Positions 1 through 64,000 of a DNA stretch of 64,000 nucleotides are shown here, one piece after another. Location: assembly GCF_007830515.1 (NCBI RefSeq), contig NZ_VLKT01000042.1, forward strand, positions 1 to 64,000, written 5' to 3'. Below the pieces are notes generated by a model that saw nothing but the letters and a program-made list of their open reading frames with translations, was not told the origin of the DNA and did no database searches. A program made the position numbers and the translations under genes. The DNA is from Mesorhizobium tianshanense (GTDB lineage Bacteria > Pseudomonadota > Alphaproteobacteria > Rhizobiales > Rhizobiaceae). Every line of letters starts with the position of its first letter. Positions within the stretch are counted from its first letter, which is position 1.

Positions 1-276
1 GGCGAAGCGCCGGAACGACAGCCGGTCGCCAAGCGCCTCCTCCAGTTCGCGATCCGACAGACCATAGAGCGATTGCAGCAAAAGCGCCTTGAACAGCACC
101 AGCGGCGGCCACGCCGCCCGCCCGGGTCCGCCATCGCGCAGCGGGGTGAGCAGCTTCTCGAAACGATACCACTTCACCAGACCCGACAACCGGTCGAGCG
201 GCGAAGAGCCGCCCGACAGCTTGTCGCCCAGAAAAGCCTCTGCCAAGCTCAACTGACCCGTCCGCTTCACCGCCAT
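1..276 (-). mobile_element. IS5-family transposase, N-terminal part, cut by window edge
   Basis: The minus strand encodes 92 residues from an ATG at 274-276, with no stop before the window edge. The protein begins MAVKRTGQLSLAEAFLGDKL and continues with a stretch holding WYRFEKLL and LLLQSLYGLSDRELEEAL. This is the N-terminal DUF772 region of IS5-type DDE transposases, which cut and paste the insertion sequence. A purine-rich ribosome site (GAGGGAAT) precedes the start. The catalytic DDE part lies outside the window. The outer end of the element is probably within 300-335, next to a palindromic repeat, but I could not define its terminal inverted repeat. Confidence 0.8.
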
Positions 277-333
277 CGTGATTCCCTCCGAGCTGCCGTC
301 TCACAGAATCACAACCACCGAATTTCGCAACAG

Positions 334-351
334 TCCCCTTGTGGGAGGGGA
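334..351. repeat. Short palindromic repeat core beside the IS end
   Basis: The bases around 334-351 read tccccttgtgggagggga, an imperfect palindrome. The same core (ctccccttgtg...ggagg) occurs twice in the larger element at 6443-6545. It lies between the IS end and the stop codon of the oxidoreductase gene at 366. It may be the remnant of an interspersed repeat into which the IS jumped, and it could act as a weak terminator for the oxidoreductase gene. Confidence 0.45.
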
Positions 352-365
352 AGCCAACGCCGGCG

Positions 366-1475
366 CTACCGCACATCCATCCAGCGCCGTTCCTCGAACG
401 AACGCGCCATGGCATGCACGGTGCGCTCGATCTCGAGGCCCTCGTCGAAATCGATGATCCGTGCCGGCTTGCCGGCCAGCCGCGTCAAAAGCTCGCGGCA
501 TTCGATGATCTTGAGATCGTTGAAGCCGAGGCCGTGGCCGGGCGCCGGCAGGAAGGCATCGTAGGGCTTGTGGTGCGGCGCTACCAGGATGGTGCGGTAG
601 CCCTGCTCGGTCGGGCGGTCGGATGTCAGGTAAAGCTGGAACTCGTTCATCCGCTCCTGGTCGTACAGGATCGAGCCCTTCGAGCCGAAAATCTGGATGG
701 CGATCCGGCCCTTGCGGCCCCAGGCCGAGCGGTTGACCAGCAAGGTGCCGGCAATGCCGTTTTCTAGATGCATCAGCACGCTGGCGATGTCGTAGGTCTC
801 GACCGCGCGGCGCCCACCCGACGCGACGCGGCGGTCGGCATAGGGTTTTGCCATGTCGCACATGACGCGGGCGACGCGGCCGAACAGCACCGCGACCAGC
901 GACAGCGGATGCACGGCGAAATCGTCGAGTGCGCCGTAACCGGACGCCGTCTCGTGCTTCCAGAAGAACAGCGCTTCCGGATCGGCCATGAAATCCTCGT
1001 CCATCTCGATGCGCAGATGGTTGACCTCGCCGATGACCTTCTCGTCGAGCAGCGCGCCGATATGGCGGATCGCCGGATTCTGGACGTAGTTGTAGCCGAG
1101 AGCGGCCACCTTGCCGGACTTCTGGGCGGCCGCCGCCATGGCTTGCGCCTCGGCGAAATTCGGCGCCATCGGCTTTTCGCACCACAGATGCTTGCCGGCT
1201 TCAAGGATGGCGATGGCCATTTCCGGGTGGAACTGGTTCGGCGTGGTCAGCGAGACGATATCGACGTCCGGATCATCGACAACCGCGCGCCAGTCGCCGG
1301 AAGCCTTGGCAAAGCCGAATTCGGTGGCACGGCGTTTGGCAAGGTCCTCATTGACCTCGCCGAGATGGACCAGCCTTGGCTTGGCCACGTCGGGGAAGAC
1401 GGTGCCGACCGCATTCCAGGCGATGGCGTGACACTTGCCCATGAAGCCCGTGCCGATAAGACCGACTCCGACCAT
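366..1475 (-). CDS. Gfo/Idh/MocA family NAD(P)-dependent oxidoreductase, inositol locus
   Basis: 369-residue dehydrogenase of the Gfo/Idh/MocA family, which oxidises a ring hydroxyl of inositols or sugars with NAD(P). The N-terminus has the Rossmann motif VGLIGTGFMGKCHA. The family signature EKP appears as HLWCEKPMAPN, and the C-terminal domain has GALDDFAVHPLSL, which supplies the Asp and His of the active site. An upstream extension is possible, but the ATG at 1475 has a Shine-Dalgarno (AAGGGA) and starts directly at the Rossmann fold. The gene is divergent from the RpiR regulator and next to the iol operon, so an inositol or inosose dehydrogenase role (IdhA, IolX or similar) is likely. The exact substrate cannot be read from the sequence. 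Confidence 0.82.
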   Translation of the reverse strand: MVGVGLIGTGFMGKCHAIAWNAVGTVFPDVAKPRLVHLGEVNEDLAKRRATEFGFAKASGDWRAVVDDPDVDIVSLTTPNQFHPEMAIAILEAGKHLWCEKPMAPNFAEAQAMAAAAQKSGKVAALGYNYVQNPAIRHIGALLDEKVIGEVNHLRIEMDEDFMADPEALFFWKHETASGYGALDDFAVHPLSLVAVLFGRVARVMCDMAKPYADRRVASGGRRAVETYDIASVLMHLENGIAGTLLVNRSAWGRKGRIAIQIFGSKGSILYDQERMNEFQLYLTSDRPTEQGYRTILVAPHHKPYDAFLPAPGHGLGFNDLKIIECRELLTRLAGKPARIIDFDEGLEIERTVHAMARSFEERRWMDVR

Positions 1476-1519
1476 TTCCCTTGTCTCCGCTGTCAGGAAG
1501 ATTTGTGTGGATGAATTAG

Positions 1520-1540
1520 TCCATTTTATCCAGAAATGGA
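1520..1540. promoter_or_regulatory. Inverted repeat between the oxidoreductase and the RpiR regulator
   Basis: A perfect 7-bp inverted repeat, TCCATTT and AAATGGA, is spaced by 7 bases. It overlaps a sequence GGAA-CGCATG-CCTC starting at 1538, which resembles the GGAA-N6-TTCC operator before iolC. It sits in the divergent gap and is a plausible operator for the RpiR regulator on both genes. This is inferred from position and symmetry only. Confidence 0.4.
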
Positions 1541-1628
1541 ACGCATGCCTCATTTTTTATGGCCTTCTTGCACAGGCTCGTTATGATGGGGCACACAGCA
1601 TCTACTGATGGGCCTAGGCGGAGCGACG

Positions 1629-2474
1629 ATGGACGAACGGGTGCCCCGCGATTTCGAGACGCTGCGTGCGACGATCCTGGAGCGACGGCAGAGCCTGCCC
1701 AAGCGTATCGCGCAGATCGCCGCCTATGCGCTCGACAATCCCGACGATATTGCCTTCGGCACCGCCGCAAGCATCGCCGCCTCCGCCGGCGTTCAGCCTT
1801 CGACCCTGATCCGCTTCGCCCAGCAGCTCGGCTTCGACGGCTTTACCAGCCTGCAGCTGGTGTTTCGCGAGCGCCTGCGCGAGCGAAATTCGTCCTATGA
1901 CGAAAGACTGGCGGCATTGCGCGCCAAGGCCGAGGAAGGCGCCGGTCACCGGGCGATCTTCGACGGCTTCGTCGCCGCGGCCAGCACCTCGCTCAACGAT
2001 ATTTCAGGCAGGTTGAACGAAGACCATTTCGAAGATGCGATCGCCTTGCTGGCAAAGGCGGAGACCATCTATGTGCTGGCCAAGCGCCGCTCCTATCCGG
2101 TCGCCTCCTACATCGCCTATGCGCTGGGCAAGCTCAAGATCCGCAACCAGCTGATCGAATCGGCCGCCGGCCTCAACGCCGAGATGATCGGCTTTGCCTC
2201 GCCCAGGGATGCCGTCATCGCCATCAGCTTCTCGCCCTATGCGCCGGCAGCCATCGAGGAGGCGCGCGTCATCTCGGAACAGGGCGTGCCGATCGTGGCG
2301 ATCACCGACAGCTCGTTTTCGCCGCTCGCCCAGTTCGCCAAGGTCTGGTTCGAGGTCGCCGAGGCCGATTTCGCCGGCTTCCGCTCGCTGTCGGCGACGA
2401 TGGCGCTGGCCATGGCGCTGACCGTCGCGGTTGGCGAAAAGCGGAGCGACAGCAGCCGCAAGCGCAAGGCATAG
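1629..2474 (+). CDS. iolR: RpiR/MurR-family transcriptional regulator of inositol catabolism (IolR-like)
   Basis: 281-residue regulator with an N-terminal RpiR-type helix-turn-helix (about residues 20-75, including PSTLIRFAQQLGFDGFTSLQ) and a C-terminal SIS sugar-phosphate domain (about 120-260, with AISFSPYAP and VPIVAITDS). Such proteins repress inositol genes until a phosphorylated intermediate binds the SIS domain. The ATG at 1629 is preferred over the one at 1608 because GGCGGAG lies just upstream of it. The gene is divergent from the oxidoreductase and directly upstream of iolC, the order described for rhizobial iolR. The assignment rests on family and position. Confidence 0.82.
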   Translation: MDERVPRDFETLRATILERRQSLPKRIAQIAAYALDNPDDIAFGTAASIAASAGVQPSTLIRFAQQLGFDGFTSLQLVFRERLRERNSSYDERLAALRAKAEEGAGHRAIFDGFVAAASTSLNDISGRLNEDHFEDAIALLAKAETIYVLAKRRSYPVASYIAYALGKLKIRNQLIESAAGLNAEMIGFASPRDAVIAISFSPYAPAAIEEARVISEQGVPIVAITDSSFSPLAQFAKVWFEVAEADFAGFRSLSATMALAMALTVAVGEKRSDSSRKRKA

Positions 2475-2493
2475 AGGGCCACTTTTCAGCAAA

Positions 2494-2507
2494 GGAATGC
2501 GTGTTCC
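2494..2507. promoter_or_regulatory. Putative IolR operator, GGAA-N6-TTCC
   Basis: The sequence GGAA-TGCGTG-TTCC lies 99 bp upstream of the iolC start and just before a TTGACT that could be a -35 hexamer. GGAA-N6-TTCC is the motif proposed for IolR binding in front of inositol genes of Sinorhizobium meliloti (recalled from the literature). Its position between iolR and iolC fits repression of the iolCDEB operon. Confidence 0.65.
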
Positions 2508-2605
2508 ATATTGACTATGGATTGGAATTATTATTTCATATTACCCGGCGCCACGCTGCCGCTCGCGCGTGTACTCCAAGACAACAAGGCCGATGGGAGG
2601 TTCGA

Positions 2606-4540
2606 ATGGGCGAAGCTGTGGACGCGAAACATGCGCCGCTCGACGTCATCACCATTGGCCGCGCCTCCGTCGACCTCTATGGCCAGCAGATCGGCTCGCG
2701 CCTGGAGGACATCACCTCCTTTGCCAAGTCGGTCGGCGGCTGTCCGGCCAACATTTCGGTCGGCACGGCCAGGCTCGGCCTGCGCTCGGCGCTGCTCACC
2801 CGCGTCGGCGACGAGCAGATGGGCCGCTTCATCCGCGAGCAGCTGACACGCGAGGGCGTCTCCGTCGCCGGCCTCAAGACCGATCCGGACCGGCTGACGG
2901 CGCTGGTGCTGTTGTCGGTCGAGGACGAAGGCGTCTCGCCGATGATCTTCTATCGCACCGATTGCGCCGACATGGCGCTTTCGGAAGACGATATCGACGA
3001 GGCGTTCATCGCCTCGGCACGCGCCATCGTCGTCACCGGCACGCATTTTTCGCGTCCCAACAGCGATGCCGCGCAGCGCAAGGCGATCCGCGCCATCAAG
3101 GCGAAGGGCGGCAAGGTGGTGTTCGACATCGACTATCGCCCCAACCTCTGGGGCCTTGCCGGCCATGCCGAAGGGTTTGAGCGCTATGTGAAATCCGACC
3201 GGGTCTCAGCGCAGCTGAAATCGGTGCTGCCGGACTGCGACCTGATCGTCGGCACCGAGGAAGAGATCATGATCGCCTCCGGCACTGACGATTGCCCGAG
3301 CGCGCTCAAGACGATCCGCTCGCTGTCGGCGGCCACCATCGTCTTGAAGCGCGGCGCCATGGGCTGCATCGTCTATGACGGGCCGATCAGCGACGATCTC
3401 GAGGACGGCATCGTCGGCAAGGGATTTCCGATCGAGGTCTACAATGTGCTCGGCGCTGGCGACGCCTTCATGTCGGGCTTCCTGCGCGGCTGGCTCGGCG
3501 GCGAAAGCCTCGAGACGGCGGCGACCTGGGCCAATGCCTGCGGCGCCTTCGCCGTGTCGCGGCTGCTCTGTGCGCCGGAATACCCGACCTTCGAGGAATT
3601 GCAGTTCTTCCTGAAGAACGGCAGCCAGCACCTGGCCTTGCGCAAGGACGAGGCGATCAATCACATCCATTGGGCAACGACGCGCCGGCGCGACATTCCT
3701 TCACTCATGGCGCTCGCCTGCGACCACCGTATCCAGCTTGACGATGTCGCCGCGAAAGCCGGCGCCGACCCGTCGCGCATCCATGATTTTAAGGTGCTGA
3801 CGGTCAAGGCGGCGGCACGGGTCGCCGCCGGCCGCGCCGGCTACGGCATGCTGCTCGACGAGAAATACGGCCGTGAAGCCATGTTCGAATTTGCCCGCCA
3901 TTCCTTCGCATGGCTTGGCCGGCCTGTCGAACTGCCGGGCTCGCGGCCGCTTCGGTTTGAGTTTTCGCAGGACATCGGCTCGCAATTGATCGAGTGGCCG
4001 GTCGACCATTGCATCAAATGCCTGTGCTTCTATCACCCCGACGATCCGGAGGCGCTGAAGACCGAGCAGCAGCAGAAGCTCAAGGGCCTGTTCGAGGCCG
4101 CGCGGAAAGTGGGCAGAGAACTTCTCATCGAGATCATCGCCGGCAAGCACGGCGAGCTCGACGATACGACGATCCCACGGGCGCTGGAGGAACTCTATGC
4201 GCTGGGAATCAAGCCCGACTGGTGGAAGCTCGAACCGCAGGCTTCAGCCGGCGCTTGGGCAAAGATCGAGGCGGTGATTCTGAAGAACGATCCATGGTGC
4301 CGCGGCATTGTGCTGCTCGGCCTGGAAGCGCCGCAGGACGAATTGGAAGCAGCCTTTGCCGCCACCGCCAAGGCGCCCATCGTCAAGGGCTTCGCCGTCG
4401 GCCGCACCATCTTCATCAACGCGGCCGAACAATGGCTTGCGGGCAAGATGTCGGACGAGGAGGCGGTGGCCGACATGGCGTCTCGCTTCGAGAAGCTGAC
4501 CGAGGCATGGCTTGCCGCGCGTGGCCGCAAAGCAGCATAA
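2606..4540 (+). CDS. iolC: 5-dehydro-2-deoxygluconokinase fused to a DUF2090 aldolase-like domain
   Basis: 644-residue two-domain protein. Residues 1-340 are a PfkB-type sugar kinase with the GAGDAF catalytic motif at 283-288 (D286 is the presumed base). It phosphorylates 5-dehydro-2-deoxygluconate. Residues about 355-640 are a DUF2090 domain (SLMALACDHRIQLDD start), related to the aldolase that cleaves the phosphorylated product. This fusion is usual in alphaproteobacterial IolC. The ATG at 2606 follows GATGGGAGG; the longer reading from 2501 would run through the operator and promoter. It is the first gene of the iolCDE(x)B operon. Confidence 0.93.
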   Translation: MGEAVDAKHAPLDVITIGRASVDLYGQQIGSRLEDITSFAKSVGGCPANISVGTARLGLRSALLTRVGDEQMGRFIREQLTREGVSVAGLKTDPDRLTALVLLSVEDEGVSPMIFYRTDCADMALSEDDIDEAFIASARAIVVTGTHFSRPNSDAAQRKAIRAIKAKGGKVVFDIDYRPNLWGLAGHAEGFERYVKSDRVSAQLKSVLPDCDLIVGTEEEIMIASGTDDCPSALKTIRSLSAATIVLKRGAMGCIVYDGPISDDLEDGIVGKGFPIEVYNVLGAGDAFMSGFLRGWLGGESLETAATWANACGAFAVSRLLCAPEYPTFEELQFFLKNGSQHLALRKDEAINHIHWATTRRRDIPSLMALACDHRIQLDDVAAKAGADPSRIHDFKVLTVKAAARVAAGRAGYGMLLDEKYGREAMFEFARHSFAWLGRPVELPGSRPLRFEFSQDIGSQLIEWPVDHCIKCLCFYHPDDPEALKTEQQQKLKGLFEAARKVGRELLIEIIAGKHGELDDTTIPRALEELYALGIKPDWWKLEPQASAGAWAKIEAVILKNDPWCRGIVLLGLEAPQDELEAAFAATAKAPIVKGFAVGRTIFINAAEQWLAGKMSDEEAVADMASRFEKLTEAWLAARGRKAA

Positions 4541-4575
4541 GAAGGCGCGGCATAAGGACTGCGGAGGAAAACACC

Positions 4576-6426
4576 ATGACCAAGACAATCCGCCTGACGA
4601 TGGCACAGGCGCTGACCCGCTTTCTCGCCCGGCAGATGACCGAGATCGACGGCAGGAAAGTGCCGATCTTCGGCGGCGTCTGGGCGATCTTCGGCCATGG
4701 CAACGTCGCCGGCATCGGCGAGGCGCTCTATCAGGTGCGCGACGAATTGCCGACCTTCCGCGCCCATAACGAGCAGGCGATGGCGCATGCGGCGATCGCC
4801 TATGCCAAGGCCAATTTCCGCCGCCGCTTCATGGCGGCGACCAGTTCGATCGGCCCGGGCGCGCTCAATATGGTGACGGCGGCAGCACTTGCGCATGTAA
4901 ACAGGTTGCCTGCCCTGTTTCTCCCCGGCGACGTCTTCGCCAACCGCATCCCCGATCCCGTTTTGCAGCAGGCCGAGGATTTTTCCGACGGCACCGCGAC
5001 GGTCAACGACTGCTTTCGCCCGGTGTCGCGCTATTTCGACCGCATCACCCGGCCGGAGCAGATCATCCCGGCGCTGAACCGCGCCATGCAGGTGCTGACC
5101 GATCCGGCCGAATGCGGACCAGTGACGCTGGCGCTCTGCCAGGACGTGCAGGCCGAGGCCTATGACTATCCCGAGAGCTTCTTTGCCGAACGGGTCTGGC
5201 ATCAGCGCCGGCCGCGTCCGGACCGTAAGGAATTGGCGGCCGCCGTGGCGGCGCTGAAGGGGGCGAGGAAGCCGTTGGTGATTGCCGGCGGCGGCATGCT
5301 CTATTCGCAAGCCTCCGGCGAACTGGCGAAGCTGGTGCAAGGCGCCGGCATTCCGGTCTGCGAGACGCAGGGCGGCAAATCCTCACTGCCGGACGATCAT
5401 CCGCTCAACATGGCGGCGGTCGGCGTCACCGGCACTTCGGCGGCCAACCGGCTGGCTGAAGAAGCCGACGTCGTGCTTGCCGTCGGCACCAGGCTGCAGG
5501 ATTTCACCACCGGCTCCTGGGCGCTGTTCAAGAATTCCGGCAAGACCATCATCGGGCTGAACGTCCAGCCTTTCGACGCGGGAAAGCACCAGGCGCTGCC
5601 GCTGGTCGCTGATGCGGCGGAAGGACTCGCCGAGCTCGGTGCGGCACTGGAAGGCTGGAAAGCGCCGACCGCCTGGACCGACAATGCAGCCAGAGGCAAG
5701 AAGGACTGGCAGGCCGAGGCCGGCAAGGTGACGGCCTCGACCAATGCCGCCTATCCATCGGATGCGCAGGTGATCGGCGCCGTGCAGCGCGCCATGGGTT
5801 CCGGCGTCATTCTGCTTCATGCCGCCGGCGGGCTGCCCGGCGAGTTGCACAAGCTGTGGCAGGCGGGCGCACCCGGCTCCTACCACGCCGAATACGGTTT
5901 TTCGACCATGGGCTACGAGATCGCCGGCGGACTTGGCGTCAAGATGGCCAAGCCCGACGAGGAAGTCGTCGTCATGATCGGCGACGGCTCCTATCTGATG
6001 CTCAATTCCGAGATCGCGACATCGGTCATGCTCGGCCTCAAGCTGACGATCGTGCTGCTCGACAACAGCGGCTATGGCTGCATCAACCGGCTGCAGATGG
6101 CGACCGGCGGCGCCAATTTCAACAATCTGCTGAAGGACGCACACCACGAGGTTATGCCCGATATCGACTTCGCCGCGCATGCCGCGAGCCTCGGCGCCAT
6201 CGCCGAGAAAGTTTCGTCGATCGCCGGGCTGGAAACGGCGCTGGCGCAAGCGAAGAAGAATGCACGGACGACCGTGCTGGTCATCGACACCGATCCGCTG
6301 GTTTCGACCGAAGCCGGTGGAAGCTGGTGGGATGTCGCCGTGCCCGAAGTCTCGGTGCGGCCGCAGGTCAACGCAGCGCGCAAAGCCTATGATGAAAAGC
6401 GGCAGATGCAAAAGATTGGAGATTGA
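4576..6426 (+). CDS. iolD: 3D-(3,5/4)-trihydroxycyclohexane-1,2-dione acylhydrolase (IolD)
   Basis: 616-residue thiamine-diphosphate enzyme that opens the ring of the trione intermediate to 5-deoxyglucuronate. The N-terminal pyrimidine-binding domain has the conserved Glu in RAHNEQAMAHAA (about residue 66). The C-terminal domain has the ThDP/Mg motif GDGS at 469-472 followed by LLDNSGYG about 30 residues later. The ATG at 4576 follows GGAGGAAA. It lies 35 bp after iolC and is clearly in the same operon. Confidence 0.93.
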   Translation: MTKTIRLTMAQALTRFLARQMTEIDGRKVPIFGGVWAIFGHGNVAGIGEALYQVRDELPTFRAHNEQAMAHAAIAYAKANFRRRFMAATSSIGPGALNMVTAAALAHVNRLPALFLPGDVFANRIPDPVLQQAEDFSDGTATVNDCFRPVSRYFDRITRPEQIIPALNRAMQVLTDPAECGPVTLALCQDVQAEAYDYPESFFAERVWHQRRPRPDRKELAAAVAALKGARKPLVIAGGGMLYSQASGELAKLVQGAGIPVCETQGGKSSLPDDHPLNMAAVGVTGTSAANRLAEEADVVLAVGTRLQDFTTGSWALFKNSGKTIIGLNVQPFDAGKHQALPLVADAAEGLAELGAALEGWKAPTAWTDNAARGKKDWQAEAGKVTASTNAAYPSDAQVIGAVQRAMGSGVILLHAAGGLPGELHKLWQAGAPGSYHAEYGFSTMGYEIAGGLGVKMAKPDEEVVVMIGDGSYLMLNSEIATSVMLGLKLTIVLLDNSGYGCINRLQMATGGANFNNLLKDAHHEVMPDIDFAAHAASLGAIAEKVSSIAGLETALAQAKKNARTTVLVIDTDPLVSTEAGGSWWDVAVPEVSVRPQVNAARKAYDEKRQMQKIGD

Positions 6427-6442
6427 TGTCGGCGCTGCCAGG

Positions 6443-6545
6443 CCCCACCCTCCCCTTGTGAGGAGGTCGGACCGAAGGTCCCGGGTGGGGTCGGCGCCGC
6501 ACCCCGCTGCTTAGTAGCGACCCTCCCCACAAGGTGGAGGGGTGG
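6443..6545. repeat. Compound palindromic repeat between iolD and iolE
   Basis: Two arms, ccctccccttgtgaggagg near 6449-6466 and ccctccccacaaggtggagg near 6521-6540, flank a GC-rich centre (ccgaaggtcccgggtgggg). Each arm is itself a near-palindrome. The core recurs at 334-351. This is the form of the short interspersed palindromes scattered through rhizobial genomes. It lies inside the iol operon, so it will be transcribed and may fold and modulate iolE expression. Confidence 0.65.
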
Positions 6546-6571
6546 ACACGAACTGAAATTGGAGTGACGAC

Positions 6572-7489
6572 TTGAGAGCCAAACTGGGCATGTCCCCTAT
6601 TGCATGGTGGAACGACGATCTTGCGGAACTCAGCGATGACGTGTCGCTGGAGGAATGCTTGGCGCAATCGCGCTCGGCGGGCTTCACCGGCATGGAAATG
6701 GGCCGCCGTTTTCCCAGCGATCCGGAGATCATGCTGCCGATCCTGAAACAGGCCGACGTGACGCTTTGCGGCGGCTGGTTTTCCGGTACGCTGGTCGACG
6801 AGGACATGGCTGACAACAAGGATCGCATCCAGCCGATGATCGATCTGTTCAAGGCGGTGAACGCGCCTTGCATCGTCTATGGCGAGGTCGGCCGCTCCAT
6901 CCAGGGCGATCGCTCGAAGCCCCTCGCCACCAAGCCTAGGCTTTCGGACGACGAGATGAAAGCCTATGCAAGGCGCCTCACGCAGTTCGGCGAATGGTGC
7001 GCCGAGCAGGGCATGCCGCTGTCCTACCACCATCACATGGCGGCGGTGGTCGAGACCGAGCCGGAGCTCGACGCCTTCATGCGCCATTCCGGCGAGGGCA
7101 TTCCCTTGCTGCTCGACGCCGGCCACATGGCTTTTGCCGGCGGCGACGTGCTGCGCGCCATCGACAATCATCACAAGCGCATCAACCATGTGCATGTGAA
7201 GGACGTGCGCATGGCGGTGATCGAGAAACTCGACCGCCAGAAACAATCCTTCCTCGATGCCGTGGCGCTCGGCGCCTTCACGGTGCCGGGAGATGGCTCG
7301 TTGGATTTTGGCGCCATTGTGGAAAGGCTGGCGAACTATGGCTATGAAGGCTGGTTCGTCGTCGAGGCCGAGCAGGATCCGAAGAAGAATCCGCCGCTCA
7401 AGATGGCGCAAGTCGGCTACAAGGAGTTGATGCGGGTGATGACGGCTGCCGGCTATACGGTTGAGACACAGGGCTTCCCCAATGCTTGA
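6572..7489 (+). CDS. iolE: myo-inosose-2 dehydratase (IolE)
   Basis: 305-residue TIM-barrel dehydratase of the xylose-isomerase-like superfamily. It converts 2-keto-myo-inositol to 3D-3,5/4-trihydroxycyclohexane-1,2-dione. Visible metal and active-site segments are SYHHHMAAVVE, LLLDAGHMAFAGGD and INHVHVKDVR. The start is a TTG at 6572 with GGAGTGACGAC directly upstream, and it opens MRAKLGMSPIAWWNDD, the typical IolE N-terminus. It follows the repeat element 145 bp after iolD and belongs to the same operon. Confidence 0.93.
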   Translation: MRAKLGMSPIAWWNDDLAELSDDVSLEECLAQSRSAGFTGMEMGRRFPSDPEIMLPILKQADVTLCGGWFSGTLVDEDMADNKDRIQPMIDLFKAVNAPCIVYGEVGRSIQGDRSKPLATKPRLSDDEMKAYARRLTQFGEWCAEQGMPLSYHHHMAAVVETEPELDAFMRHSGEGIPLLLDAGHMAFAGGDVLRAIDNHHKRINHVHVKDVRMAVIEKLDRQKQSFLDAVALGAFTVPGDGSLDFGAIVERLANYGYEGWFVVEAEQDPKKNPPLKMAQVGYKELMRVMTAAGYTVETQGFPNA

Positions 7490-7513
7490 GCGATGCGACG
7501 ACGGGCCGATTCG

Positions 7514-7756
7514 ATGAAGGATTCCGAGCATCCGTTCTTCCGGCCTCTGTGGCGGCGCGTTGCCATCGTCGCGGTCTGCCTGGGCTGGGCCGTGGTCGAG
7601 TTTGCCACCGGCGCGCCGTTCTGGGGCACGATCGCGCTCGGCTTCGCCGGCTATGCCGTCTGGCAGTTCTTCTATCTCTACAAGCCGGCCGACGAGGGCA
7701 AGGCATCGGCTGAAGCCGAGCCGGAGGCTTCGGCCGACACCGAACCAAAGGAATGA
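7514..7756 (+). CDS. Small membrane protein between iolE and iolB (DUF3329-like)
   Basis: 80-residue protein (87 if the ATG at 7493 is used). It begins MKDSEHPFFRPLWRRVAIV, has a positively charged stretch and two hydrophobic segments (about VAIVAVCLGWAVVEFATG and GTIALGFAGYAVWQFFYLY), and ends in an acidic Glu/Ala/Ser-rich tail. I associate this form with small DUF3329-type proteins of rhizobia. Its stop overlaps the first possible iolB ATG (ATGA), which shows translational coupling. The function is unknown; its place suggests a membrane-linked role in inositol use, or simple hitch-hiking. Confidence 0.7.
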   Translation: MKDSEHPFFRPLWRRVAIVAVCLGWAVVEFATGAPFWGTIALGFAGYAVWQFFYLYKPADEGKASAEAEPEASADTEPKE

Positions 7757-7761
7757 CCCAG

Positions 7762-8574
7762 ATGTCGAAACTGCTCGTCAAAGCCGATAAGGGCCATGGC
7801 CGCGTCGCCCATGTGACGCCGCAAAACGCCGGCTGGACCTATGTCGGTTTCGATCTGCATCGATTGCGGCCAGGCGAAACAGCCTCCGGGCAAACCGCGA
7901 ACCGTGAAGTCTGCCTGGTGTTCGTCACAGGCAAGGGCAAGGCGAAGGCCGGCGGCAAGGATCTCGGCCTGCTCGGCGAACGCATGTCGCCCTTCGAAGG
8001 CAAGCCGTGGTCTGTCTATGTGCCGCAAGGCTCTGACTGGTCGGTGATCGCCGACACCGATCTCGAACTCGCCGTCTGCTCGGCGCCTGGACTTGGCGGC
8101 GGCCTGCCGGTCCGCGTCATTCGGCCGGACGATCTCGGCCAGGAAGTTCGCGGTAAGGGCACCAACACGCGCTATGTCACCAACATCCTGCCGGAGGGCA
8201 AGCCGGCAGACTCATTGCTGGTGGTCGAGGTCATCACGCCTGGCGGCCACACATCGAGCTATCCGCCGCACAAGCATGACCAGGACAATCTGCCGGCTGA
8301 ATCCTATCTCGAGGAGACCTACTACCACCGCCTCAATCCGCCGCAGGGCTTTGCCTTCCAGCGCGTCTACACCGATGCCGACAGGAATGGCGCCCGCGCG
8401 CTGGACGAGGCGATGGCGATCGAGGACGGCGATGTCGTGCTGGTGCCCAAGGGCTATCATCCTTGCGCCGCCTGCCATGGCTATGACCTCTACTATCTCA
8501 ATGTCATGGCCGGGCCGAAGCGGACGTGGAAATTCCACAACGCGCCCGAGCACGAATGGCTGATGAAGAGCTGA
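7762..8574 (+). CDS. iolB: 5-deoxy-glucuronate isomerase (IolB)
   Basis: 270-residue cupin of the KduI/IolB family. It isomerises 5-deoxyglucuronate to 5-dehydro-2-deoxygluconate, the substrate of IolC. Metal-binding residues are visible in SYPPHKHDQDNLPAESYLEE and in HPCAACHGYDLYYLNVMAG. There are two in-frame ATGs. The one at 7762 has AAAGGA at a good spacing; the one at 7753 has that same site directly abutting it, so 7762 is preferred. It is the last gene of the inositol operon seen here. Confidence 0.93.
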   Translation: MSKLLVKADKGHGRVAHVTPQNAGWTYVGFDLHRLRPGETASGQTANREVCLVFVTGKGKAKAGGKDLGLLGERMSPFEGKPWSVYVPQGSDWSVIADTDLELAVCSAPGLGGGLPVRVIRPDDLGQEVRGKGTNTRYVTNILPEGKPADSLLVVEVITPGGHTSSYPPHKHDQDNLPAESYLEETYYHRLNPPQGFAFQRVYTDADRNGARALDEAMAIEDGDVVLVPKGYHPCAACHGYDLYYLNVMAGPKRTWKFHNAPEHEWLMKS

Positions 8575-8727
8575 TCGCGCGGCTGTTCCGGGTCGGCGAA
8601 CTGGCCCAAGGCGAAAAAATCGTCGGCTAATGACCCGCCCGAACAACTTTGTTATCAGGAGCGACCATCAGCTTCGTCATTTCGTCATGCAAATCGCCTA
8701 TGGCAGCGGAGTTGACGAGGAACTTCG

Positions 8728-9435
8728 ATGCGCTACGCGATCTATTTCACCCCCCGGCAGGACGAACCGCTGGCGCGGATTGCCGCCAATTGGCTTGGCC
8801 GGGACCCGTTTAGCGCCGCCACAAGGCCGGTCGAGGCCGTGGGCGAACTGTCGGCGGCGGAGGTCGCCTTCCACACCGCTTCGGCGCGCCGCTACGGCTT
8901 TCATGCGACGCTGAAGGCACCCTTCCGGCTGGCTTCGAACGAGACGGAAGCCTCGCTTCGCGCGGCGCTGGACGATTTTGCCGAGGCGACACCGGTGGTG
9001 ACGATCCCGCGTCTTGTCGTCAGCCAGATCGACGGCTTCTTCGCGCTGGTGCCGCAAGCGCCGCTGCCGGCACTCAACCGCTTCGCCGACGACGTCGTGC
9101 GCGGCTTCGACCGCTTCCGCGCGCCGCTGAGCGAGGCGGAAATCGAGCGGCGCAGCCCCGATTCGCTGAAGCCGGCTGAATTCCGCAATCTCTGCCAATG
9201 GGGCTATCCCTATGTCTTCGAGACCTTCCGGTTCCATATGACGCTGTCCGGCCGGGCCTCGCCACAGGAAAGCCCTCGTCTTCGCCTAGCAATCGACAGC
9301 CTGTTTGCGGAGGTCCTGCAACGGCCGGTGCCGGTGGACGCGCTGACGCTGTTTGTCGAAACCGAACCTGGCGCCCCGTTCATGGTGCTTTCCCACCATG
9401 CGCTCGGGCGTCGCCCGGCCAGAAAAACTGCCTGA
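8728..9435 (+). CDS. DUF1045 protein, 2H-phosphoesterase fold, phosphonate-associated
   Basis: 235-residue protein of the DUF1045 family, often found with phn genes. It has two HxT motifs, YGFHATLKAP and FRFHMTLSGR, the hallmark of the 2H phosphoesterase fold that acts on cyclic phosphates. A role in handling cyclic phosphoribosyl intermediates of the C-P lyase pathway is a reasonable inference. GAGGAA precedes the ATG. It lies 80 bp upstream of phnM on the same strand, and the two are likely co-transcribed. Confidence 0.8.
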   Translation: MRYAIYFTPRQDEPLARIAANWLGRDPFSAATRPVEAVGELSAAEVAFHTASARRYGFHATLKAPFRLASNETEASLRAALDDFAEATPVVTIPRLVVSQIDGFFALVPQAPLPALNRFADDVVRGFDRFRAPLSEAEIERRSPDSLKPAEFRNLCQWGYPYVFETFRFHMTLSGRASPQESPRLRLAIDSLFAEVLQRPVPVDALTLFVETEPGAPFMVLSHHALGRRPARKTA

Positions 9436-9515
9436 AGTGTTTTTTTGTTTTAACCGCATTTGTGCGACGCCAATTGATTCCGACTGGCTCCAAAATGCTC
9501 CAAGGACTGCCTGAA

Positions 9516-10655
9516 ATGACCACCGAGACCGTTCTCAACAATGCCCGCATCGTGCTTGCCGACGAGATCATCGAAGGGTCAATCGTGCTGCGCGACGGCC
9601 TGATCGCCGGGATCGATGCCGGCGCCGGCCGGACCGGTGAGGACATGGGCGGCGATTTCATCATTCCCGGACTGGTCGAGCTCCATACCGACCACCTCGA
9701 AGGCCACTACGCGCCGCGGCCGAAGGTGCGCTGGAACCCTATCGCCGCGGTGCTCGCTCACGACGCGCAGGTGGCGACCGCCGGCATCACCACCGTGCTC
9801 GATGCCTTGCGCGTCGGCATGGATGACGATGCGGACATGGGGTCGGCCGACATGCGCAAGCTGGCCGACGCGATCGAGGACAGCGTCCAGCAGGACCGGC
9901 TGCGGGCCGACCATTTCATCCATTTGCGCTGCGAGGTTTCGGCGCCGGATTGCCTCGCCGCCTTCGCCCATTTCGACGGCGACGAAAGGATTAAGCTGGC
10001 GTCGCTGATGGACCATGCGCCGGGACAGCGCCAGTTCGTCGATCTCGAAACCTATGCCTACTACTACCAGCGCAAGCTGAAGCTGTCGGATCCCGATTTC
10101 CAGAAATTTTGCGAGAAGCGGATGACGGAGTCGGCGAGGAATTCGGGGCCGAACCGCACCTTCATCGCTGCTGCCTGCCATCAGCGCGGCATCGTGCTGG
10201 CCAGCCATGACGACGCGACGACGGGCCATGTCGACGAGGCGATCGAACAGGGCGTCCGCGTCGCGGAATTCCCGACCACACAAGAGGCCGCCAGGGCCTC
10301 CAAGGAGGCAGGGCTCGGCGTGCTGATGGGCGCGCCAAACGTCATGCGCGGCGCTTCGCATTCTGGAAACGTCTCGGCCCGCACGCTCGCCGGCGACGGC
10401 CTGCTCGACATATTGTCGTCCGATTACATTCCCTTCAGCCTGATCCAGTCGGCCTTTTTCCTCGGCGACGTGGTCGACGGCATTTCCCTGCCTCAGGCGG
10501 TGGCCATGGTCTCGAAGAACCCTGCCGAAGCGGTCGGCCTCACGGATCGCGGCGTCATCGAGCAGGGCCGGCGCGCCGATCTGGTTCGCGTGCGTCTTGA
10601 CGACCATGTCCCGGTGGTCCGCACGGTCTGGCGGCAGGGACGCCGGGTCGCATGA
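9516..10655 (+). CDS. phnM: Alpha-D-ribose 1-methylphosphonate 5-triphosphate diphosphatase (PhnM)
   Basis: 379-residue amidohydrolase-fold enzyme, the family's usual size. It removes pyrophosphate from ribosyl phosphonate triphosphate in C-P lyase catabolism. The metal-binding motif appears as VELHTDHLEGH, with later ligands in ASHDDATTGHV. The start at ATG 9516 is supported by AAGGA upstream; an ATG at 9495 is an alternative. The stop overlaps the ATG of phnN (ATGA at 10652), so the two are translationally coupled. No phnGHIJKL core is present in the window. Confidence 0.92.
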   Translation: MTTETVLNNARIVLADEIIEGSIVLRDGLIAGIDAGAGRTGEDMGGDFIIPGLVELHTDHLEGHYAPRPKVRWNPIAAVLAHDAQVATAGITTVLDALRVGMDDDADMGSADMRKLADAIEDSVQQDRLRADHFIHLRCEVSAPDCLAAFAHFDGDERIKLASLMDHAPGQRQFVDLETYAYYYQRKLKLSDPDFQKFCEKRMTESARNSGPNRTFIAAACHQRGIVLASHDDATTGHVDEAIEQGVRVAEFPTTQEAARASKEAGLGVLMGAPNVMRGASHSGNVSARTLAGDGLLDILSSDYIPFSLIQSAFFLGDVVDGISLPQAVAMVSKNPAEAVGLTDRGVIEQGRRADLVRVRLDDHVPVVRTVWRQGRRVA

Positions 10656-11296
10656 TGGTGTCGGCTTCGATCGAGTGTGAATTGTCGGCCGCGGCGTTTC
10701 CGATCCGCGACGGCGTGTTCGTCGCCGTCGTCGGGCCGAGCGGCGCCGGCAAGGACACCGTGATCGGCTATGCCCGCACCCTGTTTGCCGACGAAAGCCA
10801 GCTGGAGTTCGTGCGCCGGGTCATCACCCGACCGAGCGACACGGCGAGCGAGGATCACGACACGCTGGCCGATGCCGCCTTTGTCGAGGCCGAAGCGGAC
10901 GGCGCCTTCGCCATAGCCTGGGAGGCGCATGGCTTGCGCTACGGCATCCCCACCGAAGTCGACCGGTCGGTCGCCAATGGCCGCGTCGCCATCGCCAATG
11001 TCTCCCGCGCGATCATCCCGGTTTTACGCGAGCGTTACGCCAATCTCGCGGTCGTCGAGATCACCGCCTCGCCGGAAATCCTGGCCGAGCGGCTGGCCAT
11101 GCGCGGCCGCGAGTCGCGCGGCGAAGTGCTGGCGCGGCTGGCGCGCAGCGCCAATGTGGCGTTGTCCGGGCCAGGCGTCACCTCGATCGACAATAGCGGC
11201 CCACGCGAGGCAGCCGGCGAGCGCTTCGCCGATGTGCTTCGCAAGGCCATGGCTTTTTCGGACCGACCGTGCAGCGGGGCAGAAACCAATCTGTAG
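10652..11296 (+). CDS. phnN: Ribose 1,5-bisphosphokinase (PhnN)
   Basis: 214-residue guanylate-kinase-like enzyme that phosphorylates ribose 1,5-bisphosphate to PRPP, the last step linking phosphonate use to nucleotide synthesis. The Walker A motif is VVGPSGAGKDT (about residues 27-37), followed by the family segment RRVITRP. The C-terminal quarter has the Arg-rich lid AERLAMRGRESRGEVLARL. It starts inside the phnM stop; two successive ATGs make the exact start uncertain by one codon. Confidence 0.9.
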   Translation: MMVSASIECELSAAAFPIRDGVFVAVVGPSGAGKDTVIGYARTLFADESQLEFVRRVITRPSDTASEDHDTLADAAFVEAEADGAFAIAWEAHGLRYGIPTEVDRSVANGRVAIANVSRAIIPVLRERYANLAVVEITASPEILAERLAMRGRESRGEVLARLARSANVALSGPGVTSIDNSGPREAAGERFADVLRKAMAFSDRPCSGAETNL

Positions 11297-11345
11297 CGAT
11301 CCTTCGCGCCCCCTCTGTCCCGCCGACTCAAAGGTTCGTGAAGCG

Positions 11346-12341
11346 CTACTCCGCAGCCGCGCCGGCCGCGCCCTTGCGGGTGGCTTCCAGCATCAGCCGC
11401 CGCTCGCGGAACACACCCCATTGCTGGTCGACCAGCACGCCGATCAGGATCACCCCGCCCATCACCGCGAAATTGAGCGAGGAGGGGATGCCGAGCAGGT
11501 TGACGAGGTTCTGCAGCTCCTGCAGCAGGACCGTTCCGAGGATGACGCCGATCAGCGAACCTTCGCCGCCGCGCAGGGAGAAGCCGCCGAGCACCGCTGC
11601 CGCAATGGCATAGAGCTCGTAGAACTGGCCGTGGCTCGCCGGCGAGATCGAGCGCGTGTACATGGCGAAATAGATCGCCGACAACGCCGTCAGCACACCG
11701 CAGATGACATAGGCCGCCATTACGACGCGGCCGGTGCGGATGCCCGAATATTTCGCCGCCTCCTCGTTCTTGCCGATGGCGTAGAGATAGCGCCCGAACA
11801 CCGAACGGTGCAGCACCACCCACATCACGATGGCGATGACGATCAGTGCGATGAAGCTGTTCGGCACGCCCCAGGATCGCCCCGCGGTCAGGAACTCGAG
11901 CTCCGGAAAATTCTGCCCGAAGGCGAAGCCCGCGGTGCCGTCGGCAGTATAGAACCGCGCCACGCCGCGGTAGATCAGCAGGCCGCACAGCGTCACCACG
12001 AAAGGCTGCAATTTGAGCCGGGTGATCAGCCAGCCATGCGCCAGCCCGATCATGCCGCCGAGGATGAGGATCAGCGGCAGCGCGACCGGCCATGCCATGC
12101 CGCGCGTGGCGATGAAATCGATGAACAGGACGCCGAGCAACGCAACCACCGAGCCTACGGACAATTCGATGCCGCCGGTGATGATGACGAAGGCCTGGCC
12201 GATCGCCAGGATGCCGAACAGCCCGATCAGGTTCGATGTGTTGGCGAGGTTGATCGGCAGCAGGAAGCGCGGATTGATGATCGCCACCACCGCTCCCACC
12301 ACAAGGATCAGGATCAGCAGGCCGAGATCTTTCTTGCTCAT
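11346..12341 (-). CDS. Ribose-type sugar ABC transporter permease
   Basis: 331-residue integral membrane protein of the RbsC/BPD_transp_2 family with about 8-10 hydrophobic segments. The signature region GGIELSVGSVVALLGV appears near residue 57, and the coupling region around GKNEEAAKYSGIRTGRVV near 190. The C-terminus is cytoplasmic and Ala/Glu rich. It is the last gene of a minus-strand operon, 24 bp after the ATPase gene. The substrate is not readable from the permease. It forms the membrane channel of the importer with the ATPase and binding protein encoded upstream. Confidence 0.9.
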   Translation of the reverse strand: MSKKDLGLLILILVVGAVVAIINPRFLLPINLANTSNLIGLFGILAIGQAFVIITGGIELSVGSVVALLGVLFIDFIATRGMAWPVALPLILILGGMIGLAHGWLITRLKLQPFVVTLCGLLIYRGVARFYTADGTAGFAFGQNFPELEFLTAGRSWGVPNSFIALIVIAIVMWVVLHRSVFGRYLYAIGKNEEAAKYSGIRTGRVVMAAYVICGVLTALSAIYFAMYTRSISPASHGQFYELYAIAAAVLGGFSLRGGEGSLIGVILGTVLLQELQNLVNLLGIPSSLNFAVMGGVILIGVLVDQQWGVFRERRLMLEATRKGAAGAAAE

Positions 12342-12365
12342 CGTCTTCTCCCCAATGCCAGCGAA

Positions 12366-13913
<1,548 letters not shown>

Positions 13914-13942
13914 GCCTGACAGCAGCCGGTGGGCCCTTGTTT

Positions 13943-14012
13943 GAGCATGATCTCCAGCGAAAACCGGTTCCCACTTTTCGCTGATGCGGACCTTCGGTTC
14001 GGGATCATGCTC
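13943..14012. repeat. Rhizobiales interspersed palindromic repeat
   Basis: Arms gagcatgat (13943-13951) and atcatgctc (14004-14012) enclose the familiar core aaaaccggttcccacttttcg. I recognise this element as one repeated many times in Mesorhizobium, Rhizobium and related genomes. It sits between the binding-protein gene and the ATPase gene of the ABC operon. The transcript will carry a strong hairpin there, which may stabilise the upstream message or reduce ATPase and permease expression relative to the binding protein. Confidence 0.8.
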
Positions 14013-14105
14013 GTGCCACATCTGCAGACTGACGACCCTTGGCGGGTTCGTCAATGCGAGCCGCCGGCCCGAAGCGAACCTCGAGCCGGCGCAACTGCCT
14101 TCGTC

Positions 14106-15068
14106 TCAATTGCCGGACATCGCCTTCAGATTGGCGGCATAGGCATCGACGTCGTCCTTGCCGATGATCTTGGTCGGCACGATGATCAGCCCGTCGGCGG
14201 GAACGCCCGACTTGTCGCCCTTGAGATAGGCGGCCATCAGTTTCATGCCCTGATAGGCCCATTCGAAGGGCTGCTGCACGACGGTGGCGGCGACGGTGCC
14301 TTCCTTGACGCCACCCAGCGTGATCGGATCGTCGTCGAAGCCCACGACGGTGATTTGGCCGAGTTTGCCGGCGTCGCGCAGGGCTTCATAGATGCGCGGC
14401 GTGTTGTAGGAATAGAAGCCGACCATGCAGGTCACGTCGGGGCTGGCGACGAGCGCGTCCTCGACGTTCTTCTTGGCGCGGGCCTGGTCGATATCGTCGC
14501 CACGCACGTCGATCAGCTCGATCTTGGTGCCGGCGAGCCCTTCCTTCATGCCCTCGATGCGCTCCTTGGCATTGTCGGCGCCGAGCAGCCCGACAAAGCC
14601 GAGGCATTTGCCGCCGTCGGGCATCGCCTTCTTGGCGATCTCGGCCGCCTGCTTGCCGGCATCGATGTTGGACGAGCCGATATAGGCGACACGCTTGGTC
14701 TGCGGTGCGTCGCTGTCGGTGGTGAACAGCGCCGTCTCCGAGGCGATCTTGTTCAGCCCGTCGGTCGAGGTCTTGGGGTCGACGGCCGAAACCATGATGG
14801 CCTTGACGCCGGCCGTCACCAGATCGTCCATCAGCCGCTGCTGGATGGCGACCGACGATTGCTCCGGATATTTGAGCTGCAGATCGTAGTCGGGCAATTC
14901 GGCCTGCGCCTTCTTGACGCCGGCTTCGGCCGCCTTCCAGAAATCGGAAGCGCCGTTGACGACGAAGGCCAGCGTCGGTTTTTCCTGGGCACGGGCAATT
15001 GCCGTGATCGTCAGGCCGAGAACCAAGGTCGCGACGGCGACGGACGCATTTCGTACAACAGATTTCAT
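14106..15068 (-). CDS. Periplasmic sugar-binding protein of the ABC importer
   Basis: 320-residue substrate-binding protein of the RbsB/periplasmic-binding type 1 family. It begins with a signal peptide (MKSVVRNASVAVATLVLGL, cleavage near AIARAQ-EK). Family motifs include NGASDFWKAAEAGVKKA near the mature N-terminus and VVGFDDDPITLGGV in the C-terminal lobe. The ATG at 15068 has GGGAGG at good spacing. It is the first gene of the minus-strand importer operon, divergent from the LacI regulator. Ligand candidates are pentoses, nucleosides or the ring amides handled by the downstream hydrolases; none is proven. Confidence 0.88.
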   Translation of the reverse strand: MKSVVRNASVAVATLVLGLTITAIARAQEKPTLAFVVNGASDFWKAAEAGVKKAQAELPDYDLQLKYPEQSSVAIQQRLMDDLVTAGVKAIMVSAVDPKTSTDGLNKIASETALFTTDSDAPQTKRVAYIGSSNIDAGKQAAEIAKKAMPDGGKCLGFVGLLGADNAKERIEGMKEGLAGTKIELIDVRGDDIDQARAKKNVEDALVASPDVTCMVGFYSYNTPRIYEALRDAGKLGQITVVGFDDDPITLGGVKEGTVAATVVQQPFEWAYQGMKLMAAYLKGDKSGVPADGLIIVPTKIIGKDDVDAYAANLKAMSGN

Positions 15069-15686
15069 GTTCAACCTCCCGTTTGATTCAGTCATTTTCG
15101 CTGATCTGAATTTTGTCGAAGCGGCTTGGACGCCCTCCTCCTCAAGGGGTGCTGGCAGCGAAAGAACGGTGCCATTCCAGCCGCGATCTGAACTCTAGAG
15201 ACTCATTGGCTGTTCGTAAATAGTCCGATTTGTCTGACATTTCCGTAGTTGTGCGGCGCTGCTCTGCCGGCCCAGGAGCCACCAATACCGCGCCACACGT
15301 TTGCTTCCGTCACGGCTCGCTCGATGCCAGGCCGGCACGACAAATTGACATTAGAACGCTTACGGATATTAGTAAATAGTATTAGTTTCCGTTGGAAGCT
15401 GATGCCGGAGGTGGAATGGTTGCCTGTGGTGTGATGCGAGAAAGAGAGGGTTCTGTCATCGACGAGACCGTCTAAAAGCTTCGAAATTTGAGTTGTGCCC
15501 CGAGAAATCGGCGTTTCAGGACCACGTCGCTCTCTTTGCGTTGATAGCCATGCGGCTGGCAGAATGATAATAATGATTAATTGAGTGTTTGTTTTATAAA
15601 CGCGAGGCGCCGGACCGTCTTGTCGTCTTTAGTGACCTCTGGGACAACCTCTGATTAGACAAGCCGGGAATTTGGAACACAATGCC
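15069..15686. promoter_or_regulatory. Divergent intergenic region between importer and LacI regulator
   Basis: About 620 bp without a convincing gene; it is more AT-rich than its surroundings. A promoter-like pair TTGACA (15345-15350) and TATTAG (15367-15372) spans ttagaacgcttacgg, an imperfect LacI-type operator with a central CG. Another pair, TTGATA (15541) and ATGATA (15564), could serve the LacI gene. These are weak candidates. The region presumably carries the control sites for both the importer and its regulator. Confidence 0.4.
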
Positions 15687-16826
15687 ATGAGCGAACCGAC
15701 GGACCTGCGCGGTCCTGCCCTTGAAGCCTCCAGGCGCCGAAAGCAACCGGGCAAGAACCCCAAGGGTCGCGTCACCATGACCGATATCGCCAGGGCCGCC
15801 GGCTGTTCGCAGGCCACGGTTTCGTTCGTGCTCAACAACACGCCGGGCATCAGGCTTTCGCAGCAGACCCGCGAACGGGTGATCGAGGCCGCGCGGGGTC
15901 TCGGCTATGCGCCACCAGCCTTCTCTGCTCTTCGCAGCCCTGTCGCCTCGTTCGAGGGATTGGACGGGGTGATCGGCTTCGCGGTCGATCAACTGGCGAC
16001 CAGCCCCGAAGCGGTCGTCGCCATTGAAGGGGCGCGGCAGGCCTCGTGGAATGCCGGCAATGTCGTGCTCGTCGCGCAGACTTTGGGGGATTCCATCATG
16101 GAGCCGCGCGCCATTGCGGCATTGACCAAGCGAGGCATTTCGGCGCTGATCTACATGACGATCTTCACACGCGAGATCGTCGCGCCCGATTATCTCTACG
16201 GCCTCGATATCCCGGTCATCCTGCTCAATTGCTATACCGCCGACTACGCCTTCCCTGCCGTGGTGCCGAGCGAAATCGCCGGCGGGCAGAGTTCCACCCG
16301 CCACCTGATCAGCCATGGTCACCGCCGCATAGCCACGATCACTGGCGAGCCCTGGATGCAGGCAGCGCAGGACCGGCTCAAGGGCTACCGCCGGGCGCTG
16401 GCGACGGCCGACATCCCGTTCGATGCAGAGCTGGTGGTCGAGGGCGACTGGTCGGCGAGCGCCGGCTATGCCGCGACCGTCAAGCTTCTGGCGCTCAGGG
16501 ACCGCCCGACCGCCATCTTCTGCCAGAATGACCGCACCGCGATCGGCTGCTACGAGGCGCTCAAGGAAGCCGGCCTGCACATCCCTGGGGATATTTCGGT
16601 CGTCGGCTATGACGACGAGGAGATCGCCCGCCACCTGTTCCCGCCTTTGACGACGTCGATCCTGCCGCATATGGCGATGGGCCAATGGGCGATCGAGCAG
16701 CTTGAGATTCCCGCACCGCCGGGCCGCGGTCGCTACCCCATCACCAAGCTCGAATGCCCGCTGGTGGAGCGGGAGTCGGTCAGTGTTGTGGCGGGTGCGC
16801 GCTCACGCGGTCCGACAGCCGGCTGA
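15687..16826 (+). CDS. LacI-family transcriptional regulator
   Basis: 379-residue repressor with a LacI helix-turn-helix (VTMTDIARAAGCSQATVSFVL, about residues 30-50) and a periplasmic-binding-like effector domain (IGFAVDQLATSPEA to the C-terminus, with FCQNDRTAIGCYEALKEAG and VVGYDDEEIARHLFPPLTT). The Asn-Asn pair of the hinge region (LNNTPGIRLS) is present. About 28 basic residues precede the helix-turn-helix, slightly longer than usual. The ATG at 15687 is taken as the start. It lies between the divergent importer and the downstream ring-hydrolase genes and may control both, with the imported compound as effector. Confidence 0.87.
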   Translation: MSEPTDLRGPALEASRRRKQPGKNPKGRVTMTDIARAAGCSQATVSFVLNNTPGIRLSQQTRERVIEAARGLGYAPPAFSALRSPVASFEGLDGVIGFAVDQLATSPEAVVAIEGARQASWNAGNVVLVAQTLGDSIMEPRAIAALTKRGISALIYMTIFTREIVAPDYLYGLDIPVILLNCYTADYAFPAVVPSEIAGGQSSTRHLISHGHRRIATITGEPWMQAAQDRLKGYRRALATADIPFDAELVVEGDWSASAGYAATVKLLALRDRPTAIFCQNDRTAIGCYEALKEAGLHIPGDISVVGYDDEEIARHLFPPLTTSILPHMAMGQWAIEQLEIPAPPGRGRYPITKLECPLVERESVSVVAGARSRGPTAG

Positions 16827-17001
16827 GGACCTCAGACCCCCGGCGGTGCAAACACCGTACGGTTTGCTGCCGTCTGGCTGTGGTGAAATCTTGGATCCAA
16901 GGGTACAACAAATCGGATCTCGCTCGCCGTTCTGCGCCGGCCTTCGAGCCCGACTTCCTAGCCGACATGCGGATCGGTAACCCGCCAGGAGTTGTCTTGC
17001 C

Positions 17002-17934
17002 ATGAAGCCCCAGCATCGCCATGGCCCGCCGCGCGATTTCGTCGGTTATGGCCGGCGGCCGCCGCGGATCACCTGGCCGGACGGACGTCTGGTCGCCGTC
17101 AATCTCGTGGTCTGCTACGAGGAAGGGTCGGAATATTCGCTGTTCGAGGGCGACGACCACAGCGACGGCTGGGGCGAATATCCGTTGTCGGCGCCGGCCG
17201 GCGTCCGCGACCTCGGCACCGAAACGCATTTCGAGTATGGCAGCCGCGTCGGCATCTGGCGCATCGCCAGGCTGCTCGACCGGCACGGCGTTCAGGCAAC
17301 GGTCTCAAGCTGCGCCGAGGCACTGCGGCGCAACCCGGAGGTGACGGCATGGCTGCGCCAATCGGGTCACGATCTGCTCGGTCATGGCTTGCGCTGGACC
17401 GAACAATGGACATTGAGCCGTGACGAGGAGCGCGACCATCTGCAGCGCGCCGTCGCGCTGTTCATCGAGCTGCTCGGCGAGCGCCCGATCGGCTGGAACA
17501 GCCGTTCCTTTCCCAGCGTCAACACGCGCGATCTCCTGATCGAGGAAGGCGGCTTCCTGTACGATTCGGATCCGTGCAACGACGACCTGCCCTATTTCGT
17601 GCCGGCAAAGGACGGGCGCCTGCTGATCGTCCCTTATTCCAAGACCTTGAACGACAGCCGCTATCTGGTCAGCCCCGGCTATGTGACGCCCAAGGACTTC
17701 GTCGACAATGTCGAGACCTATCTGGACTTCCTGATCAGGGAAGCCAGGGAAGAAGGTGGGCGAATGATGACGATAGCCGTCCATGCGCGATGGACCGGCC
17801 AGCCCAACAGAGCGGCGGCCCTGGAAGGCGTGATCGAGACGGTCCTATCCAGGCCGGAGGCCGCCTTCATGCGCCGCAACGACATCGCCCGGTACTGGCT
17901 GTCGTTGTTTCCGGCCGGAAGCGAAGCGCGATGA
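17002..17934 (+). CDS. PuuE-type polysaccharide-deacetylase-fold hydrolase (allantoinase-like)
   Basis: 310-residue NodB-fold protein. Features point to the PuuE/allantoinase branch rather than to sugar deacetylases: an N-terminal VNLVVCYEEGSEYSLFEGDD, then HGVQATVSSCAEAL, HDLLGHGLRWTEQ and GGRMMTIAVHARWTGQPNR. PuuE enzymes hydrolyse allantoin to allantoate. Residues replacing the classical metal ligands fit this metal-independent branch, as known for the family. It is the first of three ring-amide hydrolases, and its stop overlaps a tiny ORF that links it to the hydantoinase gene. The substrate may be allantoin or another hydantoin. Confidence 0.78.
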   Translation: MKPQHRHGPPRDFVGYGRRPPRITWPDGRLVAVNLVVCYEEGSEYSLFEGDDHSDGWGEYPLSAPAGVRDLGTETHFEYGSRVGIWRIARLLDRHGVQATVSSCAEALRRNPEVTAWLRQSGHDLLGHGLRWTEQWTLSRDEERDHLQRAVALFIELLGERPIGWNSRSFPSVNTRDLLIEEGGFLYDSDPCNDDLPYFVPAKDGRLLIVPYSKTLNDSRYLVSPGYVTPKDFVDNVETYLDFLIREAREEGGRMMTIAVHARWTGQPNRAAALEGVIETVLSRPEAAFMRRNDIARYWLSLFPAGSEAR

Positions 17935-17987
17935 GCCAGCGCCCAACTCAGGAAGGCTTCTGGTTCGCCGATGAGGCCGAGGCATGA
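17931..17987 (+). CDS. Tiny coupled ORF between PuuE-like and hydantoinase genes
   Basis: 18-codon ORF, MSQRPTQEGFWFADEAEA. Its ATG overlaps the stop of the upstream gene (ATGA at 17931) and its stop overlaps the ATG of the hydantoinase gene (ATGA at 17984). It has no recognisable domain. It may act only as a translational bridge. The same double overlap recurs at 19390-19485. Confidence 0.4.
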   Translation: MSQRPTQEGFWFADEAEA

Positions 17988-19393
17988 TCGCCCAGCGCCC
18001 TCGGTTCGACCTCGTCGTGCGTGAAGGCCTGGTGGCGATCGGCGACGCCACGATGCGGGTCGACCTCGGCATCCGTGACGGGCGCATCCAGGCCATCGCG
18101 GAGCGCATCGAGGACGCCACGCAGATCGTCGATGCAAAAGGACGCCTTGTGCTGCCCGGCGGCGTCGATGCGCATTGCCACCTGGACCAGCCCAACTATG
18201 GGGCTGCCTGCGCGGACGGTTTCCGGAGCGGCACGCTGTCGGCCGCCTGTGGCGGCACGACGACGATCGTTCCGTTCGCGATGGCCTATGCTTCGGATCC
18301 ACTGGCCAAGACGGTTGCCGCCTACCGTCTCAAGGCTGAAGGCCAGGCCCTGATCGACTACGCGATCCATCCGACCATACAGGCGGCGAGCGCCCAGACC
18401 CTCGAACGAGACCTGCCCGATCTGATCCGCGGCGGCTATGCCTCGCTCAAGATCTTCACGACCTATGACGATTTCCGGCTCGGTGATTCCGAGATCCTGG
18501 CTATCCTCAAGGTGGCGGCGGCGCATGGCGCGCTTGTCATGGTGCATGCGGAGAACGACGCGATCATTGCGATGCTGAAGCAGGACCTCGTGAGCCGGGG
18601 CCTTGTCGCACCCCGCTTCCACGCGAAGGCAAGACCACCGATCGCCGAAAGCGAGGCGATCCACCGCATCGCCAGCTTTGCCGAACTGACCGGCGCCGAG
18701 GTTCTGATCGTCCACGTCTCCAGCCGTGTCGGCCTCGAAGAGGTAACGCGCGCTCGCGCCAGAGGCGTCAGTATCCACGCCGAGACGTGCCCTCAATATC
18801 TGCTTCTGACCGAAGCCGACCTCGATCGCGACGGCCTCGAAGGCGCGAAATTCATGTGCAGCCCGCCGCTGCGGACAACCGACGACCAGGAGGCACTGTG
18901 GACCGGCTTGGTCGAGGGCAGCGTCGCGATCTATTCCTCCGACCATTCGCCCTATCGTCTGGCGGGACCGGACGGGAAGCTGCGGTACGGCCCGCAATCG
19001 CGTTTCGACCAGATTGCCAACGGCATGCCCGGACTGGAGCTGCGGCAGCCACTTTTGTTCAGCGAAGGTTATCTGAAGGGCCGCATAAGCCTCGCCCAGT
19101 TCATCGCGCTGAGTTCCACGAATGCCGCCGAACGGCATGGCATCGCCCCGCAGAAAGGCTCGATCGCCATCGGCGGCGATGGCGATCTGGTGATCTGGGA
19201 CCAGGAACGGGAGACGACCGTCACCCGGGATCTGCTGCATGACAATACCGACCACACGCCCTATGAGGGCATGCGGATCCGAGGCTGGCCGGTAACCACC
19301 ATCGCCCGCGGCGAGGTCATCGTCGACGACGGCCGCGTGCTCGGCGTCGCGGGGCGCGGCCGCTTCGTTCCGTCAAAGGCTAGGAAGGCATGA
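17984..19393 (+). CDS. D-hydantoinase/dihydropyrimidinase-family amidohydrolase
   Basis: 469-residue cyclic-amide hydrolase with a complete binuclear metal site. The ligands are H64 and H66 in GGVDAHCHLDQP, the carbamylated Lys K156 in YASLKIF, His in MVHAEND and IVHVSS, and Asp in YSSDHSPY. Family members open hydantoin or dihydropyrimidine rings at the C-N bond. The ATG is ATGA-coupled to the tiny ORF upstream, and the stop overlaps another tiny ORF downstream. Together with the PuuE-like and dihydroorotase-like neighbours it suggests breakdown of allantoin, hydantoins or pyrimidine rings as a nitrogen source. Confidence 0.87.
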   Translation: MIAQRPRFDLVVREGLVAIGDATMRVDLGIRDGRIQAIAERIEDATQIVDAKGRLVLPGGVDAHCHLDQPNYGAACADGFRSGTLSAACGGTTTIVPFAMAYASDPLAKTVAAYRLKAEGQALIDYAIHPTIQAASAQTLERDLPDLIRGGYASLKIFTTYDDFRLGDSEILAILKVAAAHGALVMVHAENDAIIAMLKQDLVSRGLVAPRFHAKARPPIAESEAIHRIASFAELTGAEVLIVHVSSRVGLEEVTRARARGVSIHAETCPQYLLLTEADLDRDGLEGAKFMCSPPLRTTDDQEALWTGLVEGSVAIYSSDHSPYRLAGPDGKLRYGPQSRFDQIANGMPGLELRQPLLFSEGYLKGRISLAQFIALSSTNAAERHGIAPQKGSIAIGGDGDLVIWDQERETTVTRDLLHDNTDHTPYEGMRIRGWPVTTIARGEVIVDDGRVLGVAGRGRFVPSKARKA

Positions 19394-19485
19394 TGAGCCT
19401 GCAGCGCGCCAGTGCCGCAACCTGGGAAGGCAAGCCGGCGCTGGTCGAATGCCTGACCCGCGAGGAGCGCCGTATCCCGTCATGA
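19390..19485 (+). CDS. Tiny coupled ORF between hydantoinase and dihydroorotase-like genes
   Basis: 31-codon ORF, starting MMSLQRASAATWEGKPALVE. Its ATG overlaps the hydantoinase stop and its TGA (19483-19485) overlaps the next ATG at 19482, exactly as for the tiny ORF at 17931. No domain is recognisable. Real peptide or pure coupling device cannot be distinguished here. Confidence 0.4.
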   Translation: MMSLQRASAATWEGKPALVECLTREERRIPS

Positions 19486-20843
19486 CCACCTTCGACGTCT
19501 TGCTGCGCGGCGGCCAGGTGGTCGACACCGATGGCATTCGTCACCTGGATCTCGCTTTGAGGAACGGCAAGATAACGGCGCGCCTTACGCCGAACGAGCC
19601 GGCGGAGGCGGCACACATCGTTCGGGTGGGCGGGAGATTCCTTCTGCCAGGCCTGGTCGATGCGCATGTGCATCTGCGCGAGCCCGGCATGACCTGGAAG
19701 GAGGATTTTGCCAGCGGGACGCAAGCCGCGATCGCTGGTGGCGTCACCACCGTCCTGGTGATGCCGACCGACGAGCCATGGACCGTCTCGGCAGCCGACT
19801 TCAAGGCCAAGCGCGCGCTCGCCGAAGGCCGGATATTTTGCGATGTCGGGCTGCAGGTCGCGGTTGGCCGCGATCGCTCGGAACTGGCTGAACTCGCGAA
19901 CCTTGGCGCGACCTCCTTCGAGATATTCACGTCGGACGTCCCTCCCGATTTCCTGCATGCCTCGACGGCCGACCTGCAGGCAGCCGTCGAGGCCGTCCGG
20001 GCGGCGGGCGGAATGGTCGCCATATCGCCGGGCGACCAATCCGTGCTCGATGCCGAACTCGCCCGGCTGACGGCGGGACGCAGCACGGCGGCGGATTTCG
20101 TCCGCAGCCGGCCGGGACATGCCGAGGCGCAAGGCATCGCCCGCGCTATTCTGGCCGCCGCTACGGCCGGCGCTCCGGTCCATATCCGCCAAAGCAATTC
20201 GCGCCAGGGAATGGCGGCGTATCGCCGCCTGCGCGACCTTGCCGACGTCTCCATAGAAACCAGTCCGCAATGCCTGATGTTCACGGCTTCTGACTACGAG
20301 CGGCTCGGACCAGCCGCCAAGGCGTCACCGCCCTGGCGCGACGCAGCCGACCGGGAGGCCGTGCGAGCCGCGGTTGCCGACGGCGTCATCGACATTATCG
20401 TCACCGACCATGCACCGCATCTCATGGCCGAAAAGCTGGCGCAGGCGGAGGATTTTGCCGCCGTGCCCGGCGGTTTCCCCGGCGTGCAGACCTTGCTGGC
20501 GACGCTGCTCATGCTGGTCGACGACGGTCTCATCGGCCTGTCCGACCTCGTCAGGCTAGCCGCGTCGCGCCCGGCGGAGCGCTTCGGACTCGGCTCTCAC
20601 AAGGGCCGCCTGCAGGTCGGGTTCGACGCCGACGTCCTTGTTCTCGATCCGGACCGGCCGACGGTCATCCGAGGGTCCGATCAATTGAGCAAGGCCGGCT
20701 ACACGCCCTTCGAGGGGCTGAGCACGTCCTTCTCCCTGGAACGCGTCTTCCTGCGCGGACAGGAAGTGCCAATGCATAAAATGTCAGGAAAAACCGGTTT
20801 CGCGGGCATGGCGCAAGGCCTTGTGGTCATGGCGGAAAGGTGA
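19482..20843 (+). CDS. Dihydroorotase/allantoinase-like amidohydrolase with altered metal site
   Basis: 453-residue amidohydrolase with the DAHVHLREPG motif (H62, H64) and TDHAPH near 305-312, so the fold and two ends of the active site are kept. Three other ligand positions are changed. The Lys of allantoinase/hydantoinase type is Glu (E147 in SFEIF). The usual V-H-[AC]-E segment reads VAISPGDQS. The usual H-[IV]-x-H-V-S segment reads VHIRQSNS. It may bind one metal ion, or be a non-catalytic partner like known inactive dihydroorotases. The start at ATG 19482 is coupled to the tiny ORF upstream. It is the third gene of the ring-hydrolase operon. Confidence 0.8.
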   Translation: MTTFDVLLRGGQVVDTDGIRHLDLALRNGKITARLTPNEPAEAAHIVRVGGRFLLPGLVDAHVHLREPGMTWKEDFASGTQAAIAGGVTTVLVMPTDEPWTVSAADFKAKRALAEGRIFCDVGLQVAVGRDRSELAELANLGATSFEIFTSDVPPDFLHASTADLQAAVEAVRAAGGMVAISPGDQSVLDAELARLTAGRSTAADFVRSRPGHAEAQGIARAILAAATAGAPVHIRQSNSRQGMAAYRRLRDLADVSIETSPQCLMFTASDYERLGPAAKASPPWRDAADREAVRAAVADGVIDIIVTDHAPHLMAEKLAQAEDFAAVPGGFPGVQTLLATLLMLVDDGLIGLSDLVRLAASRPAERFGLGSHKGRLQVGFDADVLVLDPDRPTVIRGSDQLSKAGYTPFEGLSTSFSLERVFLRGQEVPMHKMSGKTGFAGMAQGLVVMAER

Positions 20844-20867
20844 AGCATAAGCTTGCTGGGATGCCGC

Positions 20868-21524
20868 CTATGCCGTCCTGCGCAAATGCGCCGTGCCCCA
20901 ATCGCAAAGGACAATCAGGGGGACAGCAGCAAAGCCGCTTACGAGCAGCAGCCAATCCTGTGTTATGCCAAGCATGATGGCGGCGCTTCCGCCGATCAGC
21001 GACCAGACGAAGGGGATGACCAGCAGCCAGCGGGAAAGGCGCTGCGTCGTCAGCAGGAACATGCCGAAGGTGAATATCGTCACCGGACACGGCGTCACCC
21101 CGAACATCGGCATCTCGGGATAGGTGTGTCCCGTCACCATGCCGATCACAGGATAGAGGACGGCCGCGTAAAACAGCAAAGCGGCGGCCACCCACGCGGC
21201 CGGTCCTGACCGAACGCCGAAGCGGAGCCGGTCGTGCTGGATTCCGGCATAGGCCAGGAACCCTCCCTGAAACAGGAACATGGCGCCGAAGAAATGAGCC
21301 GCCGTGTTGATCGGCGCGAAGAACAGCCCGTGATAGACAATCCCGGTCCAAACCCACATCGCCGCGAGAATGCCCGCGATGACCCGGCCAGAGGAACGGC
21401 TGGGTCGAAACAACAGGGCGACGGCGACGATGCCGAGCAGGCAGGCTGCGATCTGCAGCGGCCAGATCGCCTCGTTGTAGGTGACGAAGACGCCAAGGAA
21501 TTGCTCGCGCGTGAATGGCAACAT
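20868..21524 (-). CDS. DUF6064 multi-pass membrane protein
   Basis: 218-residue membrane protein with about six or seven hydrophobic segments. It opens MLPFTREQFLGVFVTYNEA, the conserved start of the DUF6064 family, and has WTGIVYHGLFFAPINTAAHFFG in the middle. A longer reading to 21641 lacks family similarity, so the ATG at 21524 is chosen. It is divergent from the nitroreductase gene, with an FNR/FixK-like box in the gap. The function is unknown. Confidence 0.75.
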   Translation of the reverse strand: MLPFTREQFLGVFVTYNEAIWPLQIAACLLGIVAVALLFRPSRSSGRVIAGILAAMWVWTGIVYHGLFFAPINTAAHFFGAMFLFQGGFLAYAGIQHDRLRFGVRSGPAAWVAAALLFYAAVLYPVIGMVTGHTYPEMPMFGVTPCPVTIFTFGMFLLTTQRLSRWLLVIPFVWSLIGGSAAIMLGITQDWLLLVSGFAAVPLIVLCDWGTAHLRRTA

Positions 21525-21647
21525 CAGCCACGGTTCCCAGCTTCCAGCACAAGAGATCAGGACTGTTTCGGCCGCGCCTTGATCTGGCGCAACCGACAGC
21601 GCCAACGGCGTTCGGTTCGCTGCCATGCGTCGAGGCCGCAAGGACGC

Positions 21648-21661
21648 ATGATTCAGATCAA
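21648..21661. promoter_or_regulatory. FNR/FixK-type box (one mismatch) between DUF6064 and nitroreductase genes
   Basis: ATGAT-TCAG-ATCAA matches the anaerobox consensus TTGAT-N4-ATCAA at 9 of 10 positions. Its centre is about 130 bp from the DUF6064 start and 42 bp from the nitroreductase ATG. It suits oxygen control of DUF6064 best; for the nitroreductase gene it would need a very short leader. A perfect box occurs at 25034. Confidence 0.5.
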
Positions 21662-21696
21662 AGCCGGGCTGATCCCAGCCGTGATACGCACCCCCT

Positions 21697-22827
21697 ATGT
21701 CCGAGGCCCATCAAAGCCGTCGTGGATTCCTGGCCGCGCTAGCCGTCGGAGGAGGGCTTGTCGCAATTGGCGGCACAACCGCGCTGGTGATGAACGCCCG
21801 AGGCCTTTCCGGGTACGAGAACGCGATCAACGCCACGTGGCGCCATACCGACAGCACCGATCTGCCGTTGTCGTCGGCCCGACAAGAGCTTGTGCGTTAC
21901 GCCACCTTGGCGGCAAACAGCCATAACACTCAGCCTTGGCAATTCCGGCTCTCGGACCGCTCCATCCTCGTGCTGCCGGATCCCGGGCGTGGCTTGCGCG
22001 CTGTCGACCCCGACGATCACCATGTGTTCGCCAGCCTCGGCTGCGCCGTCGAGAATATGGTTCAAGCGGCTCGCGCATTCGGGCTTCGGGCGGCTCCGAG
22101 CTACGACGCCGACGCGCGCGGAATACGGGTCGATCTGGAGGCCGCGCCGCCCGAACGGACGGACCTGTTCGACGCCATCCCGCATCGCCAATCGACGCGC
22201 GCTCTCTATGATGGCCGATCTGTCCCGCCCGAGCATCTCCGGCTTCTGGACGCTGCCGGCAACGGTGGCGGCGTGCGGATGCTGCTTTTCACCGAGCGGC
22301 AGCAACGTGAGGACATCCTCTCCTATCTCGTCGCAGGCAACAGTGCGCAGATGGACGATGCCGCGTTTGTGGAAGAACTGAAATCGTGGATCCGATTCAG
22401 CTATGGCGACGCCCTTTCGACCCGAGACGGACTGTTTTCGAAATCCTCCGGCAATCCGGCTCTACCGGGCTGGATCGGGCGTTTGATCTTCAGCCAGGTG
22501 TTCACGAAGGACACCGAGAACAGCAAGTATGAGAGCCAGCTCAGAAGTTCGGCCGGTATTGCCGTGTTCGTCTCCGACAAGAATGAACCGGCCTACTGGG
22601 CCGAAGCCGGCCGTTGCTGCCAGCGCTTCGCCCTACAGGCGACGGCCCTTCAACTGCGGCATGCTTTCATCAATCAGCCAGTGGAGGTTCCCGCCGTGCG
22701 CGGGCAATTCGCCAGCTATCTCGGCATCGATGGCCGCCGGGCGGATCTCGTGATGAGGTTCGGCTATGGGCCCGAGCTGCCCAAATCGCTCCGCCGCCCG
22801 GTCGAGAACGTCATTCTTCGCGCGTAG
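21697..22827 (+). CDS. Acg-type nitroreductase-fold protein with Tat-like signal
   Basis: 376-residue protein of the nitroreductase superfamily in the Acg group of FMN-binding proteins, which are linked to hypoxia in other bacteria. The N-terminus has a twin-arginine motif (QSRRGFLAALAVGGGLVAIG), so it is probably exported or membrane-anchored. The flavin-contact region is ATLAANSHNTQPWQF, followed by HRQSTRALYDG. The second half has YWAEAGRCCQRFALQATALQL. The ATG at 21697 begins directly before the Tat motif. An FNR/FixK-like box lies upstream. Confidence 0.78.
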   Translation: MSEAHQSRRGFLAALAVGGGLVAIGGTTALVMNARGLSGYENAINATWRHTDSTDLPLSSARQELVRYATLAANSHNTQPWQFRLSDRSILVLPDPGRGLRAVDPDDHHVFASLGCAVENMVQAARAFGLRAAPSYDADARGIRVDLEAAPPERTDLFDAIPHRQSTRALYDGRSVPPEHLRLLDAAGNGGGVRMLLFTERQQREDILSYLVAGNSAQMDDAAFVEELKSWIRFSYGDALSTRDGLFSKSSGNPALPGWIGRLIFSQVFTKDTENSKYESQLRSSAGIAVFVSDKNEPAYWAEAGRCCQRFALQATALQLRHAFINQPVEVPAVRGQFASYLGIDGRRADLVMRFGYGPELPKSLRRPVENVILRA

Positions 22828-22948
22828 GGTCGTGACGTTCTGCCCCCAGGCGCCCGCATCGGAGAACGAGCTAACGCGCTACGTACGGCCTCATCACGGT
22901 TGCGCTTCCTTTCGACCTGCTCTTGCTCCGAAACAGCTTGAAAGCGTA

Positions 22949-22982
22949 CCGCCATTTCGTATACGGGTATACGAAATGGCGG
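22949..22982. repeat. 34-bp perfect inverted repeat upstream of ddl
   Basis: Two 16-base arms, ccgccatttcgtatac (22949-22964) and gtatacgaaatggcgg (22967-22982), are perfectly complementary with a 2-base centre (gg). It lies in a 309-bp gap that holds no convincing gene, 155 bp upstream of the D-Ala-D-Ala ligase start. No T-run follows it, so a terminator role is unlikely. The cgtatac...gtatacg core is like operators of dimeric regulators such as the GntR type. A cruciform or recombination site is also possible. Confidence 0.75.
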
Positions 22983-23136
22983 TTGTCGATCAAGATACAG
23001 CGGATCGATGTGCCGCACTTCGGCCAATGGGAACCGCCAGAGTTGACGCTGTCGCTGCCGGCGGGGGCGATCGGCGCTGCCGCGGGATCGCAGTCGGCTA
23101 CCCGGCCGCTCAAAACCGGATCATTTGGAGCTTTTC

Positions 23137-24213
23137 ATGGCCGCTTCCTCGAACCGATTGCGTATTGCCGTGCTCTTTGGCGGACGCTCCGCCGAGCATG
23201 ACGTTTCGGTGCTTTCGGCAACCAATGTCACGCGTGCGCTGGATCCCGCGAAATACGATGCCGTTCCCGTCTTCATCACACGCGAAGGACAATGGCTGCT
23301 GAGCAGCTTCGAGGATGGCACGCTGGCGAAACCTTCCAGCGGCACGGAAGTCTGCCTCGTGCCGGGCGGACAGGGACGGATGATGGCGATCCCGACCGAC
23401 GGCGCGCCCTACGAACTGCCGAAGATCGGAATCCTCTTCCCGGTGCTGCACGGTCTCCATGGCGAGGACGGCGCCGTGCAGGGGCTGGCGGAGGTTGCGC
23501 GTGTGCCGCTGGCTGGCTGCGGCATCCTCGGTTCCGCGGCCGCGCTCGACAAGGACATCGCCAAGCGCCTGCTGAACGAGGCGGGCCTGCCCGTCGCGCG
23601 ATCCGTCACGATCCACCACGGCGTCGCACCGGCCTTTGCGGAACTGCAGAGCGCGCTCGGGCTTCCGCTTTTTCTCAAGCCGGCGCGGCAGGGCTCCTCG
23701 GTCGGCGTCAGTAAGGTTTCGACTGAAAAAGATTACGAGGCAGCGCTCACCGAAGGCTTCAGGCACGACCGCAAACTGCTGGCCGAAGAATTCATTCGAG
23801 GCCGCGAGATCGAGTGCAGCGTGCTGGAGGATACGGAAGGCGGCCTTTTTGCTTCCCGCCCCGGCGAGATCGTGCCGGCACAGAGCCACGGCTTCTACAG
23901 CTACGACGCCAAATATATCGACGAGAACGGCGCGGTTCTGAAAGTGCCGACACAGCTGCCGGAAGAGATCGAAGGCAGTCTGCGCGCGATGGCGGCAAAG
24001 GCCTTCCGGGCGGTCGGCTGCGATGGCATGGCGCGCGTTGATTTTTTCGTCACTCCGGACATGCGCTTGCTTATCAACGAGCTCAACACCATTCCCGGGT
24101 TCACCGATATCAGCATGTATTCCAAGGCGATGGCGGCAAGCGGCGTCAGCTATTCCGAAATTATCGATCGGCTGGTGGCGCACGGGCTGGCCCGCGCTGC
24201 GCGACTGGCCTGA
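23137..24213 (+). CDS. ddl: D-alanine-D-alanine ligase
   Basis: 358-residue ATP-grasp enzyme that joins two D-alanines for peptidoglycan. Visible motifs are the N-terminal VLFGGRSAEHDVSVLSA, FPVLHGLHGEDGAVQG, the ATP-grasp segment LPLFLKPARQGSSVGVSKV, EIECSVL and the metal-binding RLLINELNTIPGFTDISMYSK. The length is usual for the DdlA branch. The ATG at 23137 follows TTGGAG; an in-frame TTG at 23125 is unlikely. It stands alone, outside a division and cell-wall cluster, so it is probably a second copy. It is convergent with ompW. Confidence 0.92.
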   Translation: MAASSNRLRIAVLFGGRSAEHDVSVLSATNVTRALDPAKYDAVPVFITREGQWLLSSFEDGTLAKPSSGTEVCLVPGGQGRMMAIPTDGAPYELPKIGILFPVLHGLHGEDGAVQGLAEVARVPLAGCGILGSAAALDKDIAKRLLNEAGLPVARSVTIHHGVAPAFAELQSALGLPLFLKPARQGSSVGVSKVSTEKDYEAALTEGFRHDRKLLAEEFIRGREIECSVLEDTEGGLFASRPGEIVPAQSHGFYSYDAKYIDENGAVLKVPTQLPEEIEGSLRAMAAKAFRAVGCDGMARVDFFVTPDMRLLINELNTIPGFTDISMYSKAMAASGVSYSEIIDRLVAHGLARAARLA

Positions 24214-24296
24214 TTCTGCCGAGCGCAAGAAACGAAAGGACGCACAAGGCGCCCCTCTGCCTCCAGGTCAGGCGGCCTGAGACCGCCGTCTCGTCG

Positions 24297-24968
24297 TCAG
24301 AAGCGGTAGGTGACGCCGGTGCCGATCAGCCAGGGGTTGAGCTTGGCTTTGCCCGTCAGTGCAGAGCCACCGACCGTGACGTCGTATTTGGGCTCCAGAA
24401 ACAGCTTCTTCACGTCGAAATTGACGCCCCAATGTTCGTTCACCATGTAGTCGAAGCCGACCTGCAGGGCCCCGCCGAACGTGTCCTTGACATCGATGTC
24501 GTCGGCGTTGGTCGCATCCTGGCTGTAGAACATCGTGTAGGTCGCGCCGGCGCCGACATATGGCTTGAAGGCGCCGAAATTGGTGAAGTGATACTGCAGC
24601 GTGAGCGTCGGCGGCAGCACCCAGACCTTACCGATCTCGCCCAGCCCGCCTATGGTCCCTTCCCCATCGATTTTTGCATAGGTGGTGGCAAGAATGAGTT
24701 CGGCGGCGATGTTGTCGGTGAAGTAGTAGGAGATGTCGAGCTCGGGTGTCACCGTATCCGAATAAGAAAGATCCGAGCCGGGGATCCCGTTGACATAACC
24801 CGAATCTTCCGTGAGCACGCCCAGAGCGCGCAGGCGGATCTGCCACGGGCTTTTCGGCGCCGCCACGTCCACGGGTTCGAGGTCCGCCGCCACGGCCTGC
24901 TGTCCTGCCAGAAAAAGCGCGACGGCCGCCGCAATCCCCCGGGCCACGCCCAATCGGTCTGTCACCAT
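24297..24968 (-). CDS. ompW: OmpW-family outer membrane beta-barrel protein
   Basis: 223-residue protein with a signal peptide (MVTDRLGVARGIAAAVALFL, cleavage after AVAA). The mature part is rich in alternating aromatic and polar residues (ELDISYYFTDNIAAELIL, TLQYHFTNFGAFKPYVGAG) and ends in YRF, the C-terminal aromatic needed for barrel assembly. OmpW forms a narrow 8-stranded pore. The ATG at 24968 has AGGAGAG upstream. A perfect FNR/FixK box lies 66-79 bp upstream, agreeing with the known oxygen control of ompW in other bacteria. Confidence 0.9.
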   Translation of the reverse strand: MVTDRLGVARGIAAAVALFLAGQQAVAADLEPVDVAAPKSPWQIRLRALGVLTEDSGYVNGIPGSDLSYSDTVTPELDISYYFTDNIAAELILATTYAKIDGEGTIGGLGEIGKVWVLPPTLTLQYHFTNFGAFKPYVGAGATYTMFYSQDATNADDIDVKDTFGGALQVGFDYMVNEHWGVNFDVKKLFLEPKYDVTVGGSALTGKAKLNPWLIGTGVTYRF

Positions 24969-25033
24969 TATGTTCTCTCCTTGAGACTCGAATATGTTGC
25001 GGCGCAACAATCGTCCCGGCGGAGAGACGCCGG

Positions 25034-25047
25034 TTGATCTGGATCAA
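25034..25047. promoter_or_regulatory. Perfect FNR/FixK box upstream of ompW
   Basis: TTGAT-CTGG-ATCAA is an exact match to the anaerobox consensus and is symmetric. Its centre is about 72 bp upstream of the ompW start codon, which would place a -41.5 activator site about 30 bp before the leader. It predicts induction of ompW under low oxygen. The next 400 bp towards 25456 hold no gene that I can support. Confidence 0.75.
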
Positions 25048-25456
25048 CTGCGGGGGAGGCAAGAAAGGGGCGGATGCCTTTCGGCTTCTGCTTGTAACAA
25101 AAATGCCACAACGGTTTGGGCGCGAAGAGCCATGGGCCGCTTGGGGACCCTTCACAGGTGCCTGGCTCGACCAGATGCGGGGGAACGCGCTCGACGCTTT
25201 CCGAAACGAAATGACAGCGACCATCAAACCCGCGTTGATATCTTCGAATCCGATCGGGGCTGGAGCGGCATCCTGCCGAGTTATGTCCAATTGATCGAGA
25301 AGCGGTAGGCGCCAATCAACCCCGGCCAACACACTTACCCCTTGAGCACGTGAAAGGTGCGCTTCAATTCGCAATGCATGTGCTATAGGCAAAGACGAGG
25401 AGTGCGGCCTGCCGCTTACCGAGCAATGAAGGCGAAGGTGCGTTTGATCACAGTTT

Positions 25457-25894
25457 ATGAAGAGCCGTACCGGTGAGATGCGACGAATCGGTCGAAGACA
25501 GGCTGGCATGAGGCCCGGCGTTCTGCTCAGCGCGGGTGCTGGCCTGCGGCTGCTCGCTTCATTGCTCTTTTTGATCTGGACCATTCCTGCGGCAACAGCC
25601 GACCAGATCGCACAGGACCCTGCCAACGGGCAATTCGGCGCGACCGAGCCAGTCACACACCCGACTATCACCGCCCGCGGCACTGCGCGCCACGTTGGGG
25701 CTGAGACGTCCCGTTTCAAGGCGGGAACACCTGCCATTGCGGGAAACGGCAAGACCTTTTGCATTACCCCGGATTTGCGCCTGCCGCTTGAAACCGCGTC
25801 AGCCGCATCTCTTGGCATATGGTCTGAAGACAGGCCGAAACTGCCGCCGACCCTCGCCTTCGATGCTCGCGCGCCTCCGGTTCTCACGGCCTGA
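25457..25894 (+). CDS. Hypothetical secreted protein
   Basis: 145-residue ORF with no domain that I recognise. After a basic start it has a hydrophobic stretch (VLLSAGAGLRLLASLLFLIW) followed by a likely signal cleavage site (PAATA-DQ). The rest is polar and Pro/Ala/Thr rich. In-frame ATGs at 25478 and 25508 are alternative starts; none has a clear ribosome site. It lies upstream of secDF on the same strand. Translation is uncertain. Confidence 0.4.
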   Translation: MKSRTGEMRRIGRRQAGMRPGVLLSAGAGLRLLASLLFLIWTIPAATADQIAQDPANGQFGATEPVTHPTITARGTARHVGAETSRFKAGTPAIAGNGKTFCITPDLRLPLETASAASLGIWSEDRPKLPPTLAFDARAPPVLTA

Positions 25895-26036
25895 CCTTGG
25901 CCGCGACCGCGGCCTTGACTCCCAAAACTTTCACATCGCGTTCCGTTCGGGCTCTCGTCGAGTTGCTCGCCGATCGGAACGCCAAAGCTCTTGTCGGAGG
26001 CGGTTTCCGCCCGATATGGGCTGAACGGACAAGAAC

Positions 26037-28592
26037 ATGCTGCATTTTTCGCGCTGGAAGACCATTCTGATCTGGCTGACGGTCCTGGCCGGTATCCTGT
26101 ACGCAGCTCCCAACCTGGTTCCCGCCTCCACTCTGGCATCGCTGCCGAATTGGCTGCCAAAGCAGCAGCTGACGCTCGGGCTCGACCTGCAGGGCGGCTC
26201 GCACATCCTGCTCCAGATCGATCGGCAGGACCTCGCCAACGAACGCCTCGAATCGGCACGCGACGAGATCCGCACATCGCTGCGCGATACCCAGATCGGC
26301 TATACCGGGCTTACCGGCACCGCCAATTTCATCCAGGTCCGCATTCGCGACCAAGGTCAGATCGAAGCTGCGAAGAGCGCGCTCGAAAGGCTGACGCAGC
26401 CGATCTCGACCGGCCTTTTCATGAGCGGCTCCGTGACCGAGATGGAGATGGCCGAGCCGGAACCGGGCCTGCTGCGTTTTACGCTGACCGAAGCCGGGGT
26501 CGACTACAGGGTGGCCGCGGCGCTGACCCAATCGATCGAGGTTGTAAGCCGGCGCGTGAACGAGCTCGGCACGACCGAGCCGATCATCCAGCGCCAGGGA
26601 TCGGACCGCATCATGGTCCAGGTGCCGGGCCTGCAGGATCCGCAGCGGCTGAAGGATATTCTCGGACAGACAGCGAAGCTGACCTTCCAGATGGTCGACC
26701 AGTCGATTCCGGTCGAGGAGGCGATCTCCGGCCGCCCGCCGGCTGGCTCGACGGTGTTGTATTCGACGGACGAGCCGCTCGTTCCCCATCTGATCGAGAA
26801 CCGGATCATCGTCTCCGGCGAAAACCTCGTCGACGCGCAGGCAACCTTCGACCAGCGCACCAACGAGCCGGTGGTCTCGTTTCGCTTCGACAGCCGCGGC
26901 GCCACCCGCTTCGGTCAGGCTACTCAGGCCAATGTCGGGCGCCTGTTCGCGATCATCCTCGACAACGAGGTGATCTCCGCGCCTCAGATCCGCGAACCGA
27001 TCCTGGGCGGCACCGGGCAGATATCCGGCAGTTTCACGGTGGAGAGCGCGAACGACCTCGCGGTCCTGCTGCGCGCCGGCGCACTGCCTGCCGACCTCAC
27101 CATCGTCGAGGAACGCACCGTCGGTCCGAGCCTCGGCAGCGATTCGATCGAGGCGGGCCAGTTCGCGTCAATCATCGCTGGGTTCCTGGTCGTCGGCTTC
27201 ATGCTGTTCGCCTATGGGCGACTGGGACTGATCGCGAATATCGCGCTCCTCGCCAACGTCGCATTGATCATCGCCGTCCTGTCCGTTCTCGGCGCGACGC
27301 TGACTCTGCCTGGCATCGCCGGCATCGTGCTGACGATGGGCATGGCGGTCGATTCCAACGTCATCATCTTCGAGCGCGTCCGCGAAGAGAGCCGCCAAGG
27401 GCGCTCGATCGTGCAGTCGATGGATTCAGGGTTCAGACAGGCGCTGGCGACGGTCGTCGACGCCAATGTGACGACGCTGATTGCCGCCGTCATCCTGTTC
27501 TTCCTCGGCTCCGGGCCGATCAAGGGGTTTGCCGTGACACTCGCCATCGGCATCGTCACCACCGTGTTCACGGCCTTCACGCTGACGCGCTGGCTGGTCG
27601 CGTTCTGGCTTCGCCGGCAGCGCCCGAAAGCGATGCCCAATGGTGTCATGCGCCTGGTGCCCGACGACACGCGCGTACCGTTCATGGCATTCCGAAAGTA
27701 CGCCTTTACGCTGTCCTTGCTGTTGTCGACCGCTTCGGCCGCGCTGTTCTTTACGGTCGGCATGAACTACGGCATCGACTTCCGCGGCGGCTCGAGCATC
27801 GAGGTGCAGGCGAAGGGCCAGCAGGCCGACATCGGCGACATCCGAGAACGGCTGACGGGTCTCGAACTGGGTGAGGTGCAGGTGCAGGAGTTCGGGTCGA
27901 CCCGGGATGTGCTGATCCGCATCGGCACCCAGGGGGGCGGCGACATTGCCGAACAGTCCGCCGTTGCGAAAGTGAGAAGCGCGCTCGAAAGCGACTACGA
28001 GTTCCGCCGCATCGAGGTTGTCGGTCCAACAGTGTCCTCCGAACTCGCGTTCAACGGCACAATGGGCGTGCTCGCCTCGCTGCTGGCGATGCTCGTCTAT
28101 ATCTGGATCAGGTTCGAGTGGCAGTTCGGGCTCGGCGCCATCATTTCGACGTTCCACGACGTGATCCTGATGGTCGGCTTCTACGTCGTCGCGGGCATAG
28201 AGTTCAATTTGACCTCGATAGCCGCGATCCTGACTATCGTTGGCTATTCCATCAACGATACGGTTGTTGTCTATGATAGGGTCCGCGAGAATCTGCGCCG
28301 CTATAAAAAGATGCCGATCGCCGAACTGCTCGACCTGTCGATGAACCAGACGCTGGCGCGAACGGTCCTGACCGGCGTGACCACGCTGTTTGCGCTGGCG
28401 GCGCTTTCGATCTGGGGCGGCGAGGTCATCCAGTCCTTCACGATCGCGATGATCTTCGGCATCCTCGCCGGGACCTATTCCTCCATCTTCGTCGCCGGAC
28501 CGCTCCTGATCCTGTTCAAGCTCCGGCCGGGCGCCCTCAGTCCAGAGGAAACCACGGCGGCGAAAGAGCCGCCGGCGCGACAGGCCTTATGA
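26037..28592 (+). CDS. secDF: Protein translocase SecDF, single fused chain
   Basis: 851-residue fusion of SecD (about residues 1-535) and SecF (about 545-840). It uses the proton gradient to pull exported proteins through SecYEG. Characteristic segments are LGLDLQGGSHILLQID in SecD and GIDFRGGSSIEVQ in SecF. The conserved membrane helices carry GMAVDSNVIIFERVREE and GYSINDTVVVYDRVREN, with the acidic residues needed for proton flow. Twelve membrane segments are expected. No yajC is adjacent, so this may be an accessory copy beside stress and sulfur genes. A T-run hairpin follows the stop. Confidence 0.93.
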   Translation: MLHFSRWKTILIWLTVLAGILYAAPNLVPASTLASLPNWLPKQQLTLGLDLQGGSHILLQIDRQDLANERLESARDEIRTSLRDTQIGYTGLTGTANFIQVRIRDQGQIEAAKSALERLTQPISTGLFMSGSVTEMEMAEPEPGLLRFTLTEAGVDYRVAAALTQSIEVVSRRVNELGTTEPIIQRQGSDRIMVQVPGLQDPQRLKDILGQTAKLTFQMVDQSIPVEEAISGRPPAGSTVLYSTDEPLVPHLIENRIIVSGENLVDAQATFDQRTNEPVVSFRFDSRGATRFGQATQANVGRLFAIILDNEVISAPQIREPILGGTGQISGSFTVESANDLAVLLRAGALPADLTIVEERTVGPSLGSDSIEAGQFASIIAGFLVVGFMLFAYGRLGLIANIALLANVALIIAVLSVLGATLTLPGIAGIVLTMGMAVDSNVIIFERVREESRQGRSIVQSMDSGFRQALATVVDANVTTLIAAVILFFLGSGPIKGFAVTLAIGIVTTVFTAFTLTRWLVAFWLRRQRPKAMPNGVMRLVPDDTRVPFMAFRKYAFTLSLLLSTASAALFFTVGMNYGIDFRGGSSIEVQAKGQQADIGDIRERLTGLELGEVQVQEFGSTRDVLIRIGTQGGGDIAEQSAVAKVRSALESDYEFRRIEVVGPTVSSELAFNGTMGVLASLLAMLVYIWIRFEWQFGLGAIISTFHDVILMVGFYVVAGIEFNLTSIAAILTIVGYSINDTVVVYDRVRENLRRYKKMPIAELLDLSMNQTLARTVLTGVTTLFALAALSIWGGEVIQSFTIAMIFGILAGTYSSIFVAGPLLILFKLRPGALSPEETTAAKEPPARQAL

Positions 28593-28598
28593 TGCAAC

Positions 28599-28619
28599 GA
28601 TGGGCGATGCCATCTTTTT
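28599..28619 (+). terminator. Rho-independent terminator-like hairpin after secDF
   Basis: The sequence gatgg-gcgatg-ccatc is followed by five T residues (28615-28619). It lies in the 39-bp gap between the convergent ends of secDF and the cysteine desulfurase gene. The stem is short (5 bp), but its position and T-run suit a terminator. Confidence 0.55.
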
Positions 28620-28631
28620 GGGTCCGACGCT

Positions 28632-29765
28632 TTAACCGGTGACGGATCGGACCGTGACTGCTCGAAGCTGATCCACGATGGTGTCGATTTCAGCCTCGGT
28701 CGTGGCCCGACCAAGACTGAAGCGAACCGCACCCATGCCGATCTTCTCGGGCACGCCCATGGCCGTCAGCACTGGGGAGAGCTCGACCCGGCCGGCGTGA
28801 CACGCCGAACCGATCGACGCCGCAACGCCGTCGAGACGTGAAAGCAGCTCGGCGCCGATCATGCCGACGAATGAAACACTGAGCGTGTTGGGAAGGCGAT
28901 GATGAGGGTGCCCGTTGAGCGCGACCCGGTCGCCGAAGCCTTCCTGCAGCGCGTCCCAAAAGCGATCCCGCAACGCGCGGACGCGGGCCATCGGCTCCAG
29001 GTCGCTGGCGAGCGCACAGGCGGCGCCAAGGCCGACCGCGAGCAAGGCGCTCTCAGTGCCGGCGCGCCGGCCCTGTTCGTGACCCGCGCCATGGATCAGC
29101 GGCTCAAGCGTGACGCCACCGCGGACATAGAGCGCACCGACACCCTTCGGCGCGTAGAGCTTGTGGCCGGCGATGGTCAGCAGATCGACCCCAAGCGTGT
29201 CGACCTTGGTTGCAATCTTGCCGACCGACTGCGCTGCGTCGGTGTGAAATCGAACCCCATGCTCCCGCGCCATCGCACCGATCTCCTCGATCGGCTGGAT
29301 CGTGCCAACCTCATTGTTGGCGTGCATGACACTGATCAGGATGGTGCGCGGCGTGATGGCACGACGCACATCCTCGGGATCGACGCGGCCCGTGCTGTCG
29401 ACCGGCAGATAGGTCACTGCCGCGCCGAGCTGCTTGAGGAAACGGCAAGGAGCGAGAACGGCCGGATGCTCGACCGTGGTGGTGACGATGTGCTCGCCCT
29501 TGTGCCTCAGCGCGAAGAACGTGCCCTTGATCGCCAGGTTGTTGGCCTCGCTGCCGCCGCTCGTGAACACGATCTCGTCGGGTACACAGCCGAGCAGTCC
29601 GGCAACCTGGCTGCGGGCCTTCTCCAGCGCAGCCTTTGCCGGCGTGCTCGCCCAATGGCCGCTCGACGGATTGCCGAAAGCTTCATCCAAATATGGCCGC
29701 ATGGCGGCCGTGACCGAAGGATCGATCGGCGTGCTCGCGTTGTAATCGAGATAGATCGGCGTCAT
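28632..29765 (-). CDS. Cysteine desulfurase (NifS/IscS class)
   Basis: 377-residue PLP enzyme that takes sulfur from cysteine as a protein persulfide. The N-terminus is MTPIYLDYNASTPIDP. PLP contacts are in TSGGSEANNLAIKG and FHTDAAQSVGK, the Schiff-base Lys is in TIAGHKLYAPKG, and the persulfide Cys is in SIGSACHAG. It stands without iscU or other cluster-assembly genes. The next upstream gene is a dsrE relative, so a role in sulfane sulfur traffic is plausible. GAGGAA precedes the ATG. Confidence 0.92.
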   Translation of the reverse strand: MTPIYLDYNASTPIDPSVTAAMRPYLDEAFGNPSSGHWASTPAKAALEKARSQVAGLLGCVPDEIVFTSGGSEANNLAIKGTFFALRHKGEHIVTTTVEHPAVLAPCRFLKQLGAAVTYLPVDSTGRVDPEDVRRAITPRTILISVMHANNEVGTIQPIEEIGAMAREHGVRFHTDAAQSVGKIATKVDTLGVDLLTIAGHKLYAPKGVGALYVRGGVTLEPLIHGAGHEQGRRAGTESALLAVGLGAACALASDLEPMARVRALRDRFWDALQEGFGDRVALNGHPHHRLPNTLSVSFVGMIGAELLSRLDGVAASIGSACHAGRVELSPVLTAMGVPEKIGMGAVRFSLGRATTEAEIDTIVDQLRAVTVRSVTG

Positions 29766-29790
29766 GTCCGGGAGCTTCCTCAGCGGTTGG

Positions 29791-30143
29791 TCAGAATACC
29801 AGTACCTTGTCGGCAGCGAGCGTCACGGCAGCGAGTTCCGCCATGCTGCTGCGTCGCGCGCCAGCCATCATCTCGGTGTCAGCCAGGCCGCGCGCATCCA
29901 TGCAGGTGCCGCAGAGGAACACCTGTCCCTTGCCGGCAATCACCCCCTTCAGCATGCGCTCGACATTGTAATAGCCGTCGGAGTCTTTTGGCCCGCCTTC
30001 GCGGCCACGACGGCGTCGGCCATCAGGAACACGGTGACGGCGGTTCCGGGCTCGTTCTTGAGGAGAGCAAGAGCAAGGCGCAGGCCGTTGTAGCACCGCT
30101 CGGTACCATAGGGCGGGTCATTCAGAATGAGCAGGATCTGCAC
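29791..30143 (-). pseudogene. DsrE-family protein gene with a one-base frameshift
   Basis: The N-terminal part reads from a GTG at 30141-30143 (QILLILNDPPYGTERCYNG) and ends in a frame that continues KAGQKTP. The C-terminal part (DGYYNVERMLKGVIAGKGQ, then FLCGTCMDARGL) is in another frame. The join is at about 29980, where one base is missing from what should be KTPDGYYNVERM. Both halves together give a full-size DsrE domain of about 117 residues with the conserved Cys pair. AAGGA precedes the GTG. DsrE proteins carry or transfer persulfide sulfur. Either the gene is inactivated or one base is missing from the sequence. Confidence 0.8.
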
Positions 30144-30224
30144 AGGCGTCCTTTCTTCGGCCCTTCGACCGGGCTCCAGTCGGAAGGCGACTCCGGCAAG
30201 CATAGATCGTTCGACAAGGACGTC

Positions 30225-30572
30225 CTATTCGCCGAGCACGCGGCGCCGTTCCTCGAACTCGTCCTTGTCGATTTCGCCACGCGCAAAGCGCTCCTTGAGA
30301 ATGTCGAGCGGTGTGCGGCCCGGCGGCGCGTGATGCGGTGGAACGGTTATCTGCCATGGCCCGCCGGCCCAGCGGGCCAGAATAACCACGGCTGCGATCA
30401 GCACGGCGAGGAAGAGGATCATGAACAGCGGTCCGAAAAACCAGCCTCCACCCCACATCATATGTTGCCCGTAAGCGTACCGGTCAGCATCTGACGGTGC
30501 CTGCGCCAACACCGCGCCAGGCGCGAGTGCGGCGCTCGCCGCCGCGAAAATCGGAATCAGAACCTTTTGCAT
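30225..30572 (-). CDS. SHOCT-domain membrane protein with signal sequence
   Basis: 115-residue protein. A signal peptide (MQKVLIPIFAAASAALAPG, cleavage near VLAQA) is followed by a His/Met/Gly/Trp-rich stretch (GQHMMWGGGWFFGP), one membrane helix (FMILFLAVLIAAVVILARWAGG) and a C-terminal SHOCT domain (TPLDILKERFARGEIDKDEF). SHOCT domains are short oligomerisation modules. It lies in a minus-strand group with the Met-rich EF-hand protein and DsrE, suggesting a membrane complex; this is an inference. Confidence 0.8.
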   Translation of the reverse strand: MQKVLIPIFAAASAALAPGAVLAQAPSDADRYAYGQHMMWGGGWFFGPLFMILFLAVLIAAVVILARWAGGPWQITVPPHHAPPGRTPLDILKERFARGEIDKDEFEERRRVLGE

Positions 30573-30648
30573 TGACGAACTCCATCACGGTCAGCATGGT
30601 CGGTAGTGCCGCGGAGGCCGTCGCGCCCGGCGACCGGCTTGCGCGTAG

Positions 30649-31140
30649 CTACTCCCGCATGAATGCCTGAACCTCCTCGGGCGTTACCTTGCCGTCCTTG
30701 TCGGCGTCCACCTTGTCGAAGATTCGCTTATGGATGGCCGAGATCTCTTCGAAGGAGAGCCCGCCGTCGCCGTCCGTGTCGGCAATGGCGAACATTATCT
30801 TCATCATGTGCCCGCGCATGCGCATCATCGGCATTGCGCCCATCATGCCGGGCTGCATCATCCCGCCCATCATGTCCTGACCCATGCCCTTGCCCATCAT
30901 GCCCTGGCCCATCATGCCCTGGCCCATCATTCCGGGAGGCATCATGCCGGGTTGAGCAGGCTGTGTACCTTGGTCTTGTCCCGCCGTATCTCCAGGCTCG
31001 GGAGACGGCGCCGCCTGTGCGACCGCTGTATCGGGATGGTGCGGATCGGCTGCGGCCGTTTGCGCGGCGGCTGTAGCCGTCGCGCCGGCGGCGACAGTGG
31101 CGGCGAGCGCGGCCACGCGCGTCAGTGAAATCAACGTCAT
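30649..31140 (-). CDS. Exported EF-hand protein with a methionine-rich repeat
   Basis: 163-residue protein with a signal peptide (TRVAALAATVAAGATATAAA) and a Gln/Pro/Ala-rich linker. About 45 residues are built on GMM(G/P)x repeats (GMMGQGMMGQGMMGKGMGQD and more). The end carries two EF-hands, DTDGDGGLSFEE and DADKDGKVTPEE, both with complete calcium loops. Met-rich motifs of this kind bind Cu(I) or Ag(I) in periplasmic metal proteins. Binding of both calcium and a soft metal is an inference. GAAGGAGG precedes the ATG. Confidence 0.8.
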   Translation of the reverse strand: MTLISLTRVAALAATVAAGATATAAAQTAAADPHHPDTAVAQAAPSPEPGDTAGQDQGTQPAQPGMMPPGMMGQGMMGQGMMGKGMGQDMMGGMMQPGMMGAMPMMRMRGHMMKIMFAIADTDGDGGLSFEEISAIHKRIFDKVDADKDGKVTPEEVQAFMRE

Positions 31141-31206
31141 GGTATCCTCCTTCGTCTCATGGGGCTCGGCAGAGCCCGTTCTAAGCTGCTGGCGGCTCTG
31201 CGGCTT

Positions 31207-31344
31207 CTACACGGAATGCCTTCGGCTCTTTCCGTGCGCCGGCAAACCGCCTGTCGCGGCCAATTCCAATATAAGCCACAAAGGCAGCACGGCGAGTTTG
31301 CGCCGGATCAATTGCTCGGGCAGACGATCCGCCGCCGCTGTCAT
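31207..31344 (-). CDS. Small ORF coupled to the MFS transporter gene
   Basis: 45-residue ORF, starting MTAAADRLPEQLIRRKLAV with a hydrophobic stretch (LAVLPLWLILELAATGG). Its ATG overlaps the MFS stop (ATGA) and has a strong ribosome site, GAGGAGG, at good spacing. It may be a small membrane protein working with the transporter. No homology is recognisable by eye. Confidence 0.5.
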   Translation of the reverse strand: MTAAADRLPEQLIRRKLAVLPLWLILELAATGGLPAHGKSRRHSV

Positions 31345-32630
31345 GTTGTCCTCCTCGAGGACGGATGGGACGCGCGCGAGGCATCCGATTCGTTCATCAC
31401 GACAGCCACGACCGCACCCGAGAGAAACGTCAGCGCGGCGATCGATGTGATCGCCCATGACAGCCCAAAACTGTCGGCGATGAGGCCGGCGGAGAGCGCA
31501 CCGATCGCGTAGCCGAGATCCCGCCAGAACCGGTAGACGCTGAGCGAGCGGGCGCGCCAGGTCGGATGCGAGGCATCGGAGACGGCCGCGATCAAGCTCG
31601 GGTAGACCATCGCCGTGCCGAGGCCGAGAAGGAGGCTGCCGACGATCCACCCCTCGAACTGGCGCGTCGCCGCGGTGAGAAACAGACCGGCGGCCTGAAC
31701 CCACATGCCGGCGACGATCAGGCCCTTGCGCCCCCAGCGATCGCTCAAGGGGCCTGTGACGACCTGCAAGACACCCCATGTCGCGGGATAGATCGCCTTG
31801 AGGATGCCGATGCGCTCGACACCGAGGCCGAAGGAAGCGAAGAACAATGGGAAAATGCCCCAGCTCATGCCGTCGTTGAGATTGTTGACGAGACCGGCTT
31901 GCGAAGCGGCGAACAGGTTGCGATCCTTGAACGAGGTGAGCGCGAAGACTTGCCGAAAGCTGATCGGCGCGGACTGCTGCGCGTGGGACGAAGCCTCCAG
32001 CCGAACGTGGTCCCGCGTGTCGCGCACGAGCAGGATCGACAGTCCGGCACCGAGGAGCGCATAGCCGATGCCGAGATAGATCGGCACTGGCCGAAGTCCG
32101 TATTGCGCGGCGAGATAGCCGGTCAGGAACGCCGTCACCCCGACGGCGAGATAGCCGGCGAACTCGTTGAGACCGACGGCAAGGCCGCGCGACTTCGGTC
32201 CGACGAGATCGACTTTCATGATCACGGTCATCGACCAGGCGAGCCCCTGGTTGATGCCGAGCAACGCGTTGGCCGCGATCACCCATTCCCAGGTCGGCGC
32301 CCAGATGATCATGAACGGCACCGGCAGGCCGACCAGCCATCCCAAAACGAGCACGCGCTTGCGGCCCCACGCGTCGGCAAGCTGGCCCGAGACCAGATTG
32401 GCGAGGGCCTTGACGACGCCGAAGCTGACGATGAAGGAGACGATGAGCGTCGTCGACGTGACGTGGAACTCCTCCGATCCGATCAGCGGCACCACCGTTC
32501 GTTCTATCCCGACCATGCCGCCGACAAAGGCGTTGATCACGACGAGCAGCGCGAATTGCGGCCAGTTCTCCCTAAGGCCGAGCCTGACGGGTGAACCCGC
32601 CCTGCCTGGAACTGATGCCGCTTCGTCCAT
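31341..32630 (-). CDS. Major facilitator superfamily transporter
   Basis: 429-residue carrier with about 12 hydrophobic segments. The MFS loop 2-3 motif appears as GQLADAWGRKRVLVLGWLVG, and the equivalent in the second half as GPLSDRWGRKGLIVAGMWVQ. It starts 3 bp after the stop of the metallo-hydrolase gene, so the two form an operon with the small ORF downstream. The substrate is not readable. The context with ArsR-rhodanese and a persulfide-dioxygenase-like enzyme suggests export or import of a sulfur compound or of an inhibitor. Confidence 0.88.
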   Translation of the reverse strand: MDEAASVPGRAGSPVRLGLRENWPQFALLVVINAFVGGMVGIERTVVPLIGSEEFHVTSTTLIVSFIVSFGVVKALANLVSGQLADAWGRKRVLVLGWLVGLPVPFMIIWAPTWEWVIAANALLGINQGLAWSMTVIMKVDLVGPKSRGLAVGLNEFAGYLAVGVTAFLTGYLAAQYGLRPVPIYLGIGYALLGAGLSILLVRDTRDHVRLEASSHAQQSAPISFRQVFALTSFKDRNLFAASQAGLVNNLNDGMSWGIFPLFFASFGLGVERIGILKAIYPATWGVLQVVTGPLSDRWGRKGLIVAGMWVQAAGLFLTAATRQFEGWIVGSLLLGLGTAMVYPSLIAAVSDASHPTWRARSLSVYRFWRDLGYAIGALSAGLIADSFGLSWAITSIAALTFLSGAVVAVVMNESDASRASHPSSRRTT

Positions 32631-32633
32631 GGG

Positions 32634-33374
32634 TCAGGCCGCCGCCGCAGCCAGGGCGGAATTGGCGGCCCGGAGCGCAGCGGCCTCGGGCGGAGCCGGC
32701 GGAATCTCGGCGAGCATGAAGCGGATGAAGGCGGCTTCGTCCTCGATCCGGAGGGCCTCGTTGTGGCGTTTCTCGAAACCGATGGTCGACCAGGGCTTGC
32801 CGCTCAGGCGCCGGCCGCAGACCGAGCCGGCATAGGCGCCGGGGAGCACCTCGACATGATCGGGAAGAGCCTTGAGCCGACCGGCGCTGCGAAAGAGATC
32901 CCTTGCGCCTTGCTCGGCGCTGACGGCGAGTTCGGTGCGGCCGAGATCGCCGACCATCAGCGTGTGGCCGGTCAGCACGAACCACGGCTCGTCGGCACGC
33001 GTGCGGTCGCTGACGAGAAGGCAGATGTGCTCCGGCGTGTGACCGGGCGTGTGCAGGACGGTTGCGGTGACGTTGCCGAGCGAGAGGACCTCTCCGTCGC
33101 GCATGCCTTTGAACGGGAACGCAACATCCGCCTCCGCCCAGAGCACGTATGCGGCGCCCGCCGCTTCGGCGAGCGCGCGGCCGGCGGAGAGATGGTCGGC
33201 ATGAACATGCGTGTCGACGACGAAGTGGATGCGCATGCCGGCGGCTTCGGCGGCGCGCAGGTAGAAATCGATGTCGCCGGCCGGATCGACGACGGCTGCG
33301 GCTGCCTTGCCGCCGCAACCGAACAGGTACGAGATGCCGACTGGATCGGTGTGAAGGAATTGGCGAAGGATCAT
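32634..33374 (-). CDS. Metallo-beta-lactamase-fold hydrolase, persulfide-dioxygenase-like
   Basis: 246-residue MBL-fold protein. It has THVHADH at 55-61, HTPGHTPEH and GDLGRTEL, as in ETHE1-type persulfide dioxygenases, which oxidise glutathione persulfide to sulfite using one iron bound by two His and one Asp. The C-terminal segment PGAYAGSVCGRRLSGK lacks the His usually found in the matching PxHxxGS segment. The ATG at 33374 is preferred (GAGGAG upstream) over the longer 33413 reading, which would cross the operator. It is divergent from the ArsR-rhodanese gene. Confidence 0.85.
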   Translation of the reverse strand: MILRQFLHTDPVGISYLFGCGGKAAAAVVDPAGDIDFYLRAAEAAGMRIHFVVDTHVHADHLSAGRALAEAAGAAYVLWAEADVAFPFKGMRDGEVLSLGNVTATVLHTPGHTPEHICLLVSDRTRADEPWFVLTGHTLMVGDLGRTELAVSAEQGARDLFRSAGRLKALPDHVEVLPGAYAGSVCGRRLSGKPWSTIGFEKRHNEALRIEDEAAFIRFMLAEIPPAPPEAAALRAANSALAAAAA

Positions 33375-33403
33375 GGTCTTGCGCTCCTCGCTACGAAAGG
33401 CTA

Positions 33404-33431
33404 AAACATTCAATCATTCCGCTGAATGTTT
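33404..33431. promoter_or_regulatory. 28-bp inverted-repeat operator between MBL and ArsR-rhodanese genes
   Basis: Perfect 9-base arms AAACATTCA (33404-33412) and TGAATGTTT (33423-33431) are separated by 10 bases. The centre lies in the 72-bp divergent gap, 15-43 bp from each start codon. Spacing and AT-rich arms are typical of ArsR/BigR-type operators. The ArsR-rhodanese protein is the obvious ligand, giving control of both directions. Confidence 0.78.
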
Positions 33432-33446
33432 CACTGAGGAGAAGCC

Positions 33447-34115
33447 GTGTCAAGCACCGGACCAAAACAGGCGATCTACGCGAGCCTTGCCGAAGTGGCT
33501 CAGGCGCTCGGCCATCCGCATCGGCTCGAGCTTCTGGAGCACCTCGCGCAGGGGGTGCGCAGCGTCGAGGACCTCTCCGCGCGAGCCCATCTGAGTTTCG
33601 CCAACACGTCGCGCCACCTGCAGATCCTGCGGCGGGCGCGCCTCGTCGAGACGGAGCGCCGCGGCAAGCACGTGCTCTACAGCCTCGCCGGCGACGCCGA
33701 GGTGGTGGCGCTGATCAAGGCGCTCGGCCGCGTCGGCGAGCGAAACGTGGCCGAAGTCGACCGCGTCATGGCCGACTACTTCCGCGCTCGCGATGCGATG
33801 GAGCCCGTGTCGCGAGACGACCTCGTCTCGAGGCTGCATGACGGCATGGTCACGGTTCTCGACGTGCGGCCAGAGGATGAGTTTGCGGTCGGACATCTCC
33901 CGGGCGCCCTCAACATCCCGCTGGCCGAGCTGGAGCGTCGCTTAGGCGAGCTACAGGCGGATCGGGAAGTGATCGCCTATTGCCGCGGCCCCTATTGCGT
34001 TCTCTCGTTCGAAGCGGTCGCCGCCTTGCGAGAGCGGGGCTATCTCGTCCGTCGGCTCGAGGACGGCTATCCCGAATGGAAAGCCGCCGGCCTGCCGGTC
34101 GAAACGGCCGCCTGA
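33447..34115 (+). CDS. ArsR-type regulator fused to a rhodanese domain
   Basis: 222-residue fusion. Residues 10-95 are a winged-helix ArsR domain (helix-turn-helix near SFANTSRHLQILRRARLV). Residues about 122-218 are a rhodanese domain with the active-site loop CRGPYC (C179 to C184). The whole protein has only these two Cys; the ArsR part has none, so the classical thiol or metal sites of ArsR/BigR are missing. A persulfide on C179 or a C179-C184 bond is the likely signal. The start is GTG 33447 with GAGGAGAAG upstream. It is divergent from the metallo-hydrolase and followed by a nucleoside phosphorylase. Confidence 0.9.
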   Translation: MSSTGPKQAIYASLAEVAQALGHPHRLELLEHLAQGVRSVEDLSARAHLSFANTSRHLQILRRARLVETERRGKHVLYSLAGDAEVVALIKALGRVGERNVAEVDRVMADYFRARDAMEPVSRDDLVSRLHDGMVTVLDVRPEDEFAVGHLPGALNIPLAELERRLGELQADREVIAYCRGPYCVLSFEAVAALRERGYLVRRLEDGYPEWKAAGLPVETAA

Positions 34116-34139
34116 AACAGAACACGCGGAGCGAGTCCC

Positions 34140-34982
34140 ATGGATCAGAAGACCGCATGGCCGATCGTGAACGACAAGGACCATGCTTCTCCTTCCGTGT
34201 TCCGGCCGGAGGCGCTGTTGCGCGAGGCGCGCCGGCAGAAGGGACTGCCGCTTGTCGCGGTCCCTCTGGTGTGCGTCCTCGATCCCGACGGCGACGTGGT
34301 GCGGCACCTCAAACTTGCAGGACAGGGCCGCGCACACCAGGGGTGGGCTTGTTATCATACCGAGCTTCTTGTCTTCGATCTCGATGGCGTCGGAGAGATC
34401 GGCATCGTCGGCTGCGCGGTGGGCGCCTCCTTTGCGGTGCTCGTGGCCGAGCAGCTTTTTGCGGCCGGCTGCCGGCTGCTCGTCAGCGTCACATCCGCCG
34501 GCCAGATCACCGACAACGGACCCACGCCCTACTTTGTCCTGATCGACCGCGCTCTCCGGGACGAGGGGACGAGCTATCATTATCTGCCGCCGGCAATCTT
34601 CGCCGAGGCGCCAGACGCAAGCCTTATCGCTCGCATCGAAGACGCTCTGTCGGGGCTTTCCGGCATTGTCGTCCACCGCGGCTCGACCTGGACGACCGAC
34701 GCTCCTTACCGCGAAACCGAGACCGCGATCGCGTCCGCGCGGGATCTGGGCGCCCTCGCCGTCGAGATGGAAGCCGCGGCTTTGTACGCGTTTGCCGCGG
34801 CTACACACCGCCCTGTCGTGTGCTTTGCGCATGTGACGAATGCCATGGCGCAAACCGAGGGGGATTTTGAGAAGGGCGAGGCGAACGGAACAAAAGCGAC
34901 GCTCGCGGTCATCGCCGCAGTTGCACGAGTTTGGTTGTCCTCCATCAAAGCCGAACGGCATGCGGGAGCAGGCGGGACATAG
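34140..34982 (+). CDS. Nucleoside phosphorylase family protein
   Basis: 280-residue protein of the PNP/UDP phosphorylase superfamily. Motifs include IGIVGCAVGASFAVLVAEQL, LLVSVTSAGQIT near the phosphate site and VEMEAAALYAFAA for ribose and catalysis. The N-terminus is longer than in classical uridine phosphorylases. It lies 24 bp after the ArsR-rhodanese gene and is probably co-transcribed. In the sulfur context the substrate could be a thio-nucleoside, but this is a guess. Confidence 0.83.
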   Translation: MDQKTAWPIVNDKDHASPSVFRPEALLREARRQKGLPLVAVPLVCVLDPDGDVVRHLKLAGQGRAHQGWACYHTELLVFDLDGVGEIGIVGCAVGASFAVLVAEQLFAAGCRLLVSVTSAGQITDNGPTPYFVLIDRALRDEGTSYHYLPPAIFAEAPDASLIARIEDALSGLSGIVVHRGSTWTTDAPYRETETAIASARDLGALAVEMEAAALYAFAAATHRPVVCFAHVTNAMAQTEGDFEKGEANGTKATLAVIAAVARVWLSSIKAERHAGAGGT

Positions 34983-35124
34983 CGAGCCGATTGTGCGGTG
35001 AGACGACTGAGAGTGGTGGCCGTGGTTTTGAGCGCGTTGGCAGCTTGCAACGCCGGTCTGGCGTGGAATAGTGCCGATCCTGGCTGAAAGGTCCAGCTTC
35101 CCAGCGAGCTCGCGGCACCGGATC

Positions 35125-35301
35125 TCAGGAGCACAATGCCAGGAGGAAGATTATCAAGACCCCTAGTGCTGCGGTGATCGAAACGGGATAGTCCGCGAAC
35201 AGTGTCTCAAGGAGCCGCCGCTTGGCCTCACTCCGAGCTTTTGGAGCATCACTTGGACGGCTTTCTGTCGGCCTACGGCCCGGAGAGGTTTTCATCTGCA
35301 T
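35125..35301 (-). CDS. Small tail-anchored membrane protein (uncertain)
   Basis: 58-residue ORF. The first 35 residues are basic and polar (SPGRRPTESRPSDAPKARSE). The end is a hydrophobic helix (SITAALGVLIIFLLALCS), a tail-anchor layout. It overlaps the last 29 bases of the IclR gene on the same strand. The ribosome site is weak. It is an unsupported but coherent small gene; the rest of the gap 34983-35272 shows nothing else. Confidence 0.4.
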   Translation of the reverse strand: MQMKTSPGRRPTESRPSDAPKARSEAKRRLLETLFADYPVSITAALGVLIIFLLALCS

Positions 35302-36112
35302 GAGATACCTGTCGCGCTTCACCGGCCTTCGGCCGATGACCTAGATTCTTTGAGATTTGATTCGCTGCATCGAGGATCTGCCTGACCTGCTCTGTCGTTG
35401 GAGCTTCACCGATGAACTGAACGGAGTCGGTTATTGCAACGGCGCCGACGTAGTGGCCCAATGCATCGAAAATTGGGGCGGCCAGGGCATTGAGTCCCAC
35501 CATCTCTTCATTGGGCGCAACCGCCCAACCACGCCTTCGCACCGCATCGATTTCCGTCTTGAGCTTTTCGGGATCGGAGATCGTGTAGGGTGTATGCATA
35601 TCGAGCCTGGCGCTCATCACCTGCGGCAGAAGCATCGCGTCTCCGAAGGCGAGAGTAAGCTTTCCCTGCGCACTGGTATGGAATTGCAGGATCGAGCCCG
35701 GCTTCACGCTGATATCGATGTTGGAGCGGCTGGGCATGAGCAGCAGAATGCGGTTGCCTTCCTTTTCGGGCTGGCTGATGGCGACCGCGTGGCCTAACCG
35801 GTCGCGCAATTCCCGCGCGGTCTGCCGCGCCGCGGAAGCCAGTTCGAAGCTTTCGGAGACGGCCTGACCCAGCGCCATGAGGCGGGCACTGATCATGTAG
35901 CGCTCGCTCTCTTCGTTGCGGATCAGGTAGCCGGCCGTGACCAGCGTCTGGAGATGGCGGTGTATGCGGCTCTTCGTGGTATCGAAGGCGCGCGCAAGCT
36001 CGGATACACCGACGGAGGTCTGGCACTGGGCGACATATTCAAGGATGTTGAGCGCAAATACGACGGCTTGTACCCCGCTGCCTTCGCGCCTGGTGTCTTT
36101 GTCGTCCAGCAT
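35273..36112 (-). CDS. IclR-family transcriptional regulator
   Basis: 279-residue regulator with an N-terminal winged helix (FALNILEYVAQCQTSVGVSE then TTKSRIHRHLQTLVTAGYL) and a GAF-like IclR effector domain (about 100-260, with SAQGKLTLAFGD and EEMVGLNALAAPIFDA). A longer reading starts at a TTG; the ATG at 36112 with GGAG upstream is preferred. It sits at the edge of the TRAP catabolic locus, next to the cupin gene. A palindrome GTTCCG-N5-CGGAAC in the divergent promoter is its likely target. Confidence 0.88.
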   Translation of the reverse strand: MLDDKDTRREGSGVQAVVFALNILEYVAQCQTSVGVSELARAFDTTKSRIHRHLQTLVTAGYLIRNEESERYMISARLMALGQAVSESFELASAARQTARELRDRLGHAVAISQPEKEGNRILLLMPSRSNIDISVKPGSILQFHTSAQGKLTLAFGDAMLLPQVMSARLDMHTPYTISDPEKLKTEIDAVRRRGWAVAPNEEMVGLNALAAPIFDALGHYVGAVAITDSVQFIGEAPTTEQVRQILDAANQISKNLGHRPKAGEARQVSHADENLSGP

Positions 36113-36263
36113 CGTCGTCTCCGAACCGGATGGCTTCAATCACGCCGCCCGTCCATTACGGGCTGGCGCGAGATATGCAGTTCGGACGGCCGGGAGACAA
36201 GAAGCCTTCGACGGCCCGGGGTTTCCGGCACTGTTGCCGCTGTCCGGTGAAAGCCAAGCCATG

Positions 36264-37178
36264 TCAGGCCTCCGGCGGCATGGGATACGCATCGGCGTTG
36301 AGCACCCAACCTGGCTGTTTCGAGAAGTCGGCGCGCGGCGGCGAGAATATGTCGACGAGCTGATTGAGACCCTCTTCCATACCGCGTGAGGTGTGGATGG
36401 CAGGCGGCGGGATGACGGCGAGCGAGGGCGACTTGCAATACGCATGCTCATCCTCGCGCCAGGCGGTCATGTCGGTGGTCCAAGGCCAGCGCAGGTGATG
36501 CGTGAACGCTCCGTCGAGCGCCAGCGACCCCTGTTCGAAATCGTCGTGATGGTGCGGCGACAGTTTGGTGACGTCGCGCGGTCCCTGTTGAGGGTCGAGG
36601 TAGTTCACCATCAGCGTGGTGCAGCGGAAGATGCGGCCGAAGCGGCCTGGCTCCTTCGGGATGTCGAGGCTGTAGGCGCGCACCCTGTAGCCCGCCGGCG
36701 GCTCCGGCCACGGCTCGAAGGGCGGAATGCGCGGATGCTCGGCGGCGAATGAGGCGGCGTTGGAGCAGCGGGCCACCAGGTCCGGCGACCGGGTTGAAAA
36801 GATACGGGCTATGCGCCCGCCGTCCGGCAGCGCAATCCGCGTATCGCCCGGGGGTAGAATGACCAGTGAAAAGCCTTCGGCTACCGTCCGCCCTTCCGGC
36901 GCATCGATCACTGCGCCTTTTCCCTTGTCGGGCAGGAGCAGCACATATTCGTCGATCTGGCCCTTGCGCTCGAGCACGGCGCCGGGTTCGGCCTCCGAAT
37001 AGGCCACGAGGAAGTTCTGCCCGCGCGACATCCAGGTCCTGGTATCGGCCGCGGTCTCCTGCGGGTCTTCCTCGTAGTACAGGCCATACTCGGCCGGCGT
37101 GTAGTGGCCGGAGATGGAGGGCGCCTTTGCAGCGGCAGCCATACGCGATCTCGGGTCGCTTGAATCATACATCTGCAT
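36264..37178 (-). CDS. Cupin-like protein, function unknown
   Basis: 304-residue protein with two cupin-like halves, each Gly/Pro-rich with beta-strand character. The first contains GQIDEYVLLLPDKGKGAVID; the second has a His cluster KLSPHHHDDFEQGSL with a later IPPPAIHTSRG, which could bind a metal. It resembles sugar-acid isomerase cupins only distantly. It is divergent from the TRAP binding-protein gene across an IclR-type palindrome, so it belongs to the same regulon. An isomerase or dioxygenase role on the imported substrate is possible. Confidence 0.6.
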   Translation of the reverse strand: MQMYDSSDPRSRMAAAAKAPSISGHYTPAEYGLYYEEDPQETAADTRTWMSRGQNFLVAYSEAEPGAVLERKGQIDEYVLLLPDKGKGAVIDAPEGRTVAEGFSLVILPPGDTRIALPDGGRIARIFSTRSPDLVARCSNAASFAAEHPRIPPFEPWPEPPAGYRVRAYSLDIPKEPGRFGRIFRCTTLMVNYLDPQQGPRDVTKLSPHHHDDFEQGSLALDGAFTHHLRWPWTTDMTAWREDEHAYCKSPSLAVIPPPAIHTSRGMEEGLNQLVDIFSPPRADFSKQPGWVLNADAYPMPPEA

Positions 37179-37213
37179 TCACTCCAGGGCAGCGTGACAC
37201 AAGGTCGTTATTC

Positions 37214-37230
37214 GTTCCGCTGTACGGAAC
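37214..37230. promoter_or_regulatory. Putative IclR operator in the TRAP locus
   Basis: GTTCCG-CTGTA-CGGAAC is a perfect 6-bp inverted repeat with 5-base spacing. It lies 36 bp upstream of the cupin start and 163 bp upstream of the TRAP binding-protein start. IclR proteins bind palindromes of this size. It is the only strong symmetric site in this gap. Confidence 0.6.
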
Positions 37231-37321
37231 AAAAATATGCACATAAGAACGCACTCTCATCGGCCCTGTGTCAAGTGGGCAGTGCTTGTTGCAGTGCAGC
37301 TAACTTCTTTCCGACACATGC

Positions 37322-37350
37322 TTGACAGCAATGCGGGGCGCATGAATTAT
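37322..37350 (+). promoter_or_regulatory. Sigma-70-like promoter before the TRAP operon
   Basis: TTGACA (37322-37327) and AATTAT (37345-37350) are spaced by 17 bases. The predicted start point near 37357 gives a 35-base leader that ends in GGAGGAGACGTT before the ATG at 37393. It is the best promoter match I see in this locus. Confidence 0.6.
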
Positions 37351-37392
37351 AAACGAAACAACGTTCTGCACAACGAAACAGGAGGAGACGTT

Positions 37393-38391
37393 ATGCTGAC
37401 TCGCCGCAGGGTGATAACCCTTGCGGGCGCCGCCACCGCGACGCTTGCAATGCCCAACATCTCTCGTGCCGCTGCCATCAACATGCGCCTGGCGCACGCC
37501 GCGAATGAAATTCATCCCGGTCATATCGCGACCGTCGAGTTCAAGAAGGCCCTCGAAGCACTGGTTCCCGGCGCGACCAATCTAACGATCTTTCCCAACC
37601 GGCAGCTCGGCGAAGACCGGCAGAATCTCGAATCCGCTATCGCCGGCACCAACGAGCTGTGCGGCTGCAGCGGTGTCCTGTTTCCCCTTGTGACCGGGCG
37701 CAACGCGCTCGACGCGTACCAGCTTCCCTTCCTGATCAAGGATTACGATCATTTTTCGCGGATCGCGACGGCAGACATCGGCCAGAAGCTGCTCGACGAT
37801 CTGGAGCCGGCCGGCCTCGTCGGGTTGCAGACCACCGACATTGGACAGCGCCATTTCCTGTGCGCCACCCGGGAAGTGAAGTCGGTGCCGGATTTTGCCG
37901 GGCTGAAGACGCGCATCCTGCCCGTACCGCTACACAAGGCGATCTGGGAGGGCGTCGGCACGGCGCCCATAGGCCTGCCCTACGGCGAGGTCTACGGCGC
38001 GCTCGAGACCAAGGTCATCGACGCCGTCGAGATCAACGTCTCTTCCATGCTGGGTGAGAACCTCTGGGAGGTCGGCAAGAACTTCACGCTCACCGGTCAC
38101 TATCCGTGGCACCACGTGATCGCGATCAACAAGACCTTCTTCGACGGCCTGCCGACGGAAATCCAGCAGGCGATCAAGCAGGCAGGCCGCGATTCCATCG
38201 CGCCGACGCTCGAATACACCAAGAAGCAGGACAATGAGGGCCGTGACGAATTGCGTGCCAAGGGCGTTCAGATCTTCGAACTCGAAGATCTCGCCGGGAT
38301 GCAGGCGAAGGTCGAGCCGATCATTGAGCAGTGGAGTTCGACGTCGCCGCTCATCAAGGATTTCGTCGGGCAGGCGCGCGCGCTGATCTGA
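37393..38391 (+). CDS. TRAP transporter substrate-binding protein (DctP family)
   Basis: 332-residue periplasmic binding protein with a signal that has Tat-like arginines (MLTRRRVITLAGAATATLAM, cleavage near ISRAAA). Family features include the segment PNRQLGEDRQNLESAIAGTN and a ligand-contact region PDFAGLKTRILPVPLHKAIW with the Arg that usually binds a carboxylate. So the ligand is probably an organic acid. A strong ribosome site GGAGGAGACG precedes the ATG. It is the first gene of the plus-strand operon, followed by a hairpin and then the membrane subunits. Confidence 0.9.
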   Translation: MLTRRRVITLAGAATATLAMPNISRAAAINMRLAHAANEIHPGHIATVEFKKALEALVPGATNLTIFPNRQLGEDRQNLESAIAGTNELCGCSGVLFPLVTGRNALDAYQLPFLIKDYDHFSRIATADIGQKLLDDLEPAGLVGLQTTDIGQRHFLCATREVKSVPDFAGLKTRILPVPLHKAIWEGVGTAPIGLPYGEVYGALETKVIDAVEINVSSMLGENLWEVGKNFTLTGHYPWHHVIAINKTFFDGLPTEIQQAIKQAGRDSIAPTLEYTKKQDNEGRDELRAKGVQIFELEDLAGMQAKVEPIIEQWSSTSPLIKDFVGQARALI

Positions 38392-38415
38392 GCGCGCTGC
38401 CGCGATGCGACAACG

Positions 38416-38442
38416 CCGCGGGCAGCGTCCGGCTGCCCGCGG
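38416..38442 (+). promoter_or_regulatory. Strong hairpin between TRAP P and Q genes
   Basis: A perfect 10-bp stem, ccgcgggcag and ctgcccgcgg, encloses a 7-base loop. No T-run follows. Hairpins between binding-protein and membrane-subunit genes are known to raise the ratio of binding protein to permease by protecting upstream mRNA. It lies 25 bp after the binding-protein stop. Confidence 0.7.
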
Positions 38443-38472
38443 ATACCCTCTATTCGCCTCTGGGGATTCCGA

Positions 38473-39048
38473 ATGGATGTCAACGAGGAAAGAGCGGCAT
38501 GGCCGAGCGGGCTCTTGGGCTGGTACGTCAAGATCATCCGCTTCCTGGCAGGGATTTCCATGCTGGCGATCGTGTCGATCATGATCGCGCAGGTCGTCGC
38601 GCGCTACATCTTCAACGCCTCCTTCATCTGGGCCGAGGAGATTTGCCGTTACCTGCTGATCTGGCAAACGTTCCTTTTCATCGGCATGGCCTATCACCGC
38701 GGTGAGCTCGTCGCTGTCGACGTGGTGCCGCTCATGCTGAGGCCCCATGCACGCCTCGTGCTCAAGGCGATCGTCACGATTCCGATCCTCGTCTTCCTCT
38801 GTCTGATGGCGATCAACGGCTATGACTACGCAACACGCTTCGGCGGCCAGATCGTGCCGGCCGTCGATTTCATCGCCATGTCGCTCATCGGCCATGGCGT
38901 CGGCCTGTCGATCTTCTGGGTCTATGTCTCGGTCGCGATGGGCTCGGCGCTTCTTGCGCTGCACATGATCGCCGCGATCGTCATCGAGGCCCGCGACCTC
39001 AGGGCCGGTCGTGCCGATTCCGGCCTCGACCGCATCCCGGGAGCCTGA
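38473..39048 (+). CDS. TRAP transporter small membrane subunit (DctQ family)
   Basis: 191-residue protein with four predicted membrane segments, the DctQ layout. The family motif appears as RYIFNASFIWAEEICRYLLI, followed by FIGMAYHRGELVAVDVV. DctQ pairs with DctM in sodium-driven import. The stop is 3 bp before the DctM start. The C-terminal tail is charged and cytoplasmic. Confidence 0.88.
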   Translation: MDVNEERAAWPSGLLGWYVKIIRFLAGISMLAIVSIMIAQVVARYIFNASFIWAEEICRYLLIWQTFLFIGMAYHRGELVAVDVVPLMLRPHARLVLKAIVTIPILVFLCLMAINGYDYATRFGGQIVPAVDFIAMSLIGHGVGLSIFWVYVSVAMGSALLALHMIAAIVIEARDLRAGRADSGLDRIPGA

Positions 39049-39051
39049 TGG

Positions 39052-40332
39052 ATGGGAGCGTTCTTCGGCGCCTTCTTCCTGCTGCTCGCCACGGGCGTGC
39101 CGATCGCGCTCGCGCTCGGGGTGGGCGGCATGATCCACCTCTATATGAGCGGCAACGGCGCGATCGTCCTGGCGTTCCCGCAGCGCATGATGGCCGGCGT
39201 CGACCAGTTTATTCTGCTGACCATTCCGCTGTTCCTGCTCGCCGGCATGCTCATGAACGTCGGCGGCATCACCGACCGCATCGTGGTCTTCGCGCGCGCC
39301 ATGGTCGGCCATCGCAAGGGCGGCATGTCCTCGGTGACGGTGCTCTCCAGCGGCTTCTTCGCAGGCATATCGGGAAGCGCCACGGCCGAAGCCTCGGCGC
39401 TGGGTTCGATCCTCATTCCCGCCATGCGCAAACAGGGTATGCCACCGGCCTATGCGGCAGCGCTGGTCGGCGTCAGCTCGATCATGGGTCCGATTATCCC
39501 GCCCTCGATCACCATGATCATCTACGGCGTTCTTTCGGGCACCTCGATCGGCCAGCTCTTCATCGCCGGCGTCGGTCCCGGACTCCTCCTGGCCGCAGGA
39601 CTTCTGATCTATGCCGGCTGGCGCGCGCGCCGGGACGGCTTTCCCGTCACGCCGAAGATGCGCTGGGCGGAGCGACGCCAGGCAACCATCCGAACCCTGC
39701 CCGCACTGGTCCTGCCCCTGATCATCGTCGTCGGGATCAAGGCGGGCGTGTTCACGCCGACGGAAGCAGCGGCGGTTGCGGTCGCTTATGCCCTCGTCGT
39801 CGGCTTCGCCTACCGCGACCTGACGCTGAGGCGCGTCTGGGAGTCGCTGGTCGCGGCGACGCTGGTCAGTTCCTCGATACTCTTCATTACCGCCATGGCG
39901 AGCATCGTTGCCTTCGTCTTCACGCTGGAGCAGGTGCCGACGACGATCGCCTCCGCGGTGCTGTCGGTCAGCGAGAACCCGATCGTCGTCCTGATCATGC
40001 TGAACCTTGCGCTGCTCGTGCTCGGGATGTTCCTCGAGCCGATCTCGATCCTCATCCTGACCATGCCGATCCTGCTGCAGTTCAACAAGATCATCGCCAT
40101 GGATCCGGTGCAGTTCGGCATGATGGTGGTGCTTAACGTGGTGATCGGCATGGCGACGCCGCCGGTCGGCATCCTGCTGTTCATCGTCTGCGCCGCGTCG
40201 GGCCAACCCTTGACTGATGTCGCGAAAGAGTCCGTGCCGCTGATCGGCATCTGTCTGCTCGTGCTTTTTCTCGTCGCCGCCGTACCGGCCGTTTCACTGT
40301 TCCTTCCGCACGCCATGCTGCCGATGCGGTGA
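39052..40332 (+). CDS. TRAP transporter large membrane subunit (DctM family)
   Basis: 426-residue channel-forming subunit with about 12 membrane segments. Conserved parts include LLTIPLFLLAGMLMNVGGIT, GISGSATAEASALGSILIPA and SSIMGPIIPPSITMIIYG, together with NLALLVLGMFLEPISILIL near the end. It moves the substrate with sodium, taking it from the binding protein encoded upstream. It lies directly after dctQ, and the aldolase gene begins 27 bp downstream. Confidence 0.92.
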   Translation: MGAFFGAFFLLLATGVPIALALGVGGMIHLYMSGNGAIVLAFPQRMMAGVDQFILLTIPLFLLAGMLMNVGGITDRIVVFARAMVGHRKGGMSSVTVLSSGFFAGISGSATAEASALGSILIPAMRKQGMPPAYAAALVGVSSIMGPIIPPSITMIIYGVLSGTSIGQLFIAGVGPGLLLAAGLLIYAGWRARRDGFPVTPKMRWAERRQATIRTLPALVLPLIIVVGIKAGVFTPTEAAAVAVAYALVVGFAYRDLTLRRVWESLVAATLVSSSILFITAMASIVAFVFTLEQVPTTIASAVLSVSENPIVVLIMLNLALLVLGMFLEPISILILTMPILLQFNKIIAMDPVQFGMMVVLNVVIGMATPPVGILLFIVCAASGQPLTDVAKESVPLIGICLLVLFLVAAVPAVSLFLPHAMLPMR

Positions 40333-40359
40333 GATCCATAGCCAGGGAGAATTCACAGC

Positions 40360-41136
40360 ATGACCACCGAACGCCGCAATTTTCGTCAGCGCTTCCTCGA
40401 CCGCGAGCACCTCGTCGGCACTTTCGTCAAGACTCCCGCGACCCATCCGATCGAAATTCTAGGCGCGGTCGGCTTCGACTTCGTGGTGATCGACGAGGAA
40501 CATGCGCCCTGGGATCGCGTCGCGATCGATGGCGGGCTGCTCGCCGCGCGCGCTTCGGGCACCGCCGGACTGGTGCGCGTGGCCGAACCGACGGCGGCAA
40601 AAATTCTCTCGGTGCTGGACGACGGCGCGACAGGCGTTCTGGTGCCGCATGTCAGTTCTCCCGCAAAGGCGAGAGACATAGCCGCCGCCTGCCGCTACCG
40701 CGGGGGTAGGCGCGGCTTTTCGAATACGACGCGCGCCGGCAGTTTCGGCGCGGTCGGGATTTGGGATCACGTCCAGGCAGGCGACGAGGCCGTCACGTTC
40801 ATCGCGATGATCGAGGACCCGGAAGCGCTCGAGGACCTCGACGGCATTCTGGGGGCCGAGGGCCTGGATGGAGTCTTCATCGGTCGCGGCGACCTGACCG
40901 TGGCCTTCGGAGCAACCGGGATGGACGGGCCACAGGTGCGGGACGCCTGCGACAGGATTTTCGCCGCGGCGAAGCGAGCCGGCAAACCTGTCGCTGTCAT
41001 GGTCGCGAGCGCCGAAGAGGCGGCGCGGTTCCGAGGCATGGGCGCAAGCGCTTTCATCGTCGCCTCCGACCAGGGCTTCATGCGCCAGGCCGCGATGAAG
41101 GCCTATGGCGACATCGCCTCGGTCGCCAACGGCTGA
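40360..41136 (+). CDS. HpcH/HpaI-family aldolase
   Basis: 258-residue TIM-barrel aldolase/citrate-lyase-like enzyme. The N-terminus has LVGTFVKTPATHPIEILGAV. The metal and active-site segments are FVVIDEEHAPWD, GLVRVAEP, ATGVLVPHVSSPAKARDIAA and the C-terminal DGVFIGRGDLTVAFG. Family members cleave 4-hydroxy-2-oxo acids to pyruvate and an aldehyde, or act in reverse, with a divalent metal. It is the first enzyme gene after the TRAP importer. The particular substrate is unknown. Confidence 0.87.
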   Translation: MTTERRNFRQRFLDREHLVGTFVKTPATHPIEILGAVGFDFVVIDEEHAPWDRVAIDGGLLAARASGTAGLVRVAEPTAAKILSVLDDGATGVLVPHVSSPAKARDIAAACRYRGGRRGFSNTTRAGSFGAVGIWDHVQAGDEAVTFIAMIEDPEALEDLDGILGAEGLDGVFIGRGDLTVAFGATGMDGPQVRDACDRIFAAAKRAGKPVAVMVASAEEAARFRGMGASAFIVASDQGFMRQAAMKAYGDIASVANG

Positions 41137-41170
41137 AGCCGGAGAAATCTCAAGAACGAGGAACAGAAAG

Positions 41171-42115
41171 ATGGCTGACACAACCACCAACTATCCGACC
41201 ATCGTGCCGCTGCCGCCGATGGAACCTTCGCGCGCGGCCGAGGTCGCCGACCTGCTCGTCGGAGCGGTCGATCTGCACTGCCACTCCGGTCCGGCCGCCA
41301 TGCCGCGCATCCTGGGCCATCACGAGGCCTTCAAGATGGCCCTCGACGCCGGGTTCAAGGCGCTGCTCTACAAGGACCACTATTACATCGGCATGCCGCA
41401 CTGCGCTGTGCTGAAGGACATCTATCCCGACGCCAATATCGAGCTTTTCTCGGGCGTAGCGCTCAACAATGCCTCCGGCGGCGTCAACCCCCACGCGGTC
41501 GACCATGCGATCAAGCTCGGCGGCAAGATCGTCTGGTTTCCTACATTCGCGGCGAAAAACCACATCGCGGCCTATGCGGCGAAGAGCTTCCCGAAAACCG
41601 CCAAGCCGATGCTGCCGCCGTCCCCGCTCACGGTGCTCGATGCGAACGGCAAGCTCATCGACGAGGCCAAGCAGATATGCGACCTGATCGCGGAGGGCGA
41701 CATCATCCTGGCCGGCGGCCATCTCCACGTCAGCGAACTCTTCGTGCTGTTCGAGGAGGCGAAGAAGCGCGGCGTGAAGAAGATGCTCGTCAACCACCCG
41801 TCCTACATCATCGGATGCTCCGACGAGGACATTCGCGGCCTGGTCTCGCTCGGCGCCTATATCGAGCACTCGATCTGCATGTTCGTACCCAGCCGCGCCA
41901 AACAGCATGACGGCCAGGACCTGCTTCATCTGATCGAAGTGGCGGGCGTCGAGCGCACCATCTTCGGATCCGACCTCGGCCTGACCCAGGCGCCGAAGCC
42001 GGTAGACGGCTATCGCATGATCGTCTCGATGATGCTCGACCTCCAGGTGCCGCGCCAGGATATCACCAGGATGATCTCGGCCAATGCGGCCGGGCTACTC
42101 AACCTCGCCGCCTGA
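41171..42115 (+). CDS. DUF6282 family protein, amidohydrolase-like
   Basis: 314-residue protein with an N-terminal metal motif VDLHCHSGPAA, then KDHYYIGMPHC. In the C-terminal third it has EHSICMFVPSRAKQ and ERTIFGSDLGLTQAPKPVDG, an Asp-containing segment like the last ligand of amidohydrolases. I assign it to DUF6282. A hydrolytic or lyase role on a ring or amide bond is plausible. GAACAGAAAG upstream of the ATG at 41171 is a weak ribosome site; the longer reading from 41105 overlaps the aldolase gene and is rejected. Confidence 0.72.
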   Translation: MADTTTNYPTIVPLPPMEPSRAAEVADLLVGAVDLHCHSGPAAMPRILGHHEAFKMALDAGFKALLYKDHYYIGMPHCAVLKDIYPDANIELFSGVALNNASGGVNPHAVDHAIKLGGKIVWFPTFAAKNHIAAYAAKSFPKTAKPMLPPSPLTVLDANGKLIDEAKQICDLIAEGDIILAGGHLHVSELFVLFEEAKKRGVKKMLVNHPSYIIGCSDEDIRGLVSLGAYIEHSICMFVPSRAKQHDGQDLLHLIEVAGVERTIFGSDLGLTQAPKPVDGYRMIVSMMLDLQVPRQDITRMISANAAGLLNLAA

Positions 42116-42145
42116 ACCTGGACGATCGAGAGGAAAAGTCACGTC

Positions 42146-43075
42146 ATGGCGCCACGAAAAGTCATCATCACATGCGCGGTCACCGGGTCGATCCATACGC
42201 CGTCGATGTCGCCTCACCTGCCGGTCACCGCCGAAGAGATCGCCGATGCCGCCGTTGGGGCGGCGGAAGCCGGCGCGGCCATCGTGCACTTGCATGCCCG
42301 CGATCCGGAGACAGGTCTGCCCGACCAGTCTCCGCAACGATTCGAACCGTTCCTGAAGATCATCAAGCAGCGTTCCGACTGCGTGGTGAACATCACCACC
42401 GGCGGCGCTCCGACGATGACGATCGAGGAACGGCTCAAGCCGGTCGCCACATTCAAACCGGAAGTCGCTTCCCTCAACATGGGCTCGATGAATTTCGGCC
42501 TGTTTCCGATGCTGGAGCGCTTCAGGGAATTCTCGCACGACTGGGAGCGGCCGTATCTCGAAGGATCGCGCGACCGCATCTTCAAGAACACCTTCACCGA
42601 CATCGAGAACATCCTGACGACCTGCGCGGAGAATGGCACCCGCTTCGAGATCGAGTGCTACGATATCGGTCATCTCTACACACTCGCCCATTTCGTCGAG
42701 CGCGGCCTGGTGAAGCCGCCGTTCTTCGTCCAGAGCGTCTTCGGCATCCTTGGCGGCATCGGCCCGCATCCGGAAGACGTCATGCATATGAAGCGTACCG
42801 CCGACAGGCTGTTCGGCAACGATTACCGGTGGTCGGTCTTGGGCGCGGGCCGCAATCAGATGCCGATCGCCGCGATCGCCGCGGCGAACGGCGGCAACGT
42901 TCGTGTCGGGCTGGAGGATTCGCTATGGATCGGTCCGGGCAGGTTCGCCCGCTCGAACGCCGAACAGGTCCTCAATATCCGTGAGATCATCGAAGGCCTC
43001 GGCCTCGAGGTTGCCACGCCGACCGAGGCGCGTGCGATCCTCGATCTCAAGGGCGCCGATCGCGTGAACTTCTGA
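42146..43075 (+). CDS. Beta-keto acid cleavage enzyme (BKACE, DUF849 family)
   Basis: 309-residue TIM barrel. Zn ligands H48 and H50 are in IVHLHARDP, and the catalytic Glu is in VRVGLEDSLW. The NITTGGAPTMTIEERL segment lines the active site. BKACE enzymes transfer the acetyl part of a beta-keto acid to acetyl-CoA, giving acetoacetate and a new CoA ester. The actual keto acid differs from member to member. GAGAGGAAAAG precedes the ATG. Its presence implies that the imported compound passes through a beta-keto acid. Confidence 0.9.
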   Translation: MAPRKVIITCAVTGSIHTPSMSPHLPVTAEEIADAAVGAAEAGAAIVHLHARDPETGLPDQSPQRFEPFLKIIKQRSDCVVNITTGGAPTMTIEERLKPVATFKPEVASLNMGSMNFGLFPMLERFREFSHDWERPYLEGSRDRIFKNTFTDIENILTTCAENGTRFEIECYDIGHLYTLAHFVERGLVKPPFFVQSVFGILGGIGPHPEDVMHMKRTADRLFGNDYRWSVLGAGRNQMPIAAIAAANGGNVRVGLEDSLWIGPGRFARSNAEQVLNIREIIEGLGLEVATPTEARAILDLKGADRVNF

Positions 43076-43088
43076 CCGGAGTGCGTTC

Positions 43089-43802
43089 ATGAACGTTCTG
43101 ATCGTCTACGCGCATCCCGAACCAACCTCGTTCAACGCGGCGCTGGTGGCGCGTGCGAAAGCCGCCCTCCGGGCCGCCGGGCACACGGTGACGGTGTCGG
43201 ACCTCTACGCCGATAGATTCGATCCGGAGGCCGGACGGCACGACTTCTCGACTATCGCAGATCCGGATCGGTTCCATTACCAGAGCGAGCAGGTTTTGGC
43301 TGCAAGGCAAGAGGCCTTCGTTCCGGAGATCGCGCGCGAACAGGCGCGGGTCGCCGCAGCCGATCTTCTGGTTCTGCAGTTCCCGCTGTGGTGGGGCGGC
43401 CCGCCCGCAATCCTGAAAGGGTGGTTCGAGCGCGTGCTGGCCTACGGCTTCGCCTATGTCGACGGCCGGCGCTTCGATACCGGCGTATTCAAGGGACGCC
43501 GGGCTCTGCTCTCCGTGACGACCGGCGGCACGACGGCCCGTTTCGGTCCCCATGGCGTCTATGGCGAGATCGAAAAGGTGCTGTGGCAGACGCAGCGCCT
43601 CACCCTGCAATATATGGGCTATTCGGTCGAGGAGCCCTTCGTCGCCTATGGCGCGCCGCGGGTCGGCGACGAGGGTCGCGCCGCATATCTGGACGAGTTC
43701 GCCCGTCGTGTCGTCGAAGCGGCGGCGAAACCGGTGGACCGCAGGACAGACGAGGCTCTGCGCGAAAGCGTACCGGCCGACGCCTGGGCGCAGACGCGTT
43801 GA
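43089..43802 (+). CDS. Flavodoxin-fold NAD(P)H:quinone oxidoreductase
   Basis: 237-residue flavoprotein of the NQO1/KefF-like family. The N-terminus MNVLIVYAHPEPTSFNAAL binds the FMN or FAD phosphate, and the active-site segments are LQFPLWWGGPPAILKGWFER and SVTTGGTTARFGPHG. It transfers two electrons from NAD(P)H to quinones or similar acceptors. It lies between the BKACE and SDR genes in a tight operon, so it may reduce an unsaturated intermediate or a quinone formed in the pathway. Confidence 0.86.
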   Translation: MNVLIVYAHPEPTSFNAALVARAKAALRAAGHTVTVSDLYADRFDPEAGRHDFSTIADPDRFHYQSEQVLAARQEAFVPEIAREQARVAAADLLVLQFPLWWGGPPAILKGWFERVLAYGFAYVDGRRFDTGVFKGRRALLSVTTGGTTARFGPHGVYGEIEKVLWQTQRLTLQYMGYSVEEPFVAYGAPRVGDEGRAAYLDEFARRVVEAAAKPVDRRTDEALRESVPADAWAQTR

Positions 43803-43822
43803 GGCAGCGCGAGGAGGACAGC

Positions 43823-44569
43823 ATGACCAACTCCAAGGCTTTCGAAGGCAAGGTCGTTCTGGTGGTCGGCGGATCGCGCGGCATCGGCGCCGCGGTGTCG
43901 CGCCGCTTCGCGGGGCTGGGCGCAGCCGTCGCGATCGGCCATCGCACGGCCGGTGCGGCCGACGCGATCATCGCCGAAATCGCCGCGAGCGGCGGTCAAG
44001 CGAAAAGCTTCGCCGGAGACACCTCGAAGCCCGGCGAGGCCGAGACCATCGTGCGCGGAGCCTACGAGGCTTTCGGACGGCTGGACGTCCTGGTCAACAC
44101 GGCCGGCATCGGGCCATACCTGCCGCTGGCCAGAATCGACGAGGCCCATTACCGTTCGATCTTCGACACCAACGTGCTGGGAACGATCCTGCTTACACAG
44201 GCAGCCGCACCTCTCCTGCCTTCGCCGGGCGGACGCATCGTCCATTTTGCGTCGCGCCTCGCCTGCAACCCGATCCCGACCAGTTCCGTCTATTCTGCGT
44301 CCAAAGCGGCTGTCATCACGCTCGTCCACGGTTTCGCGCGTGAGTTGGGCCCAAAGGGCATCACCGTCAACGCAGTGGCTCCGGGCGTGATCGAAACGGA
44401 CATGACGACGACGATCATCGCTGAACGGGGCGAGCAGATACGCGCCATGACGCCGCTCGGTCGCATCGGTCAGCCGGAGGATATCGCAGGGATCGTGGCC
44501 TTCCTTGCCTCGGACGATGCCGGCTGGATCACCGGCCGCACGATCCTGGCGGATGGCGGCGTGAACTGA
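43823..44569 (+). CDS. Short-chain dehydrogenase/reductase
   Basis: 248-residue SDR with the cofactor motif VVGGSRGIGAAVSRRF (TGxxxGIG type with V for T), NTAGIGPYLP, and the catalytic residues in SASK, with Tyr in SVYSASKAA. The C-terminus GWITGRTILADGGVN is typical of FabG-like SDRs. It oxidises or reduces a hydroxyl of a pathway intermediate, for example making the beta-keto acid for BKACE. GAGGAGGACAGC precedes the ATG. It is the last gene of the TRAP operon. Confidence 0.9.
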   Translation: MTNSKAFEGKVVLVVGGSRGIGAAVSRRFAGLGAAVAIGHRTAGAADAIIAEIAASGGQAKSFAGDTSKPGEAETIVRGAYEAFGRLDVLVNTAGIGPYLPLARIDEAHYRSIFDTNVLGTILLTQAAAPLLPSPGGRIVHFASRLACNPIPTSSVYSASKAAVITLVHGFARELGPKGITVNAVAPGVIETDMTTTIIAERGEQIRAMTPLGRIGQPEDIAGIVAFLASDDAGWITGRTILADGGVN

Positions 44570-44606
44570 TCCGGGTTTGACCGGAACCATAAGACTGGCC
44601 CGGTTG

Positions 44607-45431
44607 CTACGGTGCGAATTGCGTCGCTGGCGACGTCGGTCGCGTGAGGAAGCTCTCGATCACTTGCGCCACCTCCGGTCCTTGGCCGAGATTGTAGTGC
44701 GAATAGCCCGGAATGATCGCCAACCGCGCGCGCGAAAACTGCGGATCGATCCAGCCCGGTTCCCGGATGCCACCGCCGAACAGGGCGAAAAACTCGGCGA
44801 TGTGCTGCATCGAGACGGAATCGTGATCGGCAAAGATCAGCAGCACGGGCATGGGCAGGGCACGCACTTCCTCACGCCAGTTCCAGTCCTGTCGCATAAG
44901 CTCGCCCATCCGGTCGACGAACAGCGGAAACTGGTCGGGGTGGCCGTAACCCTCGAAGATCGGTGTGGCCTTCATCTGCTCGGCGAGGGAGCTGTTGACG
45001 GCGCTCATGCCTTCCTGCGCCTCCGGGTACCAGCCGTCACGCGCAAAGCCCGTGGCGATCACGATCAGGTTGCGCACCATCGCCGGGTGCTGGATGGCCA
45101 TCCAGATTGCAGCATCAGCGCCATGGGAATAACCGGCGACGTCGGCTTGGCTGATGCCGAGGTGGCGCAAGACCGCAGCGACATCGTCGCCGTTTCTTTC
45201 GTGGCTCATGGGTGTATCACGCAGACCGGTACGGCCGTGGCCTTCGAGGTCGATGGCGATGACCTGGCGCCGCTCCGCCAGGGGTCCGGTGATCTGCGCA
45301 GTGGTCCTGATCGGCATAAGCCCGCCGGCAAGAACGACGATCGGCTCGCCCTCGCCGTAGATTTCGTAGTAGAGGCGCAGGCCTTCGGCAGCTTCGGCGT
45401 ATCCATTGCTGGCAGGTTCAAGTTCTTGCAT
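44607..45431 (-). CDS. Alpha/beta hydrolase
   Basis: 274-residue alpha/beta hydrolase with the nucleophile elbow GYSHGADAA (Ser), the oxyanion region VLAGGLMPIRTT, the acid in LIFADHDSVSM and the catalytic His in IIPGYSHYNLGQGP. AAGGAGA precedes the ATG at 45431. It is convergent with the TRAP operon and separate from it. The ester or lactone substrate is unknown. Confidence 0.85.
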   Translation of the reverse strand: MQELEPASNGYAEAAEGLRLYYEIYGEGEPIVVLAGGLMPIRTTAQITGPLAERRQVIAIDLEGHGRTGLRDTPMSHERNGDDVAAVLRHLGISQADVAGYSHGADAAIWMAIQHPAMVRNLIVIATGFARDGWYPEAQEGMSAVNSSLAEQMKATPIFEGYGHPDQFPLFVDRMGELMRQDWNWREEVRALPMPVLLIFADHDSVSMQHIAEFFALFGGGIREPGWIDPQFSRARLAIIPGYSHYNLGQGPEVAQVIESFLTRPTSPATQFAP

Positions 45432-45559
45432 GGCGGATTCTCCTTGGAATTCCTATGCGTGGGTCGGTGGCGTATCCGGAAGGACGAAAGACCGGCGCTT
45501 CTCACGACAGCCGAATGGAGACTTTTCTCAACTTGAGCTGTTGGCGGGGCCGCGATCCG

Positions 45560-46711
45560 TCAGCGGACCGTTTCTTGCCGCGGATATTCTAGCTGCATGG
45601 CGACCACGCTTGTGGTGCTTTTTCCGTAACGCGCTGTGATCGCCTCGAGCGCCCGGTCGAGCGCCTCCGCCGGCTTCCGATCGGAAAACGTCGGCACTTG
45701 CCGGTCTTCTGGCCAATTCCGGCCTGACTGGTCGGGGATGACGCGAATGCCGTTGCGGGTCTCGACGGCATCCGGCGCGACAGCAAAGGTCGCGGCGCTC
45801 GACCGGTAGGTTCGCGACCAGGCATCGGCCACCAGTGCAAGCGACACCTCGTCCATGCCCGGCTCGAGGCGGATGCCGAACTCTTCGCGGTTCCAGAAGG
45901 CCATCCTGTTGGCAAGTACCGTCGTCGCGAACGGACGCGTCAGCTTGAACGCACCGCTTGCATGCCGTGCATTCCATTTCGCAAGGCCGAGATCGTTCGC
46001 GACTGCTTCCGCCTTGGCTCGACCGGCGATTGCCTCGATCAGCGTCAGCATCATCGGCATGGACGCCGTGATGCCGGTCGTGGTCGTGACGCTGCCGTCA
46101 GATACCATGCGCCGGTCGGGCACGTATTCGATCGTCGGGCTGCGCTTGAGCATCTCGACGAGATAGTACCAATGCGTCGTCGCACGCTTGTCGTCTAGCA
46201 GGCCGGCCGCTCCGACGACCTTGGCGCCGGCGCAGATACCGATGATCCTCGCGCCCTTCTCCGCCTGGCTTTTGAGCCAGGCGAGCGCCGCCGGATCGTC
46301 GTCGCGGCTCATGGCGGGGACGATGACGTAGTCGGCTCCATCAGGAAGCGCGGCGTCGAACTGTGCGATGGTCGCGTCCGGCTCGACGTTGAGCGCGGGA
46401 TAAAGCTGCACCGGTCCCGGTCCGGTCGCCAGCATCACCACGTCGGCGACGTCGGCTCGCCGCAGGATGCCGGTCGGCATGAGATAATCGGTGGTCTCCG
46501 TGGCGTCGTTGATACCAATGATCGCGACGAGCGGACGCTCCCGCACCGCAGGCTTGAGCGCGGTCAGCATGGCGGCAGTCTCTTCCTGCGGCACGGGCGG
46601 CGCCTCTTTGGCCGCCGTCGCCGATGGCAGGCTGAACATCCAGCCGCCAAAACCCGCCAAGGAAAGGACGATGAGAGCCAAGCCAACCCGGACGAAGATG
46701 GATTTCGACAT
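45560..46711 (-). CDS. DJ-1/PfpI-family protein with N-terminal membrane anchor
   Basis: 383-residue protein. The N-terminus has one hydrophobic segment (VGLALIVLSLAGFGGWMFSL), then a DJ-1/PfpI class-I glutamine-amidotransferase-like domain with the nucleophile Cys in RIIGICAGAKVVGAAG. The C-terminal 180 residues resemble a second, incomplete domain of the same type. A GTG at 46714 precedes the chosen ATG. It is divergent from a GlxA-type AraC regulator that contains the same kind of domain. It may be an exported stress protein or a sensor partner. Confidence 0.78.
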   Translation of the reverse strand: MSKSIFVRVGLALIVLSLAGFGGWMFSLPSATAAKEAPPVPQEETAAMLTALKPAVRERPLVAIIGINDATETTDYLMPTGILRRADVADVVMLATGPGPVQLYPALNVEPDATIAQFDAALPDGADYVIVPAMSRDDDPAALAWLKSQAEKGARIIGICAGAKVVGAAGLLDDKRATTHWYYLVEMLKRSPTIEYVPDRRMVSDGSVTTTTGITASMPMMLTLIEAIAGRAKAEAVANDLGLAKWNARHASGAFKLTRPFATTVLANRMAFWNREEFGIRLEPGMDEVSLALVADAWSRTYRSSAATFAVAPDAVETRNGIRVIPDQSGRNWPEDRQVPTFSDRKPAEALDRALEAITARYGKSTTSVVAMQLEYPRQETVR

Positions 46712-46843
46712 CACTGCGTTCTCCAGAAGAACGAACGGAAGCGGCTCCAGGCGACCGGCCGCGTTCCGGCGCTTCCATCGACCGGTCTAACCTAGCAGTG
46801 GAGGCCCTTGGCAGAAAGGACAAAGATGCGGTAATTTCTGCCA

Positions 46844-47815
46844 ATGCACCACGTCGCCCTCATCGTCTATCCCGGGTTCGAGTTGCTCGACATGTCGGGA
46901 CCCGCATCGGTTTTCAACGGTGCCAATCGCGCCTTGAGCCAGCAGGGAAAGCCAGCCCTCTACAAGGTCCTGCTCGTATCGACACAAGGCGGCGCTATCG
47001 AGAGCAGCAGCGGCGTCGCGGTGGAAACCCGCCCGATCACCGAGATTCGGCCGGGGGACGCCCACACAGTGCTGGTCGTGGGGGCGGAACGGGAGCAACT
47101 CCTGCCGGCAGTGGCGGATCCGATCCTGCGGGCAGCAATTCCAGGATTAGCGGCGAAGGCCGAGCGTTTCGGTTCAGTCTGCACAGGAGGATTCGTGCTC
47201 GCCGCGTTCCGGCTGCTCGACGGTCATCGCATCGCGACCCACTGGGACTCATGCAAGCCATTTACTGAAAACTTCCCGTTGGTCACGGTCGATCCGGACG
47301 CGCTTTACGTGGTCGACGGACGTCTCTGGACGTCCGCCGGGGTTACCACCGGCATCGACATGGCGCTGGCGATGGTCGCGCATGACCTCGACGCGGCGAT
47401 CGCTGGCGAGGTCGCGAAACGGCTGATCCTCTACGCTCGTCGCCCCGGCTACCAGTCCCAGTTCAGCCCACTCCTGCAGGCTCAGGTGAAGGGCGACAGC
47501 CCGTTCGCCGACCTGATCGGCTGGATTCAGGCGAACCTCGACGCGCAGCTTGACGTGCCCTCGCTGGCTGCGCGCGCCGGCCTGACCGAGCGCACCTTCC
47601 ATCGCAAGTTTGTGGCGGCGACGGAGGAAACGCCGGCCCGCTTCGTCGAGATCGCCAGGCTCGATGCCGCGCGCATGCTGTTGTCGCGCGGGCTTTCGCT
47701 GAAGTCGATTGCGGTACAGGTCGGCCTGTTCCCGCCTGCTCGCCTTGCGGACGCCTTCGAGCGCCGTTTCGGCGTCGCGCCGAGGCTTTTCCGCGACATG
47801 CACGCCGAGCTGTGA
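46844..47815 (+). CDS. GlxA-type AraC-family regulator with DJ-1/PfpI domain
   Basis: 323-residue regulator. Residues 1-175 are a DJ-1/PfpI-like domain (MHHVALIVYPGFELLDMSGP, Cys in FGSVCTGGFVLAAF). Residues about 220-320 carry two AraC helix-turn-helices (DVPSLAARAGLTERTFHRKF and SLKSIAVQVGLFPPARLADAF). This is the GlxA arrangement. It is divergent from the membrane-anchored DJ-1 protein gene, which it probably regulates. No strong ribosome site is visible. Confidence 0.88.
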   Translation: MHHVALIVYPGFELLDMSGPASVFNGANRALSQQGKPALYKVLLVSTQGGAIESSSGVAVETRPITEIRPGDAHTVLVVGAEREQLLPAVADPILRAAIPGLAAKAERFGSVCTGGFVLAAFRLLDGHRIATHWDSCKPFTENFPLVTVDPDALYVVDGRLWTSAGVTTGIDMALAMVAHDLDAAIAGEVAKRLILYARRPGYQSQFSPLLQAQVKGDSPFADLIGWIQANLDAQLDVPSLAARAGLTERTFHRKFVAATEETPARFVEIARLDAARMLLSRGLSLKSIAVQVGLFPPARLADAFERRFGVAPRLFRDMHAEL

Positions 47816-47834
47816 GAACTGGTTCCTGCCGCCG

Positions 47835-49073
47835 TCACACGCGGGAACGGCTCTCGAAGCCGGCAAGGCGCGCATAGCCGCGTACCACAGCTTCCCGCTC
47901 GTCACGAGACGCGATTGCTTCGATGTCGTCAAACCCGTCCGGCGCGCGAGATTCCACCATGTCGATGACGCCCTCGGGACCGCCCCCGCGATTGGCAAGT
48001 ACGATGGCCGATGTCGCCGGCCTGCGTTCCGCGTCATAAGCCGCAAGTGCGGCCTCGACCGACGTCTCGGCGACCAGATTCTCGGCGAGGCTGCGCGCAT
48101 CGAGAACCGCTTGGCTCGCTCCGTTGGAACCGACCGGGTACATGGGATGGGCGGCGTCGCCCAGCAGCGTCACGCGTCCGAACGCCCATCGGTCAAGTGG
48201 GTTGCGGTCGCAATTGGGGTATTCGTAGAACGTCGGCGTCGCCCGGATGATCTCGGCCGGATCGACGAAATCCAACCGGAAGCGCTCGCGCACGAAAGGC
48301 AGAACGTCCGCCAGAACGCCCGGCCGGCTCCAGTCCTCCTTGCGGAGCGGCGCGGTGCCGGGAATTCCTGTCCGCGCCATCACCGCCCAATTCGTCAGGC
48401 GGACGCCCGGCTGCGAGGTATCGGCGGCGATCGGATAGAACACGAATTTCGCGAAGTTGCCGCCGGCGATCGCCATCGCCCGGCCGTCGCACCAGGTCGG
48501 CCAGCTTGTGCAGCCGCGCCACAGCATGACGCCGTTCCAGATGGGTGGCCCCTCTTGGGGAAAGAGATGGGCGCGTACGGTGGAGTGTATGCCGTCCGCG
48601 CCGATCAGGAGGTCGCCGGATGAGTGGGTGCGCTCGCCGTCGCGGCTGGAGAGATCGACCACAACGCCGCCTCCCGATTGGCGAAAGCCGTCGACTTGCC
48701 AGCCGGTGCGGATAATTTCGCGGCCCAACCGTTCAATTACCGCCTTGTGGATCAGCCCCAGCAACTTGCCGCGATGTATGCTGTATTGCGGATGAAGGTG
48801 GCCTGCATCGATGCCACGCAGTTCCTGCCAAACGGCTTGGCCGAATCGGTTTGCGTAGATGAGCTCGTGCGTGCGGATACCCTGAGCGTCCAGGTCCGCC
48901 TGAAGTCCGAGAGCCGCCAGTTCCTTCACGGCATGCGGCAAGATGTTGATGCCCACGCCGAGCTCGCGAATATCGCCGGCCCGCTCGAATATCTCGGCAT
49001 CGATGCCGATCCTGTGCAGGAACAGGGCCGCGGTCAGCCCGCCGATCCCGCCACCGGCGATCAGCGCCTTCAT
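47835..49073 (-). CDS. FAD-dependent monooxygenase (flavin oxidoreductase)
   Basis: 412-residue class A flavoprotein monooxygenase. The FAD motif is MKALIAGGGIGGLTAALFLH, the DG motif is DLLIGADGIHSTVR, and the GD motif is RVTLLGDAAHPMYPVGSNGA. The form is like salicylate- or phenazine-type hydroxylases. GAGAGGCGG precedes the ATG. It is convergent with the GlxA regulator gene and may be part of its regulon; the aromatic substrate is unknown. Confidence 0.87.
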   Translation of the reverse strand: MKALIAGGGIGGLTAALFLHRIGIDAEIFERAGDIRELGVGINILPHAVKELAALGLQADLDAQGIRTHELIYANRFGQAVWQELRGIDAGHLHPQYSIHRGKLLGLIHKAVIERLGREIIRTGWQVDGFRQSGGGVVVDLSSRDGERTHSSGDLLIGADGIHSTVRAHLFPQEGPPIWNGVMLWRGCTSWPTWCDGRAMAIAGGNFAKFVFYPIAADTSQPGVRLTNWAVMARTGIPGTAPLRKEDWSRPGVLADVLPFVRERFRLDFVDPAEIIRATPTFYEYPNCDRNPLDRWAFGRVTLLGDAAHPMYPVGSNGASQAVLDARSLAENLVAETSVEAALAAYDAERRPATSAIVLANRGGGPEGVIDMVESRAPDGFDDIEAIASRDEREAVVRGYARLAGFESRSRV

Positions 49074-49276
49074 GATGCCGCCTCTCTTCTTCGTCTGTCC
49101 AAGGCAGCCTATCGGCGTGGTGACGTATCTGAAATGACATAAAGCGCGGGATATCTGCCACCTCCGGTCTTACCCGCCACGGAAGAACGACGCGTCCCCG
49201 CCCGCAGCGGGCAATTGCAATGACAGCGCCATTCGTCGTAGCCATTCCGACCGCTTGGTTTTGGAGGAGACGCAGC

Positions 49277-49669
49277 ATGGACCGATTCACCGGCGGTTGC
49301 CTGTGCGGCAACGTGCGAATTGTGGCGTCGGGACTCCCATACCGGGTCGGCCTTTGTCATTGCCTCGACTGCCGCAAGCATCATGGGGCCCTGTTTTACG
49401 CTGCCGCGGTGTTCCCTCAGGATGCGGTGACGATCGACGGCGAAACACGCGACTACGCCGGGCGGTTTTTCTGCCCCCGCTGCGGCTCGTCCGTTTTCGC
49501 ACGCAACGCAGACGAAATCGAAGTGCACCTGGGGTCCCTGGATGCCCCTGACCAACTGATGCCTACCTACGAAAGCTGGATCGTCCGTCGCGAATCCTGG
49601 TTGCCGCCGTTTCCGCTCAAGAGACGATACGAGCGCGATCGTGACGCTACGGGTCGCTTTGAGGAGTAG
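49277..49669 (+). CDS. GFA family zinc-binding protein
   Basis: 130-residue GFA/CENP-V-type protein with Cys clusters for zinc: GGCLCGNVR, LCHCLDCRKHHGA and FCPRCGSSVF. Some members act on S-hydroxymethyl-glutathione, but most are unassigned. The ATG at 49277 has GGAGGAG upstream; the longer reading from 49220 is rejected. Confidence 0.87.
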   Translation: MDRFTGGCLCGNVRIVASGLPYRVGLCHCLDCRKHHGALFYAAAVFPQDAVTIDGETRDYAGRFFCPRCGSSVFARNADEIEVHLGSLDAPDQLMPTYESWIVRRESWLPPFPLKRRYERDRDATGRFEE

Positions 49670-49777
49670 GTCGCACAAACGGTGCGAAGGCGCCGTTACG
49701 AGGTGACAGCGACGCCTGCCTTGATCGACATCTCGAACCAGATGCTCGAGGACGGCGCCTTCGATCACGCCCGCGCG

Positions 49778-51295
49778 TCACTCCGGAAGACCGGCCTTGC
49801 GGAAGCCATCAACGAAATGCTCAAGCGTCCCAGCGTCTCGGAATGGCTCCGTCGTGGCCCAGTGGCGGGTTGTGAAATGCGGGTTGCCGACGAGGAACAG
49901 TTCGACCTCCGCGCGCGCCTCGTCGAGCCGGCCCAGTTGGGCAAGGCTTGCCGCCAGGAAACGGCGTGAGCTTGTCCGATAAGTCTCGTCCCTGCGCAGC
50001 GTCTCGACAGCGGCTTCGTATTCGCCGGCCGCATATTGCGCCTGGCCGAGCGTCAGATAGTACCAACTTGCCGGGAACGGGTTCAGCCGGAACGCCTTGC
50101 GAATGTGCTCAAGGCCCTCCTCGACCCGCCCGGCCAGGACCGCGATGTCGGATAATGCCGCCCAGGCATCAGCCTCGTTCGGGTCGAGCTCGATCGCCTT
50201 GGCGAATTCGGCATCCGCCTCGGCGAAGCTGCGGTCATATGCAAGCAGGTAAGCCAGGACCCAGCGGCAGCCCGCATCGTTGGGATCGATCGCCACAGCC
50301 TTGCGCGCCAGTTCCAAGGCAAGGCTACGGGAAGATTCAGTCGGTCCGCCGGAATGCACCCATCCCATCCAGTGGTTCATGGCAAGCCAGCGATAGGGCT
50401 CGGCGTACCCCGGATCGAGCGAAACCGCGCGCGTGAGCATCAGATGCGCTTCCCGCGCCGTCTGCGGCTGATCATCCATCAGCTTGCGCGCCCGCACGCA
50501 GAGATCGTAAGCCTCGAGATTTTTGGGCCGATTGCGCGGCAGCGGTGCGCTGAGCCGGCCGAGCAACGCCTCCACGATCTTGCCGGTGACCTCGTCCTGA
50601 ACGGCAAAGATATCTTCCAGGCCGCGATCGAAGCGTTCCGCCCACAGATGATCGCCACTCACCGCGTCGACCAGCTGGGCGTTGACGCGCACGCGCCCCG
50701 CGGCGCGCCTTGCGCTCCCCTCCAGCAGGTAGCGCACGCCAAGGTCCAGCGCGATCTCGCGCACGTCCGTCGCTTTTCCTTTGTAGGCAAAGGCCGAGTT
50801 GCGCGCGATGACGAACAGGCCGGAGATCCTGGACAGGTCGGTGATCAGGTCTTCGGTCAACCCATCCGCGAAGGATTCCTGCTCGGGATCGTTGCTGACA
50901 TTGACGAAGGGCAGCACGGCTATCGATGGTTTGTCGGGCAGCGGCAAAGGTTTTCGCTTCGTGCCACCGAGCTGTTCGATAGCCCCCGTGAAGCGGTAGC
51001 CGACGCGTGGGACCGTGGCGATCCATTGACCACCGTCGGCGACCGGACCGAGCAGCTTCCGCAGCTGCGCGATCTGGACGGTGAGGTTGCCTTCCTCGAC
51101 GGCCGTGCCCGGCCACGCCGCGTCCATCAACTCGGCCTTCTCAAGGATTTCACCGGGCCGTCCGACGAGCGCCGCAAGCAGCTTTAGCGCGCGGTAGCTA
51201 ACGGCAACGGGGACATCGTTCCGAAGGAGTGTTCCCGCACCCGGATCAAGCACGAACGGACCAAAGGCAAAGCGCGATCCCTGCATACGGCGCAT
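49778..51295 (-). CDS. Winged-helix regulator with TolB-like and TPR domains
   Basis: 505-residue protein. Residues 1-105 are an OmpR/CadC-type DNA-binding winged helix (EEGNLTVQIAQLRKLLG, WIATVPRVGYRF). Residues about 120-245 are a TolB-like region (SIAVLPFVNVSNDPEQESFA, DGLTEDLITDLSRISGLFVI, YLLEGSARRAAGRVRVNAQL). The rest is TPR repeats (about residues 270-500). No membrane segment is visible, unlike CadC. The middle and C-terminal design is the same as in the adenylate cyclase at 55737, with a different N-terminal output domain. Confidence 0.85.
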   Translation of the reverse strand: MRRMQGSRFAFGPFVLDPGAGTLLRNDVPVAVSYRALKLLAALVGRPGEILEKAELMDAAWPGTAVEEGNLTVQIAQLRKLLGPVADGGQWIATVPRVGYRFTGAIEQLGGTKRKPLPLPDKPSIAVLPFVNVSNDPEQESFADGLTEDLITDLSRISGLFVIARNSAFAYKGKATDVREIALDLGVRYLLEGSARRAAGRVRVNAQLVDAVSGDHLWAERFDRGLEDIFAVQDEVTGKIVEALLGRLSAPLPRNRPKNLEAYDLCVRARKLMDDQPQTAREAHLMLTRAVSLDPGYAEPYRWLAMNHWMGWVHSGGPTESSRSLALELARKAVAIDPNDAGCRWVLAYLLAYDRSFAEADAEFAKAIELDPNEADAWAALSDIAVLAGRVEEGLEHIRKAFRLNPFPASWYYLTLGQAQYAAGEYEAAVETLRRDETYRTSSRRFLAASLAQLGRLDEARAEVELFLVGNPHFTTRHWATTEPFRDAGTLEHFVDGFRKAGLPE

Positions 51296-51422
51296 CTATA
51301 GCCCGTTTGGAAGTTTTGAGAACTATTTGGGAGAGCTTAATTACGACGCTGTTCGTATCCTGCAGAATTCAACCTCTTTCAGGTCGAGGGTCCACGGACC
51401 TTCAAACCATATGGAGGTTGCT

Positions 51423-51662
51423 ATGAACAATACCCTTGCGTCGGCCCCGCATCAGGCAGCGCGGCCGGGAACGCCCGTGGGGCGGGCGTCGCGTCGGCAC
51501 CTGACGACCCTGCGAAGCATTATCGCGACCTGGCGCGAGCGGATACGCTTTCGCTGGGAACTTGAGCAAATGTTGAAGGCCAATCCTCATTTGATCGACG
51601 ATATCGGTCTGACGAAACGGCAGGCCGAGGCAGAAATCGCCAAGCGCTTTTGGCAACGATAA
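51423..51662 (+). CDS. DUF1127 family small protein
   Basis: 79-residue protein with a C-terminal DUF1127 domain (WRERIRFRWELEQMLKANPH then DDIGLTKRQAEAEIAKRFW). Small DUF1127 proteins of alphaproteobacteria bind RNA and affect sRNA turnover and phosphate or stress responses. The N-terminal 30 residues are basic and disordered. GGAGG precedes the ATG. It is divergent from the winged-helix/TPR gene. Confidence 0.87.
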   Translation: MNNTLASAPHQAARPGTPVGRASRRHLTTLRSIIATWRERIRFRWELEQMLKANPHLIDDIGLTKRQAEAEIAKRFWQR

Positions 51663-51925
51663 GGCGAATGCGGCAATGACACCCGATCGCGGCGCCACGC
51701 GCGGGAAGTCGCGACGGTGACGCGTCCGGCACAAGGCCCGCGTCGGATCGCCGCCCTCACTTTCCTGTCTGGTACCGTGGTGGCTTTGATGACGCGCGGA
51801 GGTCACGTCGGAAGGATTGGTTGACGAGCGCCCCGGTATCCACCTTCAAAGGGCTCGCGGACTCCTCGCACTTTCCCATTCCGACTTCGTTGCCTTGCGG
51901 CCCGAAACTGCGCTTACTAGCCGAC

Positions 51926-52984
51926 ATGACTGGGATGGCCATGGTTGACTTGGTGTTGCGGGGCGGCGCGATCGCCCTTAACCTGCTTTTGGCGTTTCAG
52001 TTTCTTCGCGCAAGGCCGATTGGCGTCGGCACGCTCAGCGGCTGCCTGCTGACGCTGGGCGTCGCCAGCTACGTGCTGCTCTCAGCGCCCGCCATGCCCG
52101 AAGCGTTGGGCGCTGCCCACATCATACCGTTGCTGCTGGCCGTCCTAAATCCGGTGTTCCTCTGGTGGTTCGCGATGGCGCTCTTTCGCGACGATTTCGT
52201 CTGGAAGCCTGTTCATGCGCTGCCCGCGGCGTTTCTTCTCGGGGCGCTGCTACTCGGTGTCTTGGGCAGCCCTAAGCTTGAGGGTGCCCGGACCGTTCTG
52301 CATCAAACGATACTCTTGACACTGCTCGCGCACGTTGTCTGGATGGCCATCCAGGACCTGCGCAACGACCTTGTCGATTCGCGGCGTCGCTTCCGCATAG
52401 CACTTGCCATCGTGCTGCCAATAGCGGGCGCTCTCGTCGCGGCAGGCGAGATTTACGCGATGTTTGCGCCACTTCCCGGGTGGACGCCACCCGCGCAGGC
52501 CGCGATGCTGTTCGCGATCTCGTTTGTCTTCACCGCATGGCTGGCACCGCTACGCGTGGACATGTTCGAGGCGCCCGCTCAGCGTGGCGTCATCGAAGCG
52601 GCTGATCTTTCCACCGCCGAGCGCGTCGAGCTCGAGCGCCTGAAGCGCGTCGTTGTGGAAGGCGTCTTGCTCGAGCCTGATCTTTCGCTTGGCCGGCTGG
52701 CTGGCCGCCTCGGCGTGCCGGAACACCGCCTGCGCAGGCTGATCAATGTCGGCCTCGGTTTTCGGAGCTTTTCCGCTTTCGTCAACGAACATCGCGTCGA
52801 TGAAGCGCGGCGACGTCTTGCCGACCCGAATCGCGTGCGAGAACAGATCGTGTCGATCGCGTTTGGCGTCGGCTACGCATCGCTCGCGCCATTCAACCGG
52901 GCATTTCGCGACCGCACCGGAACGACACCGTCGCAATTTCGCAAGGATGTGCTCGGCAGGCTCGTCGATTCCGAAAATCTCTGA
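51926..52984 (+). CDS. Membrane-anchored AraC-family regulator
   Basis: About 352 residues. The N-terminal half has six or seven hydrophobic segments (from [20 protein letters not shown] to [18 protein letters not shown]); the C-terminal 110 residues carry the AraC DNA-binding domain ([20 protein letters not shown] and [20 protein letters not shown]). The start is unsure: ATGs at 51926, 51935 and 51941 precede the first helix, and a TTG at 51821 with GGAAGGA upstream would add 35 residues. It probably senses a membrane or lipid signal and controls the adjacent fatty acid hydroxylase and methyltransferase genes. Confidence 0.82.
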
Positions 52985-53073
52985 TCGAAATCGAAATTTG
53001 GCCATCGATTTCTCCTGGCGCGGAGCAGCCGCGAGCACGCCTCGGTAGTCCCGACCATCCAACACGGGAGACC

Positions 53074-53895
53074 ATGAACATGCTCGACACCTTGGTTGCC
53101 GCGCCGCTTGTCCGCTTCGCGGCCGACATCTATCCGCTGATCTTACAGAACGATCTTTATCGCTACCTGCTCGGCGCCGGTGGGACTTTTCTCGTGATCA
53201 ACGTCCTCCTTTCGGCGCGCCTTGCCTCGCGCAAGATTCGGGATGAGACGCCGGACGCGGGGCAAATCGCCCGTGAGATTCTTGCGTCCCTGAGAACAGT
53301 CTTCATTTTCTCACTGGTCGGGCTGACGATCGCCATTCTGGCCAATCTTGGCATGCTGCCTGTCCATGAAGACCCGGCGCAGTATGGGTGGACCTATTTC
53401 GCCATCAATGTCGTCGCGCTAATCGTCGCGCACGACGCGTGGTTCTACTGGACCCACTGGATCATGCATCGCCCAAAACTCTTCCGGCGGTTCCACCTCC
53501 TGCATCATCGGTCGCACAATCCGACGCCGTGGACAGCCTACGCCTTCAACGTGAGCGAAGCCTTCGTGAATGCCGTCTTCCTTCTGCTTTTCATGGTGGT
53601 CATGCCGACCAGCGTGCTCGCGGCGTTCATCTTCACGGCCCACATGATGGCGCGCAACGCGATCGGACACTGCGGTTATGAGGTATTCCCGGCCAATCGG
53701 GACGGTCGCCCTCTATTCGACTGGATCGCTGCGGTCACGCACCACGACCTGCACCACGCGCGGCCCCGCACCAATTTCGGGCTCTATTTCACTTGGTGGG
53801 ACAAGATCATGGGGACCGAAGATCCGACCTACTACGACGAGTTCCGGCGGGCAGTCACTCGCTGCGCTCTGCGCACCTCGCGCTCCGCACACTGA
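53074..53895 (+). CDS. Sterol desaturase/fatty acid hydroxylase family protein
   Basis: 273-residue integral membrane di-iron enzyme. The His clusters are HDAWFYWTHWIMHRPKLF, HLLHHRSHNPTPW and TAHMMARNAIGHCGYE, with HDLHHA near the end. Such enzymes hydroxylate or desaturate lipid chains, carotenoids or sterols. Four membrane segments are expected. It lies 89 bp after the membrane AraC regulator and 15 bp before the methyltransferase, so the two are co-transcribed. Confidence 0.88.
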   Translation: MNMLDTLVAAPLVRFAADIYPLILQNDLYRYLLGAGGTFLVINVLLSARLASRKIRDETPDAGQIAREILASLRTVFIFSLVGLTIAILANLGMLPVHEDPAQYGWTYFAINVVALIVAHDAWFYWTHWIMHRPKLFRRFHLLHHRSHNPTPWTAYAFNVSEAFVNAVFLLLFMVVMPTSVLAAFIFTAHMMARNAIGHCGYEVFPANRDGRPLFDWIAAVTHHDLHHARPRTNFGLYFTWWDKIMGTEDPTYYDEFRRAVTRCALRTSRSAH

Positions 53896-53910
53896 TGAGG
53901 AGAAAGCACC

Positions 53911-54522
53911 ATGGGCTTCTATCGGAATGTCGTGCTGCCACGCCTTGTGCATCACTCGATGACCAACCGCGAGCTTCTGCCTTACAGGCTGCGCGCACTC
54001 TCCGCCGCGGAAGGGCGCGTGCTTGAGGTCGGGATTGGCTCCGGCCTCAACCTGCCGCTCTATTCCGCAGCCGTGCGCGAGGTGATCGGACTTGATCCAT
54101 CGCCGCAACTCTTGACGATGGCCCGGCATGCCGTCGGGCGTTGTGCCTGCCAGGCAAGCCTCATCGAGGGGTCTGCCGAGGCGATTCCATTGGACAGCCA
54201 TTCGGTCGATACCGTCGTCACGACCTGGACGCTTTGCTCGATCCACGGCGCCGGTCAGGCATTGAGGGAAATGCGGCGCGTACTCAAGCCAGGCGGGCAA
54301 CTCCTGTTCGTCGAGCACGGTCTCTCGTCGGAGGAACCGGTTCAACGCTGGCAGGATCGCCTGACGCCGATCTGGAGGTGCCTCGGCGGCGGCTGCCATC
54401 TCAACCGGCCGATCCGCACACTGATCGAGGCCGCCGGTTTCAACATCGCGCGGATCGAAACTGGCTATGCGAAGGGGCCGCGGCCGATGGTGTTCATGTA
54501 TGAAGGCCGAGCCGTGCCGTAG
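53911..54522 (+). CDS. Class I SAM-dependent methyltransferase
   Basis: 203-residue methyltransferase with SAM motif I VLEVGIGSGLNLPLYS, motif II VIGLDPSPQLLTMA, and the loop DTVVTTWTLCSIHG, then ALREMRRVLKPGGQLLFVEH. This is the UbiE/ubiquinone-type subfamily, acting on small molecules or lipids. GAGGAGAAAG precedes the ATG. It follows the hydroxylase gene and may act on the same lipid. Confidence 0.87.
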   Translation: MGFYRNVVLPRLVHHSMTNRELLPYRLRALSAAEGRVLEVGIGSGLNLPLYSAAVREVIGLDPSPQLLTMARHAVGRCACQASLIEGSAEAIPLDSHSVDTVVTTWTLCSIHGAGQALREMRRVLKPGGQLLFVEHGLSSEEPVQRWQDRLTPIWRCLGGGCHLNRPIRTLIEAAGFNIARIETGYAKGPRPMVFMYEGRAVP

Positions 54523-54577
54523 AACCAGACCGATACAACTGCTCGAAACGCAACCGTTGTCCCAGCGATCTGCTCAT

Positions 54578-54601
54578 GGTCCGCACCGCTATGTGCGGAC
54601 C
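54578..54601. terminator. Hairpin between convergent methyltransferase and SRPBCC genes
   Basis: A perfect 9-bp stem, ggtccgcac and gtgcggacc, encloses a 6-base loop (cgctat) and is followed by ttctccttc on the plus strand. It lies in the 110-bp gap between convergent gene ends and could stop transcription from both sides. Confidence 0.55.
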
Positions 54602-54632
54602 TTCTCCTTCATCGGGTACGTGACCATCAGGC

Positions 54633-55112
54633 TCAGCGACCAAACAGATCGGCATACCGCTGCAGGTAGAGCGGCCAGCCCTGATCGGCGGCGACACCGT
54701 CGCGCACACTTTCCCAGCCGGCGCCGTGGCGGTCCAGCTTGCGGTGCTCGATCTCGACACGGGTCCGGTTCGCCGTCTCGGCGGTGAAGCGCACTTCCCA
54801 CTCGCTGGCCTTATTCGGATCGGTCTCGAGCCGCCATTGCGGGGAGATATCCCAGCTGAGCAGAACGCGGTGTGGCGGTTCATATGCCAGCACGCGGGCC
54901 CACCGGCATTCGCTGCCGTCACCGCCGCGGTCATAGATGTGGCCGCCGACCCGCGCCTCGAACACCGTCTCGGCGATCGGCACGGCGAGCAGATTGTGCT
55001 CCCTGGGTTTGAACTTGCCGAAATCCTCGGTGAAAACCTTGAAGGCACGCTCGACCGAAGCCTCGACCACGATCGAATGTCTCACGGACGTCTCTGCTGC
55101 TTGCGTATTCAT
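54633..55112 (-). CDS. SRPBCC/AHSA1-family protein
   Basis: 159-residue protein of the START-like SRPBCC (activator of Hsp90 ATPase 1-like) family, with the signature VEASVERAFKVFTEDFGKFK at the N-terminus, VLLSWDISPQWRLETDP in the middle and AGWESVRDGVAADQGWPLYL at the end. The fold forms a hydrophobic pocket. It is preceded closely by an ArsR regulator gene, a common pairing for this family. GGAGGAGTAA precedes the ATG, inside the ArsR stop. Confidence 0.87.
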   Translation of the reverse strand: MNTQAAETSVRHSIVVEASVERAFKVFTEDFGKFKPREHNLLAVPIAETVFEARVGGHIYDRGGDGSECRWARVLAYEPPHRVLLSWDISPQWRLETDPNKASEWEVRFTAETANRTRVEIEHRKLDRHGAGWESVRDGVAADQGWPLYLQRYADLFGR

Positions 55113-55114
55113 CG

Positions 55115-55426
55115 TTACTCCTCCTGTGGTTGCTCGACGGCTGCCTTGTAGGCCGCGAGTGCTTTCATCCAGTACCGATCCAGATCCGCCCGAAGGGGTG
55201 CGAGACCGTTGGGGTCTACCCGGTAGATGCGGTGTTTGCCGGCCGGCGTATCGACCACCAGCCCGGCACCCTTCAGCACCTTCAGGTGCTGCGAGACTGC
55301 CGACCGGGTGACCGGCAGCGCGCGCGCCAACTCGGTAACCGAGCGCGGATCCTCGACTAGGAGTTCGAAGATCGCGCGCCTCATCGTATCGCCAAGGGCT
55401 GTCCAGCTATCGTTCGTGTTAGTCAT
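55115..55426 (-). CDS. ArsR-family transcriptional repressor paired with SRPBCC gene
   Basis: 103-residue winged-helix regulator (helix-turn-helix VTRSAVSQHLKVLKGAGLV). It has no Cys metal site and so belongs to the SRPBCC-linked branch of ArsR proteins, which respond to small molecules. Its ATG is only about 6 bases from the predicted transcription start, with palindromic operator sequence around it, so autoregulation is likely. It is directly upstream of the SRPBCC gene; the two form one operon. Confidence 0.88.
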   Translation of the reverse strand: MTNTNDSWTALGDTMRRAIFELLVEDPRSVTELARALPVTRSAVSQHLKVLKGAGLVVDTPAGKHRIYRVDPNGLAPLRADLDRYWMKALAAYKAAVEQPQEE

Positions 55427-55465
55427 GGCTAACGCGTTAGTATAGACTCACGCGTGCGGTGTCAA
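55418..55465 (-). promoter_or_regulatory. Promoter and operator of the ArsR-SRPBCC operon
   Basis: On the minus strand TTGACA (55460-55465) and TATACT (55439-55444) are spaced by 15 bases. The palindrome CTAACGCGTTAG (55429-55440) overlaps the -10 and start point. A further GTTAG at 55418-55422 makes three half-sites around the start codon at 55424-55426. The leader would be only about 6 bases, so the mRNA would be nearly leaderless. Confidence 0.6.
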
Positions 55466-55606
55466 GCTCGCCGATGCGCGAAGCCTGGTCAAAGGGCGAG
55501 ATCTGAGTTCCACGTACGCAACCGTCCGCTGCCATCCTCGATCAGGGACAGCCCAGGTCAAACGCTCATGTCAACCACGCCGGTCGTTCGCGGTGCCTTG
55601 GGGCAC

Positions 55607-55649
55607 CCGCAGACTAAATCGCAGACTAATCAGTGGTTTTAGTCTGCGG
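55607..55649. repeat. Inverted and tandem repeat between ArsR and cyclase genes
   Basis: Arms ccgcagactaaa (55607-55618) and tttagtctgcgg (55638-55649) are perfectly complementary. A second copy of cgcagactaa (55620-55629) sits inside, 12 bases after the first, and can pair with the same right arm. The 296-bp gap around it shows no gene. It could be an attachment or operator site, or a hairpin that has two alternative forms. Confidence 0.6.
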
Positions 55650-55736
55650 CGTCCGGCTAAGTCGTTGAAATAATGGCGCGCCGGACGAGATGAAACTGGG
55701 CACCGCTATGTGATTGAAGTCGCTCTGTAAAAACTT

Positions 55737-57599
55737 TCAGCCGGTTTCAGGAGCCTTGGCCTGTGCGAGGTCCTGCAGGAACTCTTCCATCAGCGGCCTG
55801 TCACCAAACCGGCGGTAAGCGCGCTCTGCTTCCAGCGAGAATGCCGGATGCGCCTCGACCAGCTTTGCCATCGTCTGCTGGGCTGCCTCGATCTCTCCGC
55901 CCCCGCCCTGCAAAGCGGCCTGAATCAGAAGGCAGTTTGCATCGCGCGGCGCCCGGATCAGGCATTCCTCTATGACGGCGGAAGCCTCATCGCGGCGGTC
56001 AGCCGCATAGAGCGCCTGCCCGTGCACATAGGCATAGTACTCAGGCGCCATAGGATGAAGGCGGCGGGCCCGCTCTGCGTTGGCGACGGCATCATCATAT
56101 TCCCCGAAGCGAACCTGCGCCTTTGCAAGCGCCATCATGCTGTCGGGATCGTTAGGGTTGAGTTCCACAGCGCGCCGTGCGGCCTGCAAGCCGCCTGAAT
56201 AGTCGCCCTGCACGGCAAGCCCGAAGCTGATGACCTGATAGCCAAGGCCAAGATTGGGATCGAGACGGACCGCCTGCCGGGCTTCGCTAAGCCCAAGATG
56301 GAGCTCCGGCGCGTTTGCCCGGCCGTCACCGCTCTGCGCCACGCTGGCGATAAAGGTCAGCGCGAGGCCTGCGCGGGCGGCCGCATAGGACGGGTCCATT
56401 TCAAGGGCGCGCTGGTATAGGCCCCGCGCTTCCAGAATGTCCTGCGGGTCATTGGCGCCGTGCCGGTAGCGGTTGCGGGCCTGCAGCACGAGGTCATAGG
56501 CCTGCAGATTGTCGGTCGGGCGCTCCGCTGCTGCCGCCGCCTCGCTCCTGCCGATATAGGGCGCGATCTGCGCGACGATTTCAGTGGTCAGCTCGCTCTG
56601 GACGGTGAACACGTCGGCGACCTGCCGGTCAAAACTGCGCGACCACAGATGCGCGCCTGTCTTTACATCGATCAGCTGCGCCGACACGCGAAGCTGGTCG
56701 CCTTCACGGCGGGCGCTGCCTTCAACCACATAATCAACGCCGAGCTTCGCCCCGAGCTTGCGCACGTCCGTATCCTGCCCGTGCACGGCGTAGCTGGAAT
56801 CGCGCGCGATCACCTGCAGCTCTGAATTGCGGGCGAGGGCTGTCGTCACATCCTCTGTCAGTCCGTCCGCGAAATACGATTGCTCGCCACTGCCACTCAT
56901 CGCGGCAAAAGGCATGACCGCCACTGACGGCCGGGGGTCGGCGCGGCTCTGGTCCATCGACAAGACCGCCGGGATGCGGCTGACCATGGCTGCCAGGGGG
57001 AGCGGCTGGATCTGGGTGCCGATGAGGATGAGGGCTATAGCGGCCGCGCCATAAGACCAGCGGGCGGCGGTGCTGCGCAGCACCTGCCGCCATGGCGACC
57101 ACGGAGAGCCCGCGCGCCTTACGCGGTAGACGTTGAGAAGTTCGGGAATGTTCTTGGCCCACCTGCGGCCGATGCGGACGAACCTGTCCGCGCTGTTGCG
57201 GTCGGCTGCCATCACTACGGCGCCGCTGACGAATATCTGCCCCGGATCGCACATGGCCTCAAGACGAGCGGCCACATTGACGCCGTCGCCGTATACGTCG
57301 CCGTCATCTTCGATGACATCGCCAAGATTGATGCCGATGCGCAGCTCGAACGGGCCCTTGTCGAAGCCTTCCTGTATGGCCAGCGCCGCATCAACCGCTT
57401 CGTTGACGCTGGGAAACATGGCGAGAAAGCCGTCTCCCGTCGTCTTGACGATGCGCCCGCCATGGCGGGCAATGGTCGGGTCAATGAGCTCATCAAAAGC
57501 AGCGCGCAGCTTCGCGTAGGTGGAAGCCTCGTTTTCAGCCATCAGCAGGCTGTAGCCGACGATATCGGCGGCCATGATTGCCGCGAGCTTGCGTTCCAT
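55737..57599 (-). CDS. Class III adenylate cyclase with TolB-like and TPR domains
   Basis: 620-residue protein. Residues 1-165 are a class III cyclase domain. Its metal ligands are in AADIVGYSLLM and TTGDGFLAMF, the purine-binding Lys is in RIVKTTGDG, and the Asp/Asn/Arg set is in DVYGDGVNVAARLE, so it looks active. A hydrophobic segment follows (WSYGAAAIALILIGTQIQP). Then come a TolB-like region (SVAVMPFAAMSGSGEQSYFA, VVEGSARREGDQLRVSAQLI) and TPR repeats to the C-terminus. Rhizobia have many such cyclases. The start is chosen at MERKLAAIMAAD; an ATG at 57605 is an alternative. Confidence 0.9.
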   Translation of the reverse strand: MERKLAAIMAADIVGYSLLMAENEASTYAKLRAAFDELIDPTIARHGGRIVKTTGDGFLAMFPSVNEAVDAALAIQEGFDKGPFELRIGINLGDVIEDDGDVYGDGVNVAARLEAMCDPGQIFVSGAVVMAADRNSADRFVRIGRRWAKNIPELLNVYRVRRAGSPWSPWRQVLRSTAARWSYGAAAIALILIGTQIQPLPLAAMVSRIPAVLSMDQSRADPRPSVAVMPFAAMSGSGEQSYFADGLTEDVTTALARNSELQVIARDSSYAVHGQDTDVRKLGAKLGVDYVVEGSARREGDQLRVSAQLIDVKTGAHLWSRSFDRQVADVFTVQSELTTEIVAQIAPYIGRSEAAAAAERPTDNLQAYDLVLQARNRYRHGANDPQDILEARGLYQRALEMDPSYAAARAGLALTFIASVAQSGDGRANAPELHLGLSEARQAVRLDPNLGLGYQVISFGLAVQGDYSGGLQAARRAVELNPNDPDSMMALAKAQVRFGEYDDAVANAERARRLHPMAPEYYAYVHGQALYAADRRDEASAVIEECLIRAPRDANCLLIQAALQGGGGEIEAAQQTMAKLVEAHPAFSLEAERAYRRFGDRPLMEEFLQDLAQAKAPETG

Positions 57600-57789
57600 C
57601 AGCATTATTCCTGAGCGGCGGGCCATGCACGGACTATTACTGCTGACACTTAAGGCGACGCACGGCCCAAGATTAGACCCATAATCCCGGATAGGCTAAT
57701 CAACACAGCTCATAAATGCGTGATGATTGTGGCCTATACCGTTCGACCTTCGTCAGCCATCATCTGCTTCGTCCGGAGCCGCCGCACTG

Positions 57790-57994
57790 GCGGAGGGGAC
57801 GCCGCATTGAACGGCCTGGGTTTTGCCTGCCTGCCCGACCACGCTCTGCGCCCCTTCCTTGCTGAAGGACGGCTTCAGCAGGTGCTGGAGGACTGGTGCC
57901 CCCCCTTTCCAGCTATCATCTCTATTATCCAAGCCGCCGCCAGAATTCCCCCGCGTTCGCTCTCCCGATCGAAGCGCTCCGCTGGCGAGGATAG
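57790..57994 (+). pseudogene. LysR-family regulator, C-terminal remnant with frameshift
   Basis: Frame 1 reads DAALNGLGFACLPDHALRPF then RLQQVLEDWCPPFPA, and after a one-base loss near 57913 frame 3 continues YHLYYPSRRQNSPAFALPIE-ALRWRG and a TAG at 57992. This is the end of a LysR effector domain, about 67 residues. The N-terminal part is missing. It lies just left of the tRNA-Arg end copy and may be debris from an earlier insertion or recombination. Confidence 0.75.
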
Positions 57995-58087
57995 CCCGGC
58001 AGGGCCAACAAACAAGTTCAGCGCTGCTTCGCGCTTCATCGCAATTTGGTCTGTGCCATTAACTAGGTTGGGATGTACATTCCAATT

Positions 58088-58118
58088 GGCGCGCCCGAAG
58101 AGATTCGAACTCCTACCG
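58088..58118 (-). other. tRNA-Arg 3' end copy, probable attachment site
   Basis: On the minus strand the 31 bases begin GGTAGGAGTTCGAATCTCTT and end CGGGCGCGCCA. They form a tRNA T-arm (aggag, loop ttcgaat, ctctt), the acceptor 3' strand cgggcgc, discriminator g and CCA. The end matches the tRNA-Arg family, whose 5' side starts GCGCCCG. No tRNA body precedes it, so this is a fragment. Such copies arise when an element integrates into a tRNA gene. By polarity the element lies on the right (above 58118). Confidence 0.72.
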
Positions 58119-58173
58119 CCGCGCCGGACGTCTATAGCACGCGCTGGACGACGCTAGGCAAGCTTCGGACACG

Positions 58174-58547
58174 CTACCGGCTGCTCAGGAACTCGATGAT
58201 GATGCGCCGTTCGTCTGCTTTGTTGAAGCGTTGGACCATCCGTGTGCCCCGCACCATCGCGGTCGGATTTGCAAGTAGGTCTCCAGCGTCTCGGGCGTCC
58301 AGGTGATGGCGGATGCGTTCAGCGCGGGCGAATAGTTGAATCCCTCGACGCTGCCTGCAGCGCGGCCGATCACGGCCTGCAGATGCGGGCCGACGCCGTT
58401 GCGGGTGGTCGCGATCTGGTGGCAGGCGCCGCAGCGCTGCCGGAACAGGCGCTCTCCTGAAGCGATATCCGTCTCCTGGGCAACGGACGGAACCGTTGCC
58501 CAGGCTGTCGCGACCGCCGTCAAGGCGGATAGTGCGATGTTCCTCAT
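58174..58547 (-). pseudogene. Cytochrome c subunit gene of the molybdenum hydroxylase, frameshifted
   Basis: The start at 58547 overlaps the upstream stop (ATGA). It encodes a signal peptide (NIALSALTAVATAWATVPSV) and a class I cytochrome c with the haem motif CGACH and ITWTPETLE. At about 58274 one base is lost; the other frame continues ANPTAMVRGTRMVQRFNKAD to a TAG at 58174, giving the usual C-terminus with the Met axial ligand in RGTRMV. The joined protein would be about 123 residues. It normally passes electrons from the hydroxylase. Either the gene is broken or one base is missing from the sequence. Confidence 0.8.
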
Positions 58548-60781
58548 CCCTCTATCCCCTTCAGGTCGAGCTTCGAGAGGGGCAGGCTGCGGATACGCTG
58601 GCCTGTCAGCACGGAAGCGGCGTTGACGACCGCCGGCGGCACGCCCGGCAGCCCGGGCTCGCCGATCCCGCCCATCGGCGCTCCGCTCTCGACGATGCGA
58701 ACATGCACGCGCGGCATGCGGTCGGGCGGCAGGATCGGATAGCCGTCGAAATTGCGCGCCTGAGGCATGCCGTCGACATAGACGACTTCCTCAAGCAGCG
58801 CCGAGGACAGGCCGAGGGCCACGGCCGAGTTTACCTGCGCCTCGATGATGGCCGGATTGACGATGCTACCGGGATCGATCGCTACCCAGACGTCGTGAAC
58901 CACGACCCCGCCATCCCGCAGCGACACTTCGGCGATCGTGGCGACCTCGCTGCCGAAAGGCGAGGCCATGGCGACACCACGGGCGCGCCGCGTGCCGTCT
59001 TCGGCCGTGAACGGTCCGCGTTTCCATCCGCCGGACAGATCGGCGACTGCCTGCAAGAGATTGCTGTGCCTTGGGCTATCAGCCAGAAGCCGCCGCCGCA
59101 GCTCGTAGGGGTCCTGGCCGCCAGCATCGGCCATCTCGTCGAAGAACGTCTCGTAGAAGAAGTCGTTCATCGAATGGCCGACGGACCGCCAGAAGCCGAT
59201 GATAGCCGGATCGTCGACATGGACCTGGCCGACGCGCCGGTTCGGAATCGCATAGACTTTCCCTGCGATGCCCTCGACGGCGGAGCTGTCGACCTTGTCC
59301 GGCTGACGGCCGAACCAGCGACCGGTCGGGCCTTCACCCACCGCAACCGCATCCAGCGCGACCGGAAGACCGGCAGCGTCCAGCCCTGCGCGGAAGCGGA
59401 CCGCGCCCATCGGCCTCAGCGTGTCGCGCAGGAATTCCTCCTCGCGGCTCCAGATCAGCTTGACTGGCCGCCCAGCGGCCTTCGCGAGCAGAATCGCCTG
59501 CGGAAACGGATTGGCCGTCTGATAGAGGAAATGCCGGCCGAAGAAACCACCGAGCATCGGCGAATGGATGATGACATTGTCCGGCTCGATGCCGGCGACC
59601 TTCGCGGCATCGGCCTGGAACATCTCCGGCGCCTGGTTGGGGATCCATAGCTCCAGCGTGCCGTCCTCATTCCAGCGCGCGATCGCTGACGGCGGCTCGA
59701 GCTGTCCATGCACAAGATATGGCGCGTCATAGGTTCCCTCGATTACCCGCGCGGCGTCGGCGAACTCACCTACCGGGTTTCCGTGTTCCTCGAAAACGAC
59801 GCCGTCGCCTGACGTCGATTTCAACATCTCTTTGTGGGCCTCGGAGGAGAAATCGGCCGGCATGGCATGAGGCGTTCCGGCGGCAGGCTCCGTCCAGGTC
59901 ACCTGAAGGGCTTCCACGGCGCGGCGCGCGCGCCACCAGCTGTCGGCCAGGACTGCTACCGCGCCCGGCAGCCGGTGGATGGAATGTACGCCCGGCATGG
60001 CCTGGACTTCCGCCTCGTTGGCGAGCTTACCGGGCTCCCCTCCGAGACGCGGGCTGTGCTGGACGGCGGCATGCAGCACGCCGTCGATCTTGAGATCGAT
60101 CGCGTACTGCGCACGCCCGGTGGACTTTTCGCGCACGTCGAGCCTTGCGACCGGCTTGCCGATCCAGCGGAAGCTGTTGGAAGGCCGCAGCACAACGTCG
60201 TTCGGGACGGGCAGTTCGGTGGCAGCGTCGGCGATTTCTCCGTAAGGGATCGCTTGACCGCTCGCGGCATGCACTACGCGGCCCGGTTCCGTGGACAGCT
60301 CCGACATCGGCACGCCGAGCCGTTCGGCCGCAGCCTGCAGCAGCATATGGCGTGCCGAGGCGCCGAGCTTGCGCATGGTCTCGTAGCTCATGCGCACCGA
60401 CATGCTGCCGCCGGTGAAGCGGCCGCCTCCGGTCAAAAGATAGTCAGGACCGGGAGGTGCTCCTTCCACCACGAACTGTGAGGGATCGACATCCAACTCT
60501 TCGCCGACGATCTGCGCCATAGCGGTGAACACGCCCTGGCCTCCTTCGATGAAGGCGCTGCGGAACAGCACCGTGCTATCTGGGCGGATTTCCAAAAACG
60601 CGTTGACGCGCGTTCCGGGCGCGACGGCGGTAGCGGCCTGCGCTCTGGCACGTCCGACCGGCACCGTGACGGAAAGAACAAGCGTTGCGGCGGCGCCGAG
60701 GAAGCCGCGCCGTGAGATGTTGAGCGGTCCGTCTTCGCCGCGCGTGGACCGGCCGTCCCGAATGGGGGTCATGTCGTTCAT
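58544..60781 (-). CDS. Molybdopterin-binding subunit of an isoquinoline 1-oxidoreductase-like hydroxylase
   Basis: 745-residue large subunit with a Tat signal (ISRRGFLGAAATLVLSVTVP). It has the molybdenum-cofactor regions of the xanthine-oxidase family (GGFFGRHFLYQTANPFPQA, RSVGHSMNDFFYETFFDE, and the catalytic Glu in MGGIGEPGLPGVPP). It belongs to the IorB/aldehyde-oxidase type that works in the periplasm with a separate [2Fe-2S] subunit and cytochrome c. The start at 60781 has GGAGGG upstream. The substrate is an aldehyde or N-heterocycle and cannot be named. Confidence 0.9.
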   Translation of the reverse strand: MNDMTPIRDGRSTRGEDGPLNISRRGFLGAAATLVLSVTVPVGRARAQAATAVAPGTRVNAFLEIRPDSTVLFRSAFIEGGQGVFTAMAQIVGEELDVDPSQFVVEGAPPGPDYLLTGGGRFTGGSMSVRMSYETMRKLGASARHMLLQAAAERLGVPMSELSTEPGRVVHAASGQAIPYGEIADAATELPVPNDVVLRPSNSFRWIGKPVARLDVREKSTGRAQYAIDLKIDGVLHAAVQHSPRLGGEPGKLANEAEVQAMPGVHSIHRLPGAVAVLADSWWRARRAVEALQVTWTEPAAGTPHAMPADFSSEAHKEMLKSTSGDGVVFEEHGNPVGEFADAARVIEGTYDAPYLVHGQLEPPSAIARWNEDGTLELWIPNQAPEMFQADAAKVAGIEPDNVIIHSPMLGGFFGRHFLYQTANPFPQAILLAKAAGRPVKLIWSREEEFLRDTLRPMGAVRFRAGLDAAGLPVALDAVAVGEGPTGRWFGRQPDKVDSSAVEGIAGKVYAIPNRRVGQVHVDDPAIIGFWRSVGHSMNDFFYETFFDEMADAGGQDPYELRRRLLADSPRHSNLLQAVADLSGGWKRGPFTAEDGTRRARGVAMASPFGSEVATIAEVSLRDGGVVVHDVWVAIDPGSIVNPAIIEAQVNSAVALGLSSALLEEVVYVDGMPQARNFDGYPILPPDRMPRVHVRIVESGAPMGGIGEPGLPGVPPAVVNAASVLTGQRIRSLPLSKLDLKGIEG

Positions 60782-60791
60782 CAATCCCTCC

Positions 60792-61238
60792 TCACGCCTG
60801 CGCGGCCTGCCGGACGGCAGCCGAGATCGCATTGTAGGTGCCGCAGCGGCAGAGGTTCACCATCGCGCCCGCGATGTCGTCGTCGGTTGGCTGCGGGGTT
60901 TGCTTGAGGAGCGCCGTGGCAGCCATCACCTGGCCGGACTGGCAGTAGCCGCATTGCGGAACTTGATTGGCGACCCAGGCCTCGACCACCTTCCTGCCCT
61001 CGGCATCCTGCTCGATCGCCTCGATGGTCGTGATCGCCATCCCGCCGACGCTGTCCACTGTTGTCACGCAGGAGCGCGTCGCCTGTCCGTCGATCAGCAC
61101 CGTGCATGCGCCGCACTGGGCCACGCCGCACCCATATTTTGTGCCGGTCATGCCGAGTGTGTCGCGCAAAACCCAGAGCAGCGGGGTGTCCGGTTCGACA
61201 TCGACTTGGTGCGTTGAGCCGTTGATGGTCAGTTCCAT
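60792..61238 (-). CDS. [2Fe-2S] subunit of the isoquinoline 1-oxidoreductase-like hydroxylase
   Basis: 148-residue protein with two [2Fe-2S] clusters, ligands in CGVAQCGACTVLIDG plus C in TRSCVT, and in QCGYCQSGQ plus NLCRCGTYNAI. It passes electrons from the molybdenum centre to the cytochrome c. It is the first gene of the iorA-iorB-cytochrome operon, 10 bp before the large subunit. It has no signal peptide and is exported with the Tat partner. Confidence 0.92.
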   Translation of the reverse strand: MELTINGSTHQVDVEPDTPLLWVLRDTLGMTGTKYGCGVAQCGACTVLIDGQATRSCVTTVDSVGGMAITTIEAIEQDAEGRKVVEAWVANQVPQCGYCQSGQVMAATALLKQTPQPTDDDIAGAMVNLCRCGTYNAISAAVRQAAQA

Positions 61239-61301
61239 GGCCTTCTCCTCGTGGTTCGCAGAAAGCCAACGCGACTGGCTGTTGGCTCGTCGAACCTGAA
61301 G

Positions 61302-61373
61302 AGTAGGTGTCCCGGATCACCCTGATTAGGCTGCCCAATTCGCTTGCGTTAATCGATGAGAGACATAAATCTT
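61302..61373. repeat. Duplicated regulator upstream region, copy 1
   Basis: 72 bases that align without gaps to 62868-62939. The last 37 (from aattcgcttgcgttaatcga) are identical, and the earlier part keeps AGTAG, GATCAC and GATTAG at the same spacing. It precedes a decayed LysR N-terminus, and the hydroxylase operon starts 64 bp to its left. The shared symmetric part probably is the LysR binding region. Confidence 0.85.
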
Positions 61374-61474
61374 TTGAACGGTGTGACCAGCACGATGATT
61401 TCAATAACCTTTTGGGTTCCTGGCGTAGCCGAGGAAAAGAGCTTCACGCGCGCTGCGGCGAAGCTCGGCTCGGC
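61356..61474 (+). pseudogene. LysR-family regulator, N-terminal remnant
   Basis: The reading from 61356 reaches a segment AEEKSFTRAAAKLG that is identical to that of the intact LysR protein at 62963. The preceding DNA is also related (gatttcaataaccttt against gacttcaacgacctgt). After LG the homology stops at a GC-rich hairpin (61471-61490), so the gene is truncated. It marks a duplication of a LysR gene and its upstream region. Confidence 0.8.
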
Positions 61475-61589
61475 GGGCACAGGCCCGCCGAACCCCAATC
61501 AATCGCTGATGAAAGCCAATCAGGGGGGTAGGCTCTCCCGATTTGCGTTCCCAAGACCAGGTAGCGTCGCGACGATGATGCGGTCTGGT

Positions 61590-62708
61590 CTACGCCGATA
61601 GATGCTGATTGAAGAAACTGGACAGCTTATCGAAGGGAATGAGATCCACGCGGTCGTAGAGATCGACGTGGCCGGCGCCCGGAACCCAGACGAACTCCTT
61701 CGGCTCGGCCGCGCGCTTGTAGGCGTCCTCGCTGAACTCACGGGAGTGCGCCTGGTCGCCTGTGATGAACAGCATCGGCCGCGGCGAGATCGTCTCGATG
61801 TCATTGAACGGGTAGAAGTTCATGAACTTGACGTTGCTGGTTACCGTTGGCTTTGTCGTCCTTTGGTCGGATGCGCCCGCCGGGGTGAACTCACCGCGCG
61901 GCGTTCGATAGAAATCGTAGAACTCGCGCTGTATCGGATGGGTGTCTGCAGTCAGTTCGAGATCCGTTCCACCCGCGACCGCAATCTCGCCGCCTTCGAA
62001 TTCAACGTAACGCTGCTCGGCCGCCGCCGCGATGATTTGTTTGCGCTGCTCGACTGACAGCGAGTGGTTGAGCGCGTTGCGGTTGGCGGCGCCCATGTCG
62101 TACATGCTGACGGTCGCGATGGCCTTCAGGCGCGGATCGATCTTGGCCGCGCTGATGATAAAACTGCCGCTGCCGCAGACACCGATCCCGCCGATCCGTT
62201 CCCGGTCCACGAACGGCCGGGTGCCGAGGAAATCGACCGCGGCGCTGAATGCCTCCGCGTAGAAGTCAGGCGAAACGGCATTGCGAGGCTGCCCTTCGCT
62301 CTCGCCCCAGAAGGGCAGGTCGATCGACATGGCAACAAAGCCCTGCTCGGCCATCTTCGTCGCGTAGAGGTTCGCGCTCTGCTCCTTGACCGCACCCATC
62401 GGATGTCCGACGACAATCGCCGGGATGGCTGCATTCTGGGCCAGGTTCCTGGGGGTGAACAGATTGCCGGTGACGTTCAGTTGATACTGGCTCCTGAAGC
62501 TCACCTTTTCCAGGTTCACCTGATCGCTGGTGTAGAAGTTGCTGGCGCCGTTCGACATATCTTGAGCCTTTGCAAAGGGGGTATTGAGGATTGACATCGC
62601 ACCGAGCGCCGCAACGCTCGCGCCGGTCAGCTTCAGGAGGTTCCGCCGACCGACATCAAGGCCGGCCTGCTGCTCTACTGAGTTTTCTGTTCCAATTGGC
62701 TTGTTCAT
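61590..62708 (-). CDS. Exported alpha/beta hydrolase
   Basis: 372-residue protein with a Tat-like signal (VGRRNLLKLTGASVAALGAM). The hydrolase part has the nucleophile elbow GVCGSGSFI, the acid in MLFITGDQAHSREF and the catalytic His in PGAGHVDLYD, of the dienelactone hydrolase or YcjY type. It faces the LysR regulator gene, separated by 254 bp that holds copy 2 of the duplicated upstream region. It is probably the regulator's target and acts outside the cytoplasm. Confidence 0.87.
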   Translation of the reverse strand: MNKPIGTENSVEQQAGLDVGRRNLLKLTGASVAALGAMSILNTPFAKAQDMSNGASNFYTSDQVNLEKVSFRSQYQLNVTGNLFTPRNLAQNAAIPAIVVGHPMGAVKEQSANLYATKMAEQGFVAMSIDLPFWGESEGQPRNAVSPDFYAEAFSAAVDFLGTRPFVDRERIGGIGVCGSGSFIISAAKIDPRLKAIATVSMYDMGAANRNALNHSLSVEQRKQIIAAAAEQRYVEFEGGEIAVAGGTDLELTADTHPIQREFYDFYRTPRGEFTPAGASDQRTTKPTVTSNVKFMNFYPFNDIETISPRPMLFITGDQAHSREFSEDAYKRAAEPKEFVWVPGAGHVDLYDRVDLIPFDKLSSFFNQHLSA

Positions 62709-62867
62709 GCTTCAATCTCCTGTGACAGCGAGAAATGTCGGTGAGCCAAGCGGTCGAATTAGATCATCCGCTTCGATTGTCGTTGTGAAACCAGCACATC
62801 AAGCGGGACTGCATTCCCACGCGCCTCGTGGTTCCCTCCTGATGGCCGCAACTCATTGAACCCAAAA

Positions 62868-62939
62868 AGTAGCGACCTCAGATCACTACGATTAGATCGC
62901 TTAATTCGCTTGCGTTAATCGATGAGAGACATAAATCTT
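62868..62939. repeat. Duplicated regulator upstream region, copy 2
   Basis: This is the partner of 61302-61373, aligning over 72 bases without gaps and identical over the last 37. It ends 23 bases before the ATG of the intact LysR gene. The divergent hydrolase start is 160 bases to the left. Conservation in both copies points to a functional LysR-type binding site. Confidence 0.85.
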
Positions 62940-62962
62940 CCTCAATCAGTTCGGACAGTTTC

Positions 62963-63859
62963 ATGGCGAAGGAAGACTTCAACGACCTGTTATGGTTCCT
63001 GGCCGTGGCCGAGGAAAAAAGCTTTACGCGCGCGGCGGCAAAGCTTGGCGTCACGCAGTCCACGCTCAGCCACACGATAAAGCGCCTGGAAACGGCGATG
63101 GGCATCAGGCTGCTCATGCGCACGACGCGAAGCGTGGCGACCACCGAGGCAGGCGAGCGCCTGCGGCAGTCTCTCGCGCCGCGTGTCGCGGAGATCGAGG
63201 CGGAGATCGCCGCACTGATGGAATTCCGCGACAAGCCCGCCGGCACAATCAGGCTGACCCTTTCGGATCATGCATTCGAAAGCGTCGTCTGGCCGAAGCT
63301 CAGGCCGATGCTCGCCAACTATCCCGACATCAAGCTGGAATTCAGCATCGACAATGGGCTTCGCAACATCGTCGACGACGGCTTCGACGCCGGCGTCCGG
63401 TTGGGGGAAAGCGTCGAGAAGGATATGATCGCGGTTCGGATCGGTCCTGACTGGCGGATGGTCGCCGTCGCCTCGCCCGACTATTTCGCCACGCATCCTG
63501 CGCCCCGGCATCCGCAAGAGCTGATCGGGCACAACTGCATGAACATGCGCCAGACACGGGGCGGCGGACTCTATGCCTGGGAGTTCGAGAAGGACGGTCA
63601 GGAGCTTCGCGTCCGGGTAGACGGGCAGCTCACCTTCAACACGAACTACGCCATGGTGGATGCGGCCTTGAAGGGCTATGGCATGGCCTTCGTCCCCGAG
63701 AACCTTGTGGAACGGCAGGTCGCGTCCGGCGAGCTCGTCCAGGCGCTGGACGACTGGTGCCTGAAGTTTCCAGGCTACTACATTTATTACCCAAGCCGCA
63801 GGCAGGGCCTGCCGGCGTTCAAGGTGATCGTCGATGCGCTGCGGCAAGGGGAGGCATAA
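62963..63859 (+). CDS. LysR-family transcriptional regulator
   Basis: 298-residue LysR regulator. The winged helix is at residues 1-62 (AKLGVTQSTLSHTIKRLETA). The effector domain starts near IRLTLSDHAFESVVWPKL and ends with FPGYYIYYPSRRQGLPAFKV. The form is the one often paired with aldehyde, alcohol or quinone redox genes. It faces the exported hydrolase. A related but decayed N-terminus lies at 61356, and a related C-terminus at 57790. Confidence 0.92.
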   Translation: MAKEDFNDLLWFLAVAEEKSFTRAAAKLGVTQSTLSHTIKRLETAMGIRLLMRTTRSVATTEAGERLRQSLAPRVAEIEAEIAALMEFRDKPAGTIRLTLSDHAFESVVWPKLRPMLANYPDIKLEFSIDNGLRNIVDDGFDAGVRLGESVEKDMIAVRIGPDWRMVAVASPDYFATHPAPRHPQELIGHNCMNMRQTRGGGLYAWEFEKDGQELRVRVDGQLTFNTNYAMVDAALKGYGMAFVPENLVERQVASGELVQALDDWCLKFPGYYIYYPSRRQGLPAFKVIVDALRQGEA

Positions 63860-63898
63860 ACAGCAGTTGCATCACCCTCCCCGCCCTAGGCTCCGTTC

Positions 63899-64000
63899 TC
63901 AGACCTGAAGCAGCACCTTGATCGCACGCCGTTCGTCCATGGCGCGGTAGCCATCGGCAACTTGCGCTAGCGGTAGCTGCAAGTCGAAGACCTTGCCGGG
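63899..64000 (-). CDS. Zinc-type alcohol dehydrogenase, C-terminal end, cut by window edge
   Basis: The last 33 codons on the minus strand encode GKVFDLQLPLAQVADGYRAM followed by DERRAIKVLLQV and a TGA. This is the usual C-terminus of zinc-dependent alcohol dehydrogenases of the MDR family. Most of the gene lies beyond the window. It is convergent with the LysR gene. Confidence 0.75.
   Translation of the reverse strand, partial: PGKVFDLQLPLAQVADGYRAMDERRAIKVLLQV

Follow-up and report, generated by a model that had tools for sequence, protein, structure and literature searches.

A widespread ArsR-rhodanese fusion with a conserved predicted operator and a recurring gene module: a candidate sulfane-sulfur-responsive repressor

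How might an ArsR-family repressor respond to sulfur compounds if its DNA-binding domain contains no cysteine? This question is raised by a locus in the window (the whole 64,000-nucleotide stretch of DNA that was analysed), where a gene with a GTG start at 33447..34115 on the forward strand encodes a 222-aa, two-domain putative repressor, referred to here as ArsR-Rhd. Its ArsR winged-helix domain, at about residues 12-95 (33480..33731, forward strand), was delimited by Pfam HTH_5 (residues 24-68), NCBIfam HTH_metalloreg (residues 15-83), and an AlphaFold model, and membership in the ArsR superfamily is indicated by both PF01022 (39.2 bits; cut-off 22) and NF033788 (71.4; cut-off 55). A rhodanese domain occupies residues 123-214 (33813..34088, forward strand), as identified by PF00581 (63.8 bits, E=2.2e-17) and by fold matches to 3tp9, 3gk5, and YgaP (5hbo). 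The translation bears out the first-pass annotation of this DNA in that the protein has just two cysteines, C179 and C184, both in the rhodanese active-site loop CRGPYC (33981..33998, forward strand), which we propose as the sensing dithiol, and in that the ArsR domain has none; no cysteine was found in residues 1-115. In the AlphaFold model, C179 directly follows a strand (residues 174-178) and C184 directly precedes a helix (residues 185-196), and at a pTM of 0.55 the model says nothing firm on inter-domain communication.

Both loop cysteines are conserved in all 137 distinct proteins of our conservation table, which comprises 136 homologs and the protein of the window after removal of duplicates from an earlier set of 150 rows. 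This set includes 57 proteins found by searches that used no peptide patterns (57/57 with both cysteines), and the motif CRGxxC is present in 11/11 two-domain plasmid proteins examined, which represent five phyla. Other cysteines are absent from 109 of the 137 proteins, and each remaining alignment column has Cys in at most 6 of them. When ArsR-Rhd is aligned with two comparators from its own genome, the BigR/SoxR-type sensor cysteines (C42 and C108 in L003, C33 and C99 in L007) match Glu31 (codon 33537..33539, forward strand) and Glu98 (codon 33738..33740, forward strand); each of these positions is Glu in 130/137 proteins and Cys in none. Glu at position 31 may be commonplace among ArsR proteins, and therefore Glu31 is not necessarily a special replacement. 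The architecture had been described at first as unusual, but it is instead widespread, with matches in 47/398 genomes of the phylum (E<=1e-25) and in 196 plasmid records from several phyla (E<=1e-20), 195 of which cover at least 80% of the query. The genome searches gave 61 places outside the window, 58 of which were used (G242, G262, and the second place of G194 were left out).

The cysteine distribution bears directly on the possibility that ArsR-Rhd senses a metal or metalloid, with the CX4C pair as the binding site for a thiophilic ion such as As(III) or Hg(II) and the neighboring MFS protein acting as an efflux pump. The NF033788 score, the NCBI name "metalloregulator", and neighbors seen in single records (merA, an "arsenic resistance protein", and an ArsO-like flavoprotein below cut-off) are consistent with such a role. 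However, the lack of Cys in residues 1-115 means that there is no CXC in alpha3, the long helix at residues 83-115 has neither His nor Cys, and no classical ArsR/SmtB Cys/His metal site was found in alpha3 or alpha5. The recurrent partners are also of sulfur type, among eight partner types sought that did not include ars or mer genes. We therefore regard metal sensing as very unlikely.

Where ArsR-Rhd would bind is suggested by a 9-bp inverted repeat at 33404..33431 (no strand assigned), with arms AAACATTCA (33404-33412) and TGAATGTTT (33423-33431) separated by a 10-nt spacer and with the core ATTCA-N10-TGAAT at 33408-33427. The repeat was reported previously as perfect, and indeed its arms are 100% complementary. 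On its own it is mildly unlikely, as 29/2000 dinucleotide shuffles of the 161-base region also contained 9-bp arms no more than 20 nt apart; its significance comes from its conservation across relatives. Of 82 non-redundant regions upstream of ArsR-Rhd genes, 59 carry the core with at most one mismatch, compared with a mean of 1.14 and a maximum of 4 over 50 rounds of shuffling, and the other 23 do not. A spacer of 10 was the best among the lengths of 4-16 tested, with the runners-up reaching 26 and 18 regions. In the 7.86 Mb genome, the window's site is the single exact operator match, and the further matches with up to three mismatches lie on contigs C35 (both strands, one site) and C60; a second good operator, sought across the genome, was not found. 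The C35 site was set aside as a chance match, and it adjoins an ORF that we take to resemble ectoine synthase. A sigma-70 consensus scan of 33300-33560 returned no promoter.

On the opposite strand, the predicted operator faces a gene for a persulfide-dioxygenase-like MBL-fold protein (32634..33374, reverse strand), followed by a gene for an MFS transporter (31341..32630, reverse strand; PF07690). The first-pass annotation had placed the repeat in the gap next to the MBL gene, and this depends on the start codon. The ORF can be extended to a TTG at 33413 (listed as 32634-33413), which adjoins the left repeat arm, so that the arm would lie at the very start of the MBL ORF. The family alignment and an upstream GAGGAG instead favor a start at the ATG at 33374; the gap to ArsR-Rhd is then 72 bp long and contains the repeat. 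One more gene falls within the range originally singled out, 32634-34982: a nucleoside phosphorylase-like ORF (34140..34982, forward strand; PF01048) that begins 24 nt downstream of ArsR-Rhd. Similar genes are near 26/118 loci, mainly in close relatives, and a nucleoside phosphorylase is annotated adjacent to the ArsR gene in Bosea. As the count falls to 5/70 in non-redundant loci, a part for this gene in the sulfur response is unsupported outside close relatives.

The description of the MBL protein as persulfide-dioxygenase-like stands with respect to fold, as it is of the ETHE1/CstB type with best matches to 3tp9, 3r2u, 5ve3-5, 4ysb, and 4chl, but not with respect to the metal site. The iron ligands of ETHE1 are His, His, and Asp (PMC4383860). 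The MBL protein keeps His69 and His125, whereas His150 (codon 32964..32966, reverse strand; residues counted from the TTG) aligns with the ETHE1 iron ligand Asp154, and Ala193 aligns with ETHE1 His195. His150 together with Ala193 was found in 63 of 70 evaluable distinct MBL proteins, including that of the window; the exceptions are L137, L138, L139, L160, L161, and L162 (Asp) and L182 (Gly). These 70 derive from 75 rows and 72 distinct proteins, two of which were not evaluable (a cut frame in L055/L059 and a broken frame in L053), after seven partial or broken matches shorter than 150 aa had been excluded (two each in L180 and L088, and one each in L053, L060, and L084). Because the iron-ligand Asp is replaced by His, the MBL partner, as judged from this predicted metal site, is not a standard persulfide dioxygenase.

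The ArsR-Rhd, MBL, and MFS genes form a recurring module. Within 4 kb of ArsR-Rhd at 70 non-redundant loci, MFS genes were found at 32 (the commonest of the eight partner types sought), MBL genes at 25, and DsrE genes at 19, and none of the eight types was near ArsR-Rhd at 8 loci. Among those of the 70 loci with less than 60% identity, MBL and MFS genes were near 4/31 and 6/31, respectively. All three genes occur together in records of Acidithiobacillus, Rhodococcus, Cytobacillus, and Deinococcus, and in a reverse, order-wide search starting from the MBL protein, 6 of 8 matches (the window's own included) adjoin an ArsR-Rhd gene. In addition, the distances among the ArsR, MBL, and MFS proteins correlate across 29 loci (r 0.62-0.76), with none of 999 permutations reaching as high.

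The gene context, together with the loop itself, also informs two further readings of the dithiol. In rhodaneses, this loop carries a reactive Cys, and two conserved cysteines separated by four residues in such a loop might simply become joined by a disulfide bond in response to disulfide, peroxide, hypochlorite, or electrophile stress, with the rhodanese fold serving as a mere scaffold for a general redox sensor. This reading is consistent with the relatives in lactic acid bacteria, whose loop is CRGRLC and whose neighbors are thioredoxin, thioredoxin reductase (TrxB), a DsbA family protein, and a disulfide-reductase-like flavoprotein, and with a Paenibacillus relative flanked on both sides by thioredoxin genes. 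By contrast, the PDO-like MBL, DsrE, and rhodanese-type partners in the four genera named above and at many other loci form a sulfane-sulfur context, and the catalytic-loop Cys of the rhodanese is retained throughout the family, such that we consider a general redox sensor unlikely. Alternatively, the rhodanese domain might receive its sulfur by protein-to-protein transfer, from a DsrE/Tus-like carrier or a cysteine desulfurase, rather than from free persulfide. DsrE is sometimes directly adjacent to ArsR-Rhd (L143, L171), and cysteine desulfurase-like genes are near 22/118 loci, though only 2/70 non-redundant ones. However, DsrE is missing within 4 kb at at least 32 of 61 MBL-bearing loci (61 minus 29), and in the window itself the DsrE frame is disrupted; carrier transfer thus appears quite improbable.

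Overall, we consider it fairly probable that ArsR-Rhd is a repressor that is released from DNA once sulfane sulfur modifies the rhodanese dithiol. As a local, autoregulated ArsR-fold repressor, it would bind ATTCA-N10-TGAAT in the stretch that separates its gene from the divergent MBL and MFS genes. The sulfur sensor would be the C179/C184 pair in the loop of the fused rhodanese, and not an alpha2/alpha5 dithiol of the BigR/SqrR type. Sulfane sulfur (persulfide, polysulfide, or possibly thiosulfate via rhodanese chemistry) would load C179 to give a persulfide, or a di- or polysulfide bridge to C184; the loaded loop may then change the domain arrangement and cause release from DNA, such that the MBL enzyme and the putative MFS exporter are made and the sulfur species is processed and removed. 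The earlier suggestion that sensing has moved to the rhodanese domain agrees with this at the sequence level, given the sensor positions without Cys (0/137), the invariant loop cysteines (137/137), and the recurring operator and sulfur-gene context, but the implied rarity does not hold. Several observations count against this model: the thioredoxin/DsbA context in lactic acid bacteria, which a sensor of general thiol oxidation would explain as well, the loci with none of the partner types sought, the scarcity of MBL and MFS genes at loci with less than 60% identity, the upstream regions that lack the operator, the absence of a second good operator in the genome, and the sigma-70 scan that returned no promoter.

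If this mechanism is true, the ArsR superfamily has evolved persulfide sensing on more than one occasion. ArsR-Rhd also lends itself naturally to testing whether signal specificity can be dictated by a catalytic domain, and an MBL protein with His for the Asp iron ligand directly tests which metal and which reaction that fold can support. Judging from alignments, the design of a Cys-free ArsR domain with a dithiol in the rhodanese is common to more than 100 relatives. A large ArsR network study (PMC10509353, 2023) states that every known RSS-sensing ArsR protein falls in its cluster 4, which is marked by a single Cys pair in alpha2/alpha5. The network, as described there, excluded proteins longer than 150 residues (PMC10509353), and the ArsR-Rhd family therefore lies in its blind spot. 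A literature search on ArsR with rhodanese or persulfide sensing found no ArsR-rhodanese sensor study among the titles and abstract beginnings listed, with preprints and most subscription journals outside its scope. A more speculative reading, which we hold to be less likely than not, is that ArsR-Rhd is a second, independent sulfur-sensing solution in the superfamily. In that case the sulfurtransferase active site would be part of the repressor itself, such that rhodanese catalysis, rather than the reactivity of a bare thiol, would select the donor. The repressor would then control an MBL subfamily whose iron site is rebuilt with three His instead of two His and an Asp, which would be a new kind of enzyme acting on persulfide or polysulfide, and an MFS exporter of the product.

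Compared with known systems, ArsR-Rhd shares its ArsR fold with the cluster 4 proteins BigR, SqrR, SoxR, sHdrR, YgaV, and HlyU (PMC10509353). BigR/SqrR-type regulators have a single domain, in which alpha2 and alpha5 each contribute one Cys to a pair, whereas ArsR-Rhd has Glu at both positions and its dithiol in the fused rhodanese. ArsR-Rhd was therefore rejected as a BigR member, since the defining pair was looked for and is absent, with no Cys at either position in the family. It scores 50.8 bits against the BigR family model, below the cut-off of 155; this model is strict, with 97.7 for the best protein of the same genome and matches in 11/14 control genomes, none above the cut-off. The ATTC/GAAT half-sites are common to ArsR-Rhd and to the deduced SqrR operator, but the spacing differs: ATTC-N12-GAAT is 4 bp longer than the ATTC-N8-GAAT of SqrR. 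BigR/SqrR-type proteins control sulfurtransferase, dioxygenase, and transporter genes (PMC10509353), and ArsR-Rhd similarly adjoins a PDO-like MBL gene and a transporter gene. The bigR operon comprises an ArsR repressor, a sulfurtransferase plus dioxygenase (Blh), and a TauE-related transporter, and thus resembles the ArsR-Rhd module in its parts: repressor, sulfurtransferase domain, ETHE1-like MBL, and transporter (PMC5823870). In the ArsR-Rhd module, however, the sulfurtransferase is on the repressor and not on the MBL protein, an MFS protein replaces the TauE-related one, and the MBL metal site is altered.

The MBL partner has the fold (3tp9, 3r2u, 5ve3, 4chl) and the HxHxDH and TPGH motifs in common with CstB, PRF, and ETHE1, and differs from them in having His for the Asp iron ligand and Ala for the equivalent of ETHE1 His195; we take 3r2u to be CstB. 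Among named regulators, TsoR (NCBIfam NF045707) is of ArsR type like ArsR-Rhd, which scores 46 bits against its cut-off of 115, and TsoB (NCBIfam) is a rhodanese fusion; both are weak matches. The mycobacterial ArsR protein Mb0332 (2kko, 3gw2) ranks among the top matches to the ArsR domain in both fold and sequence, with 34% identity to 3gw2 over 92 columns, and its solved structure consists of the DNA-binding N-terminal fragment 1-100 only. We take Mb0332 to be Rv0324, with a C-terminal rhodanese domain.

The first-pass annotation had placed the only two cysteines of the 222-aa ArsR-rhodanese protein (33447-34115, plus strand; ArsR-Rhd, a name also used here for its homologs) in the rhodanese loop (CRGPYC, C179 and C184), and our expanded search confirmed and generalized this observation. 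Homologs were collected by a peptide-pattern scan of named genomes (80 loci kept from 324 relatives) and by searches of family genomes (15/101 at E<=1e-30) and phylum genomes (47/398 at E<=1e-25), the window's own genome being included in both searches. After removal of repeats, 136 distinct proteins remained, or 137 with the window protein. Because one scan peptide held C179, the pattern-scan set alone is biased toward this residue, and the unbiased part consists of the 57 distinct proteins from the genome searches alone. Both cysteines are present in 137/137 distinct proteins and in 57/57 of the unbiased part; 109 of the 137 have no other Cys, and any other alignment column has Cys in at most six proteins. 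The loop is CRGxxC in all rows of the first conservation table (150 rows, repeats included), and A177, Y178, C179, R180, G181, and C184 are invariant in the 75-row alignment behind the structure model. CRGxxC also occurs in 11/11 two-domain plasmid proteins from Pseudomonadota, Actinomycetota, Bacillota, Bacteroidota, and Deinococcota, a hand-picked sample of 8 records out of 60 among 196 with an ArsR-Rhd relative, plus 5 out of 30 retrieved with the neighboring MBL gene (2 of these 5 have a single-domain ArsR rather than ArsR-Rhd). With this spread across phylum genomes and the plasmids of five phyla, the design is widespread, contrary to the earlier description of it as "unusual."

Two single-domain BigR/SoxR-like ArsR proteins are encoded in the same genome, with Cys pairs at 42/108 and 33/99 and BigR-model scores of 97.7 and 90.9 bits, under the strict cut-off of 155. 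Their genes lie in G000:C4:22986-33917 (within locus L219), and beside one of them is an ORF that we take to be a YeeE-like transporter. When aligned with this pair, the window ArsR-Rhd has Glu31 and Glu98 at exactly both Cys positions. Glu31 and Glu98 are each present in 130/137 distinct ArsR-Rhd proteins, and both in 124/137, while Cys at position 31 or 98 was found in none of the 137. Since other ArsR proteins may often have Glu at position 31, no special meaning is read into the Glu pair; the firm point from the alignment is the absence of the ArsR-domain dithiol. According to PMC10509353, every known persulfide-sensing ArsR protein has paired Cys residues, one in alpha2 and one in alpha5, and the characterized ones named in PMC12423496 have two conserved Cys each. 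The proposed relocation of the sensor to the rhodanese domain is well supported at the level of sequence.

ArsR-Rhd (HTH_5, residues 24-68; rhodanese, residues 123-214) is divergent from an MBL-fold gene (called MBL here; 32634 to about 33374, minus strand) and an MFS transporter gene (31341-32630, minus strand). Located 24 nt downstream, a nucleoside phosphorylase-like gene (34140-34982, plus strand) falls under the cut-off of every NCBIfam model among the matches listed, and it also comes after ArsR-Rhd in close relatives and Bosea. Farther out, the minus strand encodes one EF-hand and one SHOCT protein; it also carries a cysteine desulfurase-like gene and a DsrE-like reading frame. The DsrE-like gene (29794-30167) consists of two frames meeting near 29980 and is unbroken, in a single frame, in relatives L029, L030, and L032 (L-numbers denote fetched loci); the split is either a frameshift or a sequencing error. 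Judged by the ArsR-Rhd locus, the nearest named relatives in the peptide-pattern scan are Mesorhizobium.

Eight partner types were sought within 4 kb of ArsR-Rhd in 70 non-redundant loci, each 5 kb or longer. A window-like MFS is present in 32 of them and MBL in 25; DsrE occurs in 19, while fatty-acid-hydroxylase-type proteins are near 14, DUF2938-type proteins near 8, and VTT-rhodanese fusions near 7. In 8/70 loci, no partner of any type sought was found. The MBL-MFS-ArsR-Rhd module is concentrated in closer relatives, as MFS and MBL are near 26 and 21 of the 39 loci with at least 60% identity, and near 6 and 4 of the 31 below it. All three also occur together in annotated records of Acidithiobacillus ferrooxidans, Rhodococcus jostii, Cytobacillus, and Deinococcus. 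From the MBL side, 6/8 order-wide matches adjoin ArsR-Rhd (the window's own counted), and the other two, 37% and 39% identical, lie in ORFs of ~480 aa. Distances over 29 loci are correlated (ArsR-Rhd/MBL, r 0.76; ArsR-Rhd/MFS, r 0.62; MBL/MFS, r 0.70), with 0/999 permutations as high; because shared species history contributes, this shows common inheritance, not interaction.

Hydrogenophaga has ArsR-Rhd, MBL, MFS, and a separate rhodanese, and in Hymenobacter ArsR-Rhd is followed by MFS. The rhodanese is modular: the R. jostii MBL carries two further rhodanese domains, the MBL protein of Thermomicrobium has a similar length and is alike by eye, and in Leptospirillum a single-domain ArsR is placed between MBL and MFS. 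Lactic acid bacteria have different neighbors, including thioredoxin, thioredoxin reductase, DsbA, and a disulfide-reductase-like flavoprotein; Lactobacillales genera are foremost among the 196 plasmid records, and in this neighborhood the loop of L184 and L187 (Lactiplantibacillus/Leuconostoc plasmids) is CRGRLC. The divergent neighbor is a DUF2938-type membrane protein, with no MBL-MFS, in L158, L159, L174, L176, and L178 (PF11158 from L158 only), and a fatty-acid-hydroxylase-type membrane protein in L146, L147, L149, L151, L152, and L166 (type from L149 only), followed in L149 and L166 by a VTT-rhodanese fusion.

The neighbor had been labeled persulfide-dioxygenase-like. Its fold supports this, as the metal-free model (pLDDT 87.1, pTM 0.87) belongs to the ETHE1/PRF persulfide dioxygenase group (best matches 3tp9, 3r2u, 5ve3-5, 4ysb, and 4chl), but its metal ligands do not, and the label needs revising. 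The iron ligands of ETHE1 are His79, His135, and Asp154 (PMC4383860). The His pair is matched by His69 and His125 in the window MBL, whereas the Asp is replaced by His150 (GHTLMVGDLGRTEL; codon 32964-32966, minus strand) and His195 of ETHE1 by Ala193 (codon 32835-32837, minus strand). The His150/Ala193 signature is present in 63/70 evaluable distinct MBL proteins. Among the exceptions, L137, L160, L161, and L162 adjoin ArsR-Rhd and keep Asp, L182 (R. jostii) adjoins ArsR-Rhd and has Gly at the ligand position, and L138 and L139 keep Asp, with no ArsR-Rhd found. In plasmid records, Asp is present in Leptospirillum, Hydrogenophaga, and Thermomicrobium, and His in Acidithiobacillus, Cytobacillus, Deinococcus, and Thiothrix. 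The metal site of MBL thus looks like a derived one within a persulfide-dioxygenase lineage, and dioxygenase activity cannot be assumed.

Overall, the ArsR-Rhd family is widespread and overlooked. Most relatives among the plasmid matches listed carry the NCBI name "metalloregulator ArsR/SmtB family," and no study of an ArsR-rhodanese sensor was found in the literature searched. Mb0332, whose fragment 1-100 has a solved structure, may be a mycobacterial member; we take it to be Rv0324, with a rhodanese tail. Rv0324 was reported in bedaquiline tolerance, in passages that give no sensing mechanism (PMC9480834). A large ArsR network excluded sequences >150 residues (PMC10509353), leaving the family unclassed there.

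The 9-bp inverted repeat reported in the gap to MBL is indeed present and conserved. By itself it is unremarkable (matched in 29/2000 shuffles); its core, ATTCA-N10-TGAAT, occurs with <=1 mismatch upstream of 59/82 non-redundant ArsR-Rhd genes (on average 1.14 and at most 4 in shuffles) and exactly upstream of 37/82 (shuffle mean 0.06). A spacer of 10 is the clear optimum over the range 4-16, followed by 14 (26/82) and 6 (18/82), secondary peaks that we attribute to ATTC/GAAT steps recurring inside the site. Across the 137 distinct genes, 75 have the exact operator and 109 have it with <=1 mismatch; in 45 relatives under 62% identity, 29 have <=1 mismatch, 7 have two, and 9 have three or more. 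No second exact copy was found in the window's own genome (7.86 Mb), which suggests a local repressor. The SqrR operator was deduced as ATTC-N8-GAAT (PMC9774250), with the same half-site as the ArsR-Rhd operator but a spacing of N8 rather than N12.

The ArsR-Rhd model is confident inside the domains (mean pLDDT 89.7) and not in their arrangement (pTM 0.55). The bigR operon encodes a repressor, a sulfurtransferase-dioxygenase, and a TauE-related transporter; H2S, polysulfide, and GSSH cause release of the repressor, which involves a Cys42-Cys108 bond (PMC5823870). By analogy, ArsR-Rhd would most likely repress its own gene and the divergent MBL-MFS pair, and would be released when sulfane sulfur acts on the rhodanese dithiol.
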